A stretch of DNA of 33,318 nt, from the NCBI GenBank assembly GCA_014860115.1, contig JACZKK010000101.1:1-33318 (forward strand), read 5' to 3'. The position numbers were made by a program, and so were the translations under genes. The DNA is from Ignavibacteriaceae bacterium (GTDB lineage Bacteria > Bacteroidota > Ignavibacteria > Ignavibacteriales > Ignavibacteriaceae). Each line of letters begins with the position of its first letter. Position 1 is the first letter of the stretch. Under the pieces are notes generated by a model. The model searched no databases. It was not told the origin of the DNA and saw only the letters and a program-made list of their open reading frames with translations. Of the stretch, positions 1-33,318 are shown piece by piece.

Positions 1-1
1 T

Positions 2-355
2 GCGGGAAGTTACATATACAGATTAAAGCAGATAGATTTTGATGGCACTTTCACATATTCAGATGAAGTGAATGTTGAAGTTGAAATACCTCTGGTATAT
101 TCACTTGAGCAGAACTTTCCGAATCCATTTAATCCATCGACAACAATTAAGTATTCAATATCAGAAGATGGTTTTGTGAAGCTGTCAATTTATAACTTAC
201 TCGGAGAAGAAGTAACAACGCTTGTAAATAATGAACAAAAAGCCGGAAGATATGAAGTTGTGTTTGATGCTGCGAAACTTTCGAGCGGAGTTTATATGTA
301 TCGACTTGAATCGAAAAACTTTTTATCAATTAAGAAGATGTTATTAGTAAAATAG
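2..355 (+). CDS. C-terminal end of a secreted protein with a type IX sorting domain (partial)
   Basis: The reading frame is open from the left edge of the window, so the gene starts outside it; the internal ATG at 68 is not a credible start because the frame upstream already encodes the family's usual YRLKQIDFDGTFTYSDEV lead-in. The last 86 residues (nt 95-352) are a Por/type IX secretion C-terminal sorting domain, with NPFNPSTTIKY, an LGEEV turn, SGVYMYRL and a final KKMLLVK. In known systems this domain directs export through the outer membrane and is usually cleaved. It is more diverged than the three near-identical copies in the next genes (it reads SISEDGFVKLSIYNLLGEEV where they read ALPVDSKVKINVYNSLGQLV). 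The function of the missing N-terminal part cannot be told. Confidence 0.85.
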   Translation, partial: AGSYIYRLKQIDFDGTFTYSDEVNVEVEIPLVYSLEQNFPNPFNPSTTIKYSISEDGFVKLSIYNLLGEEVTTLVNNEQKAGRYEVVFDAAKLSSGVYMYRLESKNFLSIKKMLLVK

Positions 356-358
356 CGG

Positions 359-445
359 CCCTGCCTACCGGACAGGCAGGTTCCCTAAATCCCTCCAACT
401 TGTCCCGGCGAAGTTTCACTTCGACGGAAGGAGGGGCTTTAGGAA
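359..445. repeat. Composite extragenic palindromic element
   Basis: Two hairpins lie back to back directly after the stop codon of the first gene. The first has arms CCTGCCT (360-366) and AGGCAGG (374-380). The second pairs TTCCCTAAATCCCTCC (381-396) imperfectly with GGAGGGGCTTTAGGAA (430-445), with an inner GCGAAG...CTTCG stem. There is no U-tract, so it looks more like a REP-type element than a classical terminator. The GC-rich hairpin recurs at 4252-4282 and 29245-29265. Confidence 0.7.
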
Positions 446-515
446 TGAAGTTACAACTAGTATGTTCTGTAAAAAAAATAATTTAATGTTTAGTAATTAA
501 AACCAGGTGAGATAA

Positions 516-3500
516 ATGAATTCTTGTACTTGTAGAAAAGCTATCTATTGTCTTTTGCTCATTCTTCTTATTCCATCAGCCTCTTTTTCACAATGGCTGA
601 ACGATGGCGGAATAAAAACAAACATTCTGAGTGTAACATCTCAGAGTACAAAGGTTGAGTACATTCTTACTAACTATGACGAACGTTCGGTTGATGTTAA
701 CGGAACTGAATGTGCGCAATATCAGATTCCTGGCAGCATTGTTTTGATGGAAAAAGGAATGCCGCAGCTTCCATCAGACAGGAGAAGTATTGTAATTCCT
801 GATCTGGTTGGAACAAATTATTTAATCATTCATGCAGAATATGAGTTGATAGAAACTCTGCCTTTAATGCCTTCGAAAGGACATTTTACAAGGAATATTG
901 ATCCTGATTCAGTCCCATTTGAGTTTAATGAATTCTATTCAACAAATAGCTGGTATCCCTCAGAAAATATTTTGCTTGATGTTCCTTACATAGTTCGTGA
1001 TCTGCGGGGACAAACAATTCAGTTCAACCCAATGCAGTACAATCCAGCAGAAGGAAAACTAAAAATATGCAAACGAATTGTTGTTGAAGTTTTTAATGAT
1101 TTCAGTTTGCAAGCTGTGAATCCGTTTATCAGGAACAATCCTCTTGAAGCGGTTGATAAAGATTTCAATGAAGTTTATAAAACTCTCTTCATCAATTATG
1201 GAATCGGAGAATACGATTACGTTCCACTTGAAGAGACAGGAAGATTGCTGATAATATATCCAACAGCATTTGCAAGTAACGTAACACCGTTTTACAACTG
1301 GAAAGTTGAAAGAGGTCTCACTACTTTATTAGCTGAATATCCGACACAAACAGGGACAGGTTCAACAGCTATTAAAAATTATATTCAGAATCTTTACAAC
1401 TCACCGGAAGGATTAACTTTCATAATTCTTGTTGGAGAGTCAAATCAAATTCCAACTATTTACGGAGTGTCCGAAGGCGCACCTTCAGATCCTTGCTATA
1501 TAAAACTCGCAGGCAGTGATGCTTATCCTGATGCTTTTATTTCAAGAATTTCTCCGACTTCAGCAGCAAATCTTGATTATGTTCTCTGGAAATTGATCAG
1601 ATATGAGAAATATTCCGACACAGGACCTGATGCCGCGTGGTATTTAAAAGGCATGGGTGTTGCAAGCAATGAAGGCAGTCCTCCTGATTGGCAGCGTGCA
1701 AACCTGCTAAGAGATATGCTGATAAATGATATGTACTTCACGCAGGTTGATCAGATTTACGATCCGGGTGCAACAGCATCGCAGGTAACTAATGCACTTA
1801 ACAATGGAAGAAGTATTATTAATTATATTGGACATGGATCCGGAACATCATGGAGCACTACAGGTTACAGCAATTCAAACATTCATCAGCTTGCCAATGG
1901 TTATAAAAATCCATTCATAATTGATGTTGCTTGTGTGAACGGCAATTTTACTCTGAGTGAATGTATGGAAGAAGCATGGATACGAACCGGTGATATGAAT
2001 AATCCGAGAGGAGCTATCGCTGCATATGGTGCATCCACAAACGCAAGCTGGGTTCCGCCGTGTGATATGCAAAACCACGCAATGATGCTTTTAACAACAA
2101 GACAAAAACAGACGGTCGGTGGAGTTTGCTTTAACGGATTGATGCACGCAATGGATCTTTGGGGAGGAAGCACCGGTGAAGGTTTACAGCTTATGGAACA
2201 ATATAATATTTTTGGTGACTGCACGATGCTGCTTACAATGGGTGTAACTCCTGATACAGTGGCACCAGCACAAATTACAGATCTTGCAGCACTTGATCCG
2301 ACTTCAAATTCTGTTACACTAAACTGGACAGCACCGTTGGATTCTTCTTTCCTTGGAATTGTAAGCTATGATTTACGATACTCAACAACACCGATTGTTA
2401 CTAATAATGATTTTGAAAATGCACCACAGGTAATGGTTGCTGGCGGGCCGGATACCTCAGGAACACCAAAAAGTTATACTCTTCGCAATCTTAACTTCAG
2501 CACACAATATTACTTTGCGATTAAAGCATTTGACCTCTGGGGAAATAAATCTGTGATGTCTAATGTACCGGCGATGACAACCTGGAGCGCACCTCAGATA
2601 GCTGTTACTCCGGATTCGATGTACTGCCCACTTATGCCAAATACATCACACACAGATTCGGTTATGATATCTAACACAACATCCGGTAACTCAACACTTG
2701 ATTACCAGGTTGAGTTGATGAACAACACTTTTCCCGGACAGATAATTGCAAGAGTAGTACAGGTTAATAAATCAAACACGACAACAGCAACAAAAGAAAA
2801 TCCTGACCTGATGAAAGGAAGCAGCATTATGGGTTTAGGCGGACCAGACTTGTTTGGGTATGAATGGATAGACAGCAATGACCCACAAGGACCAGTCTAT
2901 GAATGGAATGATATATCAACAACAGGCACACTTGTAACTAACTGGGTTGCAACCAGCAGTTATCCACCTGTTGATGAAGGTAAAGCAGGGCCATTCCCTC
3001 TTGGTTTTACTTTTAAATACTATGGAATTGACTACAGTAATGTATGGTTCTGCTCAAATGGTTTCGTAAGTTTTATCGATATCACAGATGCTGCTATGAG
3101 CAACGCACAAATTCCAAATTCAGCTATTCCTAACAACATGATTGCAGGTATCTGGGATGATCTTGATGGAAAGACCACGGGAAAAGTTTATTACAAACAG
3201 GAAGCAACAAAATTTATTGTACAGTATGATAACTGGCCAGGATACTACACAGGAACAGGTCCTTTTACATGGCAGTTTGTTATTCATAAGAACGGTAAGG
3301 TAGTTCTGTATTATAAAACAATTACAGGTACATCAACCTCTGCGACTGTCGGCATTGAAAACCACAATGGAACAGACGGATTGCAGGTAGCTTACAATGC
3401 AACTTACCTGCAGAACAATCTTGCACTTCAGTTTTCTGCCGAGCCTGAATGGCTGACTGCTCAAAATATGCAGGGAACAGTTTACAACGGTAACTCAATT

Positions 3501-4205
3501 GCCGTTCTTTTGGACTTTGCTACTGAAGGACTGGACAGTGGTGATTACTCAATGGATATGGTGATAACAAGCAATGATCCACTTCATTCAGAAATTATTG
3601 TTCCAATTGCAATGAAGATAACAAGTATAGTTCCGGTTGAGCTTTCTTCTTTTACGGCAGAGAATGTTGATGACGAAGTTGTTCTTAAGTGGCAGACAGC
3701 AACGGAGACGAATAATCAGGGCTTCGAAATTGAAAGAAGTCAAAAGTCAAATGTCAAAAGTCAAACCGATTGGGTTAAGATTTCTTTTGTTGAAGGAAGA
3801 GGAACAACAACTGAAATGACTGACTATGCTTACAGAGATAAAATCACTAATCCCGGAAATTATGTTTACAGGTTAAAGCAGTTAGATTTTGATGGAACAG
3901 TTTCATACAGCGAAGAGGTAGAAATTGATGTAACCGAACCGAAAGAGTTTACTTTGTATCAAAACTACCCCAACCCATTCAATCCCTCAACTACAATCAA
4001 GTTTGCTTTGCCGGTAGACAGCAAAGTAAAAATAAATGTTTATAACTCACTTGGACAGTTAGTTGAAACATTAGTTGATAAAGAAATGGAATCCGGTTAT
4101 CACGAAGTAAACTTCGATGCATCACGATTAGCAAGCGGAGTTTATCTGTATCAGCTCCAAAGTAGCGACTACGTTTCTGTAAAGAAGATGTTGCTTATTA
4201 AGTAA
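516..4205 (+). CDS. Gingipain-like C25 cysteine peptidase with type IX sorting domain
   Basis: This is a 1229-residue secreted protein. Residues 1-25 are a signal peptide ending SASFSQ. Residues ~240-580 carry the peptidase C25 (gingipain) fold: the catalytic dyad is visible as His440 in YIGHGSGTSW and Cys473 in DVACVNGNF. Their spacing of 33 matches gingipains as I recall them. A fibronectin-type-III-like domain follows at ~583-690 (DTVAPAQITDLAAL...VTLNWTAP). Next come a beta-rich region with a YYGIDYSNVWFCSNGFVSF motif (~830-960), an immunoglobulin-like linker (VELSSFTAENVDDEVVLKW) and the 86-residue sorting domain. It probably acts as an exported or surface-attached endopeptidase; the substrate is unknown. 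An AGGTGAG site precedes the ATG. Four tandem heptamers inside the gene (3739-3766) are described separately. Confidence 0.9.
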   Translation: MNSCTCRKAIYCLLLILLIPSASFSQWLNDGGIKTNILSVTSQSTKVEYILTNYDERSVDVNGTECAQYQIPGSIVLMEKGMPQLPSDRRSIVIPDLVGTNYLIIHAEYELIETLPLMPSKGHFTRNIDPDSVPFEFNEFYSTNSWYPSENILLDVPYIVRDLRGQTIQFNPMQYNPAEGKLKICKRIVVEVFNDFSLQAVNPFIRNNPLEAVDKDFNEVYKTLFINYGIGEYDYVPLEETGRLLIIYPTAFASNVTPFYNWKVERGLTTLLAEYPTQTGTGSTAIKNYIQNLYNSPEGLTFIILVGESNQIPTIYGVSEGAPSDPCYIKLAGSDAYPDAFISRISPTSAANLDYVLWKLIRYEKYSDTGPDAAWYLKGMGVASNEGSPPDWQRANLLRDMLINDMYFTQVDQIYDPGATASQVTNALNNGRSIINYIGHGSGTSWSTTGYSNSNIHQLANGYKNPFIIDVACVNGNFTLSECMEEAWIRTGDMNNPRGAIAAYGASTNASWVPPCDMQNHAMMLLTTRQKQTVGGVCFNGLMHAMDLWGGSTGEGLQLMEQYNIFGDCTMLLTMGVTPDTVAPAQITDLAALDPTSNSVTLNWTAPLDSSFLGIVSYDLRYSTTPIVTNNDFENAPQVMVAGGPDTSGTPKSYTLRNLNFSTQYYFAIKAFDLWGNKSVMSNVPAMTTWSAPQIAVTPDSMYCPLMPNTSHTDSVMISNTTSGNSTLDYQVELMNNTFPGQIIARVVQVNKSNTTTATKENPDLMKGSSIMGLGGPDLFGYEWIDSNDPQGPVYEWNDISTTGTLVTNWVATSSYPPVDEGKAGPFPLGFTFKYYGIDYSNVWFCSNGFVSFIDITDAAMSNAQIPNSAIPNNMIAGIWDDLDGKTTGKVYYKQEATKFIVQYDNWPGYYTGTGPFTWQFVIHKNGKVVLYYKTITGTSTSATVGIENHNGTDGLQVAYNATYLQNNLALQFSAEPEWLTAQNMQGTVYNGNSIAVLLDFATEGLDSGDYSMDMVITSNDPLHSEIIVPIAMKITSIVPVELSSFTAENVDDEVVLKWQTATETNNQGFEIERSQKSNVKSQTDWVKISFVEGRGTTTEMTDYAYRDKITNPGNYVYRLKQLDFDGTVSYSEEVEIDVTEPKEFTLYQNYPNPFNPSTTIKFALPVDSKVKINVYNSLGQLVETLVDKEMESGYHEVNFDASRLASGVYLYQLQSSDYVSVKKMLLIK
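3739..3766 (+). repeat. Tandem 7-bp repeat inside the C25 peptidase gene (4 copies)
   Basis: Four consecutive heptamers of the form GTCAAAN (last base A, T, A, C) encode the SQKSNVKSQT stretch between FEIER and DWVKI. The period of 7 is not a multiple of 3, so gain or loss of one unit would shift the frame upstream of the sorting domain. Confidence 0.85.
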
Positions 4206-4209
4206 TTTT

Positions 4210-4236
4210 GTAGCACAGATTAATAATCTGTGCTAC
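4210..4236. repeat. AT-rich perfect inverted repeat after the C25 gene
   Basis: The arms GTAGCACAGATT (4210-4221) and AATCTGTGCTAC (4225-4236) are perfect 12-base complements with a 3-base loop. It starts 5 bases after the stop codon, so it could end or protect the transcript. No strong U-tract follows. A degenerate version (TAGCA...TGCTA) lies at 28181-28200. Confidence 0.75.
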
Positions 4237-4251
4237 TGTAATAATATTATG

Positions 4252-4282
4252 GGCGACCTGCCTGCCGGCAGGCAGGGTCGCC
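4252..4282. repeat. GC-rich palindromic repeat (CCTGCCTG family)
   Basis: This is a near-perfect 31-base palindrome. The arms GGCGACC (4252-4258) and GGGTCGCC (4275-4282) enclose the core TGCCTGCCGGCAGGCA. It stands out against the AT-rich surroundings and belongs to the same family as the hairpins at 360-380 and 29245-29265. The rest of the 227-base gap, 4283-4432, shows no gene. Confidence 0.8.
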
Positions 4283-4432
4283 GACTTGCCCTTTTAATTA
4301 ACCGATGTTGGTCTTTAAAATAAGACTTGACAATTAAAAAAATATTATTGACGTTTCCTTCAAACAAAAAGAGGAGTTTGCGAATCAAATAATTTTACCT
4401 TTCTTTCAATAACTATTAAAAGAGGTAATAAG

Positions 4433-5839
4433 ATGAAAGGCATAACATTTTTTCTTCTGCTCGTTACTTTTTCTACTCTCCATTCACAGCCGGTTACACT
4501 CCGCGATACAACAAACCAGTACGATTACATCATCATCACAGTTCCTGAATTCTTAACAGCTTGCGAACCTTTCAGACAGCATAAAGAAACGGTAAGAGAT
4601 TTCAGAACGCTTGTTATTGACACAACTCAAATCTTTGCCGAATTCGATTCAAGTGCAACGCCACAGGATAACATCAGAGATTTTATCAGCTATGCAGGAA
4701 CATTCTGGAAGGAATCGAGACCGAAATATTTTCTTATTGTTGGTACGGTTCTAATGGTTCCAAATTTCCCAATACCATTTCTACCAGGACCCATTTATTT
4801 TTATTCGGACTATTACTATTGTCAAAATATTTATGAAAATGACACAACAACAACAGATTTTTATATTGGAAGAATTCCGGGTAAAAATGAAACTGAAGTC
4901 ACTAATTACTTTTTAAAAGTTATAAGCTATGAATCTGATGACTCTTTACTTTCCTGGATAAATAATGCGTTATTCCTCTGTGCAGGTGACGGTATTCAAA
5001 ACTTGGAATTTGCTTTTGAATTAGCATCTTTACTCCCGTCATACATAAAACCTTTCTATATTGCCGAAAATGACACTTCGCAATATTACGGCACTCTCGA
5101 TTCGATTTATCAGGCAATAAATCAAAAAGGCAATTCAGTTGTATGGTTATTTGGACTTAGCGATGATCCATATATTGGTGGGTCAGATTGGCTTAAGCCT
5201 GAAGATCTGAATGGATTTTCAAACGAAGATAAATATTTTTACACTATTTCATCTGGTCGCCAGAGGGCTATTCTTGATACAAACACCAATTTAAGCCATG
5301 CAATGTTGGTACTTCCCAATGCTGGTTCGATAGGCGGTAGTGTATTTGTAGGTTATACTTACTCCAGCATTAATAGGGAATTTCAAATTAATTGGGCATC
5401 AAGGTTGTTCAATCCTCTATATAACTCAATTGGTGAAGTATTTGTTTCTGATAATTTACCATTCAACGGACTTTATAATTATGTTCGAAAAGTAGCAAAC
5501 CTTTGGGCAGACCCTTCATTAAAATTAAAATACGATGAAACTGTTGGTGTTGAGAAAGTTGAAGAAGAAATTCCACAAAGTTTTACACTCTATCAGAACT
5601 ATCCCAACCCATTCAATCCATCAACTACAATTAAGTTTGCATTACCGGTGGACAGTAAAGTAAAAATTAATGTTTTCAACTCACTCGGTCAGTTAGTTGA
5701 AACATTAATGGATAAGGAAATGGAATCCGGTTATCACGAAGTGAGTTTCAACGCTTCGAAGTTAGCAAGCGGAGTTTATTTGTATCAAATGCAGGCAGGA
5801 GAAAACGTATCTATTAAGAAGATGATTTTGCTGAAATGA
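4433..5839 (+). CDS. Catalytically degenerate C25-like secreted protein with type IX sorting domain
   Basis: The product has 468 residues and a signal peptide (cleavage likely after STLHSQ). Its body resembles the C25 peptidase N-lobe: YDYIIITVPEF near the start, YFLIVGTVLMVP, and YIGRIPGKNETEV, the usual lead-up to the catalytic region. At the place of the catalytic His the sequence reads WLFGLSDD instead of YIGHGS. About 31-32 residues later it reads YTISSGR instead of VACVNG, so both the His and the Cys are missing. The protein is therefore probably a non-catalytic binding or inhibitory relative of peptidase C25. The last 86 residues are a sorting domain almost identical to that of the upstream peptidase gene. 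An AGAGGTAA site precedes the ATG. The gene is intact, without internal stops. Confidence 0.8.
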   Translation: MKGITFFLLLVTFSTLHSQPVTLRDTTNQYDYIIITVPEFLTACEPFRQHKETVRDFRTLVIDTTQIFAEFDSSATPQDNIRDFISYAGTFWKESRPKYFLIVGTVLMVPNFPIPFLPGPIYFYSDYYYCQNIYENDTTTTDFYIGRIPGKNETEVTNYFLKVISYESDDSLLSWINNALFLCAGDGIQNLEFAFELASLLPSYIKPFYIAENDTSQYYGTLDSIYQAINQKGNSVVWLFGLSDDPYIGGSDWLKPEDLNGFSNEDKYFYTISSGRQRAILDTNTNLSHAMLVLPNAGSIGGSVFVGYTYSSINREFQINWASRLFNPLYNSIGEVFVSDNLPFNGLYNYVRKVANLWADPSLKLKYDETVGVEKVEEEIPQSFTLYQNYPNPFNPSTTIKFALPVDSKVKINVFNSLGQLVETLMDKEMESGYHEVSFNASKLASGVYLYQMQAGENVSIKKMILLK

Positions 5840-5899
5840 ACATCTACGTAACTCTAGTTTAATAAATAATTTTTAAATGTTTTTTTGGGCGAGTTAATT

Positions 5900-8608
5900 A
5901 TGAACAAGTATATCTCTTATTTACTGCTTTTCGTGATAAATATTATTTTGACTATTAGTACACTTTCATTTGCTCAGGTAGTTGATGAAAATCTTTGGGT
6001 TCCAAACGGACATGTCTTTACTTCAACCATATCAGGAAATACAATTTATATCGGAGGATTATTCACTCAAATTGGTCCTTCAACCGGTCACGGGGCAGCT
6101 ATCGATATAAGCACAGGCGAACCTAATTTAAATTTTACAAAAGTTAACGGGCCAATATTAACAGCTGTCTGCACTGATGAAGGAGACTGGTACATCGGAG
6201 GATTTTTTACAGAAGTTGATGGTATCCCGAGAAATAACCTTGCACACATTTACGCTGATGGGACTCTTGACTATAGTTGGGATCCTAATCCAAATAGTAG
6301 GATTTTGGTTATGAAACTAAATGATTCACTACTATATCTTGGAGGTGATTTTACTGAAATTGGCGGTGAAACGAGAAATTATATTGCAGCATTAGATCTT
6401 GATACTAAACAACCAATTAGCTGGAACCCAAATGCAAATTCTGCGGTTTGGTCTCTTTGTATTTCTGATTCTATTATTTATGCAGGTGGTCAATTCACTC
6501 AGATTGGAGGACAGCAAAGAAAATATATAGCCGCTATAGATATTATTTCAGGATATGCGAATAGCTGGAATCCAAGTGCAAATAATCAAGTTTGGACATT
6601 GACCATTTCTGGTTTAACTCTGTATGTAGGAGGTCGTTTCTCTCAGATTGGTGGAGCACAACGAAACTATGTAGCTGCATTAGACATTTTAACAGGTAAT
6701 GCAAAAACTTGGAATCCTAATTCAAGTAGCGATGTACGCAGTATAATAGTTTCAGGTTCAAATGTTTATGTAGGTGGTTTATTTACTCAGATTGGTGGAG
6801 AACAACGTAATCGTATTGCGGCTATAGATACATCTACTGGTCTTGCAACTGACTGGGATCCCGACGCAAACGGTGTCGCCGTGTTTTCAATTGGAATTTC
6901 TGATTCAACAGTATATGCTGGGGGTAAATTTACAACCATCGGAGGAGAAACACGAAATAATATAGCCGCATTAAACATTAATACAGGTCACGCAACTAGT
7001 TGGAATCCGAACGCTAATGATGAAGTTGGCACTCTTACTATATCAAATTCTACAATATATGCTGGAGGTGAATTTTTTAGTATTGGTGGTGTCGAAAGAA
7101 GATATTTAGCTGCTTACGATGTAAGTAATGGAATGTTGTTAGATTGGAACCCAAATGCAAATAATCGGATTCGGTCCCTGGTTGCTGATGATTCAACAAT
7201 TTATGTTGGCGGAGATTTTACCGAGATTGGCGGAGAACAGAGATTTGGTATTGCAGCTGTAAATGCAATATCGGGACAAGCAACTTACTGGGCACCAAAT
7301 GCCAATAATAAGGTTTATACTCTGGCAGTATCTGGTTCAACTGTTTATGCGGGAGGTGAATTTATTAACATAGGTGGAATGCAGAGAAATTATATAGCTG
7401 CTATAGATAAAGTCACTGGTAATGCAACTTCCTGGAATCCTAACGCCAACAATATAGTGGGAACTCTACTTGTTTCGGACACATTGGTTTATGCGGGTGG
7501 TTATTTCACTCAAATTGGGTCTGAGCAACGAAATTATATTGCCGCATTGGAAAGAACCACTGGCTATGCAACCAACTGGAATCCAAATGCAAATGATTGG
7601 GTATATGAAATCCAGAAAAATGATTCGTTAATTTATGTCGGGGGAGAATTCACAAACATAGGAAACAATCAAAGGAGTCGAATTGCTGCTATAAATACTC
7701 TTACTGCAAGTGCAACTGACTGGGCTCCTAATGCAGATAATGGTGGACCGCCAGCTACATTTGTAGAAGCCATTGCTATTTCAGATTCATTAATTTATGC
7801 GGGCGGGGATTTCAGAATAATTGGTGGCAAGCTAAGAAATTCAGTTGCCTGTTTGGATATTAAAGATGGCACCGCTACAGATTGGGATCTTCAATTTTAT
7901 ATTTTTAGCCCTGTCCCCCAAGGACAAGTTTTTACAATAGAAGTTTATAAGTCCAGAGTTTATGTTGGTGGTTTTTTCCACGATGTTAAACATAAGATAC
8001 AACCTTATTTTACTTGCGTGACTTCTGATATTATACCCGTCGAACTAATTACATTATCCGCTTCAGTTATTGATAATCAAATAGAAATATATTGGAAAAC
8101 TGTAACTGAGACAAACAACTCGGGTTTTGAGATTCATCGCAAGAGGTTAGAAGCAATAAGTCGTGAGTCGGAATGGGAGACTATTGGATTTGTTCCGGGT
8201 TTTGGAACGACGACTGAACCAAAATCTTATTCATTTATTGATGAAAATATTACAAACGGAAACTACAAATACAGGCTCAAACAAATTGATTTCGATGGAA
8301 CTTTTTCTTACAGCAATGAAGTAGAAATTGATGTAACTGGTCCGAAGGAATTTACTTTGTATCAGAACTTTCCAAACCCGTTCAATCCGTCAACAACAAT
8401 TAAATTTGCTTTGCCTGTTGACAGCAGAGTGAAGATAAATGTGTATAACTCACTCGGACAGTTAGTTGAAGCACTGGTTGATAAAGAAATGGAATCCGGT
8501 TATCACGAAGTAAACTTTAATGCATCAAGGTTAGCGAGTGGAGTTTATTTGTATCAGCTTCAAGCTAGTGAATATGTTTTTGTGAAAAAAATGATTCTAC
8601 TTAAATAA
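5900..8608 (+). CDS. Secreted beta-propeller-repeat protein (DUF5122-like) with type IX sorting domain
   Basis: I place the start at ATG 5900 (MNKYISYLL, then a hydrophobic signal peptide ending LSFAQ), not at the in-frame TTG at 5885, giving 902 residues. About 14 repeats of roughly 49 residues follow, each with a core like YVGGxFTxIGGxxRNYIAA, then a TGxAxxWNPNAN segment. This pattern is that of the YxGG/DUF5122-type beta-propeller repeats of bacterial surface proteins. The array ends near nt 7985 and is followed by the same linker as in the C25 gene (VELITLSASVIDNQIEIYW) and the 86-residue sorting domain. The likely role is adhesion or ligand binding outside the cell; the ligand is unknown. 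No catalytic motif was seen. Confidence 0.85.
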   Translation: MNKYISYLLLFVINIILTISTLSFAQVVDENLWVPNGHVFTSTISGNTIYIGGLFTQIGPSTGHGAAIDISTGEPNLNFTKVNGPILTAVCTDEGDWYIGGFFTEVDGIPRNNLAHIYADGTLDYSWDPNPNSRILVMKLNDSLLYLGGDFTEIGGETRNYIAALDLDTKQPISWNPNANSAVWSLCISDSIIYAGGQFTQIGGQQRKYIAAIDIISGYANSWNPSANNQVWTLTISGLTLYVGGRFSQIGGAQRNYVAALDILTGNAKTWNPNSSSDVRSIIVSGSNVYVGGLFTQIGGEQRNRIAAIDTSTGLATDWDPDANGVAVFSIGISDSTVYAGGKFTTIGGETRNNIAALNINTGHATSWNPNANDEVGTLTISNSTIYAGGEFFSIGGVERRYLAAYDVSNGMLLDWNPNANNRIRSLVADDSTIYVGGDFTEIGGEQRFGIAAVNAISGQATYWAPNANNKVYTLAVSGSTVYAGGEFINIGGMQRNYIAAIDKVTGNATSWNPNANNIVGTLLVSDTLVYAGGYFTQIGSEQRNYIAALERTTGYATNWNPNANDWVYEIQKNDSLIYVGGEFTNIGNNQRSRIAAINTLTASATDWAPNADNGGPPATFVEAIAISDSLIYAGGDFRIIGGKLRNSVACLDIKDGTATDWDLQFYIFSPVPQGQVFTIEVYKSRVYVGGFFHDVKHKIQPYFTCVTSDIIPVELITLSASVIDNQIEIYWKTVTETNNSGFEIHRKRLEAISRESEWETIGFVPGFGTTTEPKSYSFIDENITNGNYKYRLKQIDFDGTFSYSNEVEIDVTGPKEFTLYQNFPNPFNPSTTIKFALPVDSRVKINVYNSLGQLVEALVDKEMESGYHEVNFNASRLASGVYLYQLQASEYVFVKKMILLK
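6041..7985 (+). repeat. Tandem ~147-bp coding repeats (14 YxGG units)
   Basis: Counting the YxGG cores gives 14 units: YIGGLF, YIGGFF, YLGGDF, YAGGQF, YVGGRF, YVGGLF, YAGGKF, YAGGEF, YVGGDF, YAGGEF, YAGGYF, YVGGEF, YAGGDF and YVGGFF. Spacing is about 49 codons through the middle of the array. The units are diverged at DNA level, so this is an old protein repeat, not a recent expansion. Confidence 0.85.
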
Positions 8609-8623
8609 TATTTTCACTTTTAA

Positions 8624-8675
8624 AAAGATGACATCTCTTCCGTCATAGGCAGACGAGCAGAGAGATGTCATCTTT
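8624..8675 (+). terminator. Probable transcription terminator or structured 3' end
   Basis: The perfect 15-base arms AAAGATGACATCTCT (8624-8638) and AGAGATGTCATCTTT (8661-8675) enclose a 22-base loop and end in a short T run. It starts 15 bases after the stop codon of the repeat protein. The remaining part of this ~300-base gap holds only the promoter-like element at 8844-8859. Confidence 0.65.
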
Positions 8676-8843
8676 ACTGTTTAATTTTACACTCACCAAC
8701 TCTTGCCAATCATCAATTAAAAAACGCCAAATTTCTTTTCTCTTTTGAGAAAAAAACCTTCCAATTATTAAGAAAAAGATTATTGATCAAACATTTAAAA
8801 TGGCTTTAAATCATTTAAAGCAACACTGAATTATTGATGAATA

Positions 8844-8859
8844 TGGCATTTAATATGCG
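8844..8859 (+). promoter_or_regulatory. Sigma-54-type -24/-12 promoter candidate of the hydrogenase operon
   Basis: TGGCAT-N5-ATGCG has the invariant GG and GC of sigma-54 promoters separated by exactly 10 bases (consensus TGGCAC-N5-TTGCA). It begins 66 bases before the receiver gene's ATG and would start transcription near 8870. A sigma-54 activator is encoded in the same window (20296-21660). Confidence 0.5.
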
Positions 8860-8909
8860 TATCAGCGATAACTTGAAATCGAACATTAATTCAACAATAG
8901 GGTAATATT

Positions 8910-9290
8910 ATGGCACTTATAGCAGTAATAGATGATGATAATGATATCCTCGATGCAAGCAGTCTGGTACTGACAGCAAAAGGATATGAAGTAATCACCG
9001 CTGATAATCCTGATGATGGTTATAAAATTGTTAAAGAGAAAAAACCCGATCTCATCATACTTGATGTAATGATGAATGAACCCGACGATGGTTTTTTCCT
9101 CGCACAAAAATTCAGAAAAGAAAAATTTGAGATACCAATCATTATGTATACATCTGTATCGAAAGCATTGGGACTTGAGTTTGCAGCAGGTGAAATGGTT
9201 CCGGTGGATGAGTTTATTGAAAAACCAATATCACCCGACACTTTAATTGACAAGGTAGAAAAACTTTTAAAATTACATTATAAGGAGTGA
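8910..9290 (+). CDS. Stand-alone CheY-like receiver protein
   Basis: The 126-residue product is a single receiver domain without an output domain. Acidic residues of the active site are at IDDDND (8-12), the phosphoacceptor is Asp52 in LIILDVMM, the switch Thr is Thr81 (MYTS), and the conserved Lys is Lys105 in IEKPIS. It is the first gene of the hydrogenase operon: its TGA ends 4 bases before the next ATG, and an AAGGAG site for that gene lies inside its end. A receiver-only protein works by binding a partner after phosphorylation; here it may connect a kinase (possibly the one at 13060) to control of the hydrogenase, which is inference. Confidence 0.85.
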   Translation: MALIAVIDDDNDILDASSLVLTAKGYEVITADNPDDGYKIVKEKKPDLIILDVMMNEPDDGFFLAQKFRKEKFEIPIIMYTSVSKALGLEFAAGEMVPVDEFIEKPISPDTLIDKVEKLLKLHYKE

Positions 9291-9294
9291 GTAA

Positions 9295-9768
9295 ATGTTT
9301 GTAGCAGAAAAAAATGCTCTCTCCGAAGAAATAGAGAGCTACGTAAATAAATACGGAAATGACCGCTCAGCCTTACTGATGATTTTGCATGAAATTCAGA
9401 ATAAGCACAGACATATTTCTGAGTTCGCACAGCAGGAAGTTGCACGTCTTCTGAATATTCATCCGGTGGAAGTTTACAGCGTCATTTCCTTTTTTGCATT
9501 TTTAAATTCAAATCCTAAAGGAAGAAATCTTGTTCGCATCTGCCAGACAATTTCCTGTGATATGAAAGGCAAAAGCGGTCTGGTTAAAGCTATTGAGCGT
9601 GAGCTGGGAATTAAAATCGGCGAGACAACAAAGGATAATAAATTTACAGTTGAATATGCTAACTGTCTCGGCTTGTGCGACATGGGTCCGGCGATGGCAA
9701 TCAATGACCAGGTTTTTCTTCAGCTTACTCCCGAAAAAGCAGTTGAACTTCTCGGAAAGGTGAAGTGA
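9295..9768 (+). CDS. hydC: [FeFe]-hydrogenase gamma subunit, NuoE-like (HydC)
   Basis: The protein has 157 residues, the usual size of the NuoE/24-kDa family. It has a helical N-terminus (~1-75) followed by a thioredoxin-like [2Fe-2S] domain. The four ligands are visible as Cys83 and Cys88 (CQTISC) and Cys124 and Cys128 (CLGLC). In trimeric electron-bifurcating hydrogenases this subunit passes electrons between the flavin subunit and the rest of the complex. The start ATG has an AAGGAG site overlapping the end of the receiver gene. The stop codon overlaps the beginning of the next gene's ribosome-binding region, indicating tight co-translation. Confidence 0.9.
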   Translation: MFVAEKNALSEEIESYVNKYGNDRSALLMILHEIQNKHRHISEFAQQEVARLLNIHPVEVYSVISFFAFLNSNPKGRNLVRICQTISCDMKGKSGLVKAIERELGIKIGETTKDNKFTVEYANCLGLCDMGPAMAINDQVFLQLTPEKAVELLGKVK

Positions 9769-9770
9769 TT

Positions 9771-10979
9771 ATGGAAACAATAAAAAAGAAAAGAACAGGT
9801 CCGGTTATCTTCTCTGAATACAAAAGAGGAGATGCTATTAAAAAAGCAATTTTAATGACACGCGAAGATATTTTATTTGAATTGAAAGATTCCAAACTGA
9901 AAGGAAGAGGCGGGGCAGGGTTTCCAACTTCAACAAAGTGGATGTTGACTGCGGCTGCTAAGTCCGACGATAAATTTCTTGTCTGTAATGCAGACGAAGG
10001 TGAACCAGGAACATTTAAAGACAGAGTTCTCCTGATGGAATACCCTGAACTTGTTTTTGATGGAATGGTCGTAGGTGGTTATACAATTGGTTCACAAAAA
10101 GGTATTGTTTATCTGCGCGGTGAATATGAATACCTTCTTAAACCTCTTCAGGATTATCTCGAAGTGATGAGAAAAGATAATCTGCTAGGTAAAAATATTT
10201 TTGGTAAAAAGGATTTCAATTTTGACATTGAAATATTCCTTGGCTCAGGGGCTTATGTGTGTGGTGAAGAAACAGCTCTTATTGAATCTCTTGAGGGACA
10301 TCGTGGTGAACCTCGCAACAGACCACCATATCCAATAAACACAGGATATCTTGGCAGACCCACATCAGTTAATAATGTTGAAACACTTGCGGCAGTAAGC
10401 CATATCGTTGTAAAAGGCGGCAGCTGGTTTGCAAAATTCGGAACGGATAAATCATCAGGTTCAAAACTGTTTTCAGTTTCGGGTGATTGTGAAAAACCAG
10501 GTGTTTACGAACTTCCCTGGGGAACAAAAATCTCGGAACTGCTTAAAATTGTAGAAGCAAAGAATACAAAAGCAGTTCAGATTGGCGGAGCTTCAGGTCA
10601 TTGTGTACCAAAATCTCAATTTGATAGAACAATGGCTTATGAAGATGTTGCAACGGGTGGATCCGTTATGGTTTTTAATGAAAGCAGGGATATGCTTCAT
10701 GTGTTAAAAAACTTTATGGAATTTTTTGTTGAGGAATCATGCGGACAATGCACACCCTGCAGAATGGGTAATGTAAAATTGCTCGAAGGTGTTGAGATGA
10801 TAGAAAAAGGTGAATACACTTTCGCTCATATAAATAAATTAAAAGATCTTGGCAGAACAATGCAGATGGCCTCCAAGTGCGGGTTAGGTCAATCGAGCCC
10901 GAATCCGTTCATCTCTATTCTCGAAAATTTTAATGATGAAATATTTAACGCTGGTAATGGAGGAAGAAATGGAAAGTAA
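9771..10979 (+). CDS. hydB: [FeFe]-hydrogenase beta subunit, NuoF-like flavoprotein (HydB)
   Basis: I chose ATG 9771 over the in-frame GTG at 9765, which overlaps the previous stop codon; the product has 402 residues. The FMN-binding loop GRGGAGFP is at 45-52, the NADH-site motif GEETALIESLEG at 165-176, an SLBB-like domain at ~230-300, and the [4Fe-4S] ligands are Cys324, Cys327, Cys330 (CGQCTPC) and Cys370. This is the NAD(H)-reactive, FMN-containing subunit. It is shorter than the ~600-residue HydB of Thermotoga because it lacks an N-terminal thioredoxin-like part and a C-terminal ferredoxin-like extension. It overlaps hydA by 11 bases. Confidence 0.9.
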   Translation: METIKKKRTGPVIFSEYKRGDAIKKAILMTREDILFELKDSKLKGRGGAGFPTSTKWMLTAAAKSDDKFLVCNADEGEPGTFKDRVLLMEYPELVFDGMVVGGYTIGSQKGIVYLRGEYEYLLKPLQDYLEVMRKDNLLGKNIFGKKDFNFDIEIFLGSGAYVCGEETALIESLEGHRGEPRNRPPYPINTGYLGRPTSVNNVETLAAVSHIVVKGGSWFAKFGTDKSSGSKLFSVSGDCEKPGVYELPWGTKISELLKIVEAKNTKAVQIGGASGHCVPKSQFDRTMAYEDVATGGSVMVFNESRDMLHVLKNFMEFFVEESCGQCTPCRMGNVKLLEGVEMIEKGEYTFAHINKLKDLGRTMQMASKCGLGQSSPNPFISILENFNDEIFNAGNGGRNGK

Positions 10980-12882
10980 AAAAACATTAAGAGCACCGGT
11001 AAGTCAAAAACCGCTGGTAATTGAAAAGCCGGAAAATCCCGAATACATTGGCGGATCGGTTTCAATTGAAATAAACGAAAAGAAATTCTCTGTTCCTCTT
11101 GGTACAACTATACTTGAAGCATGCAGACAAAACCAGATCCACATTCCAACACTGTGTCATCACGAAGATTTATGTGTTGCCGGAGTTTGCAGAATATGTG
11201 TTGTTGAAGTTGAGGGCATGCGAACACTTCAGGCTTCGTGTGCTTTTCCAATTACAGCACCGATAAAAATTAAAACAACCTCGAACGCTGTAAGAAGATC
11301 CAGAAAACACATTATCGATTTACTGCTTAGTGAACATTACGGCGAGTGTTATTCCTGTTTTAGAAATAACAATTGTGAATTGCAATCGCTTGCAAAAGAA
11401 TATGGTGTTGATCACTATAGCTTCGGTCATATTCAAAATCCAAGATATGAAGTAGACAATTCTTCCTATTCTGTTGTCAGGGATATGGATAAGTGTATAC
11501 TCTGCAAACGATGTGTAAGAACATGTATTGATCTTCAGGAAGTTGGTGTGCTTGAAGCAATCGGCAGAGGGCACGATACACACATTGGAACTTTTTGGGA
11601 TAAGCCATTAGCTGAAGTAATTTGTATCAACTGTGGTCAATGTATAAACCGTTGTCCCACTGGTGCATTACGTGCAAATGATCCTCGCGATGAAATATGG
11701 TCCGCGATTGATAATCCGAAAAAACATGTTGTGATTCAGACAGCGCCATCACCAAGAGCAGCAATTTGTGAAGAATTTGGAATGGAACCGGGAACGTCAC
11801 TAACCGGAGAAATGAATACAGCTTTAAGAAGAATCGGTTTTGATGTTGTTTTTGATACAAACTTCACTGCTGATTTAACAATCTTCGAAGAAGGAACTGA
11901 ACTAATTCAAAGATTATACAATGCACTGGTGAAGAAAGAACAGGTTGCTTTACCGCAATTTACATCATGTTCACCGGGATGGGTGAAATATCTTGAACAT
12001 TTTTATCCTGAGTATGTTGACAACCTCAGTTCGGCAAAATCGCCGCAGCAGATGTTCGGCGCACTTATCAAAACATTTTATGCAAAGAGAAAAGGAATCG
12101 ATCCAAAGGATATAGTATCTGTTGCCGTAATGCCTTGCTCAGCAAAGAAGTTTGAGTGCAACAGACCGGAAATGGTTGATTCAGGATTTAAGGATGTTGA
12201 CTATGGTTTGACGACAAGAGAACTTGCACAGATGATAAAAGAAGCCGGAATCTATTTACCTGAAATGCCAAAGTCACACTTTGATGATCCGTTTGGTGAA
12301 GCATCCGGTGCAGGCTTGATATTCGGCGCAACCGGTGGGGTGATGGAAGCCGCTTTGAGAACTGTTGTTGAATTTATTACAGGAAAGAAAATAGAAAATA
12401 TTTTTGCTAATGCTGATATAACTCCGGTAAGAGGATTCGAAGGAATAAAATATGCCGAGCTTCCAATTAGTGATGTTGGACCTGTGCCGAAGTTGATTGC
12501 ACATCTTGTTCCGGATTGGAACTGGCTGAAAGGTGCAACACTAAAGATTGCAGTTGTTCATGGGACTGCCAACGCAAAGAAAGTAATGGACGATATTAAA
12601 GCCGGCGGCAAGTTCAGTGAATGTCACTTCATAGAATTTATGGCTTGTCCCGGAGGTTGCATTGGCGGTGGTGGTCAGCCAATTCCAACAACACCCGAAA
12701 TACGTAAACTCAGAGCAAAAGCAATTTATGATGAAGACAAATCTTTGCCTGTCAGAAAATCACACGAGAATCGTCATGTTGTTGAAATTTATAATGAGTT
12801 CTTAACTGATGGTCCTTGTGGACACATCTCTCACAAGCTTCTTCATACTCATTATATAAAACGTGGTAAGTATATTGCATAG
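10969..12882 (+). CDS. hydA: [FeFe]-hydrogenase catalytic subunit (HydA, trimeric bifurcating type)
   Basis: The start is ATG 10969, 3 bases downstream of a GGAGGAAG site, giving 637 residues. Domains in order: plant-type [2Fe-2S] (Cys63, 74, 77, 91), His-Cys3 [4Fe-4S] (His123, Cys127, 130, 136), and two [4Fe-4S] ferredoxin motifs (Cys176/179/182/186 and 219/222/225/229). The H-cluster domain follows, with L1 TSCSPGW (332-338), L2 MPCSAKKFE and L3 FMACPGGCIGGGGQP (Cys560, Cys564), then the short C-terminal small-subunit-like segment. It catalyses reversible H2 formation. With the two preceding subunits it probably couples H2 to both ferredoxin and NAD(H); bifurcation itself is inferred from gene composition. 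L1 has Ser where many enzymes have the second Cys. No maturase genes (hydE, hydF, hydG) are in the window. Confidence 0.93.
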   Translation: MESKKTLRAPVSQKPLVIEKPENPEYIGGSVSIEINEKKFSVPLGTTILEACRQNQIHIPTLCHHEDLCVAGVCRICVVEVEGMRTLQASCAFPITAPIKIKTTSNAVRRSRKHIIDLLLSEHYGECYSCFRNNNCELQSLAKEYGVDHYSFGHIQNPRYEVDNSSYSVVRDMDKCILCKRCVRTCIDLQEVGVLEAIGRGHDTHIGTFWDKPLAEVICINCGQCINRCPTGALRANDPRDEIWSAIDNPKKHVVIQTAPSPRAAICEEFGMEPGTSLTGEMNTALRRIGFDVVFDTNFTADLTIFEEGTELIQRLYNALVKKEQVALPQFTSCSPGWVKYLEHFYPEYVDNLSSAKSPQQMFGALIKTFYAKRKGIDPKDIVSVAVMPCSAKKFECNRPEMVDSGFKDVDYGLTTRELAQMIKEAGIYLPEMPKSHFDDPFGEASGAGLIFGATGGVMEAALRTVVEFITGKKIENIFANADITPVRGFEGIKYAELPISDVGPVPKLIAHLVPDWNWLKGATLKIAVVHGTANAKKVMDDIKAGGKFSECHFIEFMACPGGCIGGGGQPIPTTPEIRKLRAKAIYDEDKSLPVRKSHENRHVVEIYNEFLTDGPCGHISHKLLHTHYIKRGKYIA

Positions 12883-12889
12883 GAAGATT

Positions 12890-12998
12890 GGTATGGGGGT
12901 ATAAGGTATAATGGATACAACCGGGTTAAGTAATGTTAGCAAATCATTTTTAGTGATGTTTAAAACTTTATTTCCGTATTACCTTATACCTGTATACC
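12890..12998. repeat. Long imperfect inverted repeat downstream of hydA
   Basis: GGTATAAGGTA at 12898-12908 is the perfect complement of TACCTTATACC at 12980-12990. The pairing extends on both sides with mismatches (GGTAT...outside, AATGG/CCGTATT inside), leaving a loop of about 65 bases. It fills most of the 177-base gap between hydA and the kinase gene. It may fold in the RNA and separate the two transcripts, or be a small non-coding mobile repeat. Confidence 0.55.
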
Positions 12999-13059
12999 CT
13001 TATATTTCCATAACATCCTTATAAAGTTTTTAACTAAAGAAACAACAAGCGGAGAAGTA

Positions 13060-14496
13060 TTGTTTAATAAACTAATGCTGAGTATGGTGCCCGATTGGGC
13101 AGTTGAGCAGAAGGAATTCTGGGAAGCAATCCGCAGAAGAAACCTTTGGTTTATTAAGATGCGTTATGCCATGGTGGTAATGCTAAGCATCTTCCTTTTC
13201 ATCACAACATTTATATTTAAAATAAATTATTCAGAAACTCAGCTTATTGCCGGGGTGATAATAATTGCATCAATACTTTCTTATAATGTTATTCTGCATC
13301 GCTTACGAAAGTATGTGCAGTTCGATGTTACGAGATTCAATCCTCTCTATCTATCCTTACTTCAGATAATATTGGACTTAGTAACTTTACTGCTTCTTGT
13401 TTATTATACAGGAGGAATTGAGTCACCGCTTTATATGCTTTTTGTCTTTCTTGTGATCATTGGAAGTCTTATTCTTCCCGGAACTCTTGTTTACACTATA
13501 TCGGCTGTTTTCGTGCTGCTATTTGTACTTTTAACAGTACTGGAACACTATCAGTTTATAGCCCATCATCCGATTAATGGTCTTGTGAACTTTTCTCTTT
13601 ATAATAATCCATATTACGCAGGGGCATTTCTTTTCACTTTTGCATTTATGATTTTTTTGAGCGTCTATCTTGCAAACGGAATGGCACGTCAGTTATATAA
13701 GCGTGAAAAAGATCTTGTAGATTCGATGAAAAAGTTAAACACTGCTGAAAAAGAAAAACAAAAATATATTATGGGTATTGTTCACGAAATAAAAACTCCG
13801 ATAGTTGCAGTTGCATCATACATAGATATCATTCTTCAGAAATTTCTTGGACCGATTGATGAAACAATTGAAGAAAAGCTTGTGCGGGCAAAAAACAGAA
13901 CCGATGAAGGAGTACAGATGATAAACGATGTGCTCAATGTATCCAAGCTTACTCTGTACGATCAGTTTGATGAGGAAGAAATTGATATTGATGAAATAGT
14001 TTCCGGTGTTGTCAAGCGAAGAAAAATTTCCGCAGACGCTCACCTGATCAAGCTGAATTTATTTGACGCAAGAGACAAGAAAGAAAAAATTAAGGGGGAC
14101 AAATTTCTGCTTGATATTGCATTCTCTAATCTTATCGGCAACTCAATTAAATATGGAGTTGATGGCGGCAGTGTAGAAGTAACTATTAATAGCGACAGCA
14201 GCAATCTCACTATTGAAGTCTGTGATGATGGCGTGGGCATTCCCGAAAATGAGCTCCCAAAAATATTTAAGGATTTTTATCGTGCAGCTAATGTAAAAAA
14301 AATTATTGCGGAAGGATCAGGATTAGGACTTTCTGTGGTTAAAAGAATTGTTGAGCGGCACAGCGGAACAATCAAAGCTGAAAGCCCCTCACGCATGGCA
14401 AAAAAAGATTATCCCGGCACCTGCTTTACAATCGAGCTTCCTTTCCGCAGAAAAGAAAAAGATGAAGCTCTGGTAGAATTTAAAGCTAATAGCTGA
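13060..14496 (+). CDS. Membrane sensor histidine kinase
   Basis: The start is a TTG preceded 5 bases upstream by GGAG; the next ATG (13075) has no such site. The 478-residue protein has about six hydrophobic segments between residues 30 and 207, with little outside the membrane, so any signal is probably sensed within or near the membrane. A HisKA domain follows, with the phospho-accepting His242 in IVHEIKTP. The ATPase domain shows FSNLIGNSIKYG (N box), CDDGVGIP (G1) and GSGLGLSVV (G2). There is no receiver domain or cognate regulator beside it; the closest candidate partner is the receiver-only gene at 8910, on the far side of the hydrogenase. It converges on the gene at 14518 with 21 bases between stops. 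Confidence 0.88.
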   Translation: MFNKLMLSMVPDWAVEQKEFWEAIRRRNLWFIKMRYAMVVMLSIFLFITTFIFKINYSETQLIAGVIIIASILSYNVILHRLRKYVQFDVTRFNPLYLSLLQIILDLVTLLLLVYYTGGIESPLYMLFVFLVIIGSLILPGTLVYTISAVFVLLFVLLTVLEHYQFIAHHPINGLVNFSLYNNPYYAGAFLFTFAFMIFLSVYLANGMARQLYKREKDLVDSMKKLNTAEKEKQKYIMGIVHEIKTPIVAVASYIDIILQKFLGPIDETIEEKLVRAKNRTDEGVQMINDVLNVSKLTLYDQFDEEEIDIDEIVSGVVKRRKISADAHLIKLNLFDARDKKEKIKGDKFLLDIAFSNLIGNSIKYGVDGGSVEVTINSDSSNLTIEVCDDGVGIPENELPKIFKDFYRAANVKKIIAEGSGLGLSVVKRIVERHSGTIKAESPSRMAKKDYPGTCFTIELPFRRKEKDEALVEFKANS

Positions 14497-14517
14497 AAAA
14501 AAATCCCTTCAAAAAAT

Positions 14518-16005
14518 TCAATCATTTGTTTCATCGTGAGCTTGCTTTGCTAAATTCACCAATTCCCAGTATGGAGGCTTATAGCCTTTTTGAACTTTAA
14601 ATTGATCAGCAAGAAAAACAAGTTTTGATTTGATCTGATCGTGAGTTTCTGAATAATCGACATTTTTTAAAGCCGCCTCCGCACTCATACCTTCCGGAAC
14701 AGGGCCTTCATTTCCAAACATATTTAATATTACACTGTAAATTTTCATAATTCTCCCGATAGGCAGAAGGTACCAATCATAATTTAAAACCTTTCCGCTA
14801 TCAGCTTCTTCTAACATTACATCTGTTACCGCATTATCAAGATGATCTTTGTATAGAGTTTCGGGAGCTCTCCATTCAGCAACAACAGAAACCTGAGGAT
14901 CATATTCAAGATCTGAAGGTTCCTGGGTTTCAAAATATTTTACTCCAAATGCTGCTAACCAGTTTCTTGTTCCCTTTGATGAAATAGTTGATAATCCTAT
15001 CCATAGTGTTATCCCGAATTTGTTATATGCAGAAGAAGCAACTTCAGAGCAAAATTGCTTTTCGTATTCATTAATGTTCATTTCAAAATCGTAAGGAATA
15101 TGTTTTTTCTTAGCTTCTTCTAATGAATACTCCGCTGCAAAATGTGGAAGCATTGAGTTATCTGATATCAAACCCGATCGTAATCTTAACACCATAATTC
15201 TTAATTTTTTATCATTAAGATATTCTTCCAGAGAGGAAACGGTTACTCCTCTTTCAATGTGAGACTCGATTATAGAAATCAATTTTGTCTTTTCGTCTAT
15301 GTGAACCAAAGCAATGTGTGAAAAGTTTCCCGGATAATCATTACCTCTGGCTATCAAAGCTGATGTTGGTGCACCACCTCTCGAAACTAAAATATCTCCA
15401 CTGTGAATTCTCACACCAAGTATTTCTGCCGAAGGTGTTGGTGAGGGTTCATCGACTCCTTTAATCAGAGTAGCAACCCTGTTATCAGGTAATTGAAGCA
15501 TTATTTCTTCAATTGCAATTCGGTTTCCGTACAACAATCTGTAAAGAGCATTTTTTGCTTCGGTGGAATTCATATCCCATTTTACCGATTGTTCTTTAAC
15601 AACTTTTCTCAGGTTTGAATAGAATTCTATGTAATCGGGAAAGTATTGATTGCAAACCGGAATTAGCGGAGCGATATTAAATATATTGTTTTCGAGTGCT
15701 ATAAACTTTTCATCAGAAGGATCTAATGTGTCGGTTGAAATCTCACTTAATAATATTTCAGAAATTGTTATTAGTGAATCGACAGTGTAATTTATTTTAT
15801 CACATCCTTCTGAATTAGCTGATAGAAATTTTAATTCTAAGCTTTTCCACAGGCTATCCCTGTTCCAGCTAAATGGAGTTTTATTTTCCTCAGTGGCAGG
15901 TTGATTATTGTCAAGTGGAATTAAAAGCAATAGATAGATTAATACAAAAGATAAAATCAGAATGAAGGTCTTGGGATATTTTTTTATTTTAGATTTTATT
16001 CTCAC
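14518..16005 (-). CDS. Membrane-anchored permuted papain-like hydrolase (YiiX/YaeF-like)
   Basis: The 495-residue product has one N-terminal transmembrane segment (~12-31) and therefore probably faces the periplasm. Residues ~200-330 match the YiiX/YaeF permuted papain-like (NlpC/P60-related) fold. SGDILVSRGGAPTSALIA opens the domain, the catalytic His230 is in NFSHIALVHI, an acidic residue Glu247 lies in IIESHI, and the nucleophile Cys319 is in QFCSEVASSAY. Such enzymes hydrolyse amide or ester bonds in lipids or peptidoglycan-like substrates; the substrate here is unknown. The helical N-terminal part (~50-195) and C-terminal ~140 residues are not recognised. It lies 73 bases downstream of the TM1266-like gene on the same strand and may share its transcript. 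Confidence 0.7.
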   Translation of the reverse strand: MRIKSKIKKYPKTFILILSFVLIYLLLLIPLDNNQPATEENKTPFSWNRDSLWKSLELKFLSANSEGCDKINYTVDSLITISEILLSEISTDTLDPSDEKFIALENNIFNIAPLIPVCNQYFPDYIEFYSNLRKVVKEQSVKWDMNSTEAKNALYRLLYGNRIAIEEIMLQLPDNRVATLIKGVDEPSPTPSAEILGVRIHSGDILVSRGGAPTSALIARGNDYPGNFSHIALVHIDEKTKLISIIESHIERGVTVSSLEEYLNDKKLRIMVLRLRSGLISDNSMLPHFAAEYSLEEAKKKHIPYDFEMNINEYEKQFCSEVASSAYNKFGITLWIGLSTISSKGTRNWLAAFGVKYFETQEPSDLEYDPQVSVVAEWRAPETLYKDHLDNAVTDVMLEEADSGKVLNYDWYLLPIGRIMKIYSVILNMFGNEGPVPEGMSAEAALKNVDYSETHDQIKSKLVFLADQFKVQKGYKPPYWELVNLAKQAHDETND

Positions 16006-16078
16006 ACTTGGAAATTAATAGATGAGAGCTGTAATTCCCAATTATAAAGCACAAACTCCTCAGAACTATGGCAGAGGG

Positions 16079-16342
16079 TTACTGTTCTTTTGGAGCGTCC
16101 AATTCAACAAGCTGCGATGATACACCTGGAATCAGTGCGACCTTACGTGCAATTTCCTTGTTGTCTTCCGCTTTGCCGACCAATTCAAGAATAAGCAATC
16201 CTGTATCAGAACAGTTTTCCAGCACACCATTGTGAATTCCAAGACGTGTTTTAATGTTGCAGCCCCATGCAGTAAGTATCTGCTGAACTTTTACTGCAGC
16301 GTCTTTTCTTTTGCCGATGAGTATTAATAATATGGTTTTCAC
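16079..16342 (-). CDS. TM1266-like small ACT-type protein (iron-only hydrogenase system regulator family)
   Basis: The start is a GTG with GGGGAAG 5 bases upstream (minus strand), giving 87 residues. The sequence has the alpha/beta ACT-like pattern of the small TM1266 family: an N-terminal strand (TILLILIGKRKDA), a helix, RLGIHNGV, a second strand (GLLILELVG), a helix and the ending IPGVSSQLVEL. Members of that family are found near iron-only hydrogenase genes and are annotated as putative regulators; their mechanism is unsettled. Its position about 3.2 kb from hydA fits that link. An alternative is another small ACT or NikR-C-like domain protein. The assignment is from memory of the family pattern, not a search. 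Confidence 0.6.
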   Translation of the reverse strand: MKTILLILIGKRKDAAVKVQQILTAWGCNIKTRLGIHNGVLENCSDTGLLILELVGKAEDNKEIARKVALIPGVSSQLVELDAPKEQ

Positions 16343-16520
16343 AATGCTTCCCCGAAATAATGAGTAAAAAATTGTCTGTACAAAAATATATAAAGATAAG
16401 CTTGTTCTAACAGGGATGGTTTGCTTAATTTTCTCTCATAACGTAAATTTCATAAAACTCTTACCATTAAAATTATTAATCACACAATACTTAAGTTATT
16501 TCTAGATAGAGTTTCCTTGA

Positions 16521-17762
16521 ATGAATGACGAAAATCAAGAAATAAAAGAATTGCTTCTGCTGCAGCGTGTTGCTCAGAGGATCAATTCAATTTTAGACCT
16601 GGATCTTCTTCTCGAAGAAGTTGTAAGTGATGTTGCACAAACTTTCGGTTATTCGCGCTCTGGTGTTTTGCTTAAAGATGAACAGACCAATGAACTGGTA
16701 ATCGTAGCTGTCCGCGGCTGGACCGTTAACTTTCACGTGAAAGGTGACCGATTCAAGATTGGAGAATATGGAATGGTTGGACACGTTGGCTTGACTGAAG
16801 AAACTTATTATTCGCCGGATGTGACACTAGACCCGTATTATCAGGTAAGTGAAGAATCTACGCGTTCAGAACTTGACATCCCCTTGAAAATTCATGGTCG
16901 ACTAATTGGAGTATTTAATTTCCAGCATCAGGAAGCAAATGCATTCACAAATTCCCGAATCCAACTACTTGAGGCATTGGCAGGTCATGTAGCAACAGCA
17001 ATCGAGAATGCCCGGTTATTTGAAAATGAGCGGAAGGAAAAAGACCGTCTGGTTGGAGAACTTAATGAAGCGCGTAGTGTCCAGCTTAGTTTGTTTCCTG
17101 ACTGGACTCCGGACATTCCGGGATTTGAAATAACAGGGTTGTGTATTCCCTGCCGTGAAGTTGGCGGTGATTGGTTCGACTATATTCCTCTCCCTGACGG
17201 AAGAATAGCAATTGTGCTTGCGGATGTTGCCGGTAAAGGAACAGGTGCTGCTTTGCTAATGGCATCCACACGAAGCGTATTGAGAATGTTTGCCGAACGA
17301 GGTTTGTCACCGGGTGAAGTTCTGACCAAAGTAAATGATACGTTAGTAAAAGATTTTCCCAAAACAAGGTTTGTTACGATGATTTATGCAATTGTAAATC
17401 CATCAGGTAAGAATATTGTATTTGCCAATGCCGGTCATCCTCCTCCATTGTTTGCAGATTCAGAAGGGGGAAGGTTTTTGAATTTCAATTCAGGATTACC
17501 ATTGGGTATTCAGGAAGGATTCTTTCCTGAACATAGTTTTGAATTACCTTCGGTCAGCCGCCTGCTATTTTATTCAGATGGAATTAGTGAAGCAATGAAC
17601 CAGGTATCAGAAGAATATGGCGACAAACGTATTTTTGAACAGATGATTAATCCAGACGCTACCATAAAGAATCTGCTTGATGATGTTCAGACTTTTATAA
17701 GTGGTTTTCCTGCATCGGATGATATGACTGTTGTGATGATAAAATCACAAGATATTTTGTGA
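16521..17762 (+). CDS. GAF-domain PP2C/SpoIIE-type protein phosphatase (RsbU-like)
   Basis: The 413-residue protein has an N-terminal GAF sensor domain (~10-165), a short helical linker (FENERKEKDRLVGELNEA) and a SpoIIE/PP2C phosphatase domain (~190-410). Metal-binding acidic residues are visible at Asp217 and Asp220 (GGDWFD), Asp235 (ADVAGKG), Asp353 (YSDGISEA) and Asp400-401 (SDDMTVV). Proteins of this form dephosphorylate anti-sigma-factor antagonists in partner-switching stress pathways. No antagonist or anti-sigma gene is adjacent, so its target must lie elsewhere. It is transcribed away from the TM1266-like gene, with a 178-base divergent region between them in which I see no clear promoter match. 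Confidence 0.85.
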   Translation: MNDENQEIKELLLLQRVAQRINSILDLDLLLEEVVSDVAQTFGYSRSGVLLKDEQTNELVIVAVRGWTVNFHVKGDRFKIGEYGMVGHVGLTEETYYSPDVTLDPYYQVSEESTRSELDIPLKIHGRLIGVFNFQHQEANAFTNSRIQLLEALAGHVATAIENARLFENERKEKDRLVGELNEARSVQLSLFPDWTPDIPGFEITGLCIPCREVGGDWFDYIPLPDGRIAIVLADVAGKGTGAALLMASTRSVLRMFAERGLSPGEVLTKVNDTLVKDFPKTRFVTMIYAIVNPSGKNIVFANAGHPPPLFADSEGGRFLNFNSGLPLGIQEGFFPEHSFELPSVSRLLFYSDGISEAMNQVSEEYGDKRIFEQMINPDATIKNLLDDVQTFISGFPASDDMTVVMIKSQDIL

Positions 17763-17902
17763 TTGTAGCGAGAAAGAAATAGCAATTTAACAAGTGTGCA
17801 TCTTTACTGCTTAAGAAAATTTGATTTAATCTTTCTTAAAACTTAAGTTTCTGTAGCACTTATGATTAATGTTCGCTGAAAATAGTTTTTCGTTTATAGA
17901 TT

Positions 17903-18577
17903 ATGAGCAAAGCGAGAATAAAACTTATAATTATTTTTTTCACACTTTCAACATTTTTTAGTTGTGTCCCAAGTTTAGTCTATAGTCCCTCGATCAATTT
18001 ACCACCCAAACCACTTGAAAAAGATGAAACTCAGATTTTAGGCGGAGTTGGATATTTTCCTGAGACACGGCCTGATAGGGTAACCAATAAAATGGCTTTT
18101 GGTGGAGAAGCAACAATTAGATATGCATTCAGTAATTCTTATTCTATGCAGATTGAAGGTTGGTACGATTTTTCAAATAATATTGAGGATGGCAGATGGG
18201 GTTTATCACTTGCGGGTATTATCGTATTTAATGATTCTTCATATTATAGATTAGGACTGATGCCAATTTTTGTAGCTGCATTCGCTGACAATTCTATTGA
18301 GGGTGGTGGTTGCTATATTCCGATTACTTTTTGGTTCAACCATCTTGATCCTATAAACTTTTATGCTGCAATAGGGCCGGTCTTTGGAGTAAGGGATATA
18401 AGTGGTGAAAATAAGGAGTGGGGCTGGGGAATAATTATGAATGCAGGATGTGGTATTCTATTCGAAAATAACATTACCCTGAACCTGGAGTTTGCATTCA
18501 TAAAGCAAGTCAATGAATACAACTCTAGAAGAGACTACTTCTTTTCACCCAGCATAAATATTGGTTATATATTCTAA
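17903..18577 (+). CDS. Putative outer-membrane barrel-like lipoprotein, unknown function
   Basis: The 224-residue product has a lipoprotein signal peptide (hydrophobic stretch followed by the lipobox TFFSC, Cys21). The mature part alternates short aromatic- and glycine-rich strands (ILGGVGYFPE, GGEATIRYAF, WGLSLAGIIVF, FYAAIGPVFGV) and ends with ...SINIGYIF, a terminal Phe typical of outer-membrane barrels. I do not recognise the family. A lipobox on a barrel-like protein is somewhat unusual; the Cys may instead lie within an ordinary signal peptide. Confidence 0.6.
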   Translation: MSKARIKLIIIFFTLSTFFSCVPSLVYSPSINLPPKPLEKDETQILGGVGYFPETRPDRVTNKMAFGGEATIRYAFSNSYSMQIEGWYDFSNNIEDGRWGLSLAGIIVFNDSSYYRLGLMPIFVAAFADNSIEGGGCYIPITFWFNHLDPINFYAAIGPVFGVRDISGENKEWGWGIIMNAGCGILFENNITLNLEFAFIKQVNEYNSRRDYFFSPSINIGYIF

Positions 18578-18597
18578 GCATAAAATCTTCCTCGCCC

Positions 18598-18627
18598 ATT
18601 TGGTCGCAGCACTCAACAATTTGGTCG
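18598..18627 (+). repeat. Pair of ATTTGGTCG direct repeats 21 bases apart
   Basis: Identical 9-mers start at 18598 and 18619, two helical turns apart, in the gap upstream of the calcium-loop gene. CAGCACT follows the first copy and recurs at about 18637. Such spacing fits a dimeric activator site, but there is no independent support. Confidence 0.3.
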
Positions 18628-18676
18628 TGTTCACATCAGCACTTCATCAATTAATAAGATTTTAGCACTCTTTTAA

Positions 18677-18692
18677 CGGCACACGCTTTGTT
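18677..18692 (+). promoter_or_regulatory. Weak sigma-54-like element upstream of the small calcium-loop gene
   Basis: CGGCAC-N5-TTGTT has the -24 GG but GT in place of the -12 GC. It would start transcription only at about 18703, right at the AGCGGAGG ribosome site, so the leader would be very short. Listed because the paralogous gene at 23962 has a better match. Confidence 0.25.
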
Positions 18693-18716
18693 TTCATTTC
18701 AGCGGAGGTAAATAAA

Positions 18717-19091
18717 ATGAAAACATTAATAATAATATTCGCTTTCGGTTTGACCAGCTTTGCATTTGCAATGGAGTCGCAGGACTCTACTCAAAATCAG
18801 AATAAAGAACAGAAGCAGATTCAAACCCAGGAACAGAATAAGGAAAAAAATCAAGGCGACGAAAATCATATCAGGGACAGGAATAGAGTCCACAGCGGTG
18901 ATCAGTTCTCTGGTAAAAACGGTAATAAGAGAGGCAAAGATGTCTTCATAGATAAAGATGGAGACGGCATTGCAGATACACGCGCTGGAGGAATGAGTCT
19001 TGAAAAGATCAGGAAAAGAACGAGAGCAGGTCAAGGCAGCGGTGGACAGGGCGGTAACGGCGGATCCGGTGGCAACGGCGGGCGAAAGTAA
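18717..19091 (+). CDS. Small secreted Gln/Asn/Lys-rich protein with one calcium-type DxDGDG loop
   Basis: The 124-residue product has a clear signal peptide (MKTLIIIFAFGLTSFAFA, cleaved near residue 18) and GGAGG upstream of its ATG. A Gln/Asn/Glu/Lys-rich low-complexity segment (~20-60) is followed by a single acidic loop DKDGDGIADT (~80-89), as in thrombospondin type 3 or EF-hand-like calcium sites. A glycine-rich tail ends in GGNGGRK. It is paralogous in plan, and partly in wording, to the protein at 23962. It lies 21 bases upstream of an outer-membrane barrel gene, probably in one transcript. The function is unknown; calcium binding is inferred from the loop alone. Confidence 0.75.
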   Translation: MKTLIIIFAFGLTSFAFAMESQDSTQNQNKEQKQIQTQEQNKEKNQGDENHIRDRNRVHSGDQFSGKNGNKRGKDVFIDKDGDGIADTRAGGMSLEKIRKRTRAGQGSGGQGGNGGSGGNGGRK

Positions 19092-19112
19092 TTCTTGAAA
19101 CACAATTATTTT

Positions 19113-20213
19113 ATGAAACGAAAAATTAGTTTTCTGAATTTACTTGTTTTACTGATTGCTGTATTTAGCTTCAATTCCTCAGCACAGTTTTATCTCACTG
19201 CCGATGTCGAAGGATATTACGATGATAATATCTTCAATAATTATTTGAATGAATCCGATTTCATAAATGCTTTTACCGGCGAGCTTGGCTACGATTTAGA
19301 ATCAGAGCAAAATAATTTTGAAATCTACTACACAGGTTTTTTAAATCGATATTATCAGTATTCTGATAAATCTACAACCATTCACAAATTCGGTGCAGTT
19401 AACACTTACCTCTTCGCTGAAAATGATAATCCGTTTAATGTTGGACTCAATTACACAATAAGAATAAATAAAGAGGATTACTACATTTATGATTTCAACC
19501 AGGTCTCTGCTTATGCAAATTATATGCATTCAATCAGCGAGAGTAATAAAATTCAGCTCGGTGTAATAGGCAACAGAATTGACTATGAGAATTTTTCTCT
19601 CTTCTCTCACTACCAGCTTAAAGCTTTTTTAAGATCAATAAACAGTTTTGAAAGCCGGACTTCACTCACCGCTGCAGTGGAGATTGATCAAAAAATTTAT
19701 ATTGAAAAGATGCAGAACCAGGGACTTGCTGATGAAGTTCTGCAGTCAAAACTATATTTGCAGTTAGGGCAGGGGATAACAGATGATTTAGGCTTAAGTG
19801 CTTATGCCTTTTTCAGAAATAACCTCAGCGGCGGTAATCGTTATTTCAATACTATAGATTACATCTATTACGAGGAAGAACTATTCAACGATATTTATTC
19901 AAATGAAGGAGTTGAAACCGGATTAACAATGTCTTATCTTTTTCTTCCAAACATAATGGGAAAGATTTCGGGACGATATGAGATTAGAAATTATACAGAC
20001 CTTCCTGCGGCTGATAAGGATGGTAACAATCTTAATGAGTTAAGACAGGATAATCAGTATTCTGCCGGTGCTTCTCTGGAATTTGGTTTGAGTGAAATTA
20101 TTAGTGGGCTTTATCTGTCATTAAATTATAATTATATCAAAAACATTTCCAACGATTACTACTACGATTACAACAACCAGATTTACGCAATTACTTTAGG
20201 TTTTGATTTTTAG
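19113..20213 (+). CDS. Outer-membrane beta-barrel protein, unknown function
   Basis: I place the start at ATG 19113 (MKRKISFLN..., signal peptide ending NSSAQ) instead of an in-frame TTG at 19095; the product has 366 residues. The mature protein begins FYLTADVEGYYDDNIFNN, a phrase common at the N-terminus of outer-membrane barrels of the BBP2/EpsL-like type. It continues as alternating aromatic strands (FEIYYTGFLNRYYQY, LYLQLGQGI, ISGRYEIRNY) and ends ITLGFDF, with the terminal Phe of barrel proteins. It probably forms a channel or scaffold in the outer membrane. It is likely co-transcribed with the small calcium-loop gene before it and ends in a hairpin at 20235-20264. Confidence 0.7.
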   Translation: MKRKISFLNLLVLLIAVFSFNSSAQFYLTADVEGYYDDNIFNNYLNESDFINAFTGELGYDLESEQNNFEIYYTGFLNRYYQYSDKSTTIHKFGAVNTYLFAENDNPFNVGLNYTIRINKEDYYIYDFNQVSAYANYMHSISESNKIQLGVIGNRIDYENFSLFSHYQLKAFLRSINSFESRTSLTAAVEIDQKIYIEKMQNQGLADEVLQSKLYLQLGQGITDDLGLSAYAFFRNNLSGGNRYFNTIDYIYYEEELFNDIYSNEGVETGLTMSYLFLPNIMGKISGRYEIRNYTDLPAADKDGNNLNELRQDNQYSAGASLEFGLSEIISGLYLSLNYNYIKNISNDYYYDYNNQIYAITLGFDF

Positions 20214-20234
20214 AATGCCCTCCTGATTAGACTT

Positions 20235-20270
20235 GGCGGTTACGACTTGTGTAGTTTAACCGCCTTGTTT
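20235..20270. terminator. Hairpin terminator between convergent genes
   Basis: The arms GGCGGTTA (20235-20242) and TAACCGCC (20257-20264) are followed by TTGTTTATTTT. It serves the barrel gene on the plus strand and may also act for the converging regulator gene that ends at 20296. Confidence 0.7.
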
Positions 20271-20295
20271 ATTTTAATTATAAAATGGAAGATCG

Positions 20296-21660
20296 TTAGT
20301 GTTTAATATTATACTTCTTCAGCTTGTATCTCAAATTTCGCTCAGTTAGTCCTAATAATTTTCCGGCTTTAGTTTGATTACCTCCGCTTTCCTGAAGAGC
20401 ATCGAATATTAATTGTTTTTCAAGTGCCTCAACCTGCTCAGTAAGATTTCCTTCTCCAAACGCGGGTAGAGTTTTCTCTTCTTTAAATCCTTTTATATTC
20501 ATCGGCAGGTCGTTTAGAGTTATTACTTTTACCCGTGTTAAAACAACCGCTCGCTCAACTATGTTTTCCAACTCGCGGACGTTACCGGGATAATTGTATT
20601 TCATCAGCACATCAGCAGCCTCTTTCGAAATCTCAAGCTTGTCCTTTTTATTTTCTTTGCAATACTTATCAATAAAGTTTTCAATCATCGGAAGTATGTC
20701 TTCTCTCCTTTCGCGTAGCGGCGGAATTTTTATCGAGACTACGTTTAGCCTGTAATAAAGATCTTCCCTGAAAGTTCCTTCTTTGATTTTCTGCTCGAGA
20801 TCTTTGTTCGTTGCCGCTATAATTCTGACATCAACTTCAATTTTTTCTGTGCCGCCGACTCTTTCGAACTGATGTTCCTGAAGAACACGCAAAAGTTTCA
20901 CCTGAATTGATTGAGGAATATCTCCGACTTCATCTAAAAAAATTGTACCACCGTGAGCAATTTCAAATCTTCCTTTCTTCATTTTGTCTGCACCTGTAAA
21001 GGCACCTTTTTCGTGTCCGAACAATTCACTTTCAAGTAAAGTTTCTGTAAGTGCCGGAACATTCACAGCTACAAAAGCTGCATCCCGTCTTGAACTTAAA
21101 AAATGGATTCCTTTAGCCAGAACTTCTTTGCCGGTTCCATTCTCACCAGTAATTAAAACATTTGCTTTACTGTCTGCAACCCTCGCAGCAATGTTTATTA
21201 CTTCCTCCATCTTCTGAGATTGAGAAACGATAGCAGAGATTTTATACTTCTCCTGCAATTGAGTTTTTAATAATTGATTTTCAGATTTTAGATTTTTATG
21301 CTCGATGATTCTCTCAATCATTAAATCAAGTTCATCCAGATCAACTGGTTTTGAAATGTAATCAAATGCACCGAGCCGCATTGCTTTAACTGCATTTTCT
21401 ACAGTTCCAAATGCGGTTACAATTACAAGACTGATTTCAGGATTTATTTTCTTTACCTGCTCAAGAACTTCGATTCCATTTAAATCAGGCATTTTAAAAT
21501 CTGAAAGAATAATATCAACAGGGTGTGACTTGGTAAATTCAATTCCTTCTTTACCTGATGAAGCAGAAAGGATTGTGTAACCCTTTTTCTTAAGATAACC
21601 TGTGAGCACATCTCTCTGTGCAGCTTCATCATCAATTACTAAAATGTTGTAGTCTTTCAT
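20296..21660 (-). CDS. NtrC-family sigma-54-dependent response regulator
   Basis: The 454-residue product has a receiver domain (1-~120, phosphoacceptor Asp54 in LSDFKMPD). An AAA+ sigma-54 activation domain (~140-370) shows Walker A GENGTGKE, the sigma-54-contacting GAFTGA loop, Walker B IFLDEVGD and an arginine-finger region. A Fis-type helix-turn-helix (~410-454, GGNQTKAGKLLGLTERNLRYKL) completes it. It activates transcription from -24/-12 promoters after phosphorylation. Its start codon overlaps the stop of the upstream sensor kinase by 4 bases (ATGA), which makes them a translationally coupled pair. Candidate targets in the window are the promoter-like elements at 23894, 8844 and 29495. 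Confidence 0.95.
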   Translation of the reverse strand: MKDYNILVIDDEAAQRDVLTGYLKKKGYTILSASSGKEGIEFTKSHPVDIILSDFKMPDLNGIEVLEQVKKINPEISLVIVTAFGTVENAVKAMRLGAFDYISKPVDLDELDLMIERIIEHKNLKSENQLLKTQLQEKYKISAIVSQSQKMEEVINIAARVADSKANVLITGENGTGKEVLAKGIHFLSSRRDAAFVAVNVPALTETLLESELFGHEKGAFTGADKMKKGRFEIAHGGTIFLDEVGDIPQSIQVKLLRVLQEHQFERVGGTEKIEVDVRIIAATNKDLEQKIKEGTFREDLYYRLNVVSIKIPPLRERREDILPMIENFIDKYCKENKKDKLEISKEAADVLMKYNYPGNVRELENIVERAVVLTRVKVITLNDLPMNIKGFKEEKTLPAFGEGNLTEQVEALEKQLIFDALQESGGNQTKAGKLLGLTERNLRYKLKKYNIKH

Positions 21661-23681
21661 GTTTGCGGTATGGTTATTTTAAATTTTGTGTATGTGTTTA
21701 TCTCGCTGAAAACTTCAATTGTCCCATTATGTTCAGCGATAATTTTTTGAACAATGCTTAAGCCCAGTCCCGTACCTTCCGGTTTTGATGTGTAGTAAAG
21801 ATCGAATATCTTGTTTCTAACATTTTCGGGAATACCTTTGCCGTTATCTGCTATTTCAATATTCAAATCATTTCCCTTCCTAAAATAATTTATTTCAACC
21901 TTACCTTTTTTCTCAACTGCATCAATTGCGTTTTGAACAAGGTTCATCATTGATTGTTTGATTAGCTCTGGATCAATCTTCATATCAAAAGATTGATCAG
22001 ATAAAACAATTAGTTCAACTCCTTTAATTTTTGCCTGATCAGAAAACAATCTATAAATATCATCAAAAAAAGCTTTTGCATTTATCTTCTTAATCTGAAG
22101 ACTTAGCGGCTTTGCGTAACTCAGAAACTGTGTAATGATTTTGTTAATTCTTGTAACCTCGCTTCTCAAAAGACTTGTAATGCTGTGATATTCTTCTGAA
22201 TCTTTTTCAACTTTAAATTCTTTGTCAAGTCGTTGGGCTATCATCCCGATTGCATTGATTGGATTCCTGATTTCGTGTGCAACCCCCGAAGCAAGTTCAC
22301 CCATTGCTGAAAGTTTCTCTTTACGCTTTGATTCTTCTTCAAGGCGGCGTGATTCGGTTAAATCGTTTATAACGATAATAAAATTCTCTTTGCCATCTTC
22401 ATCTTTATTCCTGGTGAAATTCAGAAGCAGGTATTTTCGTTCATCTCCGATTGCTGTATCAATTGCAACATCTGCACATTGTTCACCGCTGTTTTTACAA
22501 TATTCGAGTAATGATCTGGAAATATCGTCAGATAATTCTGAAAGATTTTTCTGAATGATATCTTCATCTCTCCTTTTAAAGAGATTTTTCGAGGATTTGT
22601 TGAAAAGCGTAATTTGCATTTGTTCATCAACTACAATAACCGCTTCACCCATATTCTCAAGCACAGTAGAAGTAAATGTTTTGAATTTTTTAAATTCGTT
22701 TGAAACGGTCTTAAGATTTTGAGTAGTGAATATTATGCTGAGAATAATTACCCCTATCGCAGCAAGAACCAGAGAAATGATGATCAGTCTTCTCACCATT
22801 CTGTCCTCAACAGCCCGGACTTCATCAAGAGTCAAACCTATTCTGAATATTCCGATCACTTCGCCGTCATAATTAAGTCTTTTTACACTCTCAAAAATCT
22901 CCTGATTTTTATATATGTGAGTTCTGGAATAGATTTTATCAGAATTAATAGCGGATACCAAAAACGGATCCGATACAATCGAGCTTATAGTGTCAACAGA
23001 TGAACCGGCGGCAAGAATTCCCAGCGAATCCTGCAACACGATGTATTCAATTCCCTGATTGTCTGAAATATCCCTGATTATTTTCCCAAGCCCGATTCTT
23101 TTCCTGAATTCTAAAAATTCTTCAGCATCAAGATTTATGACAATAGCACCTCTTTTATTTGAACGTGCAATTGCTACAGCAAATCTCTGTCCATCTGTGA
23201 ACTCTGCTTGTTTTAAACCAATAACAAATTCTTTCAACCCATCTTTCAATATGGGTTCTAACTCTTCTGATCTATTGATGTTTTCTTCACCATGAGGATG
23301 ATCCTCTTCCGGAATTCTGCTTGAAAGAACTCGCATACCGTTTTGATTAAAAATATTAATTCTGAAAAGTGAGTTCTCTCTGCCAATTTCAAACAGTTTC
23401 TGCTGAGTAAGCAGGTTCAAGCTGTCAAGTTTTTTTATTAGCCTGGCATTATTAAACAATCTTTCAGCAATAAGATATTCAATCTCTTCGCTTGAGTTTA
23501 ATGCGTTTATGCTGCTTTGGTTTACGGTTTCAATTAATGAAGAAGATTGCTCGGTAAGTAAATGAAGAATCTCTCCTTTGCTTTGCTTAAGTTCTATAAA
23601 AGCAGATACAACCATAAGAGCACCGACAATTAGCGCAACTGCTATGATTACCTTCGGCTGAAGTGTATTTAAGAAATTCAT
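21657..23681 (-). CDS. Sensor histidine kinase paired with the NtrC-type regulator
   Basis: I use ATG at 23681 (an in-frame TTG lies 6 bases upstream); the product has 674 residues. Transmembrane helix 1 (~9-29) and helix 2 (~298-320) flank a ~270-residue extracytoplasmic sensor region that is probably a Cache-like domain and contains a DHPHGEE cluster near residues 127-133. A PAS domain (~338-445), a HisKA domain with the phospho-accepting His469 (GVAHEIRNP) and an ATPase domain (NLVQNAIDAV, DNGKGIPE, GTGLGLSIV) follow. The organisation is that of NtrB/AtoS/ZraS-type kinases. The His/acidic cluster could bind a metal, but this is speculative. It is transcribed divergently from the calcium-loop gene at 23962. 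Confidence 0.93.
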   Translation of the reverse strand: MNFLNTLQPKVIIAVALIVGALMVVSAFIELKQSKGEILHLLTEQSSSLIETVNQSSINALNSSEEIEYLIAERLFNNARLIKKLDSLNLLTQQKLFEIGRENSLFRINIFNQNGMRVLSSRIPEEDHPHGEENINRSEELEPILKDGLKEFVIGLKQAEFTDGQRFAVAIARSNKRGAIVINLDAEEFLEFRKRIGLGKIIRDISDNQGIEYIVLQDSLGILAAGSSVDTISSIVSDPFLVSAINSDKIYSRTHIYKNQEIFESVKRLNYDGEVIGIFRIGLTLDEVRAVEDRMVRRLIIISLVLAAIGVIILSIIFTTQNLKTVSNEFKKFKTFTSTVLENMGEAVIVVDEQMQITLFNKSSKNLFKRRDEDIIQKNLSELSDDISRSLLEYCKNSGEQCADVAIDTAIGDERKYLLLNFTRNKDEDGKENFIIVINDLTESRRLEEESKRKEKLSAMGELASGVAHEIRNPINAIGMIAQRLDKEFKVEKDSEEYHSITSLLRSEVTRINKIITQFLSYAKPLSLQIKKINAKAFFDDIYRLFSDQAKIKGVELIVLSDQSFDMKIDPELIKQSMMNLVQNAIDAVEKKGKVEINYFRKGNDLNIEIADNGKGIPENVRNKIFDLYYTSKPEGTGLGLSIVQKIIAEHNGTIEVFSEINTYTKFKITIPQT

Positions 23682-23893
23682 ATTCAAAACTAATCAGATT
23701 TAATGCAAGATTGAACTCAGGGGAAAAGACAAAGGCTGAGGTGTAGGTTAAGTCTTTAATGTTATAGTAACCTCGTTTGAAAGTTTAATAAGGCTTCGTC
23801 CACATAGTCGTAACAGTTCGCCCTTAAGGTCGAAGAAAATATTCTCTCCATTTAAAAAGTTTAATTACAGAATAAAATCAAATCATTCTTAAA

Positions 23894-23909
23894 TGGCACA
23901 ACCGTTGAA
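23894..23909 (+). promoter_or_regulatory. Sigma-54-type -24/-12 promoter candidate of the calcium-loop operon
   Basis: TGGCAC-N5-TTGAA matches the consensus TGGCAC-N5-TTGCA in all but the C of the -12 GC. It starts 68 bases before the ATG at 23962 and lies between that gene and the divergent sigma-54 two-component pair. The open frame runs back through this element to an ATG at 23893, but those codons lack a signal peptide and are probably not translated. Confidence 0.5.
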
Positions 23910-23961
23910 TAATACAATAAAAAGTAATTCAAAAAACATCAAACAAAAAAGGAGTAATAAA

Positions 23962-24654
23962 ATGAAAACCACAAAAAATCTTTCGCTAGTGATTACACTG
24001 ATAGTCAGTGTTATTTTCTTTGCGACGTCTGTTCTAGCCCAGGGAGATCCTGTTCAAAACAAAGAGCAAAATAAAATAAAAACTCAGACTCAGGAACAGG
24101 AAAAGAACCAAATAAAAAATCAGGAACAAATTAAATCGCAAGGCGATCCGCAGACACAACTCAAAAATCAAAACCAGAATCAGCTTAAACAACAGAATAA
24201 AAATCAGGTCAAGACTCAGACTAAGGAGCAAAATAAAGTTCACGGAAGCGGTTTTGTAGACAGTGATGGCGACGGCTTTAATGATAATGCACCTGATGCT
24301 GATGGTGATGGAATTCCAAACGGAAGAGATGAAGATTATTCCGGTGTTCAAAACAAAAAGGGTAATGACGGACAGAAAGGATTTATCGATTTGGATGGTG
24401 ATGGAATAAACGATAACTCAGTGGATTCAGATGGTGACGGAGTTCCGAATGGACAGGATCCTGACTATGTAAAACCTAAAGATGGTACCGGTCAGAAAAA
24501 TCAAAATGGCAGAGGCAACAATGGTAATGGTAAAATGTGGGGACCAAAAGATGGAACTGGTAACAGCGGAGTAGGTCCTAAAGATGGCTCTGGTTACGGT
24601 TCAGGTTCTGGTAGCGGAAGCGGAACAGGTACTCAAAGAGGCGGAAGAAAGTAA
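23962..24654 (+). CDS. Secreted Gln/Asn/Lys-rich protein with four calcium-type DxDGDG loops
   Basis: The start is ATG 23962 with AAGGAG 7 bases upstream and a proper signal peptide (MKTTKNLSL...SVLAQ). The 230-residue product has a Lys/Gln/Asn-rich segment (~30-95, many NQ, KEQNK and QTQ repeats). Two tandem copies of a double loop follow (DSDGDGFNDN...DADGDGIPNGRDEDY, then DLDGDGINDN...DSDGDGVPNGQDPDY), as in thrombospondin type 3 repeats, which bind calcium. The tail is Gly/Ser-rich and ends GRK like that of its smaller paralogue at 18717. It is the first gene after the divergent sigma-54 kinase/regulator and is followed by a terminator. The function is unknown; a periplasmic or surface calcium-binding or metal-buffering role is inferred. 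Confidence 0.8.
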   Translation: MKTTKNLSLVITLIVSVIFFATSVLAQGDPVQNKEQNKIKTQTQEQEKNQIKNQEQIKSQGDPQTQLKNQNQNQLKQQNKNQVKTQTKEQNKVHGSGFVDSDGDGFNDNAPDADGDGIPNGRDEDYSGVQNKKGNDGQKGFIDLDGDGINDNSVDSDGDGVPNGQDPDYVKPKDGTGQKNQNGRGNNGNGKMWGPKDGTGNSGVGPKDGSGYGSGSGSGSGTGTQRGGRK

Positions 24655-24676
24655 TTAAAGTCTTAAACTAAATAAT

Positions 24677-24704
24677 AAGGACGGCAGCTACTGTCGTCCT
24701 TTCT
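24677..24704 (+). terminator. Rho-independent terminator
   Basis: AAGGACGGCAG (24677-24687) pairs with CTGTCGTCCTT (24691-24701) through one G-U pair and a 3-base loop, and ends in TTTCT. It lies 23 bases after the calcium-loop gene and separates it, at least partly, from the DUF2202 gene. Confidence 0.85.
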
Positions 24705-24736
24705 AATTAACAATCATAAAATACAGAGAGGTTCTT

Positions 24737-25339
24737 ATGAAAAAAAGTAAATATCATCTTTTAATCATTTCTCTTTTTACTTCATTTTTTCTTTTAGCAT
24801 GTCAAACCGAAAATCCAACATCAACTGAATATTCTGATATTCTTTCAAAGTATGGTGGTGGAAATGGTAATGGAGGAGGTACAACTTATGAACTTTCACA
24901 GGAGGAGAGAGACGGCCTTATTCATATGAGAATAGAAGAAAAGCTTGCAAGGGATGTTTATATAGTGATGGGCGAGTTGTGGAATCACAAAGTTTTTTTG
25001 AATATCCAGCTAAGTGAGCAGAAACATATGGAAGCAGTAAAGAGATTGCTTGATAAATACAGTGTGCCGGATCCGCTGACAACAGATTCGGTCGGTGTTT
25101 TTCCTGATACTCAATTTCAACTTTTATATGATCAGTATATTCTACAGGGGAGTCAATCTTTGAATGAAGCATTACTTGTCGGAAAAGCAATTGAGGAACT
25201 GGACATAGCTGACCTGACATTTCAATTAACTTTTGTTGATAATCCGGATATCATCAGAGTATATCAGAATCTGAAAGCAGCATCAGAAAATCATCTGGCA
25301 GCGTTTATAAAATGTTTAAATGTTCCTACTGCTGAATAG
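24737..25339 (+). CDS. DUF2202 ferritin-like lipoprotein
   Basis: The 200-residue product has a lipoprotein signal (lipobox FLLAC, Cys22), then a Gly/Asn-rich spacer (GGGNGNGGGTT) and a helical domain (~52-195) that matches DUF2202. The pattern of metal-ligand residues looks ferritin-like: Glu67/Glu68 (IEEKLARDVY), Glu94 and His97 (SEQKHMEA), Glu153/Glu154 (AIEELDIADL), and Glu184 and His186 (SENHLAAF). A two-metal site is therefore likely. The function of DUF2202 proteins is not established; metal handling or protection from oxidants at the envelope is inference. GAGAGG lies upstream of the ATG. A hairpin at 25369-25401 follows the gene. Confidence 0.82.
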   Translation: MKKSKYHLLIISLFTSFFLLACQTENPTSTEYSDILSKYGGGNGNGGGTTYELSQEERDGLIHMRIEEKLARDVYIVMGELWNHKVFLNIQLSEQKHMEAVKRLLDKYSVPDPLTTDSVGVFPDTQFQLLYDQYILQGSQSLNEALLVGKAIEELDIADLTFQLTFVDNPDIIRVYQNLKAASENHLAAFIKCLNVPTAE

Positions 25340-25368
25340 AGGAAAAAAATATCTTTAGCATATTCAAG

Positions 25369-25401
25369 GACCGGAGGCGAATAATTTACTTGTCTCCGGT
25401 C
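25369..25401 (+). terminator. Hairpin terminator after the DUF2202 gene
   Basis: The perfect arms GACCGGAG (25369-25376) and CTCCGGTC (25394-25401) with a 17-base loop are followed by AATTATTTAT. The stem is GC-rich in AT-rich DNA and lies 30 bases after the stop codon. Confidence 0.65.
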
Positions 25402-25527
25402 AATTATTTATAAATGTGTTACTAAATATCAATTCGTGTTAGTACGTTTATTTAGTAAAGATAAACTATTTTGAATTTACTAATGCTGTTTATCAAAAAA
25501 CATATTCTCCATAAAACGGGGGTTCAT

Positions 25528-26886
25528 ATGAAACTTACCTTTAAAATATTTGCACTCATTCTTATTTTTCTATCGCCGCAACAATTCTCACAAGTTAAAG
25601 CTGGTGCCGATGCTCTTGGCACAAGAAAATATGATGAGTATAAAACTCCGCAATTTTGCGGCTCATCCTGTCATGTGGATTTTTATCAGCAATGGAAACA
25701 AGCAATGATGTCGCAGGCATACACCCATCATTGGGATGAGATTGAATATTTCGAACTTGCAGTTCCGCATGCAGAGAAAGATGAGAAAGTAGCCGAGGTA
25801 AAAGCCGGCTGTAATGGCTGTCATGCACCGATTTCGTTTTTGGTTGGAGACGTTCCACCACCAAAACCAGAAATGAAATCTCGTGCGAACGAATCAGTTT
25901 CGTGTGATGTTTGCCATACTGTTTCGGGATTTGAGGGAGACACACCTTACAACTTCAACTGGATTTCTGAGCCAGGTGATGGTAAAACAAAATATGGTCC
26001 GAGAGGTACAGGGAATTCACCCGAACATAAAATCATAAAGTCTGATTTTCTAAAGTCAGCAGATTTTTGTGGTACCTGTCATAACGAAATGTCTCCATAC
26101 GGAATCTGGGTAAAGTCAACTCATCTTGAATGGAAAGAAGGACCTTATTCAAAAGAGGGAGTACAATGCCAGAACTGCCATATGACACAGGCAGAAGGTT
26201 ACACCGCATCAATGGGAAATAAATATCCTGATGCGTGGCAGCATTTATTCCACGGTGCACACGATCCCGGAAAAGTTAAAGGAACAATTGAGTTACGAAT
26301 TCATCCAGATATTAGAGAGGTCGAGCCGGGCGAAACAGTTAAGTTTACCGTTGCGTTGTTCAATCAGAAAACAGGGCACAAATTTCCGACAGGATCAGTT
26401 GAAGACAGGATCGTCTGGATGCACGTTGAAGCCGTAGACGCAAAAGGAAACATTTATCATCTCCCTGTAAATAAAAAAGGATTTGAGGGAGAAGATTACA
26501 CAATTGGTGCGGATGTTTTAGCTTACCAGGATATGGGAATTGCAAAGAATGATCCGAACTTTAAAGGGGTTCAACGTGATGGAATTCCAATCGGTGACAG
26601 AATTTTCAGAATGGCATACTTCGATCCGCAGGGAAGAATGACAATCCAGCAATGGAATACTGCTTCGCTTGGAGTGGATTACAGACTTGGACCGCGTGAA
26701 ACAAAGCTTGAACATTTTACATTCAATCTACCTGATAAAGTAGCTCCGGGCGAAATGAAAATTACAGCAGTACTTAACTATCAAAAATTAGTTAAACCTG
26801 TCGCGGATTTTCTGAATGTTCCTGATGATGAAGAAGAAATTATAAAAGTAAACGAGCACTCAACTTATGTGACAATATTACCATAA
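25528..26886 (+). CDS. Five-heme c-type cytochrome (cytochrome c554/c-prime-like)
   Basis: I choose ATG 25528, which has GGGGG just upstream and a signal peptide (MKLTFKIFALILIFLSPQQF), over the distant TTG at 25471; the product has 452 residues. Five heme sites are visible: an unusual CX3CH (Cys44, Cys48, His49 in FCGSSCHVDFYQQW) and four CXXCH sites at Cys95, Cys126, Cys181 and Cys214. The arrangement, with W near the first site and HLEWKEGPY before the last, is that of the cytochrome c554/c-prime group. The C-terminal ~190 residues (from ~265) form a beta-rich domain with FPTGSVEDRIVWMHVEA. It is a periplasmic electron carrier or reductase component. The next gene is a heme-porin-like protein that may be its partner. 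Confidence 0.85.
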   Translation: MKLTFKIFALILIFLSPQQFSQVKAGADALGTRKYDEYKTPQFCGSSCHVDFYQQWKQAMMSQAYTHHWDEIEYFELAVPHAEKDEKVAEVKAGCNGCHAPISFLVGDVPPPKPEMKSRANESVSCDVCHTVSGFEGDTPYNFNWISEPGDGKTKYGPRGTGNSPEHKIIKSDFLKSADFCGTCHNEMSPYGIWVKSTHLEWKEGPYSKEGVQCQNCHMTQAEGYTASMGNKYPDAWQHLFHGAHDPGKVKGTIELRIHPDIREVEPGETVKFTVALFNQKTGHKFPTGSVEDRIVWMHVEAVDAKGNIYHLPVNKKGFEGEDYTIGADVLAYQDMGIAKNDPNFKGVQRDGIPIGDRIFRMAYFDPQGRMTIQQWNTASLGVDYRLGPRETKLEHFTFNLPDKVAPGEMKITAVLNYQKLVKPVADFLNVPDDEEEIIKVNEHSTYVTILP

Positions 26887-26894
26887 TAACAAAC

Positions 26895-26965
26895 TGTCAT
26901 TGCGAGCGAAGCGAAGCAATCTGTATAAGAAAGGATTGCTTCGTCGTAAACTCCGCGCAATGACA
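26895..26965. repeat. GTCATTGCGAGCGAAGCGAA-type extragenic palindrome
   Basis: The outer arms TGTCATTGCG (26895-26904) and CGCAATGACA (26956-26965), plus the inner arms GAAGCAATC (26913-26921) and GATTGCTTC (26934-26942), are perfect complements. I recall this element as scattered through the intergenic DNA of many unrelated bacteria. It lies between two genes that probably share a transcript. Confidence 0.85.
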
Positions 26966-26988
26966 AGGAATAAAAAAAGAGGAATCAA

Positions 26989-28176
26989 ATGAAAAATACA
27001 TTTACACTCACAGTTTTATCTTTTATCATAATTGCATTTCTAGCAAATGATATTTTAGCCATCCCGGCTTTTGCCAGAAAATACAATATGACATGTAAAA
27101 CCTGTCACTCACCTTTTCCGGCGCTCAAACCATACGGTAATGATTTCGCTGGCAACGGTTTTCAGTTGGCAGACCAGGAAGCTCCGCGCTATTACGTTGA
27201 TACTGGAGATGAAGAACTTTCTCTCATAAGAGATTTTCCGCTTGCTGCAAGACTGGAGGGTTATATCACATATAACCAGAACAAATCTGAACAATCTGAT
27301 TTCAACGCGCCGCTGCTTTTCAAGATTCTAACCGGAGGAGCTATAACAAATGACATTTCTTATTATGTGTATTACATTCTGGAAAAAGGCGAAGTTGGAA
27401 AAATTGAAGATGCATGGTTTATGTTTAATAATCTTTTCGGAAGTGAGTTGGATTTTACAATCGGCCAATTCCAGGTTTGCGATCCATTGTTTAAAAGAGA
27501 ATTAAGATTAACGCGAGATGATTACTACATCTACAAAGTACGACCGGGCAATTCAATTGTTGACCTGACTTACGACAGAGGAATAATGCTTGGATACGGA
27601 TTTGAAACAGGAACAGATTTGGTCCTTGAAGTTGTAAATGGAAGCGGAATCGGAGAGGAATTCTTCAACGGAACTTTTGATAGCGATAAATACAAAAACT
27701 TTTTCGGAAGAGTATCACAGGATGCAGGCGAGAATTTTAGACTTGGTGCAATGGGTTATTGGGGCAAAGAAAAACAGGAAAGCCCTACTGGTCCTCCTGA
27801 GATTGTTTATAGCACAAATGAACTCTGGATGCTTGGTGGAGATATGACTTTCAGCCTTGATCCACTCGAATTGAACCTCCAATATATTTCAAGAAGTGAT
27901 GACAATCCCAGCTTTTTTTATGATGATAAAGAAAAAATAAAAACACAGGGAGCTTTCGCTGAACTAATTTACAGACCCGAAGGTGATGACAGCGATTGGT
28001 ATAGTGTTGCGTTGTTCAACTGGATTGAATCAGATCAAACCGATTTGAACCTGAAACAATTTGGAATTCATTTCGGTTATTTACTGAGAAGAAACATCAG
28101 GCTGCTAGCAGAATATTCCCAGAACTTCACAGCGAAATACGGCACAATCGGATTAGGATTTGTAACGGCATTTTAA
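26989..28176 (+). CDS. Monoheme-cytochrome/porin-like outer-membrane protein
   Basis: The 395-residue product has a signal peptide (ending near NDILA) followed at once by a single heme site (Cys36, Cys39, His40 in MTCKTCHSPFPALKPYG) within an IPAFARKY...FAGNGFQ segment. I recall this segment at the N-terminus of a family of heme-bearing outer-membrane proteins. The remaining ~330 residues alternate short aromatic strands (LEGYITYN, LELNLQYISRS, IRLLAEYSQNFT) and end GLGFVTAF, as in a beta-barrel with a terminal Phe. It is probably a porin whose N-terminal heme faces the periplasm or the pore. An AAAGAGG site precedes the ATG. The five-heme cytochrome gene lies immediately upstream. Confidence 0.75.
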   Translation: MKNTFTLTVLSFIIIAFLANDILAIPAFARKYNMTCKTCHSPFPALKPYGNDFAGNGFQLADQEAPRYYVDTGDEELSLIRDFPLAARLEGYITYNQNKSEQSDFNAPLLFKILTGGAITNDISYYVYYILEKGEVGKIEDAWFMFNNLFGSELDFTIGQFQVCDPLFKRELRLTRDDYYIYKVRPGNSIVDLTYDRGIMLGYGFETGTDLVLEVVNGSGIGEEFFNGTFDSDKYKNFFGRVSQDAGENFRLGAMGYWGKEKQESPTGPPEIVYSTNELWMLGGDMTFSLDPLELNLQYISRSDDNPSFFYDDKEKIKTQGAFAELIYRPEGDDSDWYSVALFNWIESDQTDLNLKQFGIHFGYLLRRNIRLLAEYSQNFTAKYGTIGLGFVTAF

Positions 28177-28180
28177 AGTG

Positions 28181-28213
28181 TAGCACAATATTAGTTGCTA
28201 TTTGTTTTTTGTT
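28181..28213 (+). terminator. Weak hairpin with T-tract after the porin gene
   Basis: A short TAGCA (28181-28185)/TGCTA (28196-28200) stem is followed by TTTGTTTTTTG. The stem is weak, but the T-rich tail makes a terminator plausible. It resembles a decayed copy of the palindrome at 4210-4236. Confidence 0.4.
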
Positions 28214-28267
28214 CCCTCGACTCATTTGGTTACCTTTGTACAATCAGAAGAATGAGAGAGAAATAAA

Positions 28268-29224
28268 ATGGATTTTCAATATTCGGATAAGCCGGAACCG
28301 CATAAAGAGCGAACAAAGCAAATTCTTAAAGCTCACCCTGATGTGAGAAATTTGATCGGTAGGAATTCTTTCAGTGCGGTGATTACAATTTTTGTCGTAA
28401 CTCTGCAATTCGTTATTGCATATTTGCTCGCTGATCAGGTTTGGTGGCTGACAATAATTGTAGCATTCTTCATCGGTGCATTTGCTGACCATAATCTTTT
28501 TGTTTTAATTCACGAAGCTTCACACAACCTAATATTTAAGAACAGAACACTAAACACGATTTTCGGAATTATTGCCGACCTCCCGAAAGTTGTCCCGAGT
28601 TATGTTTCATTCAAATCATATCACCTGAAACATCATTCATTCCAGGGAGATTATTATCTTGATGCAGATCTGGCAAGTAAGTGGGAAGCAAAACTTATCG
28701 GCAATACATTTTTAGGAAAAATGTTGTGGGAACTTTTCTTTCCATTCTTCCAAGCGTTCAGGACAATGCGTCTTAAAGAAATTGAGTTTATGAACAGGTG
28801 GGTTATTATAAACTGGATTGTTGTCTTTGTTGTTGATGTATTGATAATTATTTACTTCGGATGGACTGCAATGCTTTATCTTGTTTTTTCACTCATCTTT
28901 TCGATTGGACTTCATCCGCTTGGTGCAAGATGGATACAGGAACATTTTCTTGTTGCACCACCGCAGGAGACTTACAGCTATTACGGTCCGTTAAATATTC
29001 CCTCACTGAATGTTGGCTATCACAATGAGCATCACGATTTTCCTTCCATTCCATGGAACAATCTCCCTCTCTTAAAAAAGGCAGCGCCGGAGTTTTATGA
29101 TACGCTAGTTTATCATAAATCCTGGTTCAAACTATGGCTTAGATTTTTATTCGATCCTCAGCTTTCACTTTATTCGAGAATGGTTAGAACGAATAGGGGA
29201 GAATTAAAGGTTACTGCAGAGTAA
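28268..29224 (+). CDS. Sphingolipid delta-4 desaturase-like membrane enzyme (DEGS1-type)
   Basis: The 318-residue product has about four hydrophobic segments and the three His boxes of membrane diiron desaturases: His82...His86 (HEASH), His119/122/123 (HLKHH) and His252/255/256 (HNEHH). The wording around the last two boxes (HPLGARWIQEHF, ETYSYYGPLN, VGYHNEHHDFPSIP) and the N-terminal region (PHKERTKQILKAHPDVRNLI) are those of dihydroceramide delta-4 desaturases, otherwise best known in eukaryotes. It would introduce the 4,5-trans double bond of ceramide-like lipids using electrons from an unseen donor. No other sphingolipid gene is in the window. An in-frame TAA ends it cleanly; upstream is GAGAGAAATAAA. 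Confidence 0.85.
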   Translation: MDFQYSDKPEPHKERTKQILKAHPDVRNLIGRNSFSAVITIFVVTLQFVIAYLLADQVWWLTIIVAFFIGAFADHNLFVLIHEASHNLIFKNRTLNTIFGIIADLPKVVPSYVSFKSYHLKHHSFQGDYYLDADLASKWEAKLIGNTFLGKMLWELFFPFFQAFRTMRLKEIEFMNRWVIINWIVVFVVDVLIIIYFGWTAMLYLVFSLIFSIGLHPLGARWIQEHFLVAPPQETYSYYGPLNIPSLNVGYHNEHHDFPSIPWNNLPLLKKAAPEFYDTLVYHKSWFKLWLRFLFDPQLSLYSRMVRTNRGELKVTAE

Positions 29225-29233
29225 AAATTTTTC

Positions 29234-29327
29234 GTCATTCCAGCCCTGCCTGTCCAGCAGGCAGGTTGTCTGGAATCAGACGTCGCCAGATTCTGGACTC
29301 ATCCTTAAAAGGATTCACCAGAATGAC
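29234..29327. repeat. Nested palindromic element (third CCTGCCTG copy)
   Basis: Three nested pairs are visible: GTCATTC (29234-29240) with GAATGAC (29321-29327), ATTCCAG (29237-29243) with CTGGAAT (29270-29276), and CCTGCCTG (29245-29252) with CAGGCAGG (29258-29265). ATTCTGG...CCAGAAT and ATCCTTAAAAGGAT lie further in. The rest of this ~330-base gap holds only the promoter-like element at 29495. Confidence 0.8.
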
Positions 29328-29494
29328 TGGTTGTTGTAACTACAGATTGCAAGTAAATTTAAGCTTCTTAATAGTTGCCCATCTAACCTAATTTACTTCT
29401 CGAAATTAGGAATAAGCCGTTCTAGTATCTTCTTAAAACTGACAATATAATAACCCTTTTTTGCCTAAAATCCTTTTAAGACAATAGGTTCCGA

Positions 29495-29510
29495 TGGCAT
29501 ATATGTTGTC
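29495..29510 (+). promoter_or_regulatory. Sigma-54-like element upstream of the oxidoreductase operon
   Basis: TGGCAT-N5-TTGTC keeps the -24 GG but has GT at the -12 position. It begins 62 bases before the ferredoxin start codon, close to the 66 and 68 of the other two stronger candidates. Confidence 0.3.
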
Positions 29511-29556
29511 AAATCTTTAAAAAAATAATCCCACTTCATTTTGAAAGCTTAAGAAA

Positions 29557-29799
29557 ATGATTAAAGGAACGGTAAAAATTGATGGCATGATATGCAAAGG
29601 CTGCGAGCTTTGCATCATATCATGCCCGCAAGATGGACTTCGTCTCTCCTCACATTTCAATGAAAAAGGCTACCGCTTCGTCGAACTGATTGAAGAGAAG
29701 TGTACCGGCTGTACAAATTGTGCACTTGTTTGTCCCGAAGCTGCAATTACAGTTTACAGGCAGCCAAAGCCTGCGAAGAAAGTTGCGGCTAAAGAATAG
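29557..29799 (+). CDS. 2-oxoacid:ferredoxin oxidoreductase delta subunit (2[4Fe-4S] ferredoxin)
   Basis: The 80-residue product is a two-cluster ferredoxin subunit. The ligands are visible as CKGCELCIISCP (first cluster) and CTGCTNCALVCP (second). The C-terminus is Lys/Ala-rich. It shuttles electrons from the TPP site to soluble ferredoxin. It is the first gene of a four-gene operon (delta, alpha, beta, gamma), 36 bases before the alpha subunit gene. The order and form fit KorD/VorD; which name applies depends on the substrate, which cannot be read from this small subunit. Confidence 0.88.
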   Translation: MIKGTVKIDGMICKGCELCIISCPQDGLRLSSHFNEKGYRFVELIEEKCTGCTNCALVCPEAAITVYRQPKPAKKVAAKE

Positions 29800-29835
29800 G
29801 TTCATCTTTAAAGAAAATTATTTGAAGGTTTTATA

Positions 29836-30933
29836 ATGGAAGAGAAAAAAAACAAAACTAGTGAAGCAAAATTAATGAAAGGCAATGAAGCGCTTGCTGA
29901 AGCTGCCATTCGTGCTGATATTGATGGATACTTCGGTTATCCTATTACTCCTCAATCAGAAGTGTTGGAATATCTTGAAAGAGAAATTCCTAAACGTCAC
30001 GGATTAGTACTTCAGGCAGAAAGTGAAATTGCATCGATCAATATGATTTACGGTGCCGCAGGTGCAGGTGCGAGAGTTATGACTTCATCATCAGGTCCCG
30101 GAATAAGTTTAATGCAGGAAGGACTTTCTTACATTGCTTCTGCTCAGTTGCCTTGCTTAGTCGTGAATGTTGTTCGAGGTGGTCCCGGTCTCGGGACAAT
30201 TCAACCATCGCAGGGAGATTATTTTCAGGCAGTAAAAGGCGGCGGACACGGAGATTATCATTTAATTGTTTTAGCTCCAGCTTCAGTTCAGGAAATGGCA
30301 GATTTTGTTTTTGAAGGATTTCGTCTTGCAGAAAAGTACAGAAACCCTGCAATGATTTTAACTGATGGTGCACTAGGACAAATGATGGAAAAAGTAATCC
30401 AACCGGAGGAAGGTTCCTTACCAAAAATTAAAACACCATGGGCAACAACAGGAAAGACAAAAGACCGAGATCATAATATTATAACCTCGCTTTTCATTAA
30501 ACCGGAAGAGATGGAATCTGTTAATCTTCAACTGCAGGAAAAGTACAGGAAGATTGAAAAAGATGAAGTAAGGTTTGAAGAAATCAAAACAGAAGACGCT
30601 GATATTCTGCTGGTTGCTTTTGGATTATCATCACGTATTTGCCAGAAGACAGTTGACCTCGGAAGAGAAAAAGGAATTAAAATAGGATTGTTAAGACCAA
30701 TCACTCTCTATCCATACCCCTACAAGAGATTAAACGAGCTTGCTGACCAGGTTGACTTTATGATGTCAGTTGAAATGAATGCCGGACAAATGGTAGAAGA
30801 TGTCAAGCTTGCAGTTGAAGGAAAAGTGCCGGTTCACTTTACAGGCAGAATGGGCGGAATGATTCCTTCGCCTGATGACGTGCTTCATGAAATAGAATCA
30901 ATTCTGGACAATCAAAATGTCCTTCAGGATTAA
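29836..30933 (+). CDS. vorB: 2-oxoacid:ferredoxin oxidoreductase alpha subunit (VorB/KorA type)
   Basis: The 365-residue product carries the pyrimidine-binding domain of TPP enzymes (~13-235) and a transketolase C-terminal-like domain II (~250-360). KGNEALAEAAIRA, FGYPITPQSEVLEYLER, QAESEIASINM, MTSSSGPGISL, RGGPGLGTIQPSQGDYFQA and GGGHGDYHLIVLAP are phrases I associate with the 2-ketoisovalerate (VorB-named) group, although 2-oxoglutarate enzymes (KorA) are close. The complex oxidatively decarboxylates a 2-oxoacid to an acyl-CoA and reduces ferredoxin. It is 24 bases upstream of the beta subunit gene, whose ATG has a GGAG site. The substrate assignment is moderate in confidence, the family assignment high. 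Confidence 0.85.
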   Translation: MEEKKNKTSEAKLMKGNEALAEAAIRADIDGYFGYPITPQSEVLEYLEREIPKRHGLVLQAESEIASINMIYGAAGAGARVMTSSSGPGISLMQEGLSYIASAQLPCLVVNVVRGGPGLGTIQPSQGDYFQAVKGGGHGDYHLIVLAPASVQEMADFVFEGFRLAEKYRNPAMILTDGALGQMMEKVIQPEEGSLPKIKTPWATTGKTKDRDHNIITSLFIKPEEMESVNLQLQEKYRKIEKDEVRFEEIKTEDADILLVAFGLSSRICQKTVDLGREKGIKIGLLRPITLYPYPYKRLNELADQVDFMMSVEMNAGQMVEDVKLAVEGKVPVHFTGRMGGMIPSPDDVLHEIESILDNQNVLQD

Positions 30934-30957
30934 AAGAGTTTAATAGGAGATTAATTT

Positions 30958-31752
30958 ATGTCAATTGAAAGACCATCAACTTTAGATTTTCCACCGGATG
31001 CAGAAGGAATGGAAATGGTCTATTGCAGACCGGATACATTAACAGATACTCCATTCCACTATTGCCCGGGATGCGGACACAGTGTTGTTCACAGAGTATT
31101 AATGGAAGTCGTTGAAGAACTTGGGCTACAGGAGAAGACAATCGGTGTTGCACCAGTCGGTTGTTCTGTTTTTGCTTATCATTATATGAATATTGATATG
31201 CAGGAAGCCGCGCACGGAAGAGCAAGTGCAGTTGCAACCGGAATAAAAAGAGTTTTGCCGGATCGTTATGTTTTTTCATATCAAGGCGATGGAGATCTCG
31301 CAGCAATCGGCACTGCAGAAACAATTCATACCGTCAACAGAGGAGAGAACATCTTAATGGTGTTCATCAACAATGGTATTTATGGAATGACCGGCGGACA
31401 GATGGCTCCAACTTCATTACCTGGGCAGGTAACGACAACATCACCTTATGGTCGCGATGTTAAGATGGTTGGTCATCCAATAAGAATTGCAGACCTGCTC
31501 ATTCAATTGCCGGGTGCTTACTATGTAACACGTCAGGCAGTTCACAATCCGAATGCTGTTAGAAAACTGAAGAAAGCATTTGAGAAATCATTCCAGTATC
31601 AGAAAGAAGGAAAAGGAACGTGCTTTGTTGAAGTAGTTTCAAACTGTCCTTCAGGCTGGAGAATGACACCGGTTGAATCAATCAAGTATCTTGAAGACAC
31701 AATGTTTCCTGCCTATCCGCTTGGTGATTTAAAAGTTCCGGAAAAAGTTTAA
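30958..31752 (+). CDS. 2-oxoacid:ferredoxin oxidoreductase beta subunit (TPP-binding)
   Basis: The 264-residue product shows the family's CPGCGHSVVHR near residue 32, GCSVFAYHYM, and the TPP-Mg binding stretch GDGDLAAIGTAETIHTVNRG with the later NNGIYGMTGGQMAPTS. This subunit holds thiamine pyrophosphate at the interface with the alpha subunit. It has the length usual for KorB/VorA-type beta subunits and lacks the extra ferredoxin domain of fused forms. The gamma subunit gene starts 35 bases downstream with AAGGAA ahead of its ATG. Confidence 0.9.
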   Translation: MSIERPSTLDFPPDAEGMEMVYCRPDTLTDTPFHYCPGCGHSVVHRVLMEVVEELGLQEKTIGVAPVGCSVFAYHYMNIDMQEAAHGRASAVATGIKRVLPDRYVFSYQGDGDLAAIGTAETIHTVNRGENILMVFINNGIYGMTGGQMAPTSLPGQVTTTSPYGRDVKMVGHPIRIADLLIQLPGAYYVTRQAVHNPNAVRKLKKAFEKSFQYQKEGKGTCFVEVVSNCPSGWRMTPVESIKYLEDTMFPAYPLGDLKVPEKV

Positions 31753-31787
31753 TCGATTTTCTTGAAGAAAGAAAAAGGAATTTAATT

Positions 31788-32351
31788 ATGCGACAAGAAC
31801 ATGAAATAATCTGTGCTGGTTTCGGAGGGCAGGGAGTGCTTTCCATGGGAAGCATTATTGCTTACTCCGGAATGATTGAAGGAAAAGAAGTAAGCTGGAT
31901 GCCATCTTATGGACCTGAGATGAGAGGCGGCACGGCAAACTGTATCGTAATTGTTGCTGATGATAGAATCAGTTCTCCCATCATAACAAAATTTGATTCT
32001 GCAATTGTACTCAACCAGCCATCGCTCGATAAATTTGAGAAAGCAGTTAAGCCTGGAGGATTATTATTGTATGAACAGTCTACAATTATTCATCCTCCAA
32101 CAAGAGAAGATATTGATGTCGTTTGCGTGCCTGCTATTGAAGAAGCAGATAAGCTTAAAGCAAAGCAGGTTGCTAATATGATTATGGTAGGTGCGTTTCT
32201 GGAAAAAAGACCGATCGTAAAAATCGAAACAATAGTAAGTGCTCTTAAAAAAGCATTACCAGAACATAGGCATCATCTGATTCCTGTAAACGAATTGGCT
32301 CTGAAGAGAGGAAAAGAGCTTGTTCACTTAAATGAGAAAATAACAGCCTAA
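31788..32351 (+). CDS. 2-oxoacid:ferredoxin oxidoreductase gamma subunit
   Basis: The 187-residue product is the CoA-/catalytic-domain gamma subunit. It begins EIICAGFGGQGVLSMGSIIAYSGM and contains SWMPSYGPEMRGGTANCIVIV, both hallmarks of the family, and ends with a helical KKALPEHRHHLIPVNELALKRG segment. In the separate-subunit type it completes the complex with the three genes upstream. It is followed after 19 bases by the small Cys-containing gene. Confidence 0.9.
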   Translation: MRQEHEIICAGFGGQGVLSMGSIIAYSGMIEGKEVSWMPSYGPEMRGGTANCIVIVADDRISSPIITKFDSAIVLNQPSLDKFEKAVKPGGLLLYEQSTIIHPPTREDIDVVCVPAIEEADKLKAKQVANMIMVGAFLEKRPIVKIETIVSALKKALPEHRHHLIPVNELALKRGKELVHLNEKITA

Positions 32352-32370
32352 TAAAACGCGAGGAATAACA

Positions 32371-32640
32371 ATGTCAGAAACCGGAATAAACTGCCAGCAC
32401 GCTTGCAAGAACACCTGTGCAAGCCTCAACGAAGCTCTCCGGAAGGAAACAGCCATCATTAAATATTATGAAGGAGTACTTGCCGAATGCACTATGCCGG
32501 AGGTTAAAACATTTATGGATGAGCTGGTTGAGGAAAAGCGGAAGGTTATTCTTCGCCTCATTCAGAAATTGAATGAAATACACGTCCGTTCGCAGGCAAT
32601 TGATGGTATTACATCAAGCTTTAATAATATTGACGGATAA
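32371..32640 (+). CDS. Small helical Cys-containing protein at the end of the oxidoreductase operon
   Basis: The 89-residue product has no signal peptide. Cys8, Cys12 and Cys16 (CQHACKNTC) lie near the N-terminus and Cys40 further on. The rest is two amphipathic helices rich in Glu and Lys (ALRKETAIIKYYEGVLAEC and MDELVEEKRKVILRLIQKLNEI), recalling half of a rubrerythrin-like bundle without its full set of iron ligands. GCGAGGAA precedes the ATG, and the gene is 19 bases from the gamma subunit gene, so it is probably in the same operon. I do not recognise a family. A role tied to the oxidoreductase, for example in assembly or redox sensing, is only a guess. Confidence 0.7.
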   Translation: MSETGINCQHACKNTCASLNEALRKETAIIKYYEGVLAECTMPEVKTFMDELVEEKRKVILRLIQKLNEIHVRSQAIDGITSSFNNIDG

Positions 32641-32651
32641 GTCTTATTTGA

Positions 32652-32682
32652 TTGACATCACAGGTATGAATGGTTATATTTG
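32652..32682 (+). promoter_or_regulatory. Promoter of the initiator tRNA gene
   Basis: TTGACA (32652-32657), a 17-base spacer and TATATTTG (32675-32682) satisfy both the classical -35/-10 pattern and the Bacteroidota TAnnTTTG -7 pattern. Transcription would start near 32688, about 44 bases before the tRNA. Confidence 0.8.
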
Positions 32683-32731
32683 CGGGCCTAAAATTGAAAA
32701 CAGAAAAGCTTAGTTCTTTAAAAAATTATAT

Positions 32732-32804
<73 letters not shown>

Positions 32805-32810
32805 CAAGGT

Positions 32811-32842
32811 AAGCCTGAATATGATAAGTATTCAGGCTTTTT
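32811..32842 (+). terminator. Rho-independent terminator of the tRNA gene
   Basis: The perfect 11-base arms AAGCCTGAATA (32811-32821) and TATTCAGGCTT (32829-32839) with a 7-base loop run into TTTT. The hairpin begins 6 bases after the tRNA. Confidence 0.92.
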
Positions 32843-32922
32843 ACTTTTAAAACAATGATGACAAAACTTAATTTGATTGCTGATTGATTACAGAAAATCA
32901 GAACTGAGTAATCAAATAGTAA

Positions 32923-33237
32923 TCAATCCAGTTGGAAGATAAGTCCCCAGACTTTCTTTCTCTTTTTCATCAAGTTTTTCAATATCGACTGATACTGTAT
33001 CTCAACAATAAAAGTTTTAAAAGAATAAAATGGTAAAACAATAGGTGCACTTTTTCTGATGAACCATTCTTTGAATCTCTCTTGTTGTGATTCCCTTCCA
33101 AATTTGATTTTTAAATCTGTAACTTCTTTCAGCAATTGATAAGCAACAGCCCATCCCAGAAGCATAAAAGCAAAAAGAAAAAAAGAAACAACCGGTCTGA
33201 CAAAGTCATTAACCATAGCTGTAAAATCCGGATTCAT
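32923..33237 (-). CDS. Small membrane protein of unknown function
   Basis: The 104-residue product has one clear transmembrane segment near its N-terminus (~12-34, VRPVVSFFLFAFMLLGWAVAYQLL), a Lys/Arg/Glu-rich stretch and a second moderately hydrophobic segment (~63-77). The C-terminus is very basic (NLMKKRKKVWG). The start ATG has AAAGGGA upstream on the minus strand. Its N-terminus is faintly like small phage holins (MNPDFTAMVNDFVRPV), but no other phage gene is near, so no function is assigned. Confidence 0.55.
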   Translation of the reverse strand: MNPDFTAMVNDFVRPVVSFFLFAFMLLGWAVAYQLLKEVTDLKIKFGRESQQERFKEWFIRKSAPIVLPFYSFKTFIVEIQYQSILKNLMKKRKKVWGLIFQLD

Positions 33238-33318
33238 AGCGTATCCCTTTCCCTAATTTATTTACGCACAAAAAAATTTATTCTGTGCATTTATTTTGAT
33301 ATACATATTATTAATAGG

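Follow-up and report, generated by a model that had tools for sequence, protein, structure and literature searches.

Does a bacterium of the family Ignavibacteriaceae introduce a double bond into its ceramides? The question is raised by one gene in the window, as we call the whole stretch of 33,318 nucleotides analyzed here, which is contig C155 of a 3.93-Mb genome (222 contigs, 99% complete, 3.6% contamination). To our knowledge, the sphingolipid Delta4-desaturases (DES) are otherwise known from eukaryotes, and among titles and the beginnings of abstracts in the open-licence literature we found no report of a bacterial dihydroceramide desaturase, though one may exist. A 2023 review gives the bacterial product as dihydroceramide, distinct from ceramide (PMC10191378). 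A first-pass annotation of the window had proposed that the gene encodes an animal-like dihydroceramide desaturase and that this lineage either makes unsaturated ceramides or received the gene by transfer.

A DES-family gene in the window

The ORF lies where the first-pass annotation had placed it, is intact from its ATG start codon, has no internal stop codon, and encodes a protein (L036) with the following features.

28268..29224, + strand: predicted sphingolipid Delta4-desaturase (DES/DEGS family) gene, 318 amino acids (ORF; PF00487 and PF08557 above cut-off; AlphaFold2 mean pLDDT 91.5)
28271..28366, + strand: N-terminal Lipid_DES domain, residues 2 to 33, with invariant P11, H12 and R15 (Pfam PF08557; invariant columns)
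28442..29104, + strand: FA_desaturase domain, residues 59 to 279 (Pfam PF00487)
28511..28525, + strand: histidine box 1, HEASH, residues 82 to 86 (H82 and H86 invariant in 50 aligned sequences)
28622..28636, + strand: histidine box 2, HLKHH, residues 119 to 123 (H119, H122 and H123 invariant in 50 aligned sequences)
29021..29035, + strand: histidine box 3, HNEHH, residues 252 to 256 (H252, N253, E254, H255 and H256 invariant in 50 aligned sequences)

Two domain models bore out the proposed family assignment at scores well above anything expected by chance: FA_desaturase (PF00487) at 109.3 bits against a cut-off of 29.7, and Lipid_DES (PF08557, “Sphingolipid Delta4-desaturase”) at 46.7 bits against a cut-off of 23. 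The window gene is the sole PF08557 match in its genome. The protein passes no NCBIfam cut-off, reaching 21.8 of 500 bits with the NCBIfam DesA model. Across 50 bacterial DES (the window protein and 49 relatives), 48 alignment columns are invariant, 12 of them histidines. When uncurated eukaryotic sequences were compared, human DEGS1 kept 44 of the 48 residues with all 12 histidines, DEGS2 kept 43, the fly enzyme 45, and the Arabidopsis enzyme 46. For three bacterial desaturases of other kinds the counts were 18, 20, and 22 of the 48, with eight histidines each, in an alignment that is poor at that distance. Judged by its sequence, the window protein is a member of the DES family.

Bacterial acyl-lipid desaturases of the DesA type share the PF00487 superfamily and the histidine boxes with DES, and this genome has one of its own, since its other FA_desaturase match, L001, is DesA-like (441.8 of 500 bits). 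Both facts would fit a window enzyme that is a common fatty-acid (acyl-lipid) desaturase of bacteria with no more than a likeness to DES, a reading we regard as very unlikely. L001 is 20.7% identical to the window protein, and Lipid_DES is matched by the window gene only. The 22 non-DES desaturases compared (21 from seven same-phylum genomes plus L001, with eight more matches lacking a locus left out) gave at most 45 bits against the window protein and at most 24% identity over stretches of at least 99 residues, whereas bacterial DES gave 260 to 382 bits. A quick tree with five such distant desaturases as the outgroup placed all DES on one side, on very long outgroup branches, with L001 outside the DES group; the window protein thus did not fall among other bacterial fatty-acid desaturases, in agreement with the annotation. 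Ceramide genes lying near DES in four relatives (see below) also argue against this reading.

The AlphaFold2 model of the window protein, built with 50 bacterial sequences, had a pTM of 0.89. Its best fold match was a subunit of the algal FtsHi complex, a motor complex (8xks_K, Z 18.3, 3.9 Å over 281 residues), followed by AlkB (Z 14.5 to 14.9, with 8f6t at 14.9) and SCD1 (Z 6.7 to 6.9). A DES structure was absent from the matches of the fold search, and a sequence search for solved relatives returned none of its kind, giving one chance match at E 3.8. The modelled fold fits a membrane di-iron desaturase or hydroxylase and is silent on the substrate.

Because a 91 to 92% identical copy is present in a same-genus genome assembled as one contig (G294, L032/L156), the desaturase gene is not an assembly stray. 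It stands alone in the window, between a probable outer-membrane protein gene upstream and 2-oxoacid:ferredoxin oxidoreductase genes downstream (names assigned by eye). Scans for promoters and terminators near the gene gave no signals above those of shuffled sequences. Apart from DES itself, just one of the families recurring at no fewer than four DES loci included an ORF of the window; it is large, sensor-kinase-like, and apparently unrelated. The runs of neighbors common to close DES relatives held no lipid gene by eye. Elsewhere in the window, several large proteins encoded at 68 to 8608 have, by eye, nearly alike C-terminal tails of the NPFNPSTTIKF type, like those of proteins exported by type IX secretion. 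NuoE-like, NuoF-like, and iron-hydrogenase-like genes (by eye) lie in a row at 9295 to 12882, suggesting a bifurcating hydrogenase in an organism with two membrane desaturases and two COX1-family genes.

Relationship to the eukaryotic enzymes

The gene had been described as very close to eukaryotic DEGS1. This holds for the motifs on which the description was based, as HNEHHDFPSIP, ETYSYYGPLN, and HPLGARWIQEHF were all found letter for letter, and the window protein shares with the uncurated DEGS1, ifc, and plant DES sequences the Lipid_DES and FA_desaturase domains, the 12 invariant histidines, and the HNEHH box. Closeness is limited to these motifs, because whole-chain identity to the uncurated human DEGS1 sequence is 36.4% over 316 amino acids (fly, 41.2%; Arabidopsis, 42.4%; both also uncurated), that is, 36 to 42% overall.

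Our main tree, a careful IQ-TREE run without an outgroup, had 63 rows: 28 of 80 named loci chosen by hand, the 29 G loci, L175, four uncurated eukaryotic sequences, and the window protein. In it, 54 bacterial rows that included the window protein were split with support of 100/100 from the four eukaryotic rows and five rows from family f30, so that “animal-like” is not a description the tree upholds. The 19 Ignavibacteria rows, the window protein among them, formed one clade with support of 99/99; they comprised G loci from the same order, records so labelled, and L076 “BRH_c32,” which we assigned by hand. AU tests, with uncurated eukaryotic rows and with groups defined once the first tree (one with an outgroup) had been seen, rejected a union of Ignavibacteria with eukaryotes and f30 (p-AU 3.4e-4) and a union of Ignavibacteria with eukaryotes (p-AU 8.8e-6, under a constraint that also separates eukaryotes from f30).

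These results bear on the suggestion that the lineage acquired the gene from a eukaryote, untied to its own lipids. The apparent restriction of DES to eukaryotes outside these bacteria, its patchy presence (30 of 296 phylum genomes), and a third-position GC content of 0.364, slightly above the 0.279 to 0.343 of the seven other window ORFs compared, would all fit such an uptake. It is nevertheless extremely unlikely in our view, given that the Ignavibacteria form a single clade inside the bacterial one, that their union with eukaryotes is rejected, that the overall GC content of the gene (0.381) is like that of the window (0.377), and that the genome has candidate sphingolipid pathway genes. 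These sequences thus give no support to a transfer from a eukaryote into the Ignavibacteria lineage, and the desaturase looks long held within Ignavibacteria rather than recently gained.

A second, more eukaryote-like DES occurs in 5 of 92 f30 genomes (L022, L023, L024, L025, and L175). Identity to the uncurated human DEGS1 sequence is 48.7% for L022 (51% to the fly enzyme) and about 43% for L023 to L025. Four other f30 genomes carry a DES of the bacterial clade (L043, L044, L048, and L049). In the quick tree the eukaryote-plus-f30 group was drawn within the bacterial part with support of 81, but the root of that tree is unreliable because the outgroup branches are very long. Eukaryotes and the bacterial clade as a whole may have exchanged the gene at an earlier time, in either direction.

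A candidate ceramide pathway in the same genome

A search of the genome for serine palmitoyltransferase (SPT) and ceramide synthase, the check proposed with the annotation, found candidates for spt, bcerS, and cerR together on another contig, C188 (locus L052), so the outcome that would have told against the proposal, a genome with no sphingolipid pathway, did not occur.

C188 3295-4485, - strand: SPT-like gene (NF047600, structure matches)
C188 2101-3237, - strand: GNAT-superfamily acyltransferase, bCerS candidate, 57 bases downstream of the SPT-like gene (position and superfamily)
C188 4598-5590, + strand: NAD epimerase-type reductase, CerR candidate, divergent (position and superfamily)

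The arrangement resembles that of Caulobacter, in which the ceramide pathway consists of SPT, the acyltransferase bCerS, and the NADH-fold reductase CerR (PMC11087976): an SPT candidate, a GNAT gene directly downstream, and a divergent epimerase-type gene, the latter two assigned by position and superfamily. The desaturase would be an added step here; the text of that paper does not contain the word “desaturase.” The window gene differs from eukaryotic DES in its separate bacterial clade, in being accompanied by candidates for a bacterial-type ceramide route, and in a genome in which no cytochrome b5 was detected.

The best model for the SPT candidate was NF047600 (serine palmitoyltransferase) at 494.7 bits, under the cut-off of 640, and its best structural match was the Sphingobacterium multivorum SPT 3a2b at 401 bits. 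Cysteate acyltransferase structures scored lower (SulA 7u7h, 194 bits; 28eh, 231 bits). Lys281 of SulA is reported to replace an Ala of SPT (PMC9304779). At the SulA Lys281 position, 30 residues past the PLP lysine, the candidate has Ala274.

Four alpha-oxoamine synthase (AOS) enzymes were recognized in the genome: the SPT candidate, one SPT/BioF-like enzyme, and two Kbl. None of the 19 aminotransferase-fold matches (four scanned with models, the rest judged by eye) was SulA-like. Structures of BioF/Kbl and SPT are the closest matches of the second AOS enzyme, L006 on C132. Its gene lies (L053, C132 1762-10937) amid those for two SDR reductases and a DAGK/YegS-type lipid kinase, together with UbiA-like and acyl-CoA ligase-like genes (both by eye), possibly a second long-chain-base-like pathway. 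On C208, two adjoining glycine C-acetyltransferase (Kbl) genes (L054, 8252-10936) both score over the curated cut-off.

Linkage of DES to sphingolipid genes in relatives

Although the window desaturase and the SPT candidate are unlinked in their own genome, DES might be linked to the pathway elsewhere. A GTDB genome scan yielded at least 581 relatives among at least 596 pattern matches, of which the best 80 were kept as named loci, and our SPT, bCerS, and CerR candidates served as tblastn queries (E 1e-8) against up to 8 kb on each side of these. Three loci from Saprospiraceae (L089, L096, and L106) had SPT (45 to 46% identity), bCerS (41 to 45%), and CerR (27 to 30%), all beside DES. In a fourth (L111, Flavipsychrobacter, Chitinophagaceae), CerR and bCerS lay near DES, bCerS being truncated where the retrieved sequence stops. 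The clustered CerR proteins were 27 to 31% identical to our candidate. The gene orders were as follows.

L096: hydroxylase 3810-4442, SPT 4517-5752, bCerS 5801-6922, CerR to 7905, DES 7989-9002, MIPS 9059-10414
L089: hydroxylase 4948-5637, SPT 5634-6860, bCerS 6857-7999, DES 7968-8993, CerR 8990-9982
L111, first part: bCerS, CerR, MIPS, PgpA, GtrA-like (by eye), outer-membrane gene (by eye)
L111, continued: CDP-alcohol transferase, DUF4833, FA_hydroxylase, DES, PAP2_3

L106 has the gene order of L096, and successive ORFs of L089 overlap by 4 to 32 bases, with starts chosen mechanically. Against the NF047600 cut-off of 640, the SPTs scored 640.0 (L089), 630.3 (L096), and 636.8 (L106), in stretches trimmed by their BLAST ends. 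In the DES tree, the four linked loci belong to two regions distinct from each other. At 29 same-phylum DES loci, searched for up to 10 kb on each side (less at contig ends), there was no nearby SPT, bCerS, or CerR, and the other cluster genes were likewise absent. Overall, DES lies in a sphingolipid cluster at 4 of 109 loci (the best 80 of at least 581 relatives plus the 29 same-phylum loci, with some genomes in both sets).

Ceramide backbone genes, a hydroxylase, DES, and an inositol lipid set stand together at L111 (1-9906), L096 (3810-16722), and L106 (3780-16379), with spt at L096 and L106 only. In Bacteroides thetaiotaomicron, BT_1522-BT_1526 form a characterized inositol-sphingolipid cluster whose product is phosphoinositol dihydroceramide (PMC9246714). 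The same kinds of genes are found at L111, L096, and L106 (MIPS, PgpA, CDP-alcohol transferase, and PAP2_3/AUR1-like), which add DES, FA_hydroxylase, bcerS, and cerR; the text of that report does not mention a desaturase by that word. From their gene content, these clusters would predict unsaturated, hydroxylated inositol phosphoceramides.

The hydroxylase genes also bear on whether the window enzyme hydroxylates dihydroceramide at C4 to give phytoceramide, alone or in addition to desaturation, as eukaryotic DEGS2 does. The DES family includes bifunctional members. The third histidine box of the window protein, HNEHH, is that of DEGS1 rather than the HVEHH of an uncurated human DEGS2 sequence, there being no known proof that this residue decides the reaction. 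FA_hydroxylase genes lie near DES at five loci, the four clusters and L108, a Leptospiraceae MAG in which the gene adjoins DES with no other cluster gene, so hydroxylation has another candidate enzyme; our genome holds a 55% identical copy of the L111 FA_hydroxylase (199 amino acids). DEGS2 does yield phytoceramides, as reported in PMC11765627, and we judge hydroxylation by the window enzyme unlikely though worth keeping in mind.

Distribution and overlap with sulfonolipid genes

PF08557 was found in 30 of 296 phylum genomes, a patchy distribution, and in 9 of 92 f30 genomes, but was absent from all 14 controls. Most of the best 21 named relatives (among the best 80 of at least 581) bear the labels Ignavibacteria, Melioribacter, or “Bacteroidetes bacterium,” so that our genome very probably belongs to the Ignavibacteria. 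Outside Bacteroidota and Ignavibacteriota, the matches listed include single MAG records labelled KSB1, Leptospiraceae, Dadabacteria, and Gemmatimonadales (labels as recorded), and relatives also occur in records not labelled as metagenome assembled, from Chitinophaga (C. japonensis and C. rupis), Mucilaginibacter (M. galii), Flavisolibacter (F. longurius), and Puia (P. dinghuensis). At the search settings used, no relative was found in viruses or on plasmids.

A bCerS-like protein (E <= 0.001) was present in 30 of 30 DES+ and 257 of 266 DES- genomes of the phylum sample. DES did not track SPT significantly (27 of 30 DES+ versus 198 of 266 DES- genomes; Fisher p 0.07, uncorrected for kinship), SPT being called at E <= 1e-100, a limit set after the tables had been viewed, with genomes sorted by hand. 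Because the upstream genes are nearly ubiquitous in the sample, these co-occurrences are uninformative.

Three of the 30 DES+ genomes (G249, G146, and G150) had no clear SPT, and each had a SulA-like AOS enzyme, scoring 552 to 565 bits against SulA 7u7h and 219 to 237 against SPT (G249, 565 and 223; G146, 552 and 219; G150, 554 and 237). Among three DES+ genomes with SPT that we looked at, G033 and G191 also had an AOS enzyme bearing the Lys typical of SulA; none was seen in G099. That Lys is present in L217 (G033), L216 (G191), L213 (G146), and L214 (G150), and the AOS enzymes closest to SulA structures are L209 (G249), L213, and L214; the +30 marker is imperfect, since L209 has Ala there and is yet closest to SulA. 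The sulfonolipid flavocristamide A is reported to have the same double bond as proposed here for ceramide, but it carries no weight in our argument. With a SulA-like enzyme but no clear spt in 3 of the 30 carriers, some DES relatives possibly act on sulfonolipids, and by their genes bacterial DES may serve sulfonolipids in some lineages. These genomes could be taken to mean that the window enzyme itself acts on a sulfonolipid (N-acyl capnine) and not on a ceramide. We nonetheless find this highly improbable, given the four AOS enzymes of its own genome (with the other fold matches judged by eye) and the Ala of its SPT candidate where SulA has Lys.

Proposed function and its implications

Taken together, membership in the DES family and a candidate sphingolipid pathway make it probable that the window gene encodes a ceramide Delta4-desaturase. 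Its likeliest product, as predicted here and as the annotation had read it, is Delta4-unsaturated ceramide. The integral-membrane di-iron desaturase would use O2 to dehydrogenate the long-chain base of dihydroceramide at C4 and C5 and so form a (4E)-unsaturated ceramide, as with eukaryotic DEGS1. Dihydroceramide would be supplied by the C188 route, through SPT (C188:3295-4485) and the bCerS and CerR candidates. Two COX1-family genes in the genome suggest O2 use, in a family that also includes nitric oxide reductases. Cytochrome b5 is the electron donor of eukaryotic DEGS1; because no match to it (PF00173) was found in the genome at E <= 0.001, the donor here would probably be ferredoxin or another carrier. 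We infer the substrate, where the double bond is placed and with what geometry, the electron donor, and expression.

A wider reading, which we regard as rather unlikely, is that the whole bacterial DES branch, with records labelled Ignavibacteria, Saprospiraceae, Chitinophagaceae, Sphingobacteriaceae, and several further phyla, provides its carriers with true unsaturated ceramides, in some of these bacteria inositol phosphoceramides made from one eukaryote-like cluster, and that the eukaryotic enzyme arose within this bacterial diversity, with the f30 proteins (L022 to L025 and L175) its closest sampled relatives. A Black Sea survey reports 229 sphingolipid structures of varying unsaturation, 1-deoxyceramide-type bases being mostly without it (PMC11334938), and its text lacks the word “desaturase.” Since those structures vary in unsaturation, unsaturated ceramides of possible bacterial source may already be published without a gene.

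Our results suggest that true unsaturated ceramides are made by some bacteria, although bacteria are said to lack this step. If so, free-living Bacteroidota and Ignavibacteriota would break the rule that bacteria make dihydroceramide rather than ceramide, and a check would be needed before Delta4-unsaturated ceramides from sediment, soil, or sludge were assigned to eukaryotes. There would also be bacterial systems in which to study the DES enzyme and to ask where the eukaryotic enzyme came from.
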